NCBI GenBank assembly: GCA_027694045.1
Contig: JAQEWB010000003.1
Location: 21,534-85,533, forward strand
Length of the DNA stretch: 64,000 nt
Direction: 5' to 3'
DNA from: Bacillaceae bacterium OF18-1A
GTDB lineage: Bacteria > Bacillota > Bacilli > Bacillales > Bacillaceae_G
Of this stretch, positions 1 to 64,000 are shown piece by piece. A program made the translations under genes and the position numbers. The notes beneath the pieces were generated by a model. That model worked only from the letters and a program-made list of their open reading frames with translations. It was not told the DNA's origin and made no database searches. Position 1 is the first letter of the stretch; each line of letters begins with the position of its first letter.

Positions 1-200
1 AGCTACTTTCTCTTCTTTCTTCGGCTCTTCTACTTTGCCTTCTTCTGGCTTACTCTCGGTTACCTTTTCTTCTTGCTTTGGCTCTTCTACTTTGCCTTCT
101 TCTGGCTTACTCTCTACTACTTTCTCTTCTTCTTTCTCTTCTTCTTTCGCTTCTTCTGGCTTCACTTCTTCTACTTTTCCTTCTACTTCGCTTTTCTTCT
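1..200. repeat. 57-bp in-frame coding repeats in the surface-protein tail
   Basis: The minus-strand coding tail repeats with a 57-bp period. Each unit encodes ESKPEEGKVEEPKxEEKVx, with degenerate copies closer to the LRR region. Such Glu/Lys/Pro stalks commonly span the cell wall. The copy number is unknown because the array continues past the left edge. Confidence 0.8.
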
Positions 201-1860
201 GCTTACTTATCACTTCTTGTGTTACAGTCCCGCTAAAGTAATGCATAGCACTTATCTTGATCGAAAATTTAAATGTTTGTTCGCCTTCTTTTGCCCACTT
301 AATACTTCCATTTTCATATATGCCATCTTCTTTATTTATTCTCATTTTAGGCACTTTGCCGCTCAAGCTATAAATGGGTATTTGTGTTTCTTCCTCAATA
401 ATAGCTTTATCTAATGTGATTTGTTGATCATAAAGTGAGATCATCGTTTTTCCTCGTAAATTTCGAATCGGTCGAATATCACTAATGTTATTTTTATCTA
501 AATATAAAGAAGATAAATTTTCCAATGTTTGCAACGGCGCAACATCTTCAATTTCATTTTTTGTAAAGTTTAATGATTGCAATTTTCCTAGTTTCTCGAT
601 CCCTTTTATATCGCGAATCGCATTACCAGACACATCCAAACTTTCTAACATAGGTAAATTAAAGATTGGTTTTATATTTGTAATGCTATTCTCACTCAAT
701 GTTACGCCCTTAAGATTTCCTAAATTACTCAGTGGAGAAATATCTTTAATTTTATTTTCACTTATTATTAAATCATTCATATTTTCCAGTGCACTTAACG
801 CAGAAATATTTTCAATTTCATTATTAGCCAATGATAAAGTTTCAATCGTTTTTATCATACGAATTGGGGAAATATCTTTGATTTTATTATTTACTATTGC
901 GATCTCTTTCAGATTTTTCAATCCACTTAACGGAGAAATATCTTCAATTTCATTATTACTAAATTTTATTCTCTCTAATTTTTTTAAATTCTCAAGTGGT
1001 TTTAAATCATGTATTGGGTGATTTGTTATCGTTAAAAATTGAAGGTTTTTCAGCTTAGATATTGGTGTTACATCTTTAATTCCTTCATCGTCCTTCTTTG
1101 AAGTATATAAAGATAATGTTTCTAAATTTTCCATTTCCCCTAACACAGAATAGTCTTTTACTATATTTTTATTATCATACACCCTTAGCTCTCTAACCTG
1201 TAGCAAATCTGCTTTTGATACAGCCGCGTCAAGATTACTTCGTCCTAATGCTTTATTAATTTCTGATTTCAAATACTGATCAAAAACAACATTTGAACCA
1301 ATTTCCTCTTTACTCTCCACAGGTGTAGTAGGATTAGAAACTGTGTCTTCCTTCTCTATAGGTTCAGCTCGTGGGCCTATCATCTTCGCCTTAAATTGCA
1401 CTTGATGCACCTCATTATAATTTAAAGTTGGCACGATAATATGCATTCTCATATTCAATTTCTTTGATAATTCTCCGATTTCAAATTGCACTACTTTTTC
1501 ATTTTTTTTATAATCCGCAGATAGCTCTTTTACATTATGAAACACGCCTTTGTTACTTACATCTTCAGTTTTCAAATAAATAAAATACTGGCTATCTTTT
1601 ATAGTCGTTGTAATAAATCTTTTTCCGTCTTTCACTGTTAAAATTGCATCTTTGAAATATGCTCCTGCAATTGAATCTGCTTCCTCTTTATCTTTATGCA
1701 CAATCAGTTCTATATCGTAAATACCATCTTGTATATTTGAAATATTAGTTTCTATTATTCCTGTTTCTGCTTGCACAATCGATGCTGAATGCTGTAATGG
1801 TGAAACTAAAATAGCAGCTACCACAAATCCTTTTACATATCGTCTATTTAATATCTTCAA
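1..1860 (-). CDS. NEAT-domain leucine-rich-repeat surface protein (IlsA/Hal-like), C-terminus beyond the window
   Basis: A haem or haemoprotein-binding surface protein, read as 620 codons with no stop before the left edge. The start is TTG, preceded by GGAGGAATATTT. Residues 1-31 form a signal peptide; about 38-158 resemble a NEAT domain ending in YNEVHQVQF; about 242-468 hold some ten 22-residue leucine-rich repeats (LxxLxxLxxxNNxIxDIxPL); about 470-540 look like an LRR-adjacent domain. An E/K/P-rich tail of 19-residue repeats then runs off the edge. IlsA (SLH-anchored) and Hal (LPXTG-anchored) share the NEAT plus LRR layout, but the anchor is not visible. The second Tyr of the usual NEAT YxxxY pair is His. 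A Fur box upstream implies iron repression. Confidence 0.85.
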   Translation of the reverse strand, partial: MKILNRRYVKGFVVAAILVSPLQHSASIVQAETGIIETNISNIQDGIYDIELIVHKDKEEADSIAGAYFKDAILTVKDGKRFITTTIKDSQYFIYLKTEDVSNKGVFHNVKELSADYKKNEKVVQFEIGELSKKLNMRMHIIVPTLNYNEVHQVQFKAKMIGPRAEPIEKEDTVSNPTTPVESKEEIGSNVVFDQYLKSEINKALGRSNLDAAVSKADLLQVRELRVYDNKNIVKDYSVLGEMENLETLSLYTSKKDDEGIKDVTPISKLKNLQFLTITNHPIHDLKPLENLKKLERIKFSNNEIEDISPLSGLKNLKEIAIVNNKIKDISPIRMIKTIETLSLANNEIENISALSALENMNDLIISENKIKDISPLSNLGNLKGVTLSENSITNIKPIFNLPMLESLDVSGNAIRDIKGIEKLGKLQSLNFTKNEIEDVAPLQTLENLSSLYLDKNNISDIRPIRNLRGKTMISLYDQQITLDKAIIEEETQIPIYSLSGKVPKMRINKEDGIYENGSIKWAKEGEQTFKFSIKISAMHYFSGTVTQEVISKQKKSEVEGKVEEVKPEEAKEEEKEEEKVVESKPEEGKVEEPKQEEKVTESKPEEGKVEEPKKEEKVA

Positions 1861-1917
1861 AAATATTCCTCCTATATGTGATTATTAGAATATAGTTCAT
1901 ACACTATATAATCTAAT

Positions 1918-1932
1918 CGATAACGATTATCA
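1918..1932 (-). promoter_or_regulatory. Fur box upstream of the NEAT-LRR gene
   Basis: CGATAACGATTATCA matches the 7-1-7 Fur consensus TGATAATnATTATCA at most positions. It lies about 60 bp upstream of the TTG start, where repression would be effective. This fits iron-regulated expression of IlsA/Hal-type proteins. Confidence 0.8.
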
Positions 1933-1977
1933 ATGTCAATTAAAATAATGAAAAATGTCGAAATTTGTCTAACAAAT

Positions 1978-2017
1978 AAAAAAATGATTTCTATTGTTTA
2001 TAGAAATCATTTTTTAC
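1978..2017 (-). terminator. Terminator of the EEP-family gene
   Basis: A perfect AT-rich stem, AAATGATTTCTA paired with TAGAAATCATTT, is flanked by an A-run and a T-run. It lies 30 bp beyond the stop of the minus-strand gene at 2047. Confidence 0.75.
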
Positions 2018-2046
2018 TACTATTATTTTTCTAAAATACTTTCTAA

Positions 2047-3105
2047 TTACTTCAACTTAAATACTGCACTCACTGGGTTATGATCACTATTTTCAAACTT
2101 TAAATCTTTCCCTTGTACCTTTACAATCTCAACATTCGGTGAAACGATAAAGCCATCGATGATCGTAACAAAATTTTCCCCTTCTACGTAACTCTTCACA
2201 TCATCTCTCACAGTCATAACAGAAGGGTCTACAGCCCACTGAAATCCTCCGTCAGCAAAACCTTTCGGCAACTCTACTAACCATTCTGGACGTTCTTTTA
2301 CAAACTTCGGATCACTTAACTGAGCATCAGAAATTAATTGATTCCAATCTCCGCCCATTATTACGTAGTCACCATTTTTATAATGCTTATTCATATATTC
2401 TTTTAAATACTCTGCTTGCTTCATTCTAATTTTTCCGCCTTTGTCATAAGCAGATAAATGTAAGTTTACTAGTCTAACATATTTCCCATTATTAACTGGG
2501 ATTTTATATTCCACAATCGCTCTATCTAAGTCAAACAAACGCTTTGGCCAAGGCTCCATTCCTGGTAATTGGAACCTCGTCGCTGTTTGAACCTTATATG
2601 TAGAAAACGTACTTAATCCAGACTCAGCATATCCCATTGGACTTGTAATTGGGACAGGAACCCATTTTGTATTGTAGTTCTTTCCAAATGACGAAGCATA
2701 ATCAGGTAATCCTTTTTTCAAAAACTCATGCTCATTTACATCAAATGATCGAAGTGACTCTATATCTACTTCTTGTAATAGCGTAAAATCACTATTCTCA
2801 TTTTGTAAAAACGAAAGCATATTCTTTACATTTGTTTCCGTTTGCTCTTTACTACTTGAACCAGATCCCTTTCCCCCATCCATAAAGAAATCTTGATTCT
2901 TATCTAATCCCGCATATCCAATATTAAACGTTGTAACTTTAAATTCATCGCCTAGTTGTAATACACGTTCTTTATTGTTCTCTACATTTAATTTGATTAC
3001 ATCAGCTGGCTGTTCCTTTGTAAGTGTCATATATCCTAAAAATCCACCTAAAATGCCCACTACTACTAAAACACATATAAATACTATTTTAAAAAACCTC
3101 TTCAA
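2047..3105 (-). CDS. Membrane-anchored endonuclease/exonuclease/phosphatase family protein
   Basis: A 352-residue protein with an N-terminal transmembrane anchor (about 5-27) followed by an extracellular EEP fold. Family motifs in order are TFNIGYAGLD, LLQEVD (metal-binding Glu), GGDWNQ and the C-terminal SDHNPV (catalytic Asp-His). The fold includes DNase I-like nucleases, sphingomyelinases and phosphoinositide phosphatases, so the substrate cannot be named. I chose the TTG start at 3105 because AAGGGGGG lies 6 nt upstream; the longer reading from 3126 would put this ribosome-binding site inside the gene. It appears monocistronic with its own terminator. Confidence 0.85.
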   Translation of the reverse strand: MKRFFKIVFICVLVVVGILGGFLGYMTLTKEQPADVIKLNVENNKERVLQLGDEFKVTTFNIGYAGLDKNQDFFMDGGKGSGSSSKEQTETNVKNMLSFLQNENSDFTLLQEVDIESLRSFDVNEHEFLKKGLPDYASSFGKNYNTKWVPVPITSPMGYAESGLSTFSTYKVQTATRFQLPGMEPWPKRLFDLDRAIVEYKIPVNNGKYVRLVNLHLSAYDKGGKIRMKQAEYLKEYMNKHYKNGDYVIMGGDWNQLISDAQLSDPKFVKERPEWLVELPKGFADGGFQWAVDPSVMTVRDDVKSYVEGENFVTIIDGFIVSPNVEIVKVQGKDLKFENSDHNPVSAVFKLK

Positions 3106-3286
3106 ACAAACGCCCCCCTTTTCCAAACCCTTTTTTCTTTATTTTCAGTCAAATCAACCGTGACGACAGACATACGAAACATTTTATCACAATTAAAACT
3201 GCACATCATTATATTTAAAAATGATTACTCCCCAATCCCCTACTGGAAATCAAACATAATATTTAGTACACTATATGTAATATATC

Positions 3287-3335
3287 ATAGGCGATGGAGT
3301 TCGCCATAAACGCTGTTTAGCTAATGACTCCTACC
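3287..3335 (+). promoter_or_regulatory. Fluoride riboswitch (crcB motif)
   Basis: The conserved crcB-motif blocks occur in order: GGCGATGGAGTTCGCC, ATAAACGCT, then GCTAATGACTCCTACC. The next genes encode CrcB/FluC fluoride channels, the classic targets. The 3' strand of the aptamer overlaps the 5' arm of the following terminator, so fluoride binding would favour antitermination. Confidence 0.93.
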
Positions 3336-3366
3336 AGTATAACTACTGGTAGGAGTCTATTTTTTT
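3326..3366 (+). terminator. Expression-platform terminator of the fluoride riboswitch
   Basis: A 14-bp perfect stem, GACTCCTACCAGTA paired with TACTGGTAGGAGTC, is followed by a T-run. The 5' arm shares GACTCCTACC with the aptamer, giving mutually exclusive structures. Confidence 0.9.
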
Positions 3367-3394
3367 GAACAAACTATTTAAAGAGGTGAGGAAT

Positions 3395-3799
3395 TTGATT
3401 TACATTATCGTTGGCATAGCCGGAATTTTAGGAGCTCTTTCTCGTTATTATTTAGGTCTTAGCATTCATACATTTTGGAATCATTCATTTCCATTAGCTA
3501 CACTACTCATTAACTTAATTGGCTGCTTCTTATTAGCATGGCTGACTACTTATATCGCTCGGCGAAACATCTTACCTTCAGAAGTTGTCACAGGAATTGG
3601 AACTGGATTCATCGGTTCATTCACAACGTTTTCAACTTTTAGTGTAGAAACTGTGCAGTTAATTAACTACAGTGAATGGAGCACAGCCTTCTTATATGTA
3701 TCATGTAGCATACTTGGTGGCCTTCTTATGTCTGGTCTAGGCTATACACTCGGAGATTTCTTCATTAAGAAATCTCTTACGGAAGGTGATCACTCATGA
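3395..3799 (+). CDS. crcB: Fluoride ion channel subunit CrcB/FluC 1
   Basis: A four-helix membrane protein of about 134 residues that exports cytoplasmic fluoride as a dual-topology dimer. The family signature [14 protein letters not shown] is present, as is the N-terminal GALSRY motif. I chose the TTG start at 3395 because AAGAGGTGAGG sits just upstream; the in-frame TTG at 3365 falls within the riboswitch T-run and lacks such a site. Its stop overlaps the next crcB start by 4 nt. Paired crcB genes in Gram-positives usually encode subunits of a heterodimer, and control by the upstream riboswitch is expected. Confidence 0.92.
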
Positions 3800-4152
3800 T
3801 AGAAGCTTTATTAGTAGCAACTGGAGGTTTCTTCGGTGCGGTTACACGATTTGCAATTAGCAATTGGTTTAAAAAAAGAAATAAAACTTCATTTCCAATT
3901 GCCACATTCCTCATTAACATAACAGGAGCTTTTTTACTCGGCTGTATAATTGGCAACGGCATGACTACAGGATGGCAACTATTATTAGGGACTGGATTTA
4001 TGGGAGCCTTCACTACATTTTCAACTTTTAAATTAGAAACCATCCAATTGCTGAACCGTAAAAAACTTTACATATCCCTTTTATACGTAAGTATGACTTA
4101 CATAATTGGCATCCTCTTCGCCTTCCTCGGAATAAAAATCGGCGGAATCTAA
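3796..4152 (+). CDS. crcB: Fluoride ion channel subunit CrcB/FluC 2
   Basis: A 118-residue partner of the preceding channel gene with the same [14 protein letters not shown] signature and four predicted helices. The ATG lies in an ATGA overlap with the upstream stop, after GGAAGGTGAT, so the two are translationally coupled. The shorter length and divergent ends suggest specialised halves of one antiparallel heterodimer. A hairpin terminator follows directly. Confidence 0.92.
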
Positions 4153-4153
4153 A

Positions 4154-4179
4154 AAAGCGACTTTTTTACAAGTCGCTTT
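4154..4179. terminator. Bidirectional terminator between crcB2 and a small minus-strand gene
   Basis: The stem AAAGCGACTT paired with AAGTCGCTTT starts 2 bp past the crcB2 stop and 4 bp from the end of the convergent gene. It has an A-run on one side and a T-rich stretch on the other. Confidence 0.8.
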
Positions 4180-4182
4180 CTT

Positions 4183-4425
4183 TCATAAAAAATAAGTAGC
4201 ACCATACGGAATAGAAAATAATCCAGCTGGATATACGTTGTAGTGAAAAGCTTGCGCAGGAGGCTGATAATAAGGCATATACTGCATTTGTTGTAACATC
4301 GCTTGTTGTGATTGTTGCTGTGCATGCAAACCTTGATAAACAGCTTGAATGGTCCCCTGCGCTCCAGCTAGTGTAATTGCTGCATCTACCCTTCCATTAT
4401 AAAAATGATGATTCATCTTATTCAT
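4183..4425 (-). CDS. Small Gln/Tyr/Pro-rich protein of unknown function
   Basis: An 80-residue protein I do not recognise. The N-terminus reads MNKMNHHFYNGRV, the middle is Gln/Met-rich (QQQSQQAMLQQMQ), and the C-terminus is aromatic and Pro-rich (YYQPPAQAFHYN, YPAG, YGATYF). It has no signal peptide and no long hydrophobic helix. This composition resembles small spore-coat or surface-layer proteins of bacilli, but that is only an impression. It stands alone between two terminators. Confidence 0.6.
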   Translation of the reverse strand: MNKMNHHFYNGRVDAAITLAGAQGTIQAVYQGLHAQQQSQQAMLQQMQYMPYYQPPAQAFHYNVYPAGLFSIPYGATYFL

Positions 4426-4560
4426 CTCACTTCGTATGCATAGTTAAACTTTATGCTGCTATTTACGTGCAACCTAATTGATGAGGATGCAAAAAACCTC
4501 ACTATTTACAATATGCTTATACACTATAGTAGGTGTTTAACTACAGAATAACCCTAATAA

Positions 4561-4594
4561 AAAGAAGCGTAACCATAAGGTTATGCTTCTTTTT
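4561..4594. terminator. Terminator downstream of the small DUF3955-like gene
   Basis: The stem AAAGAAGCgTAACC paired with GGTTAtGCTTCTTTT has a T-run on the plus strand and an A-run on the other side. It could serve the minus-strand gene ending at 4626. No convergent plus-strand gene is seen. Confidence 0.65.
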
Positions 4595-4625
4595 TACACT
4601 GAAAAAGTTGCTATACTAACAACTC

Positions 4626-4832
4626 CTATTGCTGCTTTTTCAACTTCGACGTAACAAATCCAAATAACAACACACCAATACCACTAAAGAAAAACAAATA
4701 ACTTATTGGTACTAAGAAAAAGAATGGTTCTTCGAGAACCCCATTTGCTGCTACTGTACTATTTTGAGCATGCACACCTAAACAAATAGCTCCTAAAACT
4801 ATGAATACAATTCCGACTAAATATTTATTCAT
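4626..4832 (-). CDS. Small two-helix membrane protein, DUF3955-like
   Basis: A 68-residue protein with one hydrophobic helix at about 4-22, a short loop containing EEPFFFLVPISY, a second helix at about 41-60 and a basic tail, KLKKQQ. The helix-loop-helix layout with EPFFFLVPISYLFFF resembles the DUF3955 family, whose function is unknown. It has its own promoter region and terminator. Confidence 0.65.
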   Translation of the reverse strand: MNKYLVGIVFIVLGAICLGVHAQNSTVAANGVLEEPFFFLVPISYLFFFSGIGVLLFGFVTSKLKKQQ

Positions 4833-4950
4833 TATATATTCTCCTTCAATTTTACACTTCGCTAGCTACCATCATAATAAACCTACAAAAACTACAAGTC
4901 AATAATTATTTGTTGTTAAACGATAAATAATTATTTTTACAAATAAAAAA

Positions 4951-4978
4951 AGTAGTACAACCAAAGGTCTGTACTACT
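4951..4978 (-). terminator. psiE terminator overlapping the stop codon
   Basis: The stem AGTAGTACA paired with TGTACTACT is followed on the minus strand by seven T. The psiE stop codon lies inside the first arm, so translation ends within the hairpin. Confidence 0.8.
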
Positions 4979-5375
4979 CTTTTCTCAAATCTCTCAAATT
5001 TGATATGTATAAAGCAATAACTAAAACAAGAATGGAACCTGCATATAACAACGTCTCAAATGGTTCATCATGAGAAACAATAATTAATCGAATTAAAGCC
5101 GTAATCCCAATATAAATAAAATAACGTAACGGGAAATGATAATTCGATTTGAAATACTTAATAATCAATGCAATAAACTCAAAGTATAAGAAGTATACGA
5201 TGATGCTCTCAACTAATTTATACGACGTATATTTCTTCGATGAAAATATGTATTGAATAAACGTGATTGTTTCATTAATTAAAAAGATAGATAAAACAAT
5301 GGACAATATAATTAAAGCTATATTTAATATCCACTGCAAAACGCTGGCTATATAATGGTCAATGTTAAATTTCAT
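4974..5375 (-). CDS. psiE: PsiE family membrane protein
   Basis: A 133-residue membrane protein with four predicted helices. The family pattern includes an early helix ([16 protein letters not shown]), a central [16 protein letters not shown] helix, and the [17 protein letters not shown] segment typical of PsiE. The family is named for phosphate-starvation induction in enterics; its biochemical role is unknown and no Pho box is evident here. It is monocistronic with a terminator overlapping its stop. Confidence 0.8.
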
Positions 5376-5441
5376 GTTTTCTTTTAACTCCTCTTCATAT
5401 ACTTACATATTTATTATAGCAAAATTATAATTGGAGATGAG

Positions 5442-5807
5442 TTAAATCGTATATTCACCCTTTGTTTTCTCCTTTGCGGGGATGTTCATTGTTTGAAGAA
5501 GCCCTTTGACCGCAGAGCTAGATTGCATATTAAGAAAACCCCTCAATTTACTATTAGTAGTTATCATGCCAAACAGAAGTGTATAATCTTCTAAGGCACG
5601 GAAATGAGCATGTTTAGACACACTATGACAGTTTGAACAACGCCACCCTTGTTTTTCTTTTAACATCGTCATAGCAAGACATTCCTCACACTGTACGCCC
5701 CTAAGCAATTCCTCCTTTTTAATTGTATATTGTTCAAAAATATTTTGTCGCTGCGGAGAGTGTCCTTTCATAATTTGATCTATACGTCCATTTAGATCAC
5801 TAATCAC
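5442..5807 (-). pseudogene. 5'-truncated NERD-family gene remnant
   Basis: This 121-codon frame matches only the C-terminal part of the intact NERD protein at 19868-20824. Shared features are HSPxxxxxxxExYxIKxExLxxGVQCEECL, a second CSNC pair (together a zinc ribbon), and TTNSKLxxFLNxQSSS. The nuclease-related N-terminal domain is missing. The frame stays open upstream to about 5869 and still resembles the paralogue there (for example YKEKVISDL), then meets a stop and repeat-like DNA. It may still be translated from the GTG at 5807, but as a NERD enzyme it is dead. Confidence 0.75.
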
Positions 5808-5816
5808 TTTTTCTTT

Positions 5817-5870
5817 ATATTGATAGCAGCGATTTTCGAAATATATCGACTTACCGACAAAAATCCCTTC
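5817..5870. repeat. Degenerate copy of the 41-bp repeat family
   Basis: AGCGATTTTCGAA, then ATATATCGAC and TTACCGACAA, match the 41-bp tandem repeats at 20844 and 44389 in the same plus-strand orientation. The copy lies at the broken 5' end of the NERD remnant. Confidence 0.6.
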
Positions 5871-5913
5871 CTATACAGGATAGCACCACATATAAAATCG
5901 CACTGTAAAGCAT

Positions 5914-5968
5914 AATGCGAATCCCCCCCGTTTTAAAATTGCCGGAATCAAAATGTGGGATTCGCATT
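5914..5968. repeat. Perfect 12-bp inverted repeat enclosing 31 bp
   Basis: AATGCGAATCCC at 5914-5925 is the exact complement of GGGATTCGCATT at 5957-5968. There is no T-run, so it is not an ordinary terminator. It could be a small hairpin element or remnant. Confidence 0.6.
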
Positions 5969-6009
5969 CAACGTATGTAAAAGATCATCTTTACGAAATC
6001 AAAGAAAAA

Positions 6010-6046
6010 GAAGCATAAATTGACCAAAACGGCCAGCTTATGCTTC
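6010..6046 (-). terminator. Terminator of the MarR operon
   Basis: The stem GAAGCATAA paired with TTATGCTTC is followed on the minus strand by a T-rich tract. It lies 8 bp beyond the marR-type stop. Confidence 0.8.
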
Positions 6047-6053
6047 GCAATCA

Positions 6054-6485
6054 CTACAATTCATCCATTACTTTCGTTAACTTTTGAAGCGCTGATAAAA
6101 GATTTGTCAATTCTTCAGGTGATAAACTCGCATAATATTTTTCCGAAACTTGCTCCATATATGCGTCCATTTCTTTTTGATATAGCAAGCCTTTCTCTCC
6201 TAATTCAACTGAAAATGCACGTTTATCTTCTGCATGTTGCCTTCTGAAAATATACCCTTCCGTTTCAAGTTTGACTAACTGCTGGCTAATGGCACTCTTC
6301 GTTACATTCATCTTTTCTGCTAACTCTTTAGGAGTCGATGATGGATACCGAATAATTAATGTTAACAACGTATATTGCTGATTATTCAAATTAAAATTCG
6401 TATAGGATCTTTCTTTCCTTTCAAGTAATATCCATAATTCTTCAAGTGTTTGATTAATTTCCTCAGCTATATTTTTATTTTTCAT
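6054..6485 (-). CDS. MarR family transcriptional regulator
   Basis: A 143-residue winged-helix regulator. Residues from about 35 to 110 form the MarR DNA-binding domain (TPKELAEKMNVTKSAISQQLVKLETEGYI, then a wing with EDKRAFSVELGEKG). Helices at both ends would form the dimer interface. I prefer the ATG at 6485 (GAGAGGG upstream) over an in-frame GTG at 6500; this start overlaps the end of the upstream gene by 11 nt, so the two are coupled. It probably autoregulates through the palindrome at 6797. Its effector is unknown. Confidence 0.88.
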   Translation of the reverse strand: MKNKNIAEEINQTLEELWILLERKERSYTNFNLNNQQYTLLTLIIRYPSSTPKELAEKMNVTKSAISQQLVKLETEGYIFRRQHAEDKRAFSVELGEKGLLYQKEMDAYMEQVSEKYYASLSPEELTNLLSALQKLTKVMDEL

Positions 6486-6771
6486 ACGTATCCCTCTCAC
6501 CTTTTCTTCTCCAATTTTTCGGATTTAAATACTTTTTATATTTTGATACAACTTCTTTCCCAACAAAGACAGCACCTATTAAGAAAAGGATTTCTCCTAC
6601 TACTATACATCCAGGAATGACAATGGTCTTTACCTGAGCCGAAAGTGAAGTAAAGGGTATGATTAAGGCACTCCCCCAAAGTAGAACATATATGATTAGA
6701 AGCCCTATTCCAACTTTAAAAAGCAAAGGCTTTTTTTGTTTATTTTCGTTTGAAACGATTTCTTTTTCCAT
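6475..6771 (-). CDS. Two-helix membrane protein, transporter-suffix-domain type
   Basis: A 98-residue protein with two hydrophobic helices (about 18-40 and 48-72) and a basic end (KYKKYLNPKNWRRKG). The pattern KPLLFKVGIGLLI...VFVGKEVVSKYKKYLNP matches small proteins annotated with a transporter suffix domain, a module also found at the end of some major-facilitator transporters. It is cotranscribed with the overlapping MarR gene, so it is probably a target of that regulator. Its biochemical role is unknown. Confidence 0.75.
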   Translation of the reverse strand: MEKEIVSNENKQKKPLLFKVGIGLLIIYVLLWGSALIIPFTSLSAQVKTIVIPGCIVVGEILFLIGAVFVGKEVVSKYKKYLNPKNWRRKGERDTYEK

Positions 6772-6796
6772 TTCACAACCTCCAATTACAAAGTGA

Positions 6797-6815
6797 TTTA
6801 GTTTACTTAACTAAA
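6797..6815. promoter_or_regulatory. Probable MarR operator
   Basis: TTTAGTT and AACTAAA form a perfect 7-bp inverted repeat with a 5-bp spacer, about 25 bp upstream of the operon start. An overlapping alternative pairing, TAGTTTA with TAAACTA, uses the same stretch. The size and AT-rich palindromy are typical of MarR sites. Confidence 0.7.
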
Positions 6816-6850
6816 CTATATACTAAGATTAATTTGATTGCAAGTAAAAA

Positions 6851-6918
6851 AAGTTGCTGCCTATAAAATACAGACAGCAACTTCAACTAAAGTAGCTTGC
6901 ATAATCTACGCAAGCTAC
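6851..6918. terminator. Two adjacent hairpins downstream of fatE
   Basis: AAGTTGCTG paired with CAGCAACTT (6851-6883) has a minus-strand T-run and is the likely fat-operon terminator. GTAGCTTGC paired with GCAAGCTAC (6892-6918) has a T-run on the plus strand and may block antisense transcription. Confidence 0.75.
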
Positions 6919-6939
6919 AGTATTTTTTTCCTTTTATAA

Positions 6940-7692
6940 CTAATAAACTGCGATCGGACCATAAGGACCATTAATAATCTCTATTCTTGTTTCAAAAATA
7001 TCTGTCAAAAGTGTTGAGTCCATAACCTCTTCTACTGTTCCAAAAGCAGCAATTTGTCCATCTTTCATAGCACAAATTTTATCAGAGTATTTGGCTGCAA
7101 AATTTATGTCATGCATAACAGTGAGAATCGTTCTTCCAAATTCATTAGCTGCACGTCTCAAATGCTCCATCATTTGAACAGAACGAGCAACATCAAGGTT
7201 GTTCAGAGGCTCGTCCAAAAGTACATATTCAGTCTCTTGGCACAATACCATCGCTACATATGCCCTTTGTCTTTGACCACCAGAAAGCTCATCTAAATAT
7301 CTATTCTCTAAATTAGTTAAATCCAGAAAGTCGATATATTTAGAAATAATAAATTCATCCTCTTTCGTTAACCTTCCCTTTGAATAAGGAAAGCGCCCAA
7401 ATCCAACTAGTTGTCTAACAGTAAGTCTAGTTACAAAATGGTTTTCTTGTCGCAATATAGTCAAGACTTTTGCTAAGTCTTTTGATTTTGATTCAGAAAC
7501 ATCCATATTTGCTACCTGGATTTGACCTTCGTCCATGTCCAAAAGTCTGCCAATCATCAAAAGTGTTGTGGACTTTCCAGCGCCATTTGGTCCAATTAAA
7601 GAAGTAAAACCCGCTTTTGGTATTTCAATATCCAAAGGTCCTATTTTTACCTTATCAGTATAGAACTTTTTAACATTATCAATTTTTATCAT
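6940..7692 (-). CDS. fatE: Petrobactin/catechol siderophore ABC transporter ATPase
   Basis: A 250-residue cytoplasmic ATPase that powers siderophore uptake (YclP/FatE type). Visible motifs are Walker A GPNGAGKST at 34-42, the signature LSGGQRQRA near 136, Walker B YVLLDEP and the switch His in MHDINFA. It is the last gene of a four-gene operon (binding protein, two permeases, ATPase) and overlaps the upstream permease by 4 nt. Family members in the B. cereus group import ferric petrobactin or its dihydroxybenzoate fragments; the exact ligand is inferred. Confidence 0.88.
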   Translation of the reverse strand: MIKIDNVKKFYTDKVKIGPLDIEIPKAGFTSLIGPNGAGKSTTLLMIGRLLDMDEGQIQVANMDVSESKSKDLAKVLTILRQENHFVTRLTVRQLVGFGRFPYSKGRLTKEDEFIISKYIDFLDLTNLENRYLDELSGGQRQRAYVAMVLCQETEYVLLDEPLNNLDVARSVQMMEHLRRAANEFGRTILTVMHDINFAAKYSDKICAMKDGQIAAFGTVEEVMDSTLLTDIFETRIEIINGPYGPIAVY

Positions 7693-8753
7693 AAAGCCCT
7701 CTTCCTTAAAACGATAGTTAAGAATATGATTCCACCAAATAATTCAATAATAACTGACACTACACCTTGAGCATGGAATACATGATACATTAAAAAGTAT
7801 GCGCTCGTCATTATTAAAAATCCTATAGCAAAAGCCATCGGAAAAATATATCTATGATCATAAGTTGATGCCGCCTGATAACTCAAAGTCGCTACTAAAA
7901 AACCGTAGAAAGTAAGTGGCCCAATTAGAGCTGTTGAGATGGACATTAAAATAGCAACTAATACAAGCGTATAAATTACACTAGGCTGATATTTAACTCC
8001 GAAAGAAGTCGCAACATCCTTTCCTAGTGACAAAACATTCAAATTCTTAGAATGAGCAAAAATCAATACCGCTACAATTATAATCATCGGAATTACAATA
8101 GGAAAATATGCAGGATCTGCATGATTAACAGAACCAAATAATCTTGCTTGTAAAATATCAAATTCTGCAGGCGCAAGTAGTTTTCTCATGAAAGTTGATA
8201 CAGAATTTAGCCCGGTACCAATAATAATTCCAACTAAAAGCATAAGTTGTAAATTCCCATATTTACCGGAAAGTAACCATCCATAAAGTATCAAACTCAT
8301 GAAAACCATAACAACAACTTGGAATAAAAATGATCCAATTCCATTAAAATTTAGTAATGCACTAGCACCAAAGAAGAATATTGTACTCGTTTGAATTGCT
8401 GAATAAAGTGACTCAAAACCTAAAAGCGAAGGCGTAATAATTTTATTACTCGTAATAGATTGGAAAGCAACTGTTGATAAACTATGGCAAACTGCCGCAA
8501 TAATCATTGCAACAATAGCTACTATCCTTCTCTTAACAACTGGGATAAAAGAAGGTGAATCTATCGGTACTGGATTGTTATAAACTAAAAGTCCATATGA
8601 AGAAAGAAGGCCTAAACCAATCAATGTGATCAGTAAAATCCAATAACGCCTTGCTTCCTTCTTAGAACGAAAAGCACTTGCTGATCTACTTTCATTATGA
8701 AGGCTAGAATCGATTTCGACATTTTCTTTATTTTTATATTCTAATGTGATCAT
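7689..8753 (-). CDS. fatC: Siderophore ABC transporter permease, YclO/FatC-like
   Basis: A FecCD-family permease of 354 residues, about 35 longer than usual because of a polar cytoplasmic N-terminus before the first helix. The TPSLLGFESLY region and the later GPLTFYGFLVATLSYQ motif are typical. It pairs with the upstream permease to form the membrane channel. It overlaps both neighbours by 4 nt, so translation is coupled throughout. I assigned fatC rather than fatD from gene order and resemblance to YclO; the two names could be swapped. Confidence 0.85.
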   Translation of the reverse strand: MITLEYKNKENVEIDSSLHNESRSASAFRSKKEARRYWILLITLIGLGLLSSYGLLVYNNPVPIDSPSFIPVVKRRIVAIVAMIIAAVCHSLSTVAFQSITSNKIITPSLLGFESLYSAIQTSTIFFFGASALLNFNGIGSFLFQVVVMVFMSLILYGWLLSGKYGNLQLMLLVGIIIGTGLNSVSTFMRKLLAPAEFDILQARLFGSVNHADPAYFPIVIPMIIIVAVLIFAHSKNLNVLSLGKDVATSFGVKYQPSVIYTLVLVAILMSISTALIGPLTFYGFLVATLSYQAASTYDHRYIFPMAFAIGFLIMTSAYFLMYHVFHAQGVVSVIIELFGGIIFLTIVLRKRAL

Positions 8754-9766
8754 CGTAGCCTCCTTGGTTTTCTTTGTCTTAATAAAATAGTAATAAACAC
8801 GACTGCTCCCACTGTGGCAAGTATTAAAGAAACAGGTACTTCAAAAGGTCTTATAATTGTTCGAGAAATGATGTCACAGGCAGTTATTGTCCCCATTCCG
8901 ATCACACAAACCCAAGGTAAATTACTTCTAAGATCATCACCTCTAAACATCGAAACAATATTTGGCACAATTAACCCTAAGAAAGGTAAATGCCCAATAA
9001 CAGCTGCAACAATTCCAACTGCAACAGAGATAAGAGCAGTTCCAAAAAGAACAATTCTATTGTAATTCACTCCAAGGCTTGTTGCGACATCTTCTCCTAG
9101 TCCAGCTAACGTCAATCTATTTGCATACATAAAAATAAGCAAAGTAATGATAACAATCAGCCATAAATATTCATATCTTCCCACCTGAATGTTAGCAAAT
9201 GAACCTACAAACCAAGTTTCAATACTTTGCGTCTTTTGAAAAAGGAGTCCTAAAAAAGTAGACACCGCAGAAATAACTGCTCCAAGCATTAATCCAATAA
9301 TCGGGACAATTAAAGAAGAACGGAGTTTAACTCTTCTTAAAAATAGAAAGAAAATCATAGTTCCTATAAAAGAAAAAATGATTGCACCAGTCATTCTTTG
9401 CACTAAAGTCGGGGCAGGAAATAATAAATACACAAAAAGCAGGCCTAAGCCTGACCATTCAATAGTACCCGTTGTAGTAGGTTCAACAAAGCGATTTTGT
9501 GTAATGAGTTGCATGACGAGTCCTGCCATCGCCATCGCAGCTCCAGTCAGCATTAATGCCGCTGTTCTCGGAACACGAGTGATGAAAAACATCTCTATTC
9601 CGTCCTCTTGTCCACGTATATCATAAACTCCAGTAAACAATGATAGAATCCCTAAAATTATAACAACTATAATCGCTATTATAAAAGATTTTGTCCATAA
9701 TTTATTGTGATTATAAAACTGGGGTTGAGAAATATTCTCAACCCTAGAAATCATATTTTTTGACAC
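8750..9766 (-). CDS. fatD: Siderophore ABC transporter permease, YclN/FatD-like
   Basis: A FecCD-family permease of 338 residues with about nine helices. Typical motifs are RVPRTAALMLTGAAMAMAGLVMQ, the FVEPTTTGTIEW stretch shared with YclN/FatD proteins, and GHLPFLGLIVPNI near the coupling helix. It follows the binding-protein gene after 19 bp and overlaps the next permease. It works with FatB, FatC and FatE in ferric siderophore import. Confidence 0.86.
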   Translation of the reverse strand: MSKNMISRVENISQPQFYNHNKLWTKSFIIAIIVVIILGILSLFTGVYDIRGQEDGIEMFFITRVPRTAALMLTGAAMAMAGLVMQLITQNRFVEPTTTGTIEWSGLGLLFVYLLFPAPTLVQRMTGAIIFSFIGTMIFFLFLRRVKLRSSLIVPIIGLMLGAVISAVSTFLGLLFQKTQSIETWFVGSFANIQVGRYEYLWLIVIITLLIFMYANRLTLAGLGEDVATSLGVNYNRIVLFGTALISVAVGIVAAVIGHLPFLGLIVPNIVSMFRGDDLRSNLPWVCVIGMGTITACDIISRTIIRPFEVPVSLILATVGAVVFITILLRQRKPRRLR

Positions 9767-9785
9767 TGTTTCGTACTCCTTTACA

Positions 9786-10799
9786 CTACTTACCTAAAGT
9801 TTTTGCAATATTTCCAAATAACTCTATGTAAGTTTGAATTGATTCATTTGTGTAAGTATCTTCTGGTGCATAAATAACTTGGTTTTTAGAAACAGCAGTT
9901 GTATTTTGAAGAGCAGGTGATTTAGAAATAACATCCTTAGCAGGTGTTGAAGTAGCTGCATCAGATGTTGCAGCATCACGATCTAATACGAAAATCCAAT
10001 CAGGATTTGTTTGTGCAATAGCTTCAACAGACACGTCGTCACCTTTATGACCTGCAGTAGAATTTTTAACTTCTAACGCTGGAACCCAACCGAAAATCTC
10101 ATACATTGGTCCCCAAACACGACCAGAATGTGGAGCTGCAAAACCAATATTACCACCCGTAACGATAACACTCATAACTTTATCTTTTCCATTATAAGCA
10201 GATTTTGCATTTTCAATAGATTTATCAAAATCAGCCACTAATTTTTTAGCTTCTTTATCTTTATCAAAGATTTTTCCTAACGTCATTGTAGAATCTTTAA
10301 GTCCTTTTACTAAGTTTTCTCCAGGCTTAGTAGCTTTCTCAGAAACATCAACGTTAAGATCAATAACTGCTGCATTTGGTACTAATTTTTTAATTTCTTC
10401 GTAATGGTCAACAAATCTTTGACCAACGATTACAAGGTCAGGGTTTGCAGCTGCAATAATTTCAAGATTTGGCTCACGGTGATTCCCAATATTTTGAACT
10501 TTTTCATCCTTTTTATATGCTGAATCAGCAGGCATGATATCCTTTGGAGCAGCCGCTAATTTAATTCCCCAATCAGACAAAGTTTCAAAAGTTCTATTAT
10601 CTAAAGCAACTACATTCTTTGGATTTACAGGAACAGTAACCTTTCCACGTGCATCAGTGATTTCAACCGTTTTTGGCTTATCACTACCATTATCTTTAGT
10701 AGCCTTCGAAGTTTCTTTACCTGAATCTGAGCAAGCTACTAACATTAAAGTAAAGATTGCTAGAATACTTACTAATTTTAAAAGCATAGTTTTTTTCAT
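9786..10799 (-). CDS. fatB: Petrobactin-binding lipoprotein of the ABC importer
   Basis: The substrate-binding protein of the importer: 337 residues with a lipoprotein signal ending in LMLVACS, so Lgt would lipidate the Cys. The mature part has two siderophore-binding lobes (PKNVVALDNRTFETLSDWGIK; ANPDLVIVGQR; QTNPDWIFVLDRD). I start at the ATG at 10799 because AAGGAG lies just upstream; an upstream in-frame extension of 26 residues would destroy the signal peptide. FatB/YclQ relatives bind petrobactin and 3,4-dihydroxybenzoate complexes. A Fur box 90 bp upstream indicates iron repression. Confidence 0.9.
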   Translation of the reverse strand: MKKTMLLKLVSILAIFTLMLVACSDSGKETSKATKDNGSDKPKTVEITDARGKVTVPVNPKNVVALDNRTFETLSDWGIKLAAAPKDIMPADSAYKKDEKVQNIGNHREPNLEIIAAANPDLVIVGQRFVDHYEEIKKLVPNAAVIDLNVDVSEKATKPGENLVKGLKDSTMTLGKIFDKDKEAKKLVADFDKSIENAKSAYNGKDKVMSVIVTGGNIGFAAPHSGRVWGPMYEIFGWVPALEVKNSTAGHKGDDVSVEAIAQTNPDWIFVLDRDAATSDAATSTPAKDVISKSPALQNTTAVSKNQVIYAPEDTYTNESIQTYIELFGNIAKTLGK

Positions 10800-10889
10800 A
10801 CGTATACTCCTTATAATGTAATTTATTTCGAAAATGATGACATCCATAGATCGAATTAGATAGTAACTGCTATTCACCTAAATCAATAT

Positions 10890-10904
10890 TGATAATCATT
10901 TTCA
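10890..10904 (-). promoter_or_regulatory. Fur box of the fat operon
   Basis: On the minus strand this reads TGAAAATGATTATCA, 14 of 15 matches to the 7-1-7 consensus TGATAATnATTATCA. It stands about 90 bp upstream of fatB. Confidence 0.88.
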
Positions 10905-11063
10905 TTTGAATATCCTGTTAATTAGTATAATCATTAATCCTGTGAAAATCTTGTGAGTTAATAGAATTTAGTATAATTTGTATATAAAAAATAATATGTA
11001 CCGTCAGGCGTATTGATTTTCTTTTCAAATGAACACTTTCATTTCGTGTGGCCTCATGTTCGT

Positions 11064-11120
11064 GCTTTTACGGACAGTTGAAATCGGGGTCTTACTGCCC
11101 GGCAAATAGCTGGATAAACT
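11064..11120. repeat. Short copy of a dispersed palindromic repeat
   Basis: GCTTTTACGGaCAGTT, then CTTACTGCCCGGCAAATAGC and GGATAAAC, match the larger element at 21048-21206, with the inner hairpin collapsed. It lies in the 412-bp gap between fatB and the response regulator, which otherwise contains only the Fur box and a terminator. Confidence 0.75.
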
Positions 11121-11150
11121 ATAATTTATCGTTTCTATCTTTTAATAGAA

Positions 11151-11193
11151 AAAAGCGAGTAAAACTGAATGAAACAGTTATACTCGCTTTTTT
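11151..11193. terminator. Bidirectional terminator downstream of the orphan response regulator
   Basis: The stem AAAAGCGAGTA paired with TACTCGCTTTT, extended by AACTG/CAGTT inside, has A- and T-runs on the two sides. It ends 19 bp from the regulator stop. Confidence 0.8.
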
Positions 11194-11211
11194 CCTATTA
11201 TCTTAATTTTG

Positions 11212-11889
11212 TCATTCAATCATTGAATAGCCTCTGCCATGTATCGTTTGAATATATCTGTCTTTCTTCTCGCACTTTAATTTTTTTCTTACATACCCAA
11301 TATATAAGTCTACTACATTTGGATTTACTACTACGTTATGTCCCCAAACCTGGTTCAAAAGCATTTCACGACTCAATATTGTATTTTTGTTCTTGATTAA
11401 AAATACAAGCAAATCGTACTCGCGCTTCGTAAGCGAGAGGTTTTTACCATCTTTTTTTACAATATTGCTAGATGCATCAACAAGGAGATCTTTAAATTGA
11501 AAAAAGTTTATCTCATTTTGCTGGATACAATTACTTCTCCTTAAAATCGCCTTTACTCTTTCCACTAATTCTTCTTTCACAAATGGTTTTCTTATATAAT
11601 CATCCGCGCCTGCTTGTAACCCTGCTATGCAATCCTCGCTAGAAATATTGTCGGTCACAATAATTATTGGTGTCGTTTTAACGAGTCGTATTTGTCTGCA
11701 AATTTCTGGTCCTGATATGCTTAATGAATCCCAATCCAATATGATAATATCCCAATTTTGTTCATATATTATATTTAAACCTTCGTTTTCATTGTGAAGT
11801 TTTAAAATGAATTGGCCTTCTTGCGTTAAACCGCTTACGATTTTCTTTGCTAAAGACCGTTCATTCTTAATTACTAACACCTGCCTCAC
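11212..11889 (-). CDS. Orphan OmpR/PhoB-type response regulator
   Basis: 225 residues: a receiver domain (about 1-115) and a winged-helix DNA-binding domain (about 128-224, with SLTKREYDLLVFLIKN and VVDLYIGYVRKKL). The phosphorylatable Asp is D52 in IIILDWD, and the conserved Lys is in IRKPF. The usual acidic pair after strand 1 is degenerate (IKNER, so only one acid), which may weaken Mg2+ binding and phosphorylation. No histidine kinase is adjacent. It may respond to a distant kinase or act independently of phosphorylation; its targets are unknown. Confidence 0.88.
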   Translation of the reverse strand: MRQVLVIKNERSLAKKIVSGLTQEGQFILKLHNENEGLNIIYEQNWDIIILDWDSLSISGPEICRQIRLVKTTPIIIVTDNISSEDCIAGLQAGADDYIRKPFVKEELVERVKAILRRSNCIQQNEINFFQFKDLLVDASSNIVKKDGKNLSLTKREYDLLVFLIKNKNTILSREMLLNQVWGHNVVVNPNVVDLYIGYVRKKLKCEKKDRYIQTIHGRGYSMIE

Positions 11890-12257
11890 CGACGGTTCAC
11901 CTCTACTTCAATATAACTTAGTTCGGTTAAAAATTATCCTAAAAAAGATAATTTTAAATTTATAAATGTTAATTTCCTAAAAAAACCATTATGACAGCTT
12001 ATTAGGAGAACTCTATATAATCTTACAATAAATACGGATAAAAACACAAAGTATATGAAGATTTAAATACATATTATTTAGATAGAAAGCAAAGATAGAA
12101 ATGATTTCGTTCTTGTTTTGATTTTCTATAGCCTTCTCTTAATAAAAAATTTATTCTTGCTTTCTTACACATACTTAAAAGTATGGACTTCTTTCAAATT
12201 GTGTTAAAATTTTGTGAGACACTATTCAATATACATTAATAAAGGTGAGGGTACCCA
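11890..12257. other. Divergent intergenic region between the response regulator and zwf
   Basis: 368 bp of AT-rich DNA with no ORF of note. It must hold the promoters of both divergent genes; several TATAAT-like hexamers are present but none is decisive. The zwf ribosome-binding site AAAGGTGAGG is at 12241-12250. Confidence 0.5.
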
Positions 12258-13763
12258 GTGAACAATAACAACAATACATATTGCACTATGGTTATATTTG
12301 GAGCAACAGGAGATTTAGCGAAGAGAAAATTATTCCCTTCTATATATAGCCTATATAAAAAAGGGCAGCTCTCTAAAAATTTTGCTGTTGTCGGTGTAGC
12401 AAGACGTGAATGGAGTGACGAAGTATTTCGTGAAAATGTATTAGCCTCTATTCAAGATTCAAAAATTGAACCAGGGAATGATTTAGATGAATTTTTAACT
12501 CATTTCCGCTATTTAGCGTTTGATGTTACGAATACGGCTTCATACCAAGATTTGAATGCATTAATTACTAACCTTGAAGGACAATTCGATATTCCAGGAA
12601 ACAGAATGTTTTATATGGCGATGGCTCCTGAATTCTTTGGAACGATTGCTTCTTACTTGAAATCAGAGGGCGTGACAAATTCAAACGGCTGGAACCGATT
12701 GATTATTGAAAAGCCTTTTGGACATGACTTGCCGTCCGCGCAAAAATTAAATGACGAGCTTCGTCATGCATTTGCTGAAGATGAAATTTATCGTATTGAC
12801 CATTATCTAGGAAAAGAAATGGTTCAAAACATTGGCGTTATTCGTTTTGCAAACGCAATATTTGAATCATTGTGGAATAATAGATACATCTCTAATATTC
12901 AAATTACATCCAGTGAATCTTTAGGTGTAGAGGATCGCGGAGGGTACTATGACACTTCCGGTGCCCTAAGAGATATGATACAAAACCATATGTTACAAAT
13001 GGTTGCTTTGCTGGCAATGGAACCGCCAATTCGTTTAACAACAGAAGAAATCCGAAGCGAAAAAATTAAAGCATTACGTGCACTTCGACCAATAGCTGTA
13101 GAAGAAGTGGATCAATATTTCGTGCGAAGTCAGTATGGGCCAGGGACAATCAACGGAAAAGAAGTTCCTGGTTACAGAAGCGAAAATAAAGTGGATCCAA
13201 ACTCAAGAACGGAAACATTTGTGGCGGGTAAATTAATGATAGACAATTTCCGCTGGGCTGGTGTGCCGATCTACATTCGTACAGGTAAACGCATGCAAGA
13301 GAAATCAACAAAAATCGTTATTCAGTTTAAAGAATTACCAATGAATTTATATTCTAAATCAGAAAACAGCGTGCATCCGAACCTGCTTATTATTCATATT
13401 CAGCCAGCTGAAGGAATTTCTCTCGTTTTAAATGGTAAGAAAATCGGTACTTCTGAAACGACGAAACCATTTAAACTTGATTACTGCAATGACTGCGTAG
13501 ACGGAGTAAATACACCAGAAGCTTATGAGAAGCTTATATATGATGCAATTCAAGGCGATGCAACAAACTTCACTCACTGGGATGAAGTAGCATTATCATG
13601 GAAATTTGTTGATGTTATTTCTAAAGCATGGAAACAAGATGTATCAACTGATTTACTTACTTATGAATCAGGATCAATGGGACCGCAAGCTTCAGATGAT
13701 TTACTTGCAGAAAACGACTTCCATTGGTGGCCAATTTCAGATGATAGTGACTACTCAATCTAA
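12258..13763 (+). CDS. zwf: Glucose-6-phosphate 1-dehydrogenase
   Basis: Oxidises glucose-6-phosphate to 6-phosphogluconolactone, making NADPH; it is the entry to the oxidative pentose-phosphate path. 501 residues, normal length. The nucleotide-binding motif GATGDLAKRK is near residue 15 and the active-site signature RIDHYLGKE, with the catalytic His and substrate-binding Lys, is near 178. Translation starts at GTG (12258) behind AAAGGTGAGG. It converges on gndA, which encodes the third step of the same path, with a shared bidirectional terminator. Confidence 0.97.
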   Translation: MNNNNNTYCTMVIFGATGDLAKRKLFPSIYSLYKKGQLSKNFAVVGVARREWSDEVFRENVLASIQDSKIEPGNDLDEFLTHFRYLAFDVTNTASYQDLNALITNLEGQFDIPGNRMFYMAMAPEFFGTIASYLKSEGVTNSNGWNRLIIEKPFGHDLPSAQKLNDELRHAFAEDEIYRIDHYLGKEMVQNIGVIRFANAIFESLWNNRYISNIQITSSESLGVEDRGGYYDTSGALRDMIQNHMLQMVALLAMEPPIRLTTEEIRSEKIKALRALRPIAVEEVDQYFVRSQYGPGTINGKEVPGYRSENKVDPNSRTETFVAGKLMIDNFRWAGVPIYIRTGKRMQEKSTKIVIQFKELPMNLYSKSENSVHPNLLIIHIQPAEGISLVLNGKKIGTSETTKPFKLDYCNDCVDGVNTPEAYEKLIYDAIQGDATNFTHWDEVALSWKFVDVISKAWKQDVSTDLLTYESGSMGPQASDDLLAENDFHWWPISDDSDYSI

Positions 13764-13771
13764 GGATAAAA

Positions 13772-13803
13772 AAATGGACCAAGATTTCAATCTTGGTCCA
13801 TTT
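13772..13803. terminator. Bidirectional terminator between zwf and gndA
   Basis: A perfect 15-bp stem, AAATGGACCAAGATT paired with AATCTTGGTCCATTT, with A- and T-runs on the two sides. Confidence 0.9.
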
Positions 13804-13808
13804 TTATT

Positions 13809-15218
13809 TTATTTCCATTTCGTATGGAATGTACCTTCTTTATCTACTCGTTTATACGTATGTGCTCCAAAATAATCACGTTGCGCTTGTAACAAGTTTG
13901 CAGGTAGTGTTGCCGTACGATAGCTGTCATAGTAAGAAATCGCTGCTGTAAATGCAGGTACTGGAATACCTTGTTGTACAGCTAATGAGATAATTTGACG
14001 TAATCCGCCTTGGTATGACTCCACAATCTCTTTAAAGTATGGGTCAAGTAAAAGATTCGGTAAGTCCGTGTTCGTCTCATAAGCTTCTTTAATGTTCTGT
14101 AAGAAGGCTGCACGAATAATACATCCGCCTCTCCAAAGCATAGAAATGCTGCCGAAATCAAGGTTCCAGTCATATTCCTCAGAAGCTGCCTTTAATTGCG
14201 TGAACCCTTGCGCATAAGAACAAATTTTGCTCATATATAAAGCTTGACGCACTGCTTCAATCAATTCTGCTTTTTCAATTCCAAGCGCTGGTTTATCTTT
14301 AGGACCAGATAATAATTTACTTGCTTGTACACGCTCTTCTTTTAAAGCAGAAATACAACGTGCGAATACAGATTCTGTGATAATCGGAAGAGAAATACCT
14401 AAATCAAGTGCACTTTGACTTGTCCATTTTCCTGTGCCCTTTTGGCCCGCAGTATCAAGAATAACATCCACTAATGGCTTTCCTGTTTCTTCATCTTTTT
14501 TCGTGAAAATGTCTGCTGTAATCTCGATTAGGTAACTGTTCAGTTCACCCTTATTCCATTCAGCAAATATTTCATGAAACTCTTCTGCAGTCAAATCTAG
14601 TGTTTGTTTTAAGAAGAAGTATGCTTCACAAATTAATTGCATATCTCCATACTCAATACCGTTGTGAACCATCTTTACATAATGGCCCGCTCCATTAGGT
14701 CCGATATAAGAACAGCAAGGCTCGCCATTTACTTTTGCAGAGATATTTTCAAGCATATCCTTCACTTTTTCGTATGCATCCTTCTGTCCGCCCGGCATAA
14801 TAGACGGTCCTTTCAATGCACCTTCTTCTCCACCTGACACACCTGCTCCAATGAAATTGATTCCTTCTTCAGCAAGGCGTTTGTTTCGGCGAATTGTATC
14901 GACAAAGTATGTATTACCGCCGTCGATTAAAATATCACCTTTATCGAGGTGAGGAAGTAGAGAATCAATCGCCTTATCTGTAATTTCCCCTGCATTAACC
15001 ATTAACAAAATTTTTCTAGGTGATTCAAGCGAGTTAACAAACTCTTCAACCATATGAGTACCAACCATATTTTTACCACGGTTTTCCTCAATGATTTCAC
15101 TTACTTTTTCCTTTGAAATATCATATAGGGCAACAGAATACCCTTTGCTTTCAAAATTAAGTGCGAGGCTTTTTCCCATGACGCCCACACCAACAACTCC
15201 AATTTGTTGCTTTGGCAT
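13809..15218 (-). CDS. gndA: 6-phosphogluconate dehydrogenase (decarboxylating)
   Basis: Converts 6-phosphogluconate to ribulose-5-phosphate with NADP+. 469 residues. The Rossmann motif GVGVMG is at 9-14, the substrate signature includes IDGGNTYF and [11 protein letters not shown], and the catalytic Lys lies in [17 protein letters not shown]. Lengths and motifs fit the pentose-phosphate enzyme (GndA/GntZ). It lies downstream of gntP as in gntRKPZ operons, but a 248-bp gap with its own TATAAT (minus strand, 15263-15258) suggests independent transcription. Confidence 0.96.
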
Positions 15219-15337
15219 ATTTCATCGTTCCTTTCTATTTCATGTTACTCTGTCTATATTATAGTATATATACCTAAAGTAAAACTTTAATCAAATAATC
15301 TACCTTATTCATTTCAATATACTCCGCCAAAATGCGT

Positions 15338-15453
15338 GTAAAAGGGCATAGGAACAAGATATATCGCCATCAAGTTAAAAAATAAGGAGAAATTTCCATC
15401 CCTATCAATTAATCATGAAAAATTATATCATCCAAATTCCATATCCCTTTTAC
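15338..15453. repeat. Imperfect inverted repeat between gntP and gndA
   Basis: GTAAAAGGGCATAGGAA (15338-15354) and TTCCATATCCCTTTTAC (15437-15453) are near-complementary 17-bp arms around 82 bp. There is no T-run next to either arm. It could be a small mobile hairpin element or a processing site after gntP. Confidence 0.5.
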
Positions 15454-15466
15454 CGTCTAGAAAGGT

Positions 15467-16813
15467 TTATACAAATAAGCTTAGTAATAAAGTAAATCCT
15501 AATCCAGCTACAGAAATGATCGTCTCAAGCAAGGTCCATGTTGCAAATGTTTCTTTCATGCTTAAACCAAAGTATTCTTTGAACATCCAGAAACCAGCGT
15601 CGTTCACGTGTGAAGCAATTAAACTACCAGCTCCTGTTGCAAGAACAACTAAAGCAAGGTTAACATCAGATTGCCCTAACATCGGGATCACTAAACCGAC
15701 AGTTGTTAAGGAAGCAACCGTAGCAGACCCTAATGAAATACGTAAGATAGCAGCGATAATCCATGCGAGCAAAATCGGTGATAATGAAGTGCCTTTGAAT
15801 AATTCGGCTACATAGTTACCAACGCCGCCATCAATTAATACTTGTTTGAAGGCCCCGCCTCCACCAATAATTAAGAGCATCATCCCAATATTCGAAATCG
15901 CTGTTGTACAAGATTCCATCACGTTTTTAATTGGAATATTTCGTGCCAATCCCATTGTATAGATCGCAACTAATAAGGATATTAACATAGCAGTATCCGC
16001 ATTTCCAATAAACTGGATCGCTGCTAGTAAACTATTATCTTTAAATCCCATTGTTTTTTGCAGTAAAGTAATAATTGTAGCGATTGCCATTAAAATAACA
16101 GGTAGTAAAGCTGTAAAAACACTCATTCCAAAAGCAGGAGTTTCTTCAAGTTTAAATACTCTCTGTTCGCCTAAAGATTTGATATTACCTGTTTTTGTGA
16201 ATGCTTCAGGTACTAGTTTTTTTGCAATTTTCGTAAATACAGGTCCGGCTAAAATAACTGTTGGAACCGCTATCATAAAACCGTAAAGTAATACTTCACC
16301 GATGTTTGCATGCAACTCACCAGCGATAGCAGTTGGTCCTGGGTGTGGTGGTAAAAATCCGTGTGTGACAGATAAAGCTGCTGCCATCGGAATACCGAGA
16401 TATAAGATAGAAACTTTTAATTCTCTTGAAATAGCAAATACGATCGGAATTAATAATACTAATCCTACTTCAAAAAATAATGCAATACCGATAATAAATG
16501 AGGCAGTCACAACAGCCCACTGAATGTTCTTTTTACCGAATTTGTTCACAAGGGTCATGGCAATGCGTTGTGCGCCCCCTGCATCTGAAAGCAACTTACC
16601 TAACATCGCACCAAGTCCAAAAACGAGTGCTAAATGACCAAGTGTTCCGCCCAATCCTGCTTCAATAGTTTTAACAATTTTTTCTGGTGGCATTCCAAGT
16701 GCTAAAGCAACGCCGAACGATACAATAATTAATGAAATAAAGGTATTTAATTTAAAGCGCATGATCAGTAAAAGTAATGCTAAAATCCCAATTGCTACAA
16801 TGACTAATGGCAT
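15467..16813 (-). CDS. gntP: Gluconate permease GntP
   Basis: A 448-residue gluconate:H+ symporter of the GntP family with about 12-14 helices. Motifs include FGLGAMLGKLLSDAGGAQRIA and GFLPPHPGPTAIA, the conserved family loop. It starts at ATG behind GGGGGAATTACG and lies 98 bp after gntK in the gnt operon. It imports the substrate that GntK phosphorylates. Confidence 0.95.
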   Translation of the reverse strand: MPLVIVAIGILALLLLIMRFKLNTFISLIIVSFGVALALGMPPEKIVKTIEAGLGGTLGHLALVFGLGAMLGKLLSDAGGAQRIAMTLVNKFGKKNIQWAVVTASFIIGIALFFEVGLVLLIPIVFAISRELKVSILYLGIPMAAALSVTHGFLPPHPGPTAIAGELHANIGEVLLYGFMIAVPTVILAGPVFTKIAKKLVPEAFTKTGNIKSLGEQRVFKLEETPAFGMSVFTALLPVILMAIATIITLLQKTMGFKDNSLLAAIQFIGNADTAMLISLLVAIYTMGLARNIPIKNVMESCTTAISNIGMMLLIIGGGGAFKQVLIDGGVGNYVAELFKGTSLSPILLAWIIAAILRISLGSATVASLTTVGLVIPMLGQSDVNLALVVLATGAGSLIASHVNDAGFWMFKEYFGLSMKETFATWTLLETIISVAGLGFTLLLSLFV

Positions 16814-16911
16814 CGTAATTCCCCCTAATATTAGCTGTATTTGTGCTTATCCCCTATTTTTGTAGTAACCCCCAATCCCCAGATGAGGAGTGGGAATTAC
16901 TGATAAAAGTT

Positions 16912-18447
16912 TTACTTTATTAAATTTCTTTGATAATTAGCAATTCGTGTATAATCGTCTTCTAATACTCTTGATAAGTTGATAAATATCGGTAGTAATT
17001 GTCTATATTCTTTTGTTGCTTCTTCTTTCGGCTTGTGTTTGTAAGTACTGCCAACCATTTCAGAAACGATTTCAAAAGAATCAATTTTCCCTGTAGCATA
17101 GAGACCTAATATACATGCACCTAGACAGGAGCTTTCGTAACTTTTTGGAACAACGACTTCAGATGAGAAAATATCGGACATCATTTGTCGCCAAACATCA
17201 GACCTTGCGAAGCCTCCTGTTGCCTGAATACGGGTCACAGGACCGTCCATGCATTCGGTTAATGCTAAAAATACGGTGTATAAATTATAAATAGCGCCTT
17301 CTAAGGCTGCACGAATCATATGTTCCTTCTTATGTGACATAGTTAAGCCGAAGAATGACCCACGTACATCTGGATTCCATAATGGCGCACGTTCACCTGC
17401 GAGGTATGGATGGAATAATAATCCGTCTGCGCCAGGTCTCACTCGTTCAGCAATTTTGGTTAATACATCGTATGGGTCAATTCCTAGTCTTTTCGCAGTT
17501 TCTACTTCTGATGAAGCGAGTTCATCGCGAATCCAGCGAAGAACCATCCCTCCATTGTTTACCGGTCCACCAATTACCCAATGTTTTTCCGTTAAGGCAT
17601 AACAGAATATTCTTCCCTTTTCATCTGTTTGTGGCTTGTCAATGATCGTTCGAATGGCACCACTTGTCCCGATTGTAACTGCAATCTCACCTTTTCTAAT
17701 TGCATTCACACCTAGATTAGATAGCACTCCATCACTGGCACCAATGACAAACGGTGTTTGGGAATCGATACCAATCTTTTTAGCTATATCCGGATTGCAG
17801 TTGCTAAATATTTTGGTAGTTGGTACGAGCTCAGATAATTGAGCAGGTGTTACACCAGCAATTTTTAAAGCTTCTTCATCCCAATCTAGTGTTTGTATAT
17901 TCATCATCCCCATCGATGAAGCGAGGGAATGATCCACAACATATTGATCAAACAATTTTTTAAAGATATATTCTTTTATTCCAATATACTTTTTCGTTTT
18001 CACTGCGATTTCAGGATGGTCATTCACAATCCAAGTAATTTTACTTAATGGTGACATCGGGTGAATGGGTGTTCCTGTTCGTCTATAAACTTCATGACCA
18101 TTCAGTTCATTTTTGATTTTATATGCCCATGCCTCACTGCGATTATCTGCCCATGTGATACAAGGTGTTAGCGGATGGTCATTTTCATCCATGGCAATGA
18201 CACTATGCATAGCGCTGCTAAATGAAATAAACGATGGCTTTTTATCTGAATGCTGCCCTGTTATATTTGAAATTGCTCGCAAAACAGCTTGAAAAATCTC
18301 TTCTGGATCTTGTTCCGCTGTGGATATATCCGGTGTGTGAAGTGGATAACCAATATTCTCTGTTTGGATGACTTCGCCTTTTTCAGTAAATAATACTGCT
18401 TTCGTACTTGTTGTACCGATATCTATACCTAACATATAGCTACTCAT
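16912..18447 (-). CDS. gntK: Gluconokinase
   Basis: An FGGY-family kinase of 511 residues that makes 6-phosphogluconate from gluconate. The N-terminal ATP-binding motif LGIDIGTTSTKAVLF, the catalytic-base region TWADNRSEAWA and the C-terminal GGFARSDVWRQMM motif are present. It overlaps the end of gntR by 8 nt, so translation is coupled. Its product feeds gndA directly. Confidence 0.95.
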   Translation of the reverse strand: MSSYMLGIDIGTTSTKAVLFTEKGEVIQTENIGYPLHTPDISTAEQDPEEIFQAVLRAISNITGQHSDKKPSFISFSSAMHSVIAMDENDHPLTPCITWADNRSEAWAYKIKNELNGHEVYRRTGTPIHPMSPLSKITWIVNDHPEIAVKTKKYIGIKEYIFKKLFDQYVVDHSLASSMGMMNIQTLDWDEEALKIAGVTPAQLSELVPTTKIFSNCNPDIAKKIGIDSQTPFVIGASDGVLSNLGVNAIRKGEIAVTIGTSGAIRTIIDKPQTDEKGRIFCYALTEKHWVIGGPVNNGGMVLRWIRDELASSEVETAKRLGIDPYDVLTKIAERVRPGADGLLFHPYLAGERAPLWNPDVRGSFFGLTMSHKKEHMIRAALEGAIYNLYTVFLALTECMDGPVTRIQATGGFARSDVWRQMMSDIFSSEVVVPKSYESSCLGACILGLYATGKIDSFEIVSEMVGSTYKHKPKEEATKEYRQLLPIFINLSRVLEDDYTRIANYQRNLIK

Positions 18448-19171
18448 GTTCCTGCTCTACTCCTTTAGATAACATTTGTTGTGACATCCAGAAGTCTTCA
18501 ACTTTCCCTTGAACATCATCAAAGTTTTGATGTAAAACCTCAATCATGAGGGCTCGATCTTTTGATTCAATCGCTTTTATATAAAGCTCATGATTTTTAA
18601 TAATCCGGTCAAAGTCTTCGTATTTTTCCTTGAAACGGGTACGCATCGATAACAGGATTAAGCTTTCCATAACAGGCTTTAAATTATTCCACATCATCAA
18701 AATATGGGAATGATGAATCGTGCGAATAATCGTTTCATGGAATAAAACATCTTGATAAGAAAACTCATCAGCATCATGATATTTAATGGCAATTTTCATC
18801 ATCTCTATAATTTTATTCAGTTCCTTTACTAACTCATTCGTGTCCATCTTTACAAGACGTTCAAAGATAAATGTTTCTATAAGTAAACGAACATCGTATA
18901 TTTCTTCAATTTCTTTTTCAGTTAAACCAATAACAACTGCGCCCATTCTTTCTAAGCGAATGATATTTTCTGAGGCCAGTACTTTTAATGCTTCACGAAC
19001 AGGTGACCGACTTACAGAAAAATCGGCAGCTAATTTATTTTCTGATAGAATGGTACCGTTCTCAATTCTACCTGCAATAATACGCATTCTAAGCTCGCTC
19101 GCAACACGATCACCAGTAGAAGCTTTTGAAAGCCACTTTTCAGGATAAAGAAATTCCATTAATTCCGTCAT
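18440..19171 (-). CDS. gntR: Gluconate operon repressor GntR
   Basis: A 243-residue GntR-family regulator of the FadR subfamily: winged helix at about 20-90 (ENKLAADFSVSRSPVREALKVLASENIIRL) and an FCD effector domain to about 235 with metal-site residues (FHETIIRTIHH). It is first in gntRKP, behind AAGGTGACGTT. The operator overlapping its promoter equals the known B. subtilis GntR site, so gluconate-induced autoregulation is expected. Confidence 0.95.
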   Translation of the reverse strand: MTELMEFLYPEKWLSKASTGDRVASELRMRIIAGRIENGTILSENKLAADFSVSRSPVREALKVLASENIIRLERMGAVVIGLTEKEIEEIYDVRLLIETFIFERLVKMDTNELVKELNKIIEMMKIAIKYHDADEFSYQDVLFHETIIRTIHHSHILMMWNNLKPVMESLILLSMRTRFKEKYEDFDRIIKNHELYIKAIESKDRALMIEVLHQNFDDVQGKVEDFWMSQQMLSKGVEQEHE

Positions 19172-19198
19172 AACGTCACCTTCTTATATTAATCAAGT

Positions 19199-19216
19199 AT
19201 ACTTGTATACAAGTAT
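19199..19216. promoter_or_regulatory. GntR operator
   Basis: ATACTTGTATACAAGTAT is a perfect 18-bp palindrome and, as far as I recall, identical to the B. subtilis gnt operator. It begins at the -10 box and covers the start point. Confidence 0.93.
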
Positions 19217-19252
19217 TATAACTCGAATTTTCAATTATGCAAGCGCTTTACT
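19215..19252 (-). promoter_or_regulatory. gntR promoter with a cre-like CcpA site
   Basis: Minus strand: -35 TTGCAT (19242-19237), 16-bp spacer, -10 TATAAT (19220-19215). The plus-strand sequence ATGCAAGCGCTTTACT (19237-19252) covers the -35 box and matches 14 of 16 positions of the cre consensus WTGNAARCGNWWNCAW. CcpA with phosphorylated HPr or Crh could therefore repress. Confidence 0.7.
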
Positions 19253-19330
19253 TTTTGTTTCGATTTTTTATGGGAACAGGGTATTATCTTGAATTTTCAA
19301 ATCACGAAGCACGAATTGGCCTTAAACTAA

Positions 19331-19371
19331 AAAAAGCATAAGTTGGCTATTTAGGCCATCTTATGCTTTTT
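19331..19371. terminator. Terminator-like hairpin between the CPBP relic and gntR
   Basis: AAAAAGCATAAG pairs with CTTATGCTTTTT, with an inner TTGGC/GGCCA. It probably ends minus-strand transcription from the NERD and CPBP region. It resembles the hairpin at 6010-6046. Confidence 0.7.
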
Positions 19372-19401
19372 GTTACGCAGTTATAGATAAAAATATAAAT
19401 T

Positions 19402-19446
19402 GTGTGTGTATCCGCTATTTGTCGGGTAGTAAGACCCCCACCGAAT
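19402..19446. repeat. Inverted fragment of the dispersed palindromic repeat
   Basis: Read on the minus strand: GGTGGGGGTCTTACTACCCG, then CAAATAGCGGATA, matching the right half of the element at 21048-21206. The orientation is opposite to the other two copies. Confidence 0.7.
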
Positions 19447-19457
19447 AGAGTTTCGCT

Positions 19458-19866
19458 TTATTGTTCGTATAAAGATTTTTTCTTCAGTAGAATTGTGAAC
19501 ACAATAATCCCTATCAACATAACAGGGATACTAGCTAAATCTAGATTTTCAGGATTTCGATTCACTAAAGTTGTTCCAAGATTACGGATACCCATATAGG
19601 TTACTCCTATCACAAAGAAACCTAAATTATATGCACCATGTAAATCGATAAATCCCCATAAACTTTCTTCCCACAATGCATACATTGCGAAAAAATAACA
19701 TATTTCCAATTCAATCCGCTTAATCCGTGAAGTATGCTTGTGCAAATACTCCCGAAACAATACCGAATTTAGCTCCAAATGTTTGCATTAAAAAACCACG
19801 ACATTGAATTTCTTCCGTTCCACCTTGAATACAAAGAGTCTTCCTTGCATTGATGGTCCTTTTATT
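19458..19866 (-). pseudogene. Decayed CPBP-family intramembrane protease gene
   Basis: Two reading frames on the minus strand carry pieces of one CPBP (Abi) membrane protease. One, near 19750-19850, reads GGTEEIQCRGFLMQTFG (the catalytic EExxxR motif) and runs into a stop. The other, 19458-19778, carries LWGFIDLHGAYNLG, matching the second catalytic His region. The N-terminal helices are missing and at least one frameshift separates the motifs. The relic abuts the NERD stop codon. Confidence 0.72.
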
Positions 19867-19867
19867 C

Positions 19868-20824
19868 TTACTGATAAAGTGTTAAATCATACTTCCTTCC
19901 TTTTTTCTCACCAACATACGGAATTTCAAGTAATTGAAGTATTCGTTTCATAATTGAACTTGATTGTATATTTAGAAATTCTTTCAACTTACTATTGGTA
20001 GCTGTCGTTTCAATTAGAAGTGCATAATCTCGTAAAGCACACTTATGTGCATCCTTAGAGAGAGTATTACAGTTTGAGCAATACCAACCCCTTTTTATTT
20101 TCAACATTGGGATAGATAAGCATTCCTCACACTGCACTCCTTTTAATAAGTCTTCTATTTTTATTTGATAATTTTCAAGGACACTTTTTTGTAACGGTGA
20201 ATGCTCCACCATCATTTTTTGAATAAGTTCGTGTATATTATATATCGATTTTTTCTTATATTTACTTTCCAACCACTTTATTTTATTAGGTAAATTAGCA
20301 CTATGAATGATTTTATTAGAGAGGTTATCGTCTGAAGATTTAATAATTGTACGCGGGGTACTAATAACAACGAGGGATTCAACTGGAAAGTTAGAAAATC
20401 CATGTAAACTTAACCATTGCTTAAGTTGTAATTCTTGCCTTTTCATTTGCAAAATCGGATCTGGAAACCCTTCTGAATTTCCGTCTAATATCCTAATCAG
20501 CTGATTAAATTTCGAATCAAATAGCAAAGTACCCGCAATATTTTTTATTTCTAGAAATAGAAGAAAACGTGAGGAAATGATAATAGTATCAATTTGAAAG
20601 TAATGATTTTGATCAAATAAACGAACGTCATGTAAGATGCTATATTCTTTCTCAGAGAGAAAACTTAATGGATAATCAATCGCTTGTTCACCTTTATAAC
20701 CCGCCTTATATTTCGCTATATTCTCAGCAATTATATTCCGTTTTGAGTGATGAGCAGGTAATCTTCTGAGAAGCGCCTCTAGTTGACGTAAATAAATCGG
20801 CATTCTCCGTTCTTTCACAATCAT
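19868..20824 (-). CDS. NERD domain protein with C-terminal zinc ribbon
   Basis: 318 residues. An N-terminal helical segment is followed by a nuclease-related NERD domain (about 42-160: GYKGEQAIDYPL, DQNHYFQIDTIII, LFLEIKNIAGTLLFD), which has a restriction-endonuclease-like core with Asp and ExK. Two CxxC pairs (CEEC, CSNC) form a zinc ribbon near 235-260. The function is unproven; the fold suggests a nuclease. It starts at ATG behind GGAGGAGTGATAAA. A truncated paralogue lies at 5442, and 41-bp tandem repeats lie just upstream. Confidence 0.85.
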   Translation of the reverse strand: MIVKERRMPIYLRQLEALLRRLPAHHSKRNIIAENIAKYKAGYKGEQAIDYPLSFLSEKEYSILHDVRLFDQNHYFQIDTIIISSRFLLFLEIKNIAGTLLFDSKFNQLIRILDGNSEGFPDPILQMKRQELQLKQWLSLHGFSNFPVESLVVISTPRTIIKSSDDNLSNKIIHSANLPNKIKWLESKYKKKSIYNIHELIQKMMVEHSPLQKSVLENYQIKIEDLLKGVQCEECLSIPMLKIKRGWYCSNCNTLSKDAHKCALRDYALLIETTATNSKLKEFLNIQSSSIMKRILQLLEIPYVGEKKGRKYDLTLYQ

Positions 20825-20843
20825 TTTATCACTCCTCCAAAAA

Positions 20844-20966
20844 TATATCGGCGATTTTTCAAGTATATCGACTGTAACTTCAATTATATCAGCGATTTTT
20901 TCAATATATCGACTGTAACTCCAATTATATCAGCGATTCGACATAGAATATCGACCAATCGACAAA
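20844..20966. repeat. 41-bp tandem repeats upstream of the NERD gene
   Basis: Units start at 20844, 20885 and 20926, each 41 bp long: TATATCrGCGATTTTT, then CAAtATATCGAC and TGTAACTyCAAT. The last unit is partial and leads into ATATCGACCAATCGACAA. The same family occurs at 44389 and, degraded, at 5817. The repeats occupy the NERD promoter region. Confidence 0.85.
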
Positions 20967-21047
20967 ACTCGCCACCAATTACACCGATACAAACAGCATA
21001 CCCCATAAATCCACTACCAACAAAACTTGAAAACCCCATTTCCGCAT

Positions 21048-21206
21048 AAAGTGAAACTTTAATCAGTGGGGGGTTTTGTCCATCCCCCACTGATTATTAG
21101 TTGAACCAATCGGGCTTTTACGGGCAGTTTTCTCCCACCTAACTTCCTCGTATGCGCCGAATTTTGAGGTGGGAGTATTACTGCCCGGCGAATAGCGGGA
21201 TAAACA
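21048..21206. repeat. Large two-hairpin dispersed repeat, bcr-like
   Basis: Hairpin one pairs AATCAGTGGGGG with CCCCCACTGATT (21061-21098). Hairpin two pairs CGGGCAGT with ACTGCCCG, with an inner CTCCCACCT/AGGTGGGAG stem (21119-21189), followed by GCGAATAGCGGGATAAAC. Fragments occur at 11064 and 19402. I recall similar elements scattered through B. cereus-group genomes, but cannot name the family from sequence alone. Small ORFs here are not genes. Confidence 0.8.
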
Positions 21207-21262
21207 AAAGAACCATACCCCCGCCAAAATGGCAAAGTTATGGTTCAAATCACACAAAATAA

Positions 21263-21288
21263 AAAAACCACCAAATATGTATTGGTGG
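21263..21288 (-). terminator. ssrA terminator
   Basis: On the minus strand CCACCAATACATATTTGGTGG is followed by seven T. The first arm includes the tmRNA 3' end. Confidence 0.85.
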
Positions 21289-21637
21289 AGACGGTGGGAG
21301 TCGAACCCACGTCCAAAAATATCGGCACTTAAGCTTCTACGAGTGTAGTCGATATATTAGCATTTCGCAAACTCTTCAGCCTATCGACAGGCTTCCAAGT
21401 TGCTAGTCTGGTTGTTCTCTTCCTTTGTCCTCAGACGGCGAACTCCGGCGTAGTCCACTTAGTTTGAGTCCCTTACCCTACCACATGGACGATGGAGGGA
21501 GGAACCTTTAGTGCAATTAAGCAGCTAAAGAAAGATTGTTTTGTTTGCCAATTATAGGCTTTGACGTTTTAACGAGGCCGATCCCCTCGACTCGCAACCT
21601 AAGCTCGAACTATCCCTGTCGAATCCGTAACGTCCCC
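21283..21637 (-). ncRNA. ssrA: Transfer-messenger RNA (tmRNA)
   Basis: About 355 nt. The 5' end reads GGGGACGTTACGGATTCGAC and the 3' end gives the T arm GGGTTCGACTCCCACC and an encoded CCA, the tRNA-Ala-like half. The tag frame (21549-21517) encodes GKQNNLSLAA and a stop, with the LAA end recognised by Clp proteases. It rescues stalled ribosomes with SmpB, encoded 127 bp upstream. Confidence 0.97.
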
Positions 21638-21763
21638 ATGATAAAAATGGAGCATACGAAGAAAATATCGTGATAGCTACTAAGAGCTGTTTTTCAATGT
21701 GCAACAATCTTACATAAGTTATTATAACATACGCGTGCCGTTTTACAAATGTAAATATCTGTA

Positions 21764-22231
21764 TTACATCTTTTGACGATCACGGAACGCGCGTGCAATT
21801 TCACGTTTAGCTTCTTTCTCTTTTAAATCGTGACGCTTATCAAATTGCTTCTTACCTTTTGCTAAACCAAGTGCCATTTTTGCAAATCCATTTTTTAAAT
21901 AAATTCTAAGTGGAACTAATGCGTAACCTGTTTCTTTTGCAGCTCCAGCTAATTTATCAATTTCTTTTTTATGAAGTAGTAATTTTCTCGTACGAAGCGG
22001 ATCATGGTTGAAACGATTCCCTTGCTCGTACGTACTAATATGCATATTATGAACCCATACTTCACCATTATGTATACGTGCAAACGCATCTTTCAAGTTC
22101 ACGCGACCAGCGCGAATCGACTTAATTTCCGTTCCTTGAAGGACAAGCCCTGCTTCGTATGTTTCTTCGATGAAATAATCATGAAATGCTTTTTTATTTT
22201 GTGCAATAACCTTACCTGTACCCTTTGGCAT
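21764..22231 (-). CDS. smpB: SsrA-binding protein SmpB
   Basis: A 155-residue partner of tmRNA that delivers it to stalled ribosomes. Family motifs are [38 protein letters not shown] and the C-terminal tail [21 protein letters not shown] that enters the empty mRNA channel. The order ssrA-smpB-rnr is conserved in bacilli. A structured repeat array separates it from rnr, so independent transcription is possible. Confidence 0.97.
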
Positions 22232-22276
22232 ATAACGTCCCTCCTCTATTTTTACTATTGTAACAAATGTTACTAA

Positions 22277-22560
22277 AAAGCGAAAGTGGCTCGCTCAGAA
22301 TGTGAGGTGGATGGAGCTTCTGACCTTGAGGCGTTCTTTGCCTCTAGAGAAGAAGCGAAGCCGCCGAACATTCTAGCCACTGTAGCTGGATTAAACAAAA
22401 AGCGAAAGTGGCTCGCTTAGAATCTTTGGACATTGGAACTCCCGACAGAGAAGCGCTTTTTGCTTCGTCGGAGGGAGTGAAATGGCCAATAGATTCTAGC
22501 CACTGTAGCTAGATTATACCAAAAGCGAAAGTGGCTCGCTCTTAAGCCACCAAGAAAAAA
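22277..22560. repeat. Tandem structured repeats (about 122 bp) between rnr and smpB
   Basis: Units start at 22277 and 22399 (122 and 123 bp), with a partial third at 22522. In plus orientation each has AAAGCGAAAGTGGCTCGCT, an outer stem (AGAATGT/ACATTCT; AGAATCT/AGATTCT) closed by GGCT/AGCC, and an inner hairpin ending in a gcttttt-like loop. The units differ in sequence, but both strands of each stem change together. The family is the same as at 43820. Confidence 0.85.
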
Positions 22561-22600
22561 GAAAAGGCCCCGCTTTTCATCAAAGCGAAGCCACTCTCTT
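22559..22600 (-). terminator. rnr terminator
   Basis: On the minus strand GGCTTCGCTTT pairs with AAAGCGGGGCC and is followed by a T-rich tract. It merges with the partial third repeat unit. Confidence 0.75.
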
Positions 22601-22601
22601 C

Positions 22602-25022
22602 TTACTTACGCTTTTTCTTTTTCTTCTTGAATCCTGGTACGTTTTCGAAGAATGCTTTTTTCTTCTTGCCATTACCGTCTTTTTTCCCTGGCTGACTAGC
22701 GGAAGCTGAAGCTGATCCTTTTCCTTTGCCTTTTCCGCCACGGTCGAACTTTCTACCTGTGCCACGTTCGTCGCCGCGCTCACTGCTGCGCTCGCTACGT
22801 CCACCGCGTTTCTTTCTGCCTGTTCTTGGCTGCTCGATTACGACTGGACGATCTTTGAACTTACGGCGAGGTGTGCCTTTCATACCAACGATTTCGAAGT
22901 CAATCGCGCGCTCGTCTTTGTTTACGTTAATAACGCGAATTGTAATTTCGTCACCAATGCGGAATACGTTACCTGTACGTTCTCCGATCATTGCGAAGTG
23001 CTGCTCGTCATAACGATAATAATCGTCCGTTAAGTAGCTAACATGTACAAGACCTTCAATTGTATTAGGTAGCTCTACGAATAAACCGAAGTTTGTTACA
23101 GAGCTGATCATGCCGTCATACTCTTCACCGATCTTATCAACCATATACTCTGCTTTTTTCATTTCGTCTGTTTCACGCTCAGCTTCAACAGCACGACGTT
23201 CCATATTAGAAGAATGCTCTGCAATCTCCGGTAATTTTTCACGCCATTTCGCTTGCGTTTCGTTGTCGACTTTACCGTTAATGATATATTCACGAATTAA
23301 TCTATGAACGATCGTATCTGGGTAACGACGAATTGGTGATGTGAAATGTGTGTAGAACTCCGTTGATAAACCGAAATGTCCTAAGCTGTCCGAATCATAA
23401 CGAGCTTGCTTCATAGAACGAAGCATAACTGTTGAGATTACTACTTCTTCTGGTTGTCCTTGAACCATTTCAAGAATTTGTTGCAACGCACGAGGATGTA
23501 TTTCATTTGCACGTCCTTTTACTGCATATCCAAAGTTCGTTACAAACTCGAAGAAACGCTCAAGCTTATCTTCTTTCGGATCTTCATGGACACGGTACAT
23601 AAACGGTACGTTCATCCAGTGGAAGTGCTCTGCTACTGTTTCGTTCGCTACAAGCATAAATTCTTCAATTAACTTCTCTGATACAGAACGGTCACGCATA
23701 ACAACATCAGTTGGTTTTCCTTCTTCATCAACTAATACTTTCGCTTCTTTAAAGTCAAAGTCGATTGCACCGCGGCGCATACGCTTTTCACGTAAAATTT
23801 GTGCCAATTGGCCCATCTCTTTAAACATCGGTACTAACGGCTCATAGCGTTTGATTAACTCTTCGTCCTCATCTTCTAAAATGCTTCTTACGTCAGCATA
23901 CGTCATACGCTCTGTCGTTTTAATCACACTTTGGAAAATCTCGTGTTTAACAACATCACCTAAGTTATTGATTTCCATTTCACAAGATAGTGTCAGACGG
24001 TCTACTTTCGGATTTAATGAACAAATACCGTTCGATAGACGATGTGGAATCATTGGGATTACGCGGTCAACAAGATATACGCTCGTCGCTCTTTCCGCTG
24101 CTTCCACATCAATTGGAGAACCTTCTTGAACGTAATGACTTACATCCGCAATATGAACGCCTAGCTTGTAGTTACCGTTCTCAAGCTTCGTTACTGTAAC
24201 AGCATCATCTAAGTCTTTCGCATCTGCACCATCAATCGTTACGATCATTTGGTCACGTAGGTCACGGCGATCTTTTAAATCCTCTTCTGAAATCGTTTCT
24301 GGTACACTGTTTGCATGCTCCATCACTTCTTCAGGGAATGCTAAAGGTAAATGATGTTTATGGATAACAGATAAAATATCTACTCCAGGATCATTTTTAT
24401 GACCTAGAATTTGAATCACTTCACCTTCCGCACTTAAACGATTCTCTGGATAGCTCGTAATTTTTACAACGACTTTATGACCTTCTACAGCTCCCATTGA
24501 TGCGCTTTTTAATATGAAAATGTCACTTGTCCAACGCTTATTGTCCGGTATAACAAACCCAAAGTTTTTCGACTCTGTATATGTACCAACTAATTCTTTC
24601 GTTCCACGTTCTAAAATACGTACAATTGAACCTTCTTGACGTGAACCGCTTGATTGTGCGCTAATACGTGCTAATACTGTATCACCGTGAAGTGCACCGT
24701 TTAATTCTGTAGGCGGGATGAAAAGATCGTCATCTCCCGTCTTCTTCTCTTCTGGCACGACGAAAGCAAAGCCACGTGCATGTCCAATTAACTTACCACG
24801 TACTAAATTCATCTTTTCAGGAAGACCATAGCGATTGCTACGCGTACGAATAACAAGTCCCTTCTCTTCCATCATTACAAGCGCCTTTACAAAATCTTTA
24901 AAGCCCTCAGAACCTTCAATTCCAAAAGCTGCTTCTAACTCTTGTATCGTTAACGGTTTATACGCTTCTTCTCTCATAAATAATAACAACTTATCAATGT
25001 GTTTTTGTATGATTTCTTCCAA
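22602..25022 (-). CDS. rnr: Ribonuclease R
   Basis: An 806-residue 3'-5' exoribonuclease that degrades structured RNA and mRNAs released by trans-translation. Order: N-terminal helix-turn-helix-like domain, cold-shock domains, RNB catalytic domain ([16 protein letters not shown] with metal-binding Asp residues, near 270), S1 domain ([24 protein letters not shown]) and a long Lys/Arg/Gly/Ser-rich tail of about 90 residues. The basic tail is long but usual for bacilli. Gene order secG-esterase-rnr-smpB-ssrA is conserved. Confidence 0.97.
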
Positions 25023-25189
25023 GCAAAAATACCTCCTTTAAACCCTTATATTATTTAGTGTATCCGAAAGATATAGGATGTATAAAGTGAAACTTCATAC
25101 TCCCTTGATGATTTTTACAGTTTTCATAAAGTGTAGCTTTTAGTGGGTAGTTAATCTCCTCAAAGCCGGTCAGAAATTCCTTATGAAAA

Positions 25190-25226
25190 AAAGAGGCAAC
25201 TAGATCTTACCAATCTAGTTGCTCCA
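25190..25226 (-). terminator. Esterase-gene terminator overlapping its last codons
   Basis: GCAACTAGAT pairs with ATCTAGTTGC, and the stop codon is in the loop. The first arm encodes the last residues of the protein. A T-run follows on the minus strand. Confidence 0.85.
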
Positions 25227-25950
25227 AGAAGTTATATACATCCTCATGTAGCTCGTCACGCTCTTTATCAAGTGTAATGACATGCGTAGAGTCTTCATAC
25301 CATTTGATTTCTTTTAACGTAGATTCTACACCGTTATAAATAATGTTAGCACTATCTGTATTAATCATTTCATCATGACGTGCTTGTACAACAAATGTTG
25401 GTGCATAAATCATATCCACATTGTTACGTACGTCAGCAATTAATTGTTGTAATGCTTTTAATGTATTCATCGGTGTCTGTTGGAATTCCAACATTTCTTG
25501 TTCGATTTGCTCTGGTGATTTTTGCTCTCGCTTTTTATATTCGCGAGCATATGCCAATATCCCTTGGTACATTGTTTCTTCACTCTTAATATACATCGGT
25601 GCACACATTGGTACCACACCTAAAACTGGCATTGTATATGCTAATTTTAAAGAGAATACTCCCCCTAACGATAAACCAACGACAGCAATTTTCTCAAAGC
25701 CTTTATCTTTTAAAAGCTGATATGCCTCCGTTACGTCTTGCCACCAATCTTCAGGACCTGTATGAACAAGTTCTTCCGGTGGTACGCCGTGTCCTTTATA
25801 AATCGGTGCATGACAAGTATAGCCTTTCTTTTCTAAGAAACGCCCTAACATACGTACATCAGCTGAGTTCCCTGTGAATCCATGTAGTAATAAAACAGCG
25901 CGGTCTCCACCTTCAAATGTAAATGGTTTCGGAGATGCTAATTTCATCAT
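25207..25950 (-). CDS. Carboxylesterase (Est30/YvaK family)
   Basis: A 247-residue alpha/beta-hydrolase for short-chain esters. The oxyanion-hole motif LLHGFTG is near 21-27, the nucleophile is S94 in GLSLGG, and the acid and base lie in ARHDEM and STHVI near the C-terminus. It matches the monoacylglycerol-lipase-like carboxylesterases beside rnr and secG in bacilli. The physiological substrate is unknown. GAGGAG precedes the first of two ATGs. Confidence 0.92.
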
Positions 25951-26061
25951 GTACTTCTCCTCTTTCTCTTCTGTAATCTAGTCGTATTCTTTCTATATCT
26001 AGTGTACCATATTTATATTTCTATAATCTAATTAGAAACTTTTTTCGAATAATGAAATAAA

Positions 26062-26103
26062 AAAAGAAGAACCATTGGCACAATTGGCTAATGCTTCTTC
26101 TTT
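26062..26103 (-). terminator. secG terminator
   Basis: An A-run, then AAGAAGAACC...GGCTAATGCTTCTT as an imperfect stem, with T-rich flanks. It lies just after the secG stop. Confidence 0.65.
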
Positions 26104-26108
26104 TCATT

Positions 26109-26342
26109 TTATAAATTTAAGTACGTAACACCAATTGTCAGTGTGAAGAATAGCACAGCTAGAACAATTGTAATACGGTTTAATACCGCTTCAATCCCGC
26201 GTGCCTTTTGCTTACCAAACAATTGCTCTGCACCACCTGAAATAGCGCCTGAAAGGCCTGAGCTATTACTAGACTGCATAAGTACCATAACAATCATTAA
26301 AATCGATACAATAATAAGTAAAACTGATAATAACGTATGCAC
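26109..26342 (-). CDS. secG: Protein translocase subunit SecG
   Basis: A 77-residue auxiliary subunit of the SecYEG channel with two helices (about 3-23 and 53-75). The linker [29 protein letters not shown] carries the conserved SecG loop. It lies upstream of the esterase and rnr genes, as in other bacilli. Confidence 0.96.
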
Positions 26343-26397
26343 TTGGCGTACCTCCTACAAAGATTCAGTTAGTTTAAATGTTAGCATAAATCCTATA

Positions 26398-26433
26398 GAA
26401 AAGCGAGAGCTATAGAGTCGCTCTCGCTTTTCT
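26398..26433. terminator. Terminator of the LrgA/LrgB-like operon
   Basis: AAAAGCGAGAGC pairs with GCTCTCGCTTTT and is followed by T-rich DNA on either strand. Confidence 0.8.
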
Positions 26434-26437
26434 TCTA

Positions 26438-27133
26438 TTACATGAACATCATCGCAAATAATGGTCCAAGTAGACATGTCAAAATTGCTGTTAATGTCAT
26501 TGTTACCGATCCAATAACACCTTCATGTTCATTATTTTTCATCGCTCTCATAACACCCATAATATGAGAAGCACACCCAAATCCGATTCCTTTACCAACT
26601 GAGTTTGTCACACGGCTCCATTTTAATAAAAGTGGACCGGTAATCGTTCCAGTAATACCTGCAATAACAACGAATGCTGCTGTTAAGGAAGGAACGCCAC
26701 CAACTTGTTCAGAAACGCTCATCGCAACTGGCATTGTCACTGATTTTGGTAATGAAGATAAAATTAAGCTTTTATCTGTTCCCATAAGCGTTGCAATAAC
26801 AAGGTCACTTGCAATCGCAACTGTCGTTCCAACAATTACGCCACCAGCAATTGGCACAACGTACTTTTGCAGCACATGGCGTTGTTTATAAAGCGGTATT
26901 GCAAATGCTACTACACCTGGTCCAAGTAACTTCGCAATCCATCCGCCACCACTTTGCATGTAGTCTTGATATGGAATATCCAATACTAACAGCAAAATAG
27001 CCATTAATGCAGTTGCTATAAGCATTGGAATCGTGAATGGTGTTGGAATCATTTTATAAATCCGCTTAGATAATTGATATAATAGCACTGTAAGAAGCAC
27101 CCAACCAATTCCAATCAATATTTGGCTCATCAC
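26438..27133 (-). CDS. LrgB/CidB family membrane protein
   Basis: 231 residues, about six to seven helices. LrgB-family motifs include GPGVVAFAIPLYKQ, SLPKSVTMPVAMSVSEQVGGVPSLTA and GFGCASHIMGVMRA. Members act with LrgA/CidA holin-like proteins in murein-hydrolase control or in the transport of pyruvate or other small metabolites. It overlaps the preceding LrgA-like gene by 4 nt. I give no symbol because bacilli carry several such pairs. Confidence 0.88.
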   Translation of the reverse strand: MMSQILIGIGWVLLTVLLYQLSKRIYKMIPTPFTIPMLIATALMAILLLVLDIPYQDYMQSGGGWIAKLLGPGVVAFAIPLYKQRHVLQKYVVPIAGGVIVGTTVAIASDLVIATLMGTDKSLILSSLPKSVTMPVAMSVSEQVGGVPSLTAAFVVIAGITGTITGPLLLKWSRVTNSVGKGIGFGCASHIMGVMRAMKNNEHEGVIGSVTMTLTAILTCLLGPLFAMMFM

Positions 27134-27495
27134 GACTCTCTTTCCTTTCTATTCGCAAGATATTGTCCTGTATGCCCTGCGACAATAATAATTAAAAACG
27201 TACTCGCTACAATTGTAATGAAAAGGGAAATTCCTTTACTCATAAAAAAAGCACCGTAATTCATTAAGCCAAGCGTCGGCGGAATCAATAAAAACGGCAT
27301 AAGCGCAACGAGTGTTTCTGCTCCTAAATCAAACCATTCCACTGGTAGAACTTTTAGGCTAAGTAATACAAGTAAAAGAAACATTCCAATTAAGCTTCCT
27401 GGAATCGGAATATTCAACATTTCTTGCACCCAAGTTCCAACCATATAAAGCACGTAAAGAGCAGCAATTTGGACAAGAATCTTTGTAAATTTCAT
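27130..27495 (-). CDS. CidA/LrgA family holin-like protein
   Basis: 121 residues and four helices, with the family motif PIPGSLIGMFLLLVLL and LMPFLLIPPTLGLMNY. I start at the third ATG (27495), 9 nt from GAGGG; two earlier in-frame ATGs sit on the ribosome-binding site. It forms a unit with the overlapping LrgB-like gene. No LytSR-type regulator gene lies nearby. Confidence 0.87.
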   Translation of the reverse strand: MKFTKILVQIAALYVLYMVGTWVQEMLNIPIPGSLIGMFLLLVLLSLKVLPVEWFDLGAETLVALMPFLLIPPTLGLMNYGAFFMSKGISLFITIVASTFLIIIVAGHTGQYLANRKERES

Positions 27496-27780
27496 GTTCA
27501 TCATCCCTCATGTTTATACGATCTTCTATTAATATCTTTATCATAGTATAAATTGTAAAAAGCTGCAATTTATCAACTTGACAACAAAAACAGCCTATGT
27601 TGTACGCTTACACCATTGATATGACTGCATTTATAAACGGAATTTAAGTCAAAAACCTTGACCTAATATAAAAAGTTTTTATTTTCTGAATTTATGAAGT
27701 TGTTATTTCAAGAAAATAATCTTTTTATTCTGCTTATCTAAAAGCTCACATATATATAAAACAAGATAGGTGGTGAACAT

Positions 27781-28731
27781 ATGGCCAAAAAAGTGCTCAT
27801 TTTTTGTGACCCTGGAATTGATGATACGATGGCTCTTCTCTTGGCATTCCTTATCGATGAAATTGAAATCATCGGCATTGTTGCAGATTACGGCAACGTT
27901 CCAAAAGAAATGTCTGTACAAAATGCACACTTTTTTAAGCACAAAATAAAGGATAGAAACATCAAAATATTTGGTGGTTCAGAACGTCCCCTTACTGGTG
28001 CCCCACCTGCTTTCTTTACAGAAGTACATGGAAAACAAGGACTCGGACCGATTATTCCAAAAGAAAGTGTATCTAATGGAGAAATGGAGAATTTTTTCGA
28101 AGTTATCCCTCTTATTGAGCAGCATAAAGATGAATTAATCATTATAAGTTTAGGAAGGCTTACCTCTCTAGCAATTTTATTCATTGTATGTAAACAGTTA
28201 ATGCAGCAAATTAAATCTTACTACGTAATGGGTGGCGCCTTTTTACATCCAGGTAATGTTACCCCTGTTTCAGAAGCAAACTTTTATGGCGATCCTATTG
28301 CCGCAAATATAGTCCTTCAATCTGCATCTAACATGTATATATATCCATTAAACGTAACCCAATATTCCGTCGTCACACCTGAAATGGCTGAATACATTGA
28401 AGCTAAAGGAAAAGCCCCGCTTGTTAAACCGTTATTCGACCATTATTACTACGGATATTATAAGGACACCTTACCGCATTTAAAGGGCAGCCCCTTCCAT
28501 GATATGATACCGATACTAGCCGTATTCGATAACTCTATGTTCACTTATCATAAGTCGCCTATTGTTGTCATGACGGAATCCTATGCCCAAGGAGCAAGCA
28601 TTGGAGAATTTCGATCTGTAGTGACACCAAATCCTTTTATTGATTGGCCAAGTCACCAAATCGCAATTGATTTTGATTATAACCGCTTCTTTAAACATTT
28701 CATGTCAATTATGACAGGTGAGCAATTTTAA
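27781..28731 (+). CDS. Nucleoside hydrolase-like protein 1
   Basis: A 316-residue protein of the inosine-uridine nucleoside hydrolase fold, which splits nucleosides into base and ribose. D10, D14 and D15 of the N-terminal DPGIDD cluster are present, and a later HD (PFHDMIP) supplies the C-terminal calcium ligand. The first Asp of the usual DxDPGxDD is Phe (F8). GGAFLHPGNVTPVSEANFYGDP matches the central substrate loop. Clean AGGTGGTGAACAT precedes the ATG. A close paralogue follows. Substrate unknown. Confidence 0.85.
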   Translation: MAKKVLIFCDPGIDDTMALLLAFLIDEIEIIGIVADYGNVPKEMSVQNAHFFKHKIKDRNIKIFGGSERPLTGAPPAFFTEVHGKQGLGPIIPKESVSNGEMENFFEVIPLIEQHKDELIIISLGRLTSLAILFIVCKQLMQQIKSYYVMGGAFLHPGNVTPVSEANFYGDPIAANIVLQSASNMYIYPLNVTQYSVVTPEMAEYIEAKGKAPLVKPLFDHYYYGYYKDTLPHLKGSPFHDMIPILAVFDNSMFTYHKSPIVVMTESYAQGASIGEFRSVVTPNPFIDWPSHQIAIDFDYNRFFKHFMSIMTGEQF

Positions 28732-28753
28732 TTGGTGTAGGTTGTTTCACGTA

Positions 28754-28783
28754 AAAAAATTGGTTCAATTAACCAAAAAATAT
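28754..28783. repeat. Short hairpin after nucleoside hydrolase gene 1
   Basis: TTGGTT pairs with AACCAA around a 5-nt loop, flanked by A-runs. The tail lacks T, so it is a weak terminator at best on the plus strand. Confidence 0.45.
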
Positions 28784-28847
28784 TCTATTCTTTCTAACAT
28801 ACACATATATATAATCCACCTACCATAAAGCTTCAGCTACATTAGTG

Positions 28848-28887
28848 ATATACACCCTTTATCTTTTTTACGATAAGGGGTGTATAT
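28848..28887. terminator. 16-bp hairpin upstream of nucleoside hydrolase gene 2
   Basis: ATATACACCCTTTATC pairs with GATAAGGGGTGTATAT with a single G-T wobble and a T-rich loop. It stands 55 bp before the second gene. It may be a terminator for the first gene or a leader structure of the second. Confidence 0.55.
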
Positions 28888-28942
28888 TACTTTGTAAAAT
28901 TGGTTTGGGTATCCAATTTTATGTCAGATAGGGTGAGATAAT

Positions 28943-29896
28943 ATGTCCAAAAAAGTTGTATTCTTTACAGATGCGGGTATTGATGATGCGATTGCGCTTA
29001 TTATGGCTATTTTTGCAGAGGAAATCGAAGTAGTAGGTATTGTTGCGGATTATGGAAATATTTCTAAAGACTTTGCCGCTAAAAATCTTAAATTTTTAAC
29101 CGAAATAACAGAGAAGAAACCAGTCCCTATCTTTAATGGAGCTGATTATCCTCTTACAAGTAACGCACCCCATTTTTATCCCGATGTGCACGGTGTTCAT
29201 GGGCTCGGTCCTATTATTCCAGAAGAAAACTTTCACAACATACAATCAAAGGATTTTTTCGATCTTCTAAATCTTATTGAAAAACATCAGGAAGATTTAA
29301 TCATCGTAAATATAGGAAGACTTACTTCTCTATCCATATTATTTGTTTTACACAAAGAAATAATGACTTCTATAAAATCTTACTACATTATGGGAGGAGC
29401 TTTTTTACACCCCGGCAATGTGACCCCACTAGCAGAAGCTAATTTTTATGATGATCCAATTGCTGCTAATCTTATCTTTAACTACGCGGCTAACGTATCT
29501 GTTTATCCTCTAAATGTAACTCAATATGCACTGATTACTCCTGAAATGGTTGATTACATCGACAAAATTGGTAAATCAAAACTAATAAAGCCTATGCTTA
29601 ACCATTACTATTATGAATTCTACAAGAAGATTTTCCCTAAGTTGGAAGGAGCTCCTGTTCATGACCTTATGCCAGTTATGGCGATTATTGATGATACGAT
29701 ATTCAAATATCATGAATCACCTATTTACGTTCTTAATAACGACTTAGCTCGCGGGCAATCATGTGCTGATTTTCGCTCTTCTATTCAAGAGGAAGAATTT
29801 ATTAATCGTCCGAAACAACGAATCGCTATAGATTTTGATTATAATCGTTTCTTTAATCGCTTCATGACAACTATGACGGACGTTCCATTTTCATAA
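28943..29896 (+). CDS. Nucleoside hydrolase-like protein 2
   Basis: 317 residues, clearly a duplicate of the preceding gene along its whole length, including GGAFLHPGNVTPLAEANFYDDP and the C-terminal IDFDYNRFFxxFM ending. The N-terminal cluster is TDAGIDDA, again with an aromatic residue (F) at the first Asp position and with Ala in place of Pro. HD is kept in PVHDLMP. Loss of the same Asp in both copies suggests shared specialisation. Both could act on nucleosides that modulate germination, but that is inference. Confidence 0.85.
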   Translation: MSKKVVFFTDAGIDDAIALIMAIFAEEIEVVGIVADYGNISKDFAAKNLKFLTEITEKKPVPIFNGADYPLTSNAPHFYPDVHGVHGLGPIIPEENFHNIQSKDFFDLLNLIEKHQEDLIIVNIGRLTSLSILFVLHKEIMTSIKSYYIMGGAFLHPGNVTPLAEANFYDDPIAANLIFNYAANVSVYPLNVTQYALITPEMVDYIDKIGKSKLIKPMLNHYYYEFYKKIFPKLEGAPVHDLMPVMAIIDDTIFKYHESPIYVLNNDLARGQSCADFRSSIQEEEFINRPKQRIAIDFDYNRFFNRFMTTMTDVPFS

Positions 29897-29918
29897 AGTG
29901 AAACATATGGATAAAAAA

Positions 29919-29944
29919 ACAGACCGTGATTTCTCACGGCCTGT
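29919..29944. terminator. Bidirectional terminator between nucleoside hydrolase gene 2 and eno
   Basis: ACAGaCCGTGA pairs with TCACGGcCTGT. The seven-T run is on the eno side, so it mainly ends the glycolytic operon. Confidence 0.85.
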
Positions 29945-29959
29945 CGTTATTATCTGCAA

Positions 29960-34784
<4,825 letters not shown>

Positions 34785-34861
34785 TGGTTTTCCCTCCGAC
34801 TACTAGTTAGGATTGACAAAACCCATTCAAAAGCTTAACACATTTGCTTTTAAAACGAAAG

Positions 34862-34900
34862 AAGAGAGAGAGGGAACAAACCCTCTCCCTCGTTTTGTCA
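34862..34900 (-). terminator. Hairpin between gap and pgk
   Basis: AGGGAGAGGG pairs with CCCTCTCTC, then TCTTCTTTCG on the minus strand. The weak T-run suggests partial termination or an mRNA-stabilising end for the abundant gap transcript, as known for gapA in B. subtilis. Confidence 0.6.
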
Positions 34901-34923
34901 TTGATAACTTATATAATTAAGAA

Positions 34924-35949
<1,026 letters not shown>

Positions 35950-35954
35950 TTATA

Positions 35955-36983
35955 TTAAAGGGTAATACCCTTTGTTAACTGTTTTGCTGCACCTTCATCT
36001 GTAATTAGAATTGAAGTGTGCCCTTGTTTAATTACAGCTTGTATTGCCTTTGCCTTTGAAGAACCTCCAGCGACTGCAACAACATGAGATACATTTTGTA
36101 AATCCTCTAGTTGCATACCAACCGTTCTTACTTTATGAACAACATTTCCTTGTTCATTAAAGTAGTAACCGAAAGCTTCGCCAACTGCTTCGCTTGCTTG
36201 AATCTTTAACCAATCTGCTTCTGAAGTATTTCTGCGACGTGCCATTGTTAACGCATCACCTATTCCATGAATGACGATATTGGAAGATCGAATCAACTCA
36301 AGAACTTCTTTCACGGAAGGCTCTGTCACAATAGACGCATATGCTTCGCTGCTAACATGGTCTGGAACATACAATAAGCGATAATTACTCATCGTATTTT
36401 GTGCCATCTTGGCACAAATGGTATTGGCTTCTAATTCAACACCTTCTCCAATTCCACCACGTGCTGGGACAAATAGCATATGTAAATCTTTGCAATCAAG
36501 CTGCATCATGTCCGCAACAGCAGCTAGCGTAGTTCCTCCAGCCACAGCAACGATATTATTCGCTGTCAAACGGTCTTTTATACAAGTCACACAAGCACGG
36601 CCCATCTCCAGTTTGACCCAAGGCGATTCATCACTATCACCAGGGACAACGAAAACTTCATCCAAGTCTAATGTTTCCTTAAGTTGCTTTTCTAAAACCT
36701 TTAACCCGGAAATTTCTTTCATAAAGTCTTCCAAAGCAAGAACTAAAGCTGTTCCTTCTTCTGTCAAAGTCATTCCAGAAGAAGCGACGTGAACTAAGTT
36801 TTGTTCTTTCAAAACTTGAACTTCACTTCGCAATACTCGTTCTGTCATACCGAGGCTTGCAGATAAGTTTCTTCTTCCAATCGGCTGCATAAGCCTAATG
36901 TACTGAAGAATTTGCATTCTCGTTTGCATAACAGGTAGCAGATCAGGTAATAATTTTTTTGTGTTCTGAATCCATGAGCGCAT
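35955..36983 (-). CDS. cggR: Central glycolytic genes regulator CggR
   Basis: A 342-residue SorC/DeoR-type repressor: N-terminal winged helix (about 30-85: IGRRNLSASLGMTERVLRSEVQVLKEQNL) and a sugar-phosphate-binding domain resembling glucosamine-phosphate deaminases. Fructose-1,6-bisphosphate lowers its DNA binding in B. subtilis. I start at the ATG at 36983 behind GAGGAGAAAAGAT. A textbook operator lies upstream, so it autoregulates the cggR-gap-pgk-tpiA-gpmI-eno operon. Confidence 0.95.
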   Translation of the reverse strand: MRSWIQNTKKLLPDLLPVMQTRMQILQYIRLMQPIGRRNLSASLGMTERVLRSEVQVLKEQNLVHVASSGMTLTEEGTALVLALEDFMKEISGLKVLEKQLKETLDLDEVFVVPGDSDESPWVKLEMGRACVTCIKDRLTANNIVAVAGGTTLAAVADMMQLDCKDLHMLFVPARGGIGEGVELEANTICAKMAQNTMSNYRLLYVPDHVSSEAYASIVTEPSVKEVLELIRSSNIVIHGIGDALTMARRRNTSEADWLKIQASEAVGEAFGYYFNEQGNVVHKVRTVGMQLEDLQNVSHVVAVAGGSSKAKAIQAVIKQGHTSILITDEGAAKQLTKGITL

Positions 36984-37022
36984 ATCTTTTCTCCTCACTA
37001 CATTGGTTCATTTCACCTCGTG

Positions 37023-37058
37023 GTCACTTTACGTCCCGTAGTGACATTTTGTGTCCCA
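37023..37058. promoter_or_regulatory. CggR operator
   Basis: The minus strand shows TGGGAC-N6-TGTC-N4-CGGGAC-N6-TGAC, matching the B. subtilis double site CGGGAC-N6-TGTC repeated. It lies about 40-75 bp upstream of cggR. Confidence 0.93.
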
Positions 37059-37118
37059 CGTAGGTTAAAAAAATAATCCCTGCTACGTGTATTATTGTAA
37101 CAGGAGATAGAAACTTAT

Positions 37119-37364
37119 TCAACTCTTAACTGCATTGTTTATATAGTTTATTATGACACCTTTGTGAATGTTACCATATTCTACTTGTTTTCCGCCTATT
37201 TCTACAACCGGAATCATTAAGTGATATTTTTCTAAAAGGTCATTATCTTCATATATATCTATTTCCTCGATTTGAAAAGAATATTCACATTGTACTTCCT
37301 GTAAAACCTCTTTCGCCTTTACGCAAAGACCACAATCTTTTTTTGTGTATAGTACCACTTTCAT
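37119..37364 (-). CDS. Glutaredoxin/thioredoxin-like small protein
   Basis: 81 residues from the ATG behind ATAGGTGAAGAAG. A thioredoxin fold with the CGLC motif (C11, C14) near the N-terminus, IPVVEIGG containing the cis-Pro, and a Glu-rich middle. Similar to the DUF836/NrdH-like family; the redox partner is unknown. It lies between sigL and cggR with a 9-bp gap to the former, so it is probably cotranscribed with sigL. Confidence 0.85.
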   Translation of the reverse strand: MKVVLYTKKDCGLCVKAKEVLQEVQCEYSFQIEEIDIYEDNDLLEKYHLMIPVVEIGGKQVEYGNIHKGVIINYINNAVKS

Positions 37365-37373
37365 CTTCTTCAC

Positions 37374-38681
37374 CTATCCGATCGTCTTTCGTAATGATGA
37401 AGCTGGAATATGCATTTGCTCTCTATACTTCGCTACTGTTCTTCGCGAAATTACAATTTCATGCTCTTCTTCTAATAATTTTGAAATCTTTTGATCCGAA
37501 AGTGGCTTCTTCTTATTCTCTGCCTCAACAAGCGTTTGAATAAATTGTTTTACACGCTTTGTCGAAACTGCTTCATCTTCAGTAGTCGAAACAGCATTAC
37601 TAAAGAACGATTTCATTTCAAATAAACCGTGTGGTGTTTGCACATATTTATTTCGCGTCGCACGACTAATGGTAGATTCATGCACACCTAATTCCTCAGC
37701 TACCTCTTTTAAAGCAAGTGGCTTTAAATAGGCTGGACCTTTCCAGAAGAAATCACGTTGTTTTTCCATAATAATAGTCATCACTTGCAGAAGTGTCTGC
37801 TTTCTCTGTTTTAAACTACGCATAATCCACTGTACGTGCTGATACTTTTCTGATACGTAAGATGCTACTTCACTTTCACTATTATTAAGAAGCGCACTAT
37901 ACTCAGAATGAATTTCAATTCTCGGCATATTTCTCTCATTCATCTGTAAAACGAGACGATCACCATCTTTTTTCACTGCCATATCAGGCACAATATAAAG
38001 TGGTTTATCAGAAGAAAACGCAAGACCTGGTTTCGGCTGTAATGACGTAATACAGTTCACTGCCGATTGTAATTCTTCATTACTACACTTCAATACATGA
38101 ACAAGTTTCCGCCAATCTTTCTTCACGAAATAAGAAAAGTGTTCCTCTATAACCTCTTCCGCTAATCCATTCCGTCTTTGTAAGCGCTTCAACTGTAAAG
38201 TTAAACATTCCTGAATATTACGTGCTCCTACCCCTGCTGGCTCGAGAGATTGGACAAGCTCTACAGAGCGGTCGACTGCATGAAGCGGCGCAGAAAGAAG
38301 ATTTGCTAACTCTTCATTCGTTTCTTGTAAATATCCATTTCCATCCATGTTCATGATAATGAAAGAAGCTATTTTTCGCTCTTCTTCTTCTATTTTATAA
38401 TACTGCATTTGATTTAATAAATGTTGCTGAATCGTTGTAGAATCCACACTGTAGATTTCCATCTGATTCTCGACTTGTTTGCTGGTACTTTTACTGTTGT
38501 TAGAGCTCTTTTTCTTCTCCCTCTCAAAACCACCTAACTCGATAAGGGGATTCTCTAACGATTGCTCATACAAAAACTCCGATAATTCTTGTACATTATA
38601 CTGGAGCATTGTAATCGCTTGCCTTAACTCTTGTGTCATTGCCAAACGTAAGCTTTGTTCTTGTAAAAGACTTGCCTTCAA
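37374..38681 (-). CDS. rpoN: RNA polymerase sigma-54 factor (SigL)
   Basis: 435 residues. Region I is Gln/Leu-rich (LQEQSLRLAMTQELRQAITMLQ) and binds activators; the core-binding region follows; the helix-turn-helix and the RpoN box RRTVAKYREQ at the C-terminus read the -24/-12 promoter. I start at TTG 38681 with GGGGGAGAT upstream; the longer frame adds 23 unconserved residues. No sigma-54 activator gene is in the window. Confidence 0.95.
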   Translation of the reverse strand: MKASLLQEQSLRLAMTQELRQAITMLQYNVQELSEFLYEQSLENPLIELGGFEREKKKSSNNSKSTSKQVENQMEIYSVDSTTIQQHLLNQMQYYKIEEEERKIASFIIMNMDGNGYLQETNEELANLLSAPLHAVDRSVELVQSLEPAGVGARNIQECLTLQLKRLQRRNGLAEEVIEEHFSYFVKKDWRKLVHVLKCSNEELQSAVNCITSLQPKPGLAFSSDKPLYIVPDMAVKKDGDRLVLQMNERNMPRIEIHSEYSALLNNSESEVASYVSEKYQHVQWIMRSLKQRKQTLLQVMTIIMEKQRDFFWKGPAYLKPLALKEVAEELGVHESTISRATRNKYVQTPHGLFEMKSFFSNAVSTTEDEAVSTKRVKQFIQTLVEAENKKKPLSDQKISKLLEEEHEIVISRRTVAKYREQMHIPASSLRKTIG

Positions 38682-38901
38682 ACTAATCTCCCCCTTGTTT
38701 CTATTGTACAATAAGTTTGGTAAAAGGAGAATCCTATCGCAGACACCCATTCCAAAATATTATTAATTTATATGTATTAATGAGATTTACAACTTACAAC
38801 CGAAATTTGAATAATATTGAAAGAAAATAATAGAGTACATCATTATAATGACCAAGTACTAATAGTAAATCTTATAACTAGATATAACAAGAGGGAAATA
38901 A

Positions 38902-38938
38902 AAAAGTCCTAACTTACAAAACGTAAGTTAGGACTTTT
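38902..38938. terminator. Terminator downstream of tRNA-Arg
   Basis: AAAAAGTCCTAACTTAC pairs perfectly with GTAAGTTAGGACTTTTT. The stem is flanked by A- and T-runs and lies 3 bp past the tRNA 3' end. Confidence 0.88.
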
Positions 38939-38941
38939 TGA

Positions 38942-39017
38942 CGCGCCCAGAGGGATTCGAACCCCCGGCAGACGTGGTACCGGAAACCACCGCTCTATCC
39001 GACTGAGCTATGGGCGC
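38942..39017 (-). tRNA. tRNA-Arg (anticodon CCG)
   Basis: The 76-nt cloverleaf has acceptor GCGCCCA/TGGGCGC, D arm GCTC...GAGC, anticodon stem GTGGT/ACCAC with loop TTCCGGT (anticodon CCG, reading CGG), and T loop TTCGAAT. The 3' CCA is not encoded. Confidence 0.95.
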
Positions 39018-39223
39018 ATGTTTATAAAAAACACTTCATTTTCTTCTCATAATAATAGCAATAAAATCCATCTAAATCAATAAAAATATCCCCTTAACTC
39101 TCCATACCCCTTAGCCAGAAACATATATAAACATGTCACTCCCCCTAAATTTTCCACTCATAAATTCACCCCAACTCACAAATTATAATTTTTGAATTGA
39201 TATTCCAAAGGGGGCTTCATTCA

Positions 39224-39430
39224 ATGACTGTAATTACAAAACTAAAGCAAACTGTTTCTGGATTAAAAAGTGCACAAGCTAGCTTAGAGGGATTCGCTCT
39301 TGATACGGATAACCAACAAGCGAAGCAACTTTTCCAAACAGCTGCACAGCAAACACAAACAATTATCGATTCTTTAAACCCTCGCGTTGAAGAAGTCCAA
39401 CAAGAAGAACCACAATACTCACAGCAATAA
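39224..39430 (+). CDS. DUF1657 protein, first gene of the spoVA2-type cluster
   Basis: A 68-residue, mostly helical soluble protein (MTVITKLKQTVSGLKSAQASLEGFAL...) ending in EEPQYSQQ. DUF1657 proteins are confined to spore formers and accompany spoVA genes. I start at ATG 39224 behind AAAGGGGG. A 16-bp terminator hairpin follows, so the gene may be made in excess of the rest of the cluster. Expression in the forespore is expected from the family; I could not pin a SigG promoter. Confidence 0.85.
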   Translation: MTVITKLKQTVSGLKSAQASLEGFALDTDNQQAKQLFQTAAQQTQTIIDSLNPRVEEVQQEEPQYSQQ

Positions 39431-39450
39431 CGGATTCGTCATGCTGCGAA

Positions 39451-39487
39451 ATAGAAAAAGGATGATATGCAATCATCCTTTTTCTAT
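39451..39487 (+). terminator. Strong terminator or attenuator inside the spoVA2 cluster
   Basis: A perfect 16-bp stem, ATAGAAAAAGGATGAT paired with ATCATCCTTTTTCTAT, lies between the first DUF1657 gene and the lipoprotein gene. Confidence 0.8.
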
Positions 39488-39523
39488 CACATTACATATT
39501 GCAACAGAAATGGAATGATAATT

Positions 39524-40009
39524 ATGCGAAAACTCGGTCTCATAACCGCATTATTTGCCCTTCTATTTAGCTCTTTTACCGGATGTGATAATAGTCCTTT
39601 AGATAAAAAAGTGAAAGAAGAAGCAAAACGAACAGAGAAAGAAAAAGGACCTAAATTAACAAAGATGAGCACAGAATCCTTTAATCAATCTATATCACAA
39701 GAAGCCAAGAAAAAGGCCCTCGCTATGGATGAAATTACAAAAAGCGTAGCAGTAAATTCGAATTTAGATCTCTACGTAGCAGTTACGCCTGAGCATCATG
39801 AAAGATTCGGACTAAAACCATTGCGCAGTAAACTTCAAAAACAGTTAAGTGATGAATATCCCACTTTCGATGTTCGTGTAAGTACCGATAAAAAAATCTT
39901 TATGTTACTCGAAAAACTCGAAAGCAAAATTAAGAAAAAACAAGTGTCTAAAGATGAAATAAACAAGCAATTGAAATTCATCGGTAAAAAAATGGAGTCT
40001 AACACTTAG
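39524..40009 (+). CDS. YhcN/YlaJ family sporulation lipoprotein
   Basis: 161 residues with a lipoprotein signal ending in SSFTGC (Cys21), then a charged region and the YhcN/YlaJ fold (DEITKSVAVNSNLDLYVAVTPEHHERFGLKPLRSKLQKQL). Such proteins sit in the spore inner membrane. Position 2 of the cluster agrees with the spoVA2mob gene order. I prefer ATG 39524 because it opens directly with the signal peptide; ATG 39515 is possible. Confidence 0.85.
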   Translation: MRKLGLITALFALLFSSFTGCDNSPLDKKVKEEAKRTEKEKGPKLTKMSTESFNQSISQEAKKKALAMDEITKSVAVNSNLDLYVAVTPEHHERFGLKPLRSKLQKQLSDEYPTFDVRVSTDKKIFMLLEKLESKIKKKQVSKDEINKQLKFIGKKMESNT

Positions 40010-40038
40010 CGCTTTTTTAAAGAAAAGGAAGGATTGAA

Positions 40039-40515
40039 ATGTCTAGTAAAGATAAAAACTTAACCCCTGTACAACAGGAATATAAAAAGTTCGAGCAAGA
40101 ACGTGAACCGAAACGTCCCGTCTTAAAAAATTGTATAAAAGCATTTTTCGTCGGTGGTTTTATTTGCTTTATCGGGCAACTTATTTCAACGTTTTATATC
40201 ACATATTTTGATTTTACTGAGCGGTCAGCAGGCAACCCAACAGTAGCAACTCTTATTTTCATCTCCATGTTATTAACTGGATTTGGTATATACGATCGTT
40301 TTGGACAGTTTGCCGGAGCAGGCACAGCTGTACCTGTTACTGGATTTGGCAACTCTGTTATTGCCGCATGTATCGAACACCGTACAGAAGGATTTGTCCT
40401 CGGTGTTGGTGGTAACATGTTCAAACTAGCTGGCTCTGTTATTTTGTTTGGTGTATTTTCCGCTTTCGTCATCGCACTTATTAAAACGATTCTCGTTCAA
40501 TGGGGAGGGCTATAA
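40039..40515 (+). CDS. spoVAC: Stage V sporulation protein AC
   Basis: 158 residues with a cytoplasmic N-terminus and about four helices. The SpoVAC/SpoVAEb signature appears as GIYDRFGQFAGAGTAVPVTGFGNSV. SpoVAC is a mechanosensitive component of the channel that moves Ca-dipicolinate across the spore inner membrane. Good AAGGAAGGATTGAA site. Directly abuts spoVAD. Confidence 0.94.
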   Translation: MSSKDKNLTPVQQEYKKFEQEREPKRPVLKNCIKAFFVGGFICFIGQLISTFYITYFDFTERSAGNPTVATLIFISMLLTGFGIYDRFGQFAGAGTAVPVTGFGNSVIAACIEHRTEGFVLGVGGNMFKLAGSVILFGVFSAFVIALIKTILVQWGGL

Positions 40516-41532
40516 ATGTTACAAGGACACCGAACGTGGGTATTTGAAAATAAACCAGTTATTATTTCGACAGGAGTCGTTGGCGGGCCTTTTGAAGCGA
40601 AAGGAAAAATCCCAGAAGACTTCGATATCCTTCATGAAGATTTATGGCTCGGACAAGATTCTTATGAAAAGGCACATAAAATTTTGTTCGAAGAAGCTTG
40701 TAGCCGTGCCACTGAAAAAGCAGAGCTTCGAAAAGACGATATTCAATTTGTACTTGCAGGAGATTTAATTAATCAAATCACTCCAACCAGTTTCGCATGC
40801 CGTACACTCGGCACGCCTTATCTCGGGTTATTCGGCGCTTGTTCTACTTCTATGGAAGGCTTAGCACTTGGTGCAAGTATTGTAAATGCAAAAGGTGCCA
40901 AATATTTATTAACCGGCGCATCAAGTCATAACGCCGCTGTAGAAAAACAATTCCGCTATCCTACCGAATACGGCGGACAAAAACCTCCTACTGCCCAATG
41001 GACAGTAACCGGTGCTGGTGCGGCCATTTTAAGCGATACTGGTCACGGTCCCAGAGTAACATCTGCAACAATCGGACGAGTAATTGACATGGGATTAACA
41101 GATCCATTTAACATGGGCGGTGCAATGGCTCCAGCTGCCGTCGATACAATTGAAGCCCATTTACGAGAAAGGCAAATCGATGCCTCTTACTACGATTTAA
41201 TCGTAACAGGCGATCTTGGACATGTCGGACGTGAAATTGCTTACGATTTATTACATAAACACGGAACGAAAGTAACGAGCGAACAGTTTCAAGATTGCGG
41301 GCTACTTATTTATAGAGAAGGACAACCTGTCATAGCTGGTGCTAGCGGTCCTGGTTGTTCCGCAACAGTCGTATACGGGCATTTATTAAATCGAATGAAG
41401 CGAGGAGAATTCAAAAAAATACTTGTCGTTGCGACAGGTGCTTTACTATCTCCAATTACATTCCAACAAGAAGAATCCATTCCGTGTATCGCTCATGCCG
41501 TTTCGATTGAATTTGGAGGTGCAACACAATGA
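40516..41532 (+). CDS. spoVAD: Stage V sporulation protein AD
   Basis: 338 residues, a thiolase-fold protein without the complete catalytic set ([16 protein letters not shown] is kept). SpoVAD binds dipicolinic acid on the inner membrane. It overlaps spoVAEb by 4 nt. Confidence 0.95.
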
Positions 41533-41879
41533 TTTTTTTCTGGGCTTTCGTCATTGGCGGACTCATATGTGTAATTGGACAGCTTATGTTTGATGTTGGA
41601 AAACTGACCCCTGCTCACACAATGGCAACACTTGTTGTGGTCGGTGCTATATTAGACGGTTTCAATCTTTATGAACCGTTAATCGACTTTGCAGGTGCCG
41701 GCGCAACCGTTCCTATTACAAGCTTCGGTAACGCCCTCGTTCACGGCGCAATGGAAGAAGCCGCAAAGCATGGCATCGTAGGCGTTATTACCGGCATGTT
41801 TAAAGTAACGAGCGCAGGTGTGTCAGCCGCTATTATTTTCGGCTTCATCGGTGCACTATTATTTAAACCGAAAGGATAA
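41529..41879 (+). CDS. spoVAE: Stage V sporulation protein AE (AEb type)
   Basis: 116 residues, three to four helices, with [26 protein letters not shown], the same signature as SpoVAC. The soluble SpoVAEa partner is absent, as is typical of the second type of spoVA operon. SpoVAA, AB and AF are also absent from this cluster. Confidence 0.93.
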
Positions 41880-41890
41880 GGAGTGTTTGT

Positions 41891-42097
41891 ATGACTGTTA
41901 TCGCTAGCGTAAAAACTTGCCTTGCTAGTTTGAGGGGTGCTCAAGCAAGTTTAAGCTCCCTATCATTAAATTCGCAGGACGAAGAATCCAAACGCGTATT
42001 TCATGAATGTATGTTAGAAATGGACAGCGTCATCGCTGATTTAAAAGATAGAGTTTCAATATTAGAACGTGAAGAACCTCAATATAAAGGGTTTTAA
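41891..42097 (+). CDS. DUF1657 protein, second copy
   Basis: 68 residues, homologous along its length to the first DUF1657 gene (MTVIASVKTCLASLRGAQASLSSLSLN, ending EREEPQYKGF). It lies 11 bp after spoVAE and 21 bp before the DUF421 gene, so it is in the operon. Function unknown. Confidence 0.87.
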   Translation: MTVIASVKTCLASLRGAQASLSSLSLNSQDEESKRVFHECMLEMDSVIADLKDRVSILEREEPQYKGF

Positions 42098-42118
42098 GTA
42101 GACTGGAGGAAATAGACT

Positions 42119-42988
42119 ATGTCTCAACTGCCCGAATGGACACTCGTTATTCTCCGCTCTGTATTCATATTAATTATGTTATTCGCCATTACGAAATGGT
42201 TAGGAAAAAGACAAATCTCCCAACTTTCCTTTTTTGAATACATAGCTGGAATGACAATCGGTGACATCGCTGCCCAAGTATCTACAGGGCTTGACCAAAA
42301 ATTTTTTCATGGCGTCTTTGCGATACTCATTTTCGCTGCGGTACCTTTTTTCACAGGAATCCTCTCTTTAAAAAACAAAACAGCTCGGGACTTCTTTGAA
42401 GGAAAATCTACCGTATTAATAAAAGATGGAAAAATATTAGAAGACAACTTAAAGAAAGAAAAATATACAAGTGATGAATTACTTGAACTACTCCGAGGAA
42501 AAGGGGCATTTAGCGTAGCCGATGTTGAATTTGCCGTCTTAGAACCGAGCGGAGAATTAAATGTACTATTAAAGAAAGATTCTCAACCGCTTACTGCAAA
42601 AGACATCGGTTTAAAAGTGCCAAATGAAAAGGAACCACAAACTGTTATTATGGATGGAAATGTACTAGATGAACCTCTTTCCTCTAGCGGACATAACCGT
42701 GCTTGGTTACATTCAGAATTAGAAAAACTCGGTGTTGTCATCGAAAATGTTTTTCTCGGCCAAGTTGACTCTTACGGACAACTTACTATCGACATTTACA
42801 ATGACAAACTCCAAATGCCTTCTCCTCAAAACAAACCTTTATTATTGGCATCTTTAAAAAAATGCCATGCTGATCTTGAACTATTTTCTTTAGAAACAAA
42901 ATCAAAAACAGCTAGTGAAATGTATAGTAAAAATGCAAAACAAGTCGAAAAGATTTTAAATCGAGTAACTTACCTTTTAAAAGAATAG
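42119..42988 (+). CDS. DUF421 (YetF-like) membrane protein with a C-terminal DUF1657-like domain
   Basis: 289 residues: about three N-terminal helices (GKRQISQLSFFEYIAGMTIGDIAA is the DUF421 hallmark), two alpha/beta soluble repeats (about 80-220), then a C-terminal helical domain (about 238-289: LASLKKCHADLELFSLET) that resembles the stand-alone DUF1657 proteins. This architecture is the last core gene of spoVA2mob-type operons. YetF-like proteins have been tied to spore germinant-receptor function; the role here is inferred. Confidence 0.88.
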   Translation: MSQLPEWTLVILRSVFILIMLFAITKWLGKRQISQLSFFEYIAGMTIGDIAAQVSTGLDQKFFHGVFAILIFAAVPFFTGILSLKNKTARDFFEGKSTVLIKDGKILEDNLKKEKYTSDELLELLRGKGAFSVADVEFAVLEPSGELNVLLKKDSQPLTAKDIGLKVPNEKEPQTVIMDGNVLDEPLSSSGHNRAWLHSELEKLGVVIENVFLGQVDSYGQLTIDIYNDKLQMPSPQNKPLLLASLKKCHADLELFSLETKSKTASEMYSKNAKQVEKILNRVTYLLKE

Positions 42989-42991
42989 CTA

Positions 42992-43033
42992 CCGAAAGAA
43001 CGCTTCAGTCAAAAGGCGTTCTTTTCTTTTTTC
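42992..43033 (+). terminator. Terminator of the spoVA2-type operon
   Basis: AAGAACGC pairs with GCGTTCTT and is followed by TTCTTTTTT. Confidence 0.8.
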
Positions 43034-43163
43034 TACAACTATAATCACGTTTAAATTTATGCAATTCGGTTATGATGTTGAAGATACATAAGCAGGGAAT
43101 TTCAAAAACATAGCGAATAATTCATGATACAACTACATATTTTTTTGATTTAAAGTGGTTTCG

Positions 43164-43193
43164 TTTGACCTTTATTGACCATAATTGTATTAT
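43164..43193 (+). promoter_or_regulatory. clpP promoter with CtsR operator
   Basis: TTTGACC-TTT-ATTGACC (43164-43180) is the tandem heptad recognised by CtsR. It covers the -35 TTGACC (43165-43170) of a SigA promoter with a 17-bp spacer and -10 TATTAT (43188-43193). CtsR would repress until heat or protein stress. Confidence 0.9.
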
Positions 43194-43228
43194 AAGACTA
43201 AGAAAGCTTTAGAAGGAGGAAATAACAG

Positions 43229-43810
43229 ATGAATTTAATTCCTACAGTAATTGAACAAACAAATCGTGGAGAACGCGCTTACGATATTTACTCTCGACTA
43301 TTAAAAGACCGCATCATTATGCTAGGTAGTGCAATTGATGACAACGTAGCTAACTCAATCGTTTCCCAGCTTTTATTCTTGGAATCTCAAGATCCAGAAA
43401 AAGATATTCACATCTACATCAACAGCCCTGGTGGTTCTATCACAGCTGGTATGGCAATCTATGATACAATGCAATTTATTAAACCACAAGTATCAACAAT
43501 CTGTATCGGTATGGCTGCATCTATGGGTGCATTCTTACTTGCAGCAGGTGAAAAAGGAAAACGTTATGCACTTCCAAACAGTGAAGTAATGATTCACCAA
43601 CCACTTGGCGGAGCACAAGGTCAAGCGACTGAAATCGAAATCGCAGCTAAACGTATCCTATTCTTACGTGAAAAACTAAACCAAATTCTTGCTGACCGCA
43701 CAGGTCAACCACTTGAAGTACTACAACGCGACACAGACCGCGACAACTTCATGACAGCTGAAAAAGCTCTAGAATACGGTTTAATCGATAAGATCTTTAC
43801 AAATCGTTAA
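43229..43810 (+). CDS. clpP: ATP-dependent Clp protease proteolytic subunit
   Basis: A 193-residue serine peptidase that forms the tetradecameric barrel fed by ClpX, ClpC and ClpE. The catalytic triad is S98 (GMAASMGA), H123 (MIHQPLGG) and D172. It also degrades tmRNA-tagged proteins. RBS AGAAGGAGGAAATAACAG. Its 3' side carries a long structured-repeat array before a terminator, so the mRNA has an unusually long 3' UTR. Confidence 0.98.
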
Positions 43811-43819
43811 TAGATATTT

Positions 43820-44342
43820 AAAGCGGAAGCGGCTCGTTCAGAATGGGAGGAGGATGGAGCTTCTGACAAAGAGGTGCTTTTTACCTCGTCGGAAGAAGCG
43901 AAGCCACCGACCATTCTAGCCGCTGGAGCTAGATACAACTTAAAGCGGAAGCGGCTCGTTCAGAATCGCAGGGCGATGGAGCCCCTGATTCCGAGGCGCT
44001 TTTTGCCTCGAATGAAGGGGCGAAGCGACCGGAGATTCTAGCCGATAGAGCTGGATACAATAAAAGCGGAAGCGGCTCGTTCAGAATCGCAGGGCGATGG
44101 AGCCCCTGATTCCGAGGCGCTTTTTGCCTCGAATGAAGGGGCGAAGCGACCGGAGATTCTAGCCGATGGAGCTGGATACAATAAAAGCGGAAGCGGCTCG
44201 TTCAGCTCTGACTGGCTAAGGTTCTTTCGCATAAAAGGCGCTTTTTGCCTTCTTATGCGGAAGGTTCTTAGACACGAAGAGCTAGCCGCTGGAGCTAGAT
44301 ACAACTAAAAGCGGAAGCGCCCTCTCACAGGGCGCTTTTTTA
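43820..44342 (+). repeat. Tandem structured repeats (about 121 bp, four units plus a partial) downstream of clpP
   Basis: Units start at 43820, 43942, 44063 and 44184 (122, 121, 121, 124 bp); a fifth partial unit at 44308 forms the terminator GCGCCCTctcacAGGGCGC-T6. Units 2 and 3 differ at one base. Each unit has GGCT...AGCC with AGAATC/GATTCT outside and GCCCCT/AGGGGC or GCTTCT/AGAAGC plus GAGGC/GCCTC inside, with loop gcttttt. Stem pairs change together between units. Confidence 0.9.
44317..44342 (+). terminator. clpP transcript terminator
   Basis: AGCGCCCT pairs with AGGGCGCT around a 5-nt loop, then T6. It is built from the start of a fifth repeat unit. Confidence 0.85.
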
Positions 44343-44388
44343 TAGTTAGACTTCCGCACGCATATACCCCACCCTGTATCACTCTAAA

Positions 44389-44505
44389 TATATCAGCGAT
44401 TTTTCAAATATATCGACCGTAACTCCAATTATATCGGCGATTATTTTAATATATCGACGTTTCGACACAACTTATCGACTTACCGACAATTCTCGACAAG
44501 CATGC
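44389..44505. repeat. 41-bp tandem repeats between clpP and crh
   Basis: Units start at 44389 and 44430, 41 bp apart, with the same TATATCrGCGATTTTT and ATATCGACCGTAACTCCAAT blocks as at 20844. The array ends in TATCGACTTACCGACAAT, which matches the degraded copy at 5817. Confidence 0.85.
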
Positions 44506-44544
44506 ACACCCTACATACCCTCCCCACCAACCAACAAAACAAAA

Positions 44545-44571
44545 AGCTATCGCACATGCGCGATAGCTTCT
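44545..44571 (-). terminator. Terminator of the rapZ-yvcK-whiA-crh operon
   Basis: AAGCTATCGC pairs with GCGATAGCTT and is followed by TTTTGTTTTG on the minus strand. Confidence 0.85.
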
Positions 44572-44819
44572 TATTGTACATATGCAGCTAATGCTTCTAA
44601 AGCCTCTTCTGCATCTGAACCTTCTGTTGTAATTGTTATCATGCTTCCAGTTCCGATTGCTAAGCTCATAATCCCCATTATGCTCTTTGCATTCACTGTT
44701 TTTCCATCTTTCTCGATGAAGATCTCCGCATGAAAGCGATTTGCCTCTTGTACAAACAACGCAGCCGGACGTGCTTGTAAACCGTTTTTTAATGAAACCT
44801 TAACTTGTTTTTGAACCAC
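44571..44819 (-). CDS. crh: HPr-like catabolite repression protein Crh
   Basis: 82 residues. Gln15 replaces the phosphocarrier His15 (LKNGLQARPA), so it cannot serve sugar transport; Ser46 (AKSIMG), the HprK target, is kept. P-Ser-Crh is a CcpA cofactor. Its kinase HprK is encoded at 54171-55100. The start is GTG. Last gene of the operon. Confidence 0.96.
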   Translation of the reverse strand: MVQKQVKVSLKNGLQARPAALFVQEANRFHAEIFIEKDGKTVNAKSIMGIMSLAIGTGSMITITTEGSDAEEALEALAAYVQ

Positions 44820-44842
44820 AGCTCCATTTCCCCTTTAACCTC

Positions 44843-45793
44843 TTATTTTTTTACTACTGTTTCCCCCGCGCGTAATTTCTCTGCAATTTCATCGATTTTA
44901 CGCAAACGATGATTAATACCCGATTTACTAATTTTCCCCCCGGATACCATCTCACCTAACTCTTTCAATGTTACATCTTGATAATCTCTTCGCAATTGCG
45001 CAATTTCTCGTAGTTTATCTGGCAAAATATCAAGACCAACCGTTTCATCAATATAACGGATATTTTCAATTTGCCTTAACGCTGCACCAATTGTTTTATT
45101 TAAATTGGCTGTTTCACAGTTCACTAAACGATTCACTGAATTGCGCATATCGCGAACAATTCGAATATCTTCAAATCTTAAAAGTGCATTATGAGCACCT
45201 ATAATATTTAAAAACTCTGTAATTTTTTCCGCTTCTTTCAAATACGTAATATACCCTTTTCTTCTTTCCAACGTCTTACTATTTAAATCAAATCCGTTCA
45301 TCAGTTCACATATAGCATCATTATGTTCCTTATATAACGAAAAGATCTCTAAATGATAAGATGATGTTTCTGGGTTATTTACTGAACCACCTGCTAAAAA
45401 TGCACCGCGTAAATACGATCGTTTACAACATTTTTTCTCAATTAACTCTTGTGATATATTTCGAATAAATGAAAAGTCGTCTCGAACGATATGAAGATCC
45501 GCTAATATTTCACGAGATTTCTCAACAAGCCTTACGATATATACATTATTTTTCTTCAATCGCATTTTTTTACGAACAAGTAATTCTACCGTCACATCAT
45601 ATCCCTTTTTCAAAAGCGTATAAATCCTTCTTGCAATTGCTGCATTCTCTGTTTGAATATCGATAGATAGACGACGGTTTGAAAAAGAAAGCGATCCGTT
45701 CATTCGAAGTAACGCTGATAACTCTGCTTTCTCACAGCATTCCTTCATTTCCAGATTCGTCAGCTCTTTCTTTGTTTCTGATGCAAATGACAC
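44843..45793 (-). CDS. whiA: DNA-binding protein WhiA
   Basis: 316 residues: an N-terminal LAGLIDADG-homing-endonuclease-like fold without catalytic residues, and a C-terminal helix-turn-helix ([34 protein letters not shown]). In bacilli it affects division and chromosome segregation. I start at GTG 45793, 7 nt after GGAGGT; the GTG three codons earlier overlaps that site. Confidence 0.95.
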
Positions 45794-45882
45794 AGTCAAC
45801 ACCTCCTTATACGATTATTGTGGAACAAAATTCTTGTCCTATATGAAATGAGGAGCGTTACCTCAAACGAGATAACGCACAT

Positions 45883-46836
45883 TTATAACAATGAATATAA
45901 AATAGAAGCTAACTTCAACGTATCATGTCTTACAACACGATCATCATACTTCGCTAATCCCTCTTGAATAACATCAATGTTATTTTCAGCAAAACGTTCT
46001 TCATCAACTACAACTGGTGCCGACATTTCTTCTTCATATAACTTGCGCAATTCACAAGGGATATCACGATTATTTACAATTGCAGTATTAATAAATGGCT
46101 GCCCTAAGTGATCATGTAACGCCTGCACATGATCAAATGCAGTATACCCCATCGTTTCACCCGCTTGTGTCATAACGTTACATACATATACCTTTTTCGC
46201 TTTTGCAGCAAGAACAGCAGCACCAATTTTGTTAACAACTAAATTCGGCAATATACTCGTATACAAACTTCCCGGACCGAAAACAAGTAAATCAGCTCGC
46301 TTAATTTCAGCTAACGTTTCATGTAGTGGCTCCACATCTTCTGGTGTTAAAAAGACACGATTAATTTTCTTTCCGTAACAAGGAATCTTTGATTCACCCG
46401 TTACAATTTCCCCGTCTTCTAGCTCCGCATGAAGTACCGCACTTTGGTTCGCCGCTGGTAATACGCGCCCTCTCACATTTAACACTTTACTCGTTTCTGT
46501 AATTGCATGAAAAAAATCTCCAGTAATAGAAGTCATACCTGCCAATAATAAATTTCCTAACGCATGACCTTTCAGCCCGTCTCCTGTCGTGAAACGGTGC
46601 TGAAATAAAGCTTCCACCAACGGCTCTACATCCGATAACGCAACAAGTACGTTACGAATATCACCTGGAGGTGGAATTTCTAGCTCATCACGTAACCGAC
46701 CTGAACTGCCACCATCATCAGCGATTGTAACAACTGCTGTAATATCAACAGGATACTGTTTTAATCCTCTTAATAAAACAGAGAGTCCAGTTCCTCCTCC
46801 CATGATGACAATTTTAGGTTTTCTCTCTTTTTTCAT
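45883..46836 (-). CDS. yvcK: Gluconeogenesis factor YvcK (2-phospho-L-lactate transferase CofD fold)
   Basis: 317 residues. IVIMGGGTGLSVLLRGLK binds UDP-sugars; IADDGGSSGRLRDE and GHALGNLLLAG are family signatures. Needed for morphology on gluconeogenic substrates and linked to cell-wall precursor control. It starts 4 bp after rapZ. No coenzyme F420 genes are present, supporting the YvcK role. Confidence 0.95.
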   Translation of the reverse strand: MKKERKPKIVIMGGGTGLSVLLRGLKQYPVDITAVVTIADDGGSSGRLRDELEIPPPGDIRNVLVALSDVEPLVEALFQHRFTTGDGLKGHALGNLLLAGMTSITGDFFHAITETSKVLNVRGRVLPAANQSAVLHAELEDGEIVTGESKIPCYGKKINRVFLTPEDVEPLHETLAEIKRADLLVFGPGSLYTSILPNLVVNKIGAAVLAAKAKKVYVCNVMTQAGETMGYTAFDHVQALHDHLGQPFINTAIVNNRDIPCELRKLYEEEMSAPVVVDEERFAENNIDVIQEGLAKYDDRVVRHDTLKLASILYSLL

Positions 46837-46839
46837 CCC

Positions 46840-47721
46840 TTAATGGCCCTTTCTCTTCTCCACATCACGATGAGATACATGAACGCTATACTCTGGTTTC
46901 AAATGTTTCCCAAGGTATTCTGTAAGCGTAACAGAACGATGCTGTCCACCTGTACATCCAATTGCAATTACAAGTTGACTCTTGCCTTCTCTTTTATAAT
47001 GAGGCAGCATGAAAGTAATAAGATCCGTCAATTTCTCTAAAAACTTATGTGTCTCATTAAATTTCAGTACATACGATGAAACTTCTTCATCTAGTCCTGT
47101 TAATGGCTTCATATGTGGAATGTAATATGGATTTGGTAAAAAACGAACATCAAATACTAAATCTGCATCAATTGGAATACCGTACTTAAATCCAAATGAC
47201 ATAACATTTACACGAAATGCTTGCTCAGTTTCAGTTGAAAATAAATGAACAATCTTTTCACGTAATTCCTTCGGTTTTAAATCAGATGTATCAAGCACAA
47301 TATTCGCTCGTGCCTTCATATCAGTTAATAAACTACGCTCCGCTTCGATTCCCTTTAAAGGTAAACCAGTTGGCGCAAGTGGATGCGAACGTCTCGTTTC
47401 TTTATAACGTGTTACAAGTGTGCTATCTTTCGCATCTAAAAATAAAATATGAGGAATAATCCATGTGCGTTCTGATAAATCATCAAGTGCTCCCCATAAA
47501 TGTTCGAAAAACTCTCGGCCACGTAAATCTATGCCAAGTGCTACTTTATTCATTTTCCCTTTTGAATCCGCCATAAGCTCAATAAACTTTGGCAATAACA
47601 TCGGTGGTAAATTATCTACACAAAAATATCCTAAATCTTCAAAACTTTGTAAAGCTACCGTTTTTCCAGCTCCAGACATTCCCGTAATAATTACCATTTT
47701 TATATCATTATTCTCTGTCAT
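46840..47721 (-). CDS. rapZ: RNase adapter / nucleotide-binding protein RapZ (YvcJ)
   Basis: 293 residues: Walker A GMSGAGKT near 14-21, Walker-B-like VALGID, and the C-terminal RNA-binding domain with [16 protein letters not shown]-binding; YvcJ affects competence in B. subtilis. First of the tight rapZ-yvcK-whiA-crh run; the nudix gene precedes it by 20 bp. Confidence 0.95.
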
Positions 47722-47741
47722 CGTATCCTCTCCTCGACGGT

Positions 47742-48200
47742 TTAACTCGGATCTAATCGATATGAAAGCAATTCAAAATCTGGTGTATATACAAACGTAC
47801 CGTAGATTATACCATTCCCTTTAATTAAATAATCAATGATGTGATAATCTCCTGGTGCCATTGCTAAATCATCAATTTTATCAAATGTATGCCAACCAAT
47901 GATGCCTTCTTCGCTCTCTAGTTTGTTTTCTCCTGCAAAATCTGTCGCTAAAAAGGAGAACATCATCCATTCAGAAACAACTTTGTCACCTTCTTGGATG
48001 ACAAACGTGAAGACCCCTTTTAACGCTGGGTTCTTTAAATAAATACCTGTTTCTTCGCGATACTCGCGAACAACTGATTCTCTTACTGTCTCACCACGCT
48101 CCATTTTCCCGCCTGGTGCAACCCACCAATTTCGGCGAGGCTTTTGGAGTAAGAGTACTTCATTATCTCTAATTAACACACAGTTTGTCACTCTTTGCAT
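47742..48200 (-). CDS. Nudix hydrolase (YvcI-like, 8-oxo-dGTP diphosphatase type)
   Basis: 152 residues with the nudix box G-x5-E-x7-REYREETGI ([15 protein letters not shown] precedes). The conserved position upstream of rapZ matches yvcI. The substrate is not determined. Starts MQRVTN. Confidence 0.9.
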
Positions 48201-48388
48201 GTTTCTTCACCTCAGCTACTTGCAGCAAAATTTCTCACTGCATACTCATTTCATTATACTATCAAAAACCATTTGCCACAACGAAGGAGCCAGTCCTCTT
48301 TCGCTAAGCATATGCTACTCAACAATTGTAAAAAAGCTTTCCATAACAAGCAATTTAAATGTCTTATCTTCTCATGAACAGCACGTAA

Positions 48389-48425
48389 AAAATCCCCTTA
48401 ACGATTTTTATCATCAAGGGGATTA
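48389..48425 (-). terminator. popT-type gene terminator
   Basis: AATCCCCTT pairs with AAGGGGATT; TTTTTT follows on the minus strand. Confidence 0.85.
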
Positions 48426-48431
48426 ACGCCT

Positions 48432-49238
48432 TTACTTCTTACCGAAATAAGTAACAATCGCGAATCCTAAAATGAAAGTAATAATTGAACTTACAATTGA
48501 AAATCCACCAGTTGGAATACCAGGGAACACAATTACAATCGAACCGATAACAAGTCCAATAATTGCCGCAAATGTCATACTTTTATAACGATCTAATAAA
48601 AAGCTTATTCCTTTACTACTTACAACAAATCCAACCATAACACCAGCACCAATAACCACAATTAATGGTAAATTGAGTGTCGTTAAAGCGTTAATTGCGG
48701 TCGGATACACACCAATAATTAATAAAATAAATGATCCACTAATTCCAGGAAGAAGCATAGCCATACTAGCCATCCATCCTGCGAAAAATAAACCGATTGT
48801 ATTTAAAATTGTTAACGTCGTAATTGGGTCTGCCGCTTTATCCGGCTTGAAGAATGCTGTTATCGCAACAAGAATTGCTGCAACGATTAACATGGCGATA
48901 TGACCACCTTTAAATGTCGCCTTTGCATCCGCTTCTCTCATTAACATCGGTAATATACTAATAATTAAACCGAGGAAGAAAAATTGAGTCGGTTCATAAT
49001 GATTTGCAAGTAAATATTTAATAACGTGACTTAACGTTAAGAATGCCACCGCTACACCAGCAGCAAGTGGAATTAAAAACCCTAAATGTTTTTTCCATTC
49101 ACGACTAAAGAACCCGCTAATTGCCGCAAGTAATTGCTCATAAATCCCTAACACAACAGCGATTGTACCGCCGCTCACACCAGGAATTAAATCACTAACA
49201 CCCATACAAAATCCACGATATATATTACGCCATTCCAT
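48432..49238 (-). CDS. popT: DUF368 family polyprenyl-phosphate transporter
   Basis: 268 residues, about eight helices, with an internal duplication marked by LIPGVSGGT near the N-terminus and LLPGISGS in the second half. DUF368 proteins were recently assigned as undecaprenyl-phosphate recyclers (PopT) that return the lipid carrier to the inner leaflet. I start at ATG 49238 (AGGAG 10 nt upstream) rather than the ATG six codons earlier. Monocistronic, between trxB and nudix. Confidence 0.85.
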   Translation of the reverse strand: MEWRNIYRGFCMGVSDLIPGVSGGTIAVVLGIYEQLLAAISGFFSREWKKHLGFLIPLAAGVAVAFLTLSHVIKYLLANHYEPTQFFFLGLIISILPMLMREADAKATFKGGHIAMLIVAAILVAITAFFKPDKAADPITTLTILNTIGLFFAGWMASMAMLLPGISGSFILLIIGVYPTAINALTTLNLPLIVVIGAGVMVGFVVSSKGISFLLDRYKSMTFAAIIGLVIGSIVIVFPGIPTGGFSIVSSIITFILGFAIVTYFGKK

Positions 49239-49348
49239 ACTGAATAAACTCCTCATTTCTCATAGTGATTTTTTCCGTAAAGTCCAGTATATCAATAAGA
49301 AAGCTTATAATCCTATTATTTTTTGACAAAACTTTGACATTATTGCAT

Positions 49349-49381
49349 AAAAAAAGAAAGCCCCTAGTCGGTAGCTTTCTT
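49349..49381 (-). terminator. trxB terminator
   Basis: AAGAAAGC pairs with GCTTTCTT and is followed by a T-run on the minus strand. Confidence 0.8.
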
Positions 49382-49401
49382 CTCAAAAGGAATATTATCC
49401 C

Positions 49402-50373
<972 letters not shown>

Positions 50374-50443
50374 TCATTCCTACACAATTAACTTACCCTC
50401 ATTATACTGTTAGCATCATTTTTTTCCCAATGATTTGCCTATC

Positions 50444-51955
50444 CTATGTGTGTGTACGCTTAACAGCCTGCACATACTTTCGGACAGTCGCTACAGATAC
50501 ATTATACACATCTCCAAGCTCCGACTGTGTCATCTTACTTCCTCGTTCAATGCGCACAACATATTCAATTGCTGCTGACCAGCCGTACACATTTGTAAAA
50601 ATTGCTCCAGATGTATATAAACGTATGAATGTACAAAACCAAAAGTGTAAACACTCTTCGATTAGTTCATCATCTTTTTTCGTATAATTATATAGCGCAT
50701 CCGCGATTTGTACACACTGTTCAAATTGCTGCAAATCGGTCGGAATGTTCTTATGGCTATTTAATAAAAAGAAATATTTTGCAAGTTGCGATACAATCGG
50801 AACACCATTTTTCGCTTGCGTTACATCAAAGAAGAACCCAACCTTCTCTGGCGTTGACAATTCATTCATTAAATATAAAGCGAGCATTTGCTCCTCTAGC
50901 GTCGCACTTTGCTGAAATGATTTTCGTAATTCTTCAAATAACACGTTTTGTCCTTCATCCGCTAAATTCAGCGCATTCCACGGCTCTTTTCCTTTTTTAT
51001 CAGGATGCAATTCTATAACATGTTGCCACATTGTTTCAGCCACTTGTTGATCTTTCACCATATAAGCAGAATATGCAAACCAATAATAGAAGCTAACATC
51101 TCCCTCATATCCTTGACGCTTTAATACTTTGAACCATTTATAAGCACACTCGAAATGACCAATTGTCGCAAGTGTCGTCGCAAGTTTCAAACGATGTTCA
51201 AATGAAATTGGATATACTGAAGCAAGCTGTCCTGCTAATGTTTCTACTTGCTTATGCTCTCCAATTGAATATAGAAAAATAAGTGTATTACAAAGCGCAT
51301 GCATATTACCCGGATTTTTTTCTAAAATCATTTCCGTTAACTTAAGCGCCTTATCTACATTACCAGATTGGAAATGCGCAATAGCTAAATTATTATGACC
51401 CGACCAAAATTCTGGATAATCTTTCGTAACAATTTCTAACGTAGCAATTGCTTCTTCCAATTGTCCGTTACGAATATAACGATTCGCTTCTTCTTGCATA
51501 ACAATTAAATCATCTTCATCCTCAATCTCTTCCGCACCCATTGCCTCTTCTTCCATAATCTCAAGCAATTCTAATGTATCTTCTACAAATTCTTTCTCTT
51601 CTGCGATTTCTAAATAACGCTCCGCATACTTCTTGGCCTGCTGAAATAGCCCCATATACGCATAATTATTTGCAATAAAATAATAGCACTGTTCAAGTTC
51701 AGGGTTAGATCTAACAAGTTTTAAGAAAGTTTGATTAGACTCTTGATATTCACCAGCTTCAGATAACGCTGTTGCTAATTGACATAAAATAAACGGCTCC
51801 TTCTCACTTTGTGCCGCTCTTCGAAAATATTTAATTGCATCTTGCAACTTTTGTCTTTTGTAAGCTCTCATCCCTTTTTTATAAAAGAAGTCCGCTAATT
51901 GGTTAAAAGAGATAACTTGTCCGCTCTCCTTATATATCCTTTGATTTTTCCCCAT
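50444..51955 (-). CDS. Tetratricopeptide repeat protein YvcD-like
   Basis: 503 residues from an ATG behind GGAGGATAT. Multiple TPR-like helix pairs (AYKRQKLQDAIKYFRRAAQ; GQLEEAIATLEIVTKDYPEFWSGHNNLAIAHFQSGN) with an acidic linker near 130-150. It ends in a helix-turn-helix-like motif, MTQSELGDVYNVSVATVRKYV. Conserved beside trxB in bacilli. The combination suggests a protein-interaction scaffold that also touches DNA, but no function is established. Confidence 0.85.
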   Translation of the reverse strand: MGKNQRIYKESGQVISFNQLADFFYKKGMRAYKRQKLQDAIKYFRRAAQSEKEPFILCQLATALSEAGEYQESNQTFLKLVRSNPELEQCYYFIANNYAYMGLFQQAKKYAERYLEIAEEKEFVEDTLELLEIMEEEAMGAEEIEDEDDLIVMQEEANRYIRNGQLEEAIATLEIVTKDYPEFWSGHNNLAIAHFQSGNVDKALKLTEMILEKNPGNMHALCNTLIFLYSIGEHKQVETLAGQLASVYPISFEHRLKLATTLATIGHFECAYKWFKVLKRQGYEGDVSFYYWFAYSAYMVKDQQVAETMWQHVIELHPDKKGKEPWNALNLADEGQNVLFEELRKSFQQSATLEEQMLALYLMNELSTPEKVGFFFDVTQAKNGVPIVSQLAKYFFLLNSHKNIPTDLQQFEQCVQIADALYNYTKKDDELIEECLHFWFCTFIRLYTSGAIFTNVYGWSAAIEYVVRIERGSKMTQSELGDVYNVSVATVRKYVQAVKRTHT

Positions 51956-52100
51956 ATATCCTCCAGTTTTTTGTTTTCTTCGCTCACACATTCTTCTATC
52001 TATAAGTATAAACGATTCCGTAAAAAACAAAACAGTATATTATACTCAATTATTTCCTTTTTATTCATAAAAAAAGAAGAGAAATGTTACATTTTTGCTA

Positions 52101-52607
52101 TCAACCTTCTCTAGCTGCCATTTCCTCTTTCGTATAAATAATACGCATCGGATTCCCACCTACGAAAGCGCCGCTCGGTACATCTCTATGAACAAGTGTG
52201 CCAGCTGAGACAGTCGCACCGTCTCCAATTTTCACACCTGGTAATACCGTTGTATTCGCTCCGATCATCACTTCATTTCCTATGACAATCTCTCCAAGTC
52301 TGTATTCACGAATTAAATATTCATGGGCTAAAAGTGTTGTATTATAACCAATAATCGAATTTTCTCCCACAGTAATCTTTTCTGGAAACATAATATCCGG
52401 CATAGTCATAAGTGCGAATGATGTTTTCTTTCCGACTTTCATCCGCAGAAATGTACGATACAACCAATTCTTCACAGATAAAAATGGCGTGTAACGCGCA
52501 ATTTGGATAATAATAAAATTTTTCATTACCTTCCAAAAAGAAACTGTTTTGTACACATTCCATAATGAATTTTCTCCTGAAACAGGATAGCGCGTTGTCC
52601 GTCGCAC
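52101..52607 (-). CDS. Left-handed beta-helix acyltransferase (YvoF-like)
   Basis: 168 residues. Hexapeptide repeats (ITVGENSIIGYNTTLLA; EIVIGNEVMIGANTTVLPGVKIGDGATVSAGTLV) mark a LbH acetyltransferase; the end GGNPMRIIYT is typical. An N-terminal membrane-binding helix is likely (SFWKVMKNFIIIQIARYTPFL). GTG start after AGAGGAGAGAGTTAA, 17 bp from ppaX. In bacilli yvoF is linked to the lgt-ppaX cluster; acceptor unknown. Confidence 0.88.
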   Translation of the reverse strand: MRRTTRYPVSGENSLWNVYKTVSFWKVMKNFIIIQIARYTPFLSVKNWLYRTFLRMKVGKKTSFALMTMPDIMFPEKITVGENSIIGYNTTLLAHEYLIREYRLGEIVIGNEVMIGANTTVLPGVKIGDGATVSAGTLVHRDVPSGAFVGGNPMRIIYTKEEMAAREG

Positions 52608-52624
52608 TTAACTCTCTCCTCTAC

Positions 52625-53275
52625 TTATGAGCGGTTCATATTAGATAAAATCGGTAGTAAATCACTCATTTTATCTAGCATAAAGTCTGGCTTGTAAGCT
52701 TCTAAATACGCCCTACCTTTCAACGTCCATGAAACTGCCGCTGTTTTCGTACCCGCATTTTGGCCGCCAACAATATCATGGTGATTATCTCCAACCATCA
52801 CTGTTTCTTCTGGTTTCGCATCTAGTAATTTGAGCGCTTTTTGCAGTGGTTCTGGATGCGGCTTCACATGTTCCACATCATCAATTGTTACGACTACATC
52901 AAAAAACTCATCAAGCTTTGACAACTTTAATCCCATCTCAACGGTCTGTCTCGCTTTCGTTGTAACAATACCAATTTTATAACCTTGTTTCTTCAACTCT
53001 TGAACTGTTTCATATACAGTTTCATATTCTTCTACTAATTCATCGTGATGATCGTGGTTAAATTGGCGATAACATGTAATCATCTCCTCAACCTTACTTT
53101 CATCCATTTTGCTGAAAGTATCATGCAGAGATGGACCGATAAATGGCAATACATCTTCACGCTTATATTGATTTGGATAATATGTATGTAACGTATGTAA
53201 GAAAGAAGAGATAATAAGTTCATTTGTATTAATTAACGTTCCATCTAAATCAAATAACACTGTATTTACTTGCAT
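52625..53275 (-). CDS. ppaX: Pyrophosphatase PpaX
   Basis: 216-residue HAD-family phosphatase. Motif I FDLDGTL (nucleophile Asp), motif II Thr in IVTTKAR, motif [11 protein letters not shown]. PpaX hydrolyses the pyrophosphate released when HprK dephosphorylates P-Ser-HPr by phosphorolysis. The order hprK-lgt-ppaX supports the call. Confidence 0.93.
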
Positions 53276-53310
53276 TGCCTGTCATCCTTTCGCTTTCCTG
53301 AATATGAAAG

Positions 53311-53340
53311 AAGCAGCACCTTATAATAAGATGCTACTTG
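53311..53340 (-). terminator. Hairpin overlapping the lgt stop codon
   Basis: AAGTAGCATCTTA pairs with TAAGGTGCTGCTT (one A-C and some G-T mismatches). The T-run is weak, so readthrough into ppaX is likely. Confidence 0.5.
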
Positions 53341-54146
53341 TCTAAATATCTTTTATCAGCTTGCCCCATTTTTCGTCTCACAATAATGAAAATAATAGAA
53401 ATAACTACAAGTCCAATTGACATTACTTGTGCAATACGAAGTGGTCCTAGCATTAAACTATCTGTACGTAAGCCTTCTACGAAGAAGCGCCCTACTGAAT
53501 ACCAAATTAAATATGTGAAGAATAACTCTCCGCGTCGTAAATTCACTTTTCGTAATGCAAGTAATAAAATGACACCTGCAAAATTCCATAATGATTCATA
53601 TAAAAACGTCGGATGATAGTACACACCTTCAATGTACATTTGATTAATAATGAAATCAGGTAAATGAAGACCTTCTAAAAACTGTCTCGTTACTTCATCA
53701 CCATGCGCCTCTTGGTTCATAAAGTTTCCCCAACGACCAATTGCTTGTCCTAGTAAAATACTTGGAGCTGCAATATCCGCTAACTTCCAGAATGAAAGTC
53801 CGCGTCGTTTCGCAAAAAGAATCCCGGTAATAACAGCCCCGATTAAACCACCATGAATCGCCAAACCACCTTGACGAATGTTAATAATTTGACTCGGGTT
53901 TTGTGCGTAATATTCCCATTCAAAAATGACATAGTACATTCTCGCAAACAGAATAGCGACTGGTACTGCAATTAATACAAGGTCAACAAATGTATCTTTT
54001 GGAATACCTAGCCTTTCTCCTTCGCGAGTTGCTAGCCAAAGACCTAATAGCACACCTGTACCGATAATAACCCCGTACCAATACACAGGAAACGGCCCAA
54101 GTTGGATGGCTATACGGTCAAGCTGTGGTACAGAACCTAACAGCAT
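53334..54146 (-). CDS. lgt: Prolipoprotein diacylglyceryl transferase
   Basis: 270 residues, seven helices. The Lgt signature region [13 protein letters not shown] and HGGLIGA are present. It transfers diacylglycerol to the lipobox Cys of lipoproteins such as FatB and the YhcN-like protein here. I start at ATG 54146 behind GGAGGT; the longer frame adds seven residues covering that site. Lies 24 bp after hprK. Confidence 0.96.
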
Positions 54147-54170
54147 ATGTATGACCTCCCTCTCCAATGT

Positions 54171-55100
54171 TTACTCCTGATTCCCTAACTCAATCGCACT
54201 CATTAATCGTTCAGAGAACTGCTGCGCGGCATTGACTCCCATACGTTTTAAACGGAAGTTCATCGCTGCCACTTCAATAATAACAGCTAAGTTTCGACCA
54301 GGACGAACTGGAAGTGTAATCTTCGTAAGTTCTGTATCAATAATCTTCATCTTCTCTTCATCAAGACCTAAGCGATCATAATTTTTCTTTTGATCCCAAA
54401 TTTCAAGATTAATAACAAGTGTAATACGCTTATAATTTCGCACTGCCCCTGCACCGAATAACGTCATAACGTTAATGATACCTAGACCGCGAATTTCTAA
54501 TAAATGCTCAATTAAATCTGGTGAGCTTCCAACTAACATATCTTCATCTTCTTGACGAATTTCTACACTATCATCCGCAACAAGGCGATGACCACGCTTT
54601 ACAAGCTCAAGAGCTGTCTCACTTTTACCAACACCACTTTGCCCTGTAATTAAAACACCAACGCCGTAAATATCTACTAACACACCATGAACAGCTGTTG
54701 TCGGCGCTAACTTACCTTCTAAATAATTTGTTAAACGACTTGATAATCTCGTTGTCGTTTGAGAAGAACGTAATAATGGCATACCTGATTCACGTGATGC
54801 TTGTAATAACTCATCTGGTACATCTTGATTACGAGTTACAATAATACATGGCGTCTCCTCAGTACAAAGCGCTTTCATTCTCTCTTGCTTTTGCTCTGAC
54901 GTTAACGTGTCAAAGAACGTTAGCTCCGTTTTCCCAAGAAGCTGCACGCGATCAGCTGGATAATATGTAAAGAATCCGGCCATCTCAATCCCAGGTCGTG
55001 ATAAATCACTTGTATCAATCGGACGATGAATGCCTTCTTCACCACTGATTAACTCCAATTGAAATTGTTCAATTAAATCTTTTGTCCTTACTTTCGGCAT
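54171..55100 (-). CDS. hprK: HPr kinase/phosphorylase
   Basis: 309 residues. P-loop [12 protein letters not shown] near 153-164 and the HPrK signature [20 protein letters not shown]. Phosphorylates HPr and Crh on Ser46, setting CcpA-mediated catabolite repression. I start at ATG 55100 with GGAGG upstream; the 43-residue extension is not conserved. Acts on Crh encoded at 44571. Confidence 0.97.
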
Positions 55101-55220
55101 ATGTATAAACCTCCACTCCGCTGCGGGTTCAGTCTCATTTGATGTAAAATTCCATTCTAACGGATATTGTACCATTTTTTTCTGGAAACAAGAAATACGG
55201 TTTCTAATAAATAGAAAAAA

Positions 55221-55254
55221 ACATTTCATACGAATGATGAAATGTTTTTCATTT
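55221..55254 (-). terminator. Terminator of the YvlD-like gene
   Basis: AAACATTTCAT pairs with ATGAAATGTTT; T-rich DNA follows on the minus strand. Confidence 0.75.
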
Positions 55255-55256
55255 TG

Positions 55257-55637
55257 TCACTTTCTCTTTTTTTCATATAACGGTTCAACAATTGCCTTCT
55301 CAATTATCATATTAAAAATCGAAATACAAATCGCGGCAACAATCGCTACACCAAACCCTGATATATTAAAAGCGTCTCCTAATAACGAATCTGCTATCTT
55401 TAGCGTAATCGCATTAATAACAATTAAGAAGAAACCGAACGTTACAACAGTAATGGGTAGCGTAATTAAAATTAAAAACGGCTTCACGAACACATTTAAA
55501 ATTGCCAATATAATACTCGCAATAATTGCAGTTTGTATATTTGCTACATAAAACGCGTCTGGTGCAACTCCCTTTAAAAGTCCCGATACAGCGATTAACA
55601 CGACGCTATTTACAAGAAGCGATACAATCCATCTCAT
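55257..55637 (-). CDS. Phage-holin-family (DUF360/YvlD-like) membrane protein
   Basis: 126 residues with four helices. ILAILNVFVKPFLILITLPITVVTFGFFLIVINAI is the family core. Despite the family name this is a chromosomal four-helix protein conserved beside hprK in bacilli, and there is no prophage here. Start at ATG 55637 behind AAAAGGATG. Function unknown. Confidence 0.88.
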   Translation of the reverse strand: MRWIVSLLVNSVVLIAVSGLLKGVAPDAFYVANIQTAIIASIILAILNVFVKPFLILITLPITVVTFGFFLIVINAITLKIADSLLGDAFNISGFGVAIVAAICISIFNMIIEKAIVEPLYEKKRK

Positions 55638-55749
55638 TTTCTTACACATCCTTTTAACTTATATATTTCATCATACGCTAATAGATAATAAACGCAAGTA
55701 CCACACGAACACCTTCTATCAACTTATTCTATTTTCTATGCTTGTATAC

Positions 55750-56193
55750 CTACCTTGCGAAATAAGGGCCACACCATCTATGTTCGTGAGTTTTCACGAA
55801 GGTCCAGGAGAACCCCTTATCTACAATGTAGATATCACCTTTATATGCAGTAGCTGTCTCCCGTAATATATCGTCCATATTTAATAAACTTGCATCCTTT
55901 ACTAACAGTACATCATCACAATGCTGATAAAATATATAACACTCCTTCTTCACTTCATTATGAAATGCTCTCTCGGCTTCCTCCCCTTCTAAACATTTCT
56001 TCCTTTCATAACTAAATACGTGCCACAAGTAACCACAGCTATATTTATCTCCATGAAGAAAAATATCTTCTTTTTCTTTATCACTTAAATGATTTGCAAA
56101 GTGATCCTCCCAGCGCTTTCGAAAATATACACCCCAACTTTGAAACTCTCTTACCTTCATATGTTTCTTTCTTAAAACATCTAAAAACTCCAT
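55750..56193 (-). CDS. DUF4275 family protein
   Basis: 147 residues, soluble, aromatic-rich. WxxxFxxHLSxxEKxxIF, GYLWHVFSYERKKCLEGEEAERAFH, then DIYIVDKGFSWTFVKTHE match DUF4275. Uncharacterised family of bacilli. Single gene between uvrA and the YvlD-like gene. Confidence 0.82.
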   Translation of the reverse strand: MEFLDVLRKKHMKVREFQSWGVYFRKRWEDHFANHLSDKEKEDIFLHGDKYSCGYLWHVFSYERKKCLEGEEAERAFHNEVKKECYIFYQHCDDVLLVKDASLLNMDDILRETATAYKGDIYIVDKGFSWTFVKTHEHRWCGPYFAR

Positions 56194-56213
56194 TTTCTCC
56201 CCCTATACAATAA

Positions 56214-56243
56214 AAACCGAGCGTCATTTCCACTCGGTTTTCA
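56214..56243 (-). terminator. uvrA terminator
   Basis: AAAACCGAG pairs with CTCGGTTTT, 10 bp beyond the uvrA stop. The minus-strand tail is TTATTG. Confidence 0.8.
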
Positions 56244-56252
56244 TCAATAAAC

Positions 56253-59123
56253 TTATTGCGATAACTCTACTTCTTTTATTTTCTCTTTCATTCTTGCTTT
56301 ATCACGATCTAAAATCTCTTTTAAGTATTTCCCTGTATATGAGCGCTCTTCTTTCACTACTTGCTCTGGCGTTCCAGAAGCGACGATTTGTCCACCTTTG
56401 TCTCCGCCTTCTGGTCCAAGGTCAACGATATAATCAGCTGTTTTAATAACATCTAAATTATGTTCAATTACAAGTACCGTCTCACCGCTCTCAACAAGAC
56501 GTTGCAGCACTTCTAGAAGACGCGCAATATCATGCGCATGTAAACCAGTCGTTGGCTCATCTAAAATGTATAACGTACGACCTGTAGAACGACGGTGTAA
56601 TTCAGAAGCTAATTTCACACGCTGCGCTTCACCACCTGATAACGTCGTTGCTGGCTGTCCTAATTTCATATAACCAAGTCCAACATCTACAAGCGTTTGA
56701 AGTTTACGCTTAATTTTTGGTATATTAGCGAAGAACTCTACACCATCTTCAATTGTCATGCCTAACACTTCAGAAATGTTCTTATCTTTATATTTCACTT
56801 CTAGCGTTTCACGGTTGTAACGTTTACCATGACAAACTTCACACGGAACATATACATCCGGTAAGAAGTGCATTTCAATTTTAATAATTCCATCACCACG
56901 GCACGCTTCACAACGTCCGCCTTTTACGTTAAAGCTGAAACGTCCTTTTTGATATCCACGTACTTTCGCTTCATTTGTTTGTGCGAACACATCACGAATA
57001 TCATCAAATACACCTGTATAAGTTGCCGGATTTGAACGCGGTGTACGCCCAATTGGCGATTGATCAATATCGATAACTTTATCTAAATGCTCAAGACCTT
57101 TAATCTCTTTATGAGCACCAGGTTTTGCTTTCGCTTTGTATAGCTTTTGAGCTAACGATTTGTATAGTACTTCATTAATCATCGTACTTTTACCAGAACC
57201 AGATACACCTGTTATCGCTACAAACGTACCAAGCGGGAATGACATCTTCGCGTTCTTTAAGTTATTCTCTTTTGCGCCGACAATCTCCACTTTACGTCCG
57301 TCACCTTTACGTCTTTCAAGTGGAACTGGAATAAACTCTTTACCACTTAAATATTTCCCTGTTAATGAATTCTCATCTTGCATCACTTCAGCTGGCGTAC
57401 CCGCTGATACAACTTGCCCACCGTGAATACCTGCACCAGGTCCGATATCAAGTAAATAGTCCGCCGCCATCATCGTATCTTCATCATGCTCAACAACGAT
57501 TAACGTATTACCTAAATCACGCATTTCTTGCAACGTACGAATAAGGCGATCATTATCACGCTGATGTAAGCCGATTGAAGGCTCATCAAGAATATAAAGT
57601 ACACCTGTTAAGCGAGAACCAATTTGCGTTGCTAAACGAATACGCTGCGCCTCACCACCTGATAAAGTACCCGCAGCACGACTTAACGTTAAATAATCTA
57701 AACCAACGTTTACTAAGAATCCAACGCGCTCCTGAATCTCTCTCAAAATTAAATGAGCAATCTTTTGTTGCTTCTCCGTTAGCTCAACATTCGAGAAGAA
57801 TTCCTGTACTTCTTGAACAGAATACTTCGTTACGTCAGCAATCGTTTTATCACCAACGAAAACAGCTAAACTCTCAGGCTTTAAACGTCCGCCTTTACAC
57901 TTCGGACATGCTTGCTCTGCCATATACTTTTCCATTTGTTCGCGAACATAATCTGAACTCGTTTCTCGATAACGACGTTCAATATTTGGAATAACACCTT
58001 CAAATAAAATCTCATTTTCCTTCACTTGACCAAATTCGTTCACGTAGCGGAAATAAACTTTCTCTTCTCCGCTTCCGTACAACACTTTATCAAATAAATC
58101 TTTCGGTATATCTTTCACAGGCATATCCATATCAACGCCGTAATGATTACATACAGATTGTAAAAGTTGTGGGTAATATTGTGAACTTGTCGGTTCCCAC
58201 GGAGCAATCGCATGTTCATTTAATGTTAAATCCCAGTTCGGAATGACAAGTTCTAAATCTACCTCTAGTTTCGAACCAAGGCCGTCACAAGAAGGACATG
58301 CACCGAACGGACTATTGAATGAGAACATACGCGGCTCTAACTCTCCGATTGAAAAGCCACAATGCGGACAAGCGTGATGCTCACTAAATAGAAGTTCCTC
58401 TTCTCCCATAACATCGATTAACACTCGGCCTCCTCCAAGCTTTAATGCACTTTCAAGTGAATCCGCAAGGCGACTTGCAATTCCTTCTTTCACAACAATA
58501 CGGTCGATGACAACTTCAATAGAATGCTTCTTATTTTTATCTAACGCAATCTCTTCAGATACATCAAGCATTTCACCATCAATACGCACACGAACGTAAC
58601 CTTGCTTCTTAATATCTTCAAGTACTTTTACATGCGCACCTTTACGCCCTGAAACGATAGGAGCTAACACTTGTAATTTCGTACGTTCAGGATATTCAAG
58701 AACACGGTCTACCATCTGCTCTACTGTTTGCGATGTAATTTCAATCCCATGATTCGGACAAATTGGCGTACCAATTCGCGCAAATAATAGACGTAAATAG
58801 TCATAAATCTCCGTTACTGTTCCGACAGTTGAACGCGGGTTACGACTCGTCGTTTTTTGATCAATCGAAATCGCTGGTGACAAACCTTCAATCGTATCTA
58901 CATCTGGCTTATCCATTTGCCCTAAAAACTGACGTGCATACGCAGATAACGATTCTACGTATCTGCGTTGCCCTTCTGCATAAATCGTATCAAACGCTAA
59001 TGATGATTTCCCTGAACCAGACAATCCTGTTACAACAACAAGCTGATTTCTCGGAATGGTTACGTCAATATTTTTTAAGTTATGTGCTCTAGCACCTTTT
59101 ACAACAATAAAATCCTTGCTCAC
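56253..59123 (-). CDS. uvrA: Excinuclease ABC subunit A
   Basis: 956 residues; damage-sensing ABC-type ATPase of nucleotide excision repair. Two Walker A motifs (GLSGSGKSS near 30; GVSGSGKST near 640), two LSGGEAQR signatures and zinc fingers with CPHC/CPSC and CEAC/CEVC. I prefer GTG 59123 with GGAAGGGTGA upstream; a GTG at 59132 would sit on this site. It follows uvrB after 5 bp. Confidence 0.97.
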
Positions 59124-59128
59124 TCTTT

Positions 59129-61105
59129 TCACCCTTCCGCTTTTAATTCTAATAGTAAATCTCTTAATTCAGCCGCACGCTCGAAATCTAACGCTTTTGC
59201 TGCTTCTTTCATCTCTGCTTCCATCTTCGCAATTGTCTTTTCGCGCTCTTTTTCCGTCATTTTCTTAGCTGGCGCTGCTTCATACGCTTCCGTTTCTTCA
59301 GCAGCTGTCGTTGCACGGATCACATCACGAACGCCTTTTTGAATCGTCTTCGGCGTAATACCATGCTCTTTGTTATAAGCTTCCTGTATAGTACGACGAC
59401 GCTGCGTTTCTTCAATCGCAATTCCCATCGATTTCGTTATACGATCTGCGTACATAATTACACGTCCGTTTTCATTACGGGCTGCACGACCAATCGTCTG
59501 AATTAACGAACGCTCTGAACGTAAGAACCCTTCCTTATCTGCATCTAAAATTGCTACAAGTGATACTTCTGGAATATCTAACCCTTCTCGCAATAAGTTA
59601 ATCCCGACAAGTACATCAAACTTACCAAGGCGAAGGTCACGAATAATTTCAATACGCTCTAACGTTTTAATTTCAGAATGAAGATAGTTCACTTTAATTC
59701 CTACATCTTTTAAGTAATCCGTTAAATCCTCTGACATTTTCTTCGTTAAAGTCGTAATTAATACACGTTCATTTTTTGCAATACGATCTTGAATTTCTCC
59801 TAATAAATCATCAATTTGTCCTTCAATCGGTCGTATATCAATTGGTGGATCTAAAAGACCTGTTGGACGAATAATTTGTTCAATTACTTCCGGTGACTGC
59901 TCTAACTCGTACGGTCCTGGCGTCGCAGAAACGTAAATCACTTGATTTGTTTTCTCTTCAAACTCATCAAACATGAGCGGTCTATTATCTAAAGCTGATG
60001 GCAGACGGAATCCATGATCCACAAGCACTTGCTTACGCGCTTGGTCCCCGTTATACATCGCTCTTACTTGCGGCACTGATACGTGCGATTCATCCATAAC
60101 AATTAAGAAATCTTTCGGAAAATAGTCTAATAACGTATACGGCGTTGCACCCGCTGGACGAAGTGTTAAATGACGCGAATAGTTTTCAATCCCTGAACAA
60201 AAGCCCATCTCGCGCATCATTTCTAAATCGTAACGTGTACGTTGCTCTATACGCTGCGCTTCTAACAACTTACCGTTATCATTTAATTCCTTTAAACGCT
60301 CTTCTAATTCTTTTTCGATATTTTCAATAGCGACCTTCATCTTTTCTTCACGTGTAACGAAGTGAGATGCTGGGAAGATTGCTACATGATCACGTTCTGC
60401 TAATACTTCTCCTGTTAACGCATTTACTTCACGAATACGGTCGATCTCATCACCGAAAAATTCAATTCGAATACAATGCTCGTCAAGTGATGCCGGGAAA
60501 ATTTCAACTACATCTCCGCGCACACGGAAAGTACCACGCTTGAAATCGATATCGTTACGTCCGTACTGTACATCAACAAGTTCACGAAGCAATTGATTGC
60601 GGTCCTTTTCCATACCAACTCGAAGTGAAACGACTAACTCGCGGTATTCTTCCGGAGAACCTAAACCATATATACACGAAACACTCGCAACGATAATTAC
60701 ATCGTCCCGTTCAAATAATGCAGACGTTGCTGAGTGACGCAATTTATCGATTTCATCATTAATCTGTGCATCTTTTTCAATAAACGTATCTGTTTGTGGC
60801 ACGTACGCTTCTGGTTGATAATAATCGTAATAACTAACAAAATACTCAACCGCATTATTTGGGAAGAAATCTTTCAACTCACTATATAATTGTCCCGCCA
60901 ACGTTTTATTATGAGCCATTACAAGTGTTGGCTTTTGCACTTCCTTAATGACATTTGAAATCGTAAATGTCTTACCCGTTCCTGTCGCTCCAAGCAACAC
61001 TTGCTTTTTCTTTCCACTATTAATTCCCTCTACAAGCTTCTCTATCGCTACCGGCTGATCACCTTGCGGGGAATACGCTGAGATAACTTCAAATTGATGT
61101 TCCAC
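59129..61105 (-). CDS. uvrB: Excinuclease ABC subunit B
   Basis: 658 residues. Walker A GATGTGKT at 39-46, the DNA-strand-separating hairpin [12 protein letters not shown] near 92-103, helicase motifs to [11 protein letters not shown] and QTIGRAARN, and the C-terminal UVR domain ([24 protein letters not shown]) that contacts UvrC. Directly upstream lies the right end of a tnpB element, which separates it from a LexA-like box 1.66 kb away. Confidence 0.97.
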
Positions 61106-61134
61106 GTAAGATCCGACCTGCTACAAAAAATATA

Positions 61135-61300
61135 GACAAATGTATATTCTTAGAGTGTTCCTGCTTCTACGTGTCCTGCCTTGCCAACCACTCGCTACTA
61201 CAGTTTGATCTAACACTCCACAGGCGTAAATTCCGATGTAGCCCACCGTACATATATACAATCTATTTACGTTAGTATTGTATATTTTTTTGCTTGTAAA
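61135..61300 (-). ncRNA. Candidate omega-RNA (reRNA) scaffold at the tnpB 3' end
   Basis: Beyond the tnpB stop the minus strand carries GGAGTGTTAGATCAA, then GTGGTTGGCAAGGCAGG, then GTAGAAGCAGGAACACTC. GAGTGTT pairs with AACACTC, and GAAGCAGGAAC is a block commonly seen near the right ends of tnpB elements. A guide would follow at about 61110-61130. Inferred from position and fold only. Confidence 0.5.
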
Positions 61301-62424
61301 AGGTTTATTGACGCGTTCAAATCTCTATCCATTACATTTCCACAGTTACATGTATATACTCGGTCGGATAGCTTTAAGTCTACTTTCTTTTGACCACAGT
61401 ATGAACATAGCTTTGAAGATGGATAGAACCTGTCTACTTGACGTAATTCAATTCCATATTCCTCACATTTCGTCAATAACCATGTTTTAAATGTATAAAA
61501 GCACTGCTTAGCAACTGCTTTAGATAGATGTTTATTCTTCATCATACCTTTTACATTCAAATCTTCCACTGTAATAAACGTTGGCTTGGTTTTCACCACA
61601 TCATTTACAACAGATTTTACATACGCTAATCGAATATTTGCTAGCTTGGCATGTATTTTTTGCACCCTAAGAATATTTTTATCTATATTCGCTCTTTTGT
61701 TAGTAGCAGATTGTTCACCTCTCTTTCTTATATTTTCAAATTTGCGTGATAAAGAGCGTTGTTCACGTTTCAACCGTTTTTCTATCTTTTTTACTTGTAT
61801 TGTTTTGTTCATATTTTCATGAACGATACCATCGCTACGTATAGCGAAATCCTTTACCCCCAAATCAATACCTAGACCTGTTTGATTGAGTATTGGCTTC
61901 ATTTCTGCTTCTTTCCATTCGCAAAGCACAGATACAAAATATCTTCCTGCTCTTTTACCTATCGTCCCACTTTTTACAATCGCATTTTTGGGGATATACC
62001 CATATTCTTTTAACCTCATCCAACCAATCGTTGGAACTTTTACTCTATGCCTTTCTACTGTCCAATCTGTTTTGTTGTTTTTAGGAAAATAGCATTTCAC
62101 ATCTTGATTCTTCTTTTTCTTATAACGTGGAAATCCAGATAAACCCTGAAAGAATCTTTTAAAAGCTTTATCTCCATTCATAATCGCCTGTTTTACCGCT
62201 TTACTAGATACCTTTTTAATCCATTGACTACATTCTTTTGTATAAACATTGTTTAGCCATTTAGAAAAATCATATCCACTAAGGAACCTTCCCTCTGATT
62301 CATACATCTCTTTGTTTTTGGAGAGATACAGATTGTAAACGTACCTACAAACCCCAATCGTTTGATTGATCTTGGTTATTTGTTCATGTGTCGGTTTTAT
62401 CTCTATAAAATATGCTCTTCTCAT
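61267..62424 (-). CDS. tnpB: RNA-guided endonuclease TnpB
   Basis: 385 residues. The RuvC triad is visible: D187 in GIDLGVKDFA, E287 in VEDLN and the Asp pair at 366/368 in MDRDLNAS. A zinc ribbon is formed by C340, C343, C359 and C361. Nothing in the sequence suggests loss of activity. ATG behind GAGGGATAAAGAGAC. TnpB uses an RNA from its own 3' end to cut target DNA and keep the transposon. Same orientation as uvrBA. Confidence 0.9.
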   Translation of the reverse strand: MRRAYFIEIKPTHEQITKINQTIGVCRYVYNLYLSKNKEMYESEGRFLSGYDFSKWLNNVYTKECSQWIKKVSSKAVKQAIMNGDKAFKRFFQGLSGFPRYKKKKNQDVKCYFPKNNKTDWTVERHRVKVPTIGWMRLKEYGYIPKNAIVKSGTIGKRAGRYFVSVLCEWKEAEMKPILNQTGLGIDLGVKDFAIRSDGIVHENMNKTIQVKKIEKRLKREQRSLSRKFENIRKRGEQSATNKRANIDKNILRVQKIHAKLANIRLAYVKSVVNDVVKTKPTFITVEDLNVKGMMKNKHLSKAVAKQCFYTFKTWLLTKCEEYGIELRQVDRFYPSSKLCSYCGQKKVDLKLSDRVYTCNCGNVMDRDLNASINLLQAKKYTILT

Positions 62425-62457
62425 GTCTCTTTATCCCTCGACATTTTTGGTATTTTC

Positions 62458-62565
62458 TCAATCATATATCTTACAACTACATACACGAATGATAGATAGC
62501 AAATCTTGAACAATTTCTTCTTGTAGAGATTGTTTTTCATTTATTTTTTTGACTTTGATAAGTAG
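62458..62565 (-). pseudogene. C-terminal relic of an IS607-type serine recombinase (tnpA)
   Basis: A 35-codon open stretch bounded by stops reads IKVKKINEKQSLQEEIVQDL and continues LLSIIRVCSCKIYD. It resembles the E-linker region and end of the catalytic domain of IS607 TnpA resolvases (EELVQDLISIITxFSxRLYG). It ends 34 bp before tnpB, where tnpA sits in complete elements. The rest of the gene is gone or unrecognisable. Confidence 0.5.
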
Positions 62566-62726
62566 TTAAAACATCTGGATTACCCTATCTTTTCAATAGA
62601 CATGTGAATCATTCCCCAAAACTCTTTCAATATATACTCTTTCATAATTACATTTTTATACATCTGTCTATCATAGTTTGCTTTTTTGAATACTGTTTAA
62701 TGTTCCTCATAAAAATCTGTATTCCC

Positions 62727-62776
62727 ATTTTACCACGAATGCCCATAAAAAACCTAAAAAAACGAACGGACATTCG
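62727..62776 (-). promoter_or_regulatory. Candidate LexA box and promoter of the uvrBA unit
   Basis: CGAACGGACATTCG (62763-62776) fits the Bacillus LexA consensus CGAACNNNNGTTCG with one half-site change. On the minus strand it lies just upstream of a weak -35 and a -10 TAAAAT (62732-62727). UvrBA is an SOS operon in B. subtilis, and no other SOS box is seen nearer uvrB. Confidence 0.5.
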
Positions 62777-62917
62777 GTAAAGTTTTCGACAATATATACA
62801 TAGAAAAAGGAAGGAAAACACATTTCCTCCCTCATCAAACTTTCATTTCAAAGATACATATAAGACTAGCGGTTTTCCCTACTGTCATCCTCTCCGCTAC
62901 AAACGATTGATATACTA

Positions 62918-62952
62918 GAAAAAGCTACTTCCCTCTATGAAAGTAGCTTCTT
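62918..62952 (-). terminator. Terminator overlapping the end of the 206-residue membrane protein gene
   Basis: AAGCTACTT pairs with AAGTAGCTT and the stop codon is in the loop. TTTTTC follows on the minus strand. Confidence 0.8.
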
Positions 62953-63555
62953 GTTCCCTTTCTCCTTCTTCGGAAAAATTACATATGAAAATGAAATTGC
63001 TGTATCCACTAAAAGTATAATCGCCCACACTTGGCTCACGCGACTTGCGGATTTATTTAAAACGATTCCGGACTCTAACCAATTGCTCCATTGTTCAAAG
63101 GGAATCAATCCATACGCGAAGAAAAAGAATATATGAACACCAACGAATAAAACAAGATGTAACACCCAATTTTTCATTTCCTGCTTCGCATAAGCCATAC
63201 CTGTCAACTCTATCTGTTCTTCAATAATAGGCGCCGGTTCATTACGCCATTTTGCCACTAATTTTTGTACATATATATCTAGCTTCTTCAAATCCTTTTT
63301 TCCATAAAAAACTGCATATAACAAAATAATTACCGTAATGATTTGGAAATTAGAAAACTTTCCTGTTTGGTAATAATCGACTACCCCTAACATTAAAATA
63401 AATACCTCATTTACGAGTAGCACAATCCCCATAATAAAACTCGCCTTTTTCAAACGAAATCCATAGCGTAGTAAAAAGAAACCGATAGCTGATAACCAAA
63501 ATACAATCTCTGCCCCAATTAAAAAATACCAACGATATTCTGCGAGTATACTCAT
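62935..63555 (-). CDS. Multi-pass membrane protein of unknown function
   Basis: 206 residues and about six helices, with a polar central section (DLKKLDIYVQKLVAKWRNEPAPIIEEQIEL). I do not recognise the family. Start ATG 63555 overlaps the stop of the upstream regulator gene (ATGA), so the two are translationally coupled and probably functionally linked. Confidence 0.75.
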   Translation of the reverse strand: MSILAEYRWYFLIGAEIVFWLSAIGFFLLRYGFRLKKASFIMGIVLLVNEVFILMLGVVDYYQTGKFSNFQIITVIILLYAVFYGKKDLKKLDIYVQKLVAKWRNEPAPIIEEQIELTGMAYAKQEMKNWVLHLVLFVGVHIFFFFAYGLIPFEQWSNWLESGIVLNKSASRVSQVWAIILLVDTAISFSYVIFPKKEKGNKKLLS

Positions 63556-64000
63556 TTATCTCTCTCCCTTTCATCATATATACGAAAAGCATCATCCATA
63601 TATTTTAAAAGTTCTTCTTCAATTGGATACATACTCATTTTCTGTGAATCTTCCTTCGATTTTCTAACTTCCCATAGTTTATCTAAAAACGCTTCATCAC
63701 CATTAGCCATCTCTAAACATTTCCGCATTAAATTCTTCGTTACTTCTTGTACCTCAACACTCCCCACTTCCTTGCCCTCTTTCATAAGATTACGTAATTG
63801 CTTTAATAAGTTTACCCACTCTAATACATTCGGATCTTCTTCACTCATATTAGGCAAATTGTGAAGTAAGTCTTGCTCTTCTTTCGAAAACACTTCATTT
63901 TGGAATATTTCTTGTATACGCGGTGACTGTTTTGAAAGCTGAATAAGCTCAAACATCACTTTCCAATCCAACTCTCCTTCAACGTCAACTGAATACACAA
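63552..64000 (-). CDS. C-terminal part of a probable MerR-family regulator with a TipAS-like domain
   Basis: The gene enters from the right edge; about 149 codons are visible and the true start lies beyond it. The visible part is helical (EWVNLLKQLRNLMKEGKEVGSVEVQEVTKNLMRKCLEM) and matches the TipAS antibiotic-recognition domain seen at the C-terminus of many Bacillus MerR regulators. The DNA-binding half is not in the window. It overlaps the membrane-protein gene by 4 nt and may regulate it. Confidence 0.6.
   Translation of the reverse strand, partial: VYSVDVEGELDWKVMFELIQLSKQSPRIQEIFQNEVFSKEEQDLLHNLPNMSEEDPNVLEWVNLLKQLRNLMKEGKEVGSVEVQEVTKNLMRKCLEMANGDEAFLDKLWEVRKSKEDSQKMSMYPIEEELLKYMDDAFRIYDERERDK

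What the first reader, a model, noticed from the sequence alone, without database searches (positions are those of the whole stretch)
43820..44342. Tandem 121-bp structured repeats with compensatory changes form the 3' UTR of clpP
Four units and a fragment follow clpP in the same orientation. Each can fold into one long arm: GGCT/AGCC and AGAATC/GATTCT outside, then GCCCCT/AGGGGC (or GCTTCT/AGAAGC), then GAGGC/GCCTC (or GAGGT/ACCTC, AAGGC/GCCTT) with a constant gcttttt loop. Where units differ, both sides of a stem differ together, so the structure itself seems selected. The array ends in a terminator made from the first bases of a fifth unit. It could be a mobile hairpin family, an mRNA-stability element or a source of small RNAs.
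Basis: seen in the sequence. Interest (0 to 1): 0.75.

Follow-up and report, generated by a model that had tools for sequence, protein, structure and literature searches.

The report
Order-wide hairpin repeat after stop codons
Behind the clpP gene sits a tandem array of a 120-base hairpin that also turns up, often immediately after a gene's stop codon, in most Bacillales genomes sampled here, with a fold that evolution keeps while its sequence changes; it matches no family in the RNA library searched, and what moves it is unknown.

Summary
Confirmed, and larger than reported. Four units (43819-44301), 13 nt of a fifth and a terminator follow clpP; a second array lies at 22276-22541. All share one rod: AGC/GCT, a 3x3 loop, AGCGSCT/AGSCGCT, a 5-nt bulge, a 6-bp stem, a variable arm and a tip hairpin. 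Over 39 units 92.8% of pair cells are standard (73.9% shuffled) and 23 of 32 pairs change on both sides. A covariance model hits 188 of 249 sampled genomes of the order of Ectobacillus antri but 3 of 199 of the phylum; Rfam has no match. G.U exceeds A.C 54:19 inside stems, pointing to constraint on RNA of the clpP strand. In 30 of 54 arrays with a same-strand upstream gene the element starts within 9 nt of the stop codon. Unit number is fluid; 54 of 111 arrays end in a partial unit. Best reading: a REPIN-like non-autonomous mobile hairpin acting as a 3'-UTR element. Mobiliser unproven: RAYT genes co-occur (OR 4.3) but are not linked; reverse transcriptases do not co-occur. Identity with published bcr2/bcr3 could not be tested.

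The parts
43229..43810 (+). clpP, the gene whose 3' end carries the array
43819..43935 (+). unit 1
   Evidence: R1 90.8 bits; fold z -4.9
43941..44057 (+). unit 2
   Evidence: R1 94.5 bits; fold z -2.3 with the rod as centroid
44062..44178 (+). unit 3, almost identical to unit 2
   Evidence: R1 99.1 bits
44183..44301 (+). unit 4, a different subtype with the same fold
   Evidence: R1 105.3 bits; fold z -6.0
44307..44319 (+). partial head of a fifth unit (13 nt)
44313..44345 (+). terminator-like hairpin overlapping the partial head, with its T run
   Evidence: stem 44313-44339
22276..22392 (+). second array, unit 1, outer stem AGTGGCT/AGCCACT
   Evidence: R1 86.6 bits; fold z -6.1
22398..22515 (+). 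second array, unit 2
   Evidence: R1 89.9 bits; fold z -6.6
22521..22541 (+). second array, partial head (about 21 nt)

Best explanation
An order-wide family of non-autonomous, REPIN-like mobile hairpins. Each unit is about 117-127 nt: two inverted ends (AAAAGCGGAAGCGSCT ... AGSCGCTGGAGCTRGACA) that pair, and an arm whose sequence drifts while its pairing is kept. SHOWN: common fold, covariation, G.U excess on one strand, filled and empty orthologous sites without an evident target duplication, left end often flush with a stop codon, unit-number change between related genomes. INFERRED: (1) a trans-acting enzyme, most likely of the HUH Y1/RAYT type, inserted single units behind an A-rich ...AAG; (2) recombination and slippage between units make and shrink tandem arrays; (3) copies that persist between stop codon and terminator are transcribed and form a rigid 3' rod that, as E. 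coli REPs do, slows 3' decay or affects the terminating ribosome; this keeps the RNA pairing under selection.
For: Structure: (92.8% cells paired vs 73.9 shuffled; slid controls 32-49%; 23 of 32 pairs change on both sides). RNA level: in Watson-Crick-only helices of 89 non-redundant units G.U 54, A.C 19; 27 and 9 in 45 units found by end patterns without the model; 29:5 where the upstream gene is on the same strand. Range: 188 of 249 order, 3 of 199 phylum; 18 of 19 in the family of G003. Mobility: filled versus empty at a site beside trxB and at clpP-crh. Placement: 30 of 54 same-strand left ends within 9 nt of the stop codon, against 0 of 53 right ends facing a stop codon, nearest 19 nt. Turnover: 7 of 14 matched arrays differ in unit number between G016 and G003, none fully empty. 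RAYT gene in 124 of 188 element-bearing and 19 of 61 other genomes.
Against: No mobiliser linked: 0 of 20 RAYT loci and 1 of 12 Y1 loci (beside a decayed Y1) carry an element nearby; G016, with 46 matches, has no Y1 gene, nor have G005, G006, G012; 17 element-bearing genomes lack PF01797 and PF00078 matches, though one of them (G237) has a weak RAYT match. RAYT co-occurrence may be shared ancestry. 36 of 111 arrays are antisense to both neighbours, where a 3'-UTR role fails, yet they keep the fold. The partial unit at the right end of 54 of 111 arrays is not explained by simple HUH insertion. No RNA data were examined.
Confidence: 0.5

Rival explanations
1. Already described: the window copies are one of the published Bacillus cereus repeats, most likely bcr3 or bcr2 (group A, high copy).
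For: PMC3446304, passages: bcr1-3 are MITE-like and often lie in UTRs; transcripts with bcr3 have longer half-lives (3.6 vs 2.5, n 39) and bcr3 genes are often housekeeping. PMC6542083, passages: 18 repeats of 100-400 bp; most only on chromosomes. The plasmid search with the array found nothing. Both arrays here lie beside housekeeping genes.
Against: PMC6542083 links mobility of these repeats to a TTTAT motif; TTTAT or its complement lies within 15 nt of the left end in 14, of the right in 5 and of both in 0 of 111 arrays (control windows 13 of 219). The family reaches far outside the cereus group. The consensus sequences were not obtainable, so the identity is untested. PMC2267715 also lists a 72-bp B. 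anthracis family, Bant-1, whose sequence I did not see.
Confidence: 0.4
2. Directional copying, for example target-primed reverse transcription (a bacterial SINE) or rolling-circle one-ended transposition: synthesis starts at the fixed left end (...AAG|AAAAGCGG) and stops anywhere, giving n units plus a fragment.
For: 54 of 111 arrays end in a partial unit of 12-116 nt while the left end is constant. In G016 23 of 26 arrays run against the leading strand, as lagging-strand priming would give.
Against: RVT_1 does not co-occur (96 of 188 vs 36 of 61, p 0.30); G003 and G016 have no RVT_1 match. 57 of 111 arrays have no fragment, and many single units end at GACA. Strand bias is absent in G001, G024, G011, G022, G005 and moderate in G032.
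Confidence: 0.15
3. The paired changes come from template switching between the arms of a palindrome (quasipalindrome correction), not from selection on structure.
For: Long near-palindromes are corrected this way (recalled). Neighbouring units of an array often have identical scores, as if homogenised.
Against: Such correction yields Watson-Crick pairs on both strands alike; G.U exceeds A.C on one strand 54:19 and 27:9. The excess is weaker in antisense copies (19:9, p 0.09). It may still contribute.
Confidence: 0.15
4. The repeats are transcription terminators, working for genes on the opposite strand through the CCGCTTTTCTT end.
For: The reverse complement of the head ends in a T run after a hairpin; the pattern scan reports such sites on the - strand in both arrays (consensus matches only).
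Against: Contexts are mixed: 36 opp/opp, 33 same/same, 17 same/opp, 17 opp/same and 8 incomplete of 111; separate terminator-like hairpins stand beside the clpP array; the G.U asymmetry favours the other strand.
Confidence: 0.1

Closest known systems
REP / REPIN elements with RAYT transposases
   Same: Short intergenic hairpins with inverted ends, no genes, many copies; tandem clusters, and tandem REP arrays reversed between replichores, are reported for P. fluorescens (PMC3116915, abstract and passages); REPs within 15 nt of a stop codon are said to stall ribosomes (PMC12306157, passages).
   Different: About 120 nt with a long covarying rod; no GTAG or CGTC tag at the ends; other clade; no linked RAYT (0 of 20).
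bcr1-bcr18 repeats of the B. cereus group
   Same: In UTRs, some structured, bcr1-3 in high copy (passages).
MITEs (RUP, NEMIS, ERIC, bcr1)
   Same: Non-coding, dispersed, next to genes (PMC3733652, passage).
   Different: No clear target-site duplication; ends pair through an internal loop. No parent transposon was seen, but none was searched for systematically: 88 head matches, 30 of them fetched.
attC sites of integrons (recalled)
   Same: Conserved ends, variable palindromic middle, bulged bases, same-orientation arrays of about 120 bp.
   Different: Dispersed after many different genes; integrase genes and cassettes were not searched for.

Membership tests
REP/REPIN | inverted ends forming a hairpin in intergenic space, high copy | tested here: met
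REP/REPIN | GTAG (or CGTC) tag at the hairpin foot | tested here: not met
   left flank consensus AWAAG, right end GACA; the tag as defining feature is from PMC3733652, abstract passages
REP/REPIN | cognate RAYT gene flanked by the repeats | tested here: not met
   0 of the 20 RAYT loci fetched and 0 of the three RAYT-like loci L116-L118; co-occurrence only. 20 of more than 150 RAYT matches were examined
MITE | target-site duplication | tested here: not met
   68 single-unit sites: flush 5-nt repeat in 4 vs 0 in a mismatched control, none of 6-7 nt; with offsets 5 vs 3; filled and empty sites
bcr2/bcr3 | sequence match to the published consensus | not testable with these tools
   paper not held; no relevant paper prints the six oligonucleotides searched
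bcr1-type repeats | TTTAT motif at the ends | tested here: not met
   both ends in 0 of 111; left 14, right 5; control 13 of 219 windows; motif statement from PMC6542083 passages
any Rfam 15 family | score above gathering | tested here: not met
   below gathering the best E-value at the array was 0.35
intrinsic terminator | placement mainly downstream of genes on the strand it would stop | tested here: not met
   mixed contexts

The most novel reading that the evidence does not exclude
An order-wide class of structured 3'-UTR elements that enter the genome immediately behind stop codons by a directional copying process (fixed left end, ragged right end, tandem output) not yet described in bacteria, and are kept as RNA: a bacterial counterpart of SINEs, or a REPIN lineage turned into regulatory RNA.
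Probability: 0.13. Interest if true: 0.87.

Novelty: new variant of a known kind. Interest (0 to 1): 0.57.

Why it matters
If right, most genomes of this order carry copies, in several of those counted dozens, of one RNA-constrained hairpin, often behind stop codons, including behind clpP, and Rfam 15 does not name it. It would give a covariance model for annotating many 3' UTRs, a test bed for how non-autonomous repeats spread without a visible partner, and a direct test of whether REP-like control of 3' ends evolved separately in Gram-positive bacteria.

Tried and rejected
Rfam, plasmid and phage searches of the array: nothing above threshold. Replication-strand bias as a family rule: strong in G016 (23:3 against the leading strand), G003 (6:1), G006 (4:0) and the window (2:0), and in 10-kb regions around whiA (34 of 35 hits on one strand, the other being the reverse of one of them), but absent in G001 12:14, G024 9:11, G011 8:8, G022 2:2, G005 2:4 (leading strand set by skew of each locus, three G016 loci nearly neutral) and moderate in G032 (64:31 of 95 hits, replichores set from 20 skew samples); dropped as a rule. 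'The end fragment copies the first unit': 11 first, 7 last, 4 mixed in 22 heterogeneous arrays; not firm. RT as mobiliser: no co-occurrence. RAYT as linked mobiliser: no linkage. A loose regular-expression census of lone heads and tails was too noisy to use; a scored version found 40 left ends and 14 right ends without their partner outside model units in 1.2 Mb, with 8 and 5 in reversed controls; some are low-scoring units or contig ends, and heads within 6 nt of a unit were excluded. Literature: searches listed no paper that I recognised as describing this sequence; most subscription papers are missing from that library.

Full report
1. What is there. The array is real. TRF finds period 121 at 43820-44205. 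Four units stand at 43819-43935, 43941-44057, 44062-44178 and 44183-44301 on the strand of clpP (43229-43810), then 13 nt of a fifth unit and a terminator-like hairpin, 44313-44339. The window holds a second array of two units and a partial head at 22276-22541, between smpB and rnr and opposite to them (gene names recognised by me). The source looks like Bacillus cereus by my recognition; no whole genome was held.

2. Anatomy. Eight units, five from the window and three from other genomes, fold into the same rod: AGC/GCT, a 3x3 internal loop (GGA against GGA in many), a 7-bp stem AGCGSCT/AGSCGCT, a 5-nt bulge YGNNC on the 5' side, a 6-bp stem AG..../....CT, a variable arm, and a tip such as AAGGCG-CTTTT-TGCCTT (unit 2 of the clpP array has it as centroid, not MFE). 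On 39 diverse units 92.8% of cells form standard pairs (shuffled 73.9; structure slid by 1-3 columns 32-49), 23 of 32 pairs have changes on both sides, and one pair of the 6-bp stem uses CG, UA, GC and AU in 12, 12, 10 and 4 units. The alignment was made by MAFFT, not fitted to the structure; the structure came from the same alignment. Six of the 45 units collected were left out of it. A mini form of 39 nt, the two ends fused, also exists.

3. RNA or DNA. If RNA of one strand is constrained, G.U should be tolerated inside stems and A.C not. Folding with Watson-Crick pairs only and counting 1x1 mismatches flanked by pairs gives G.U 54, A.C 19 in 89 non-redundant units (p 5e-5). In 45 units collected by end patterns alone it is 27 to 9. 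By context it is 29:5 with the upstream gene on the same strand, 19:9 antisense, 7:1 other. The head-to-tail strand, the one in clpP mRNA, is also the more stable fold in 82 of 89 units, part of which is composition (mean difference -6.3 against -3.7 kcal/mol in mononucleotide shuffles).

4. Range. R1 hits 18 of 19 genomes of the family of G003 (Ectobacillus antri), 188 of 249 in an even sample of its order and 3 of 199 of the phylum, G003 and G071 of the order sample among the three. Copy numbers are lower bounds because only the best candidates per genome are scored. Named carriers among 80 whiA loci: 22 of 80, in Ectobacillus, Neobacillus, Cytobacillus, Mesobacillus, Metabacillus, Fredinandcohnia, Peribacillus, an Anoxybacillus MAG and unclassified Bacillus; no hit in ten loci of named species of the B. 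subtilis, B. pumilus and B. licheniformis type. In 7 of the 80 a hit lies where the clpP-crh interval is expected; in L028, L043 and L054 I saw the clpP end beside it.

5. Sites. I examined 111 arrays in loci taken around chosen hits: all hits that one search reported in G016, parts of G001, G024, G022, G003, G011, G005, G006, and the window. Sizes: 68 single, 23 double, 7 triple, 11 of four, 2 of five. Genes are plain ORF calls of at least 80 codons. The left flank reads AWAAG before AAAAGCGG. Of 54 arrays with a same-strand upstream ORF, 30 begin 1-9 nt after its stop codon (median of all 54: 6), with 30 different flanks from 8 sources; right ends facing a stop codon show 0 of 53 within 9 nt, nearest 19 (right ends are measured from the last complete unit, so partial units lengthen some distances). 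Of 55 left ends facing the start codon of an opposite gene, 8 lie 19-23 nt away, 7 of them with a CTCC-type sequence like a ribosome-binding site between. Two sites compared across species show presence and absence without an evident target duplication: L073 full, L030 mini, L071, L012, L053 empty; L028 (short form) and L043 (a 214-nt related form) filled, L045, L050, L020, L070 empty. At 68 single-unit sites flush direct repeats of 5 nt occur in 4, against 0 in a mismatched control, none longer.

6. Array dynamics. In 54 of 111 arrays the last complete unit is followed by a partial unit of 12-116 matched nt: G001 15 of 26, G016 15 of 26, G024 11 of 20, G003 6 of 7, window 2 of 2, G005 3 of 6, G022 1 of 4, G011 1 of 16, G006 0 of 4. 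Between G016 and G003, whose flank pieces are 88-98% alike, 14 arrays could be matched on both sides: 7 have equal unit numbers, 7 differ (for example 5 and 3, 3 and 1), and in three of these G003 keeps only a partial head; none is fully empty. Positions are therefore old on this scale and unit number is fluid.

7. Who moves it. Reverse transcriptase (RVT_1) shows nothing: 96 of 188 and 36 of 61. Against a RAYT: no linkage (0 of 20 loci) and carriers without Y1, such as G016. Shared ancestry is not controlled.

8. Strand. Against the leading strand: G016 23 of 26, G003 6 of 7, G006 4 of 4, window 2 of 2; no bias in G001, G024, G011, G022, G005. Some tandem REP arrays in P. fluorescens are also reversed between replichores (PMC3116915, passages).

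9. Function. Position between stop codon and terminator, RNA-strand constraint and high stability fit a 3'-end element. E. coli REPs within 15 nt of a stop codon are said to stall ribosomes (PMC12306157, passages, citing earlier work). In B. cereus, transcripts with bcr3 decay more slowly, with the authors' caution that these genes are often housekeeping (PMC3446304, passages). Whether this family is bcr3 is open. About a third of arrays (36 of 111) are antisense to both neighbours, so such a function is not general.

10. Verdict. Confirmed, much broader than a cereus-group repeat, and missing from Rfam 15. Kind: REPIN-like hairpin repeat, with unusual length, RNA-strand covariation and stop-codon placement. 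Mobiliser and benefit remain inferred.

Noticed in passing
window 20844-20938 and 44381-44458: A 41-bp repeat built on TATATCGAC/TATATCAGCG lies near both hairpin arrays.
   Followed up: no
L043:6309-6522, L137:13299-13506, G031 (10 of 13 hits 143-148 nt): A longer related form (about 145-214 nt) in Cytobacillus and Neobacillus looks like a sister family.
   Followed up: partly
L289:7610-8110: An array alternates two subtypes by score (63.5, 108.4, 64.3, 110.7 bits), as if a dimer had been duplicated.
   Followed up: no
L247:5668-5784 and L251:5432-5548 (G016): Two copies share the same flanks on both sides, so the element lies inside a larger repeated segment.
   Followed up: no
window 61158-61224 and 3281-3340: RAGATH-18 RNA (63.5 bits) and a fluoride riboswitch (60.4 bits).
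   Followed up: no
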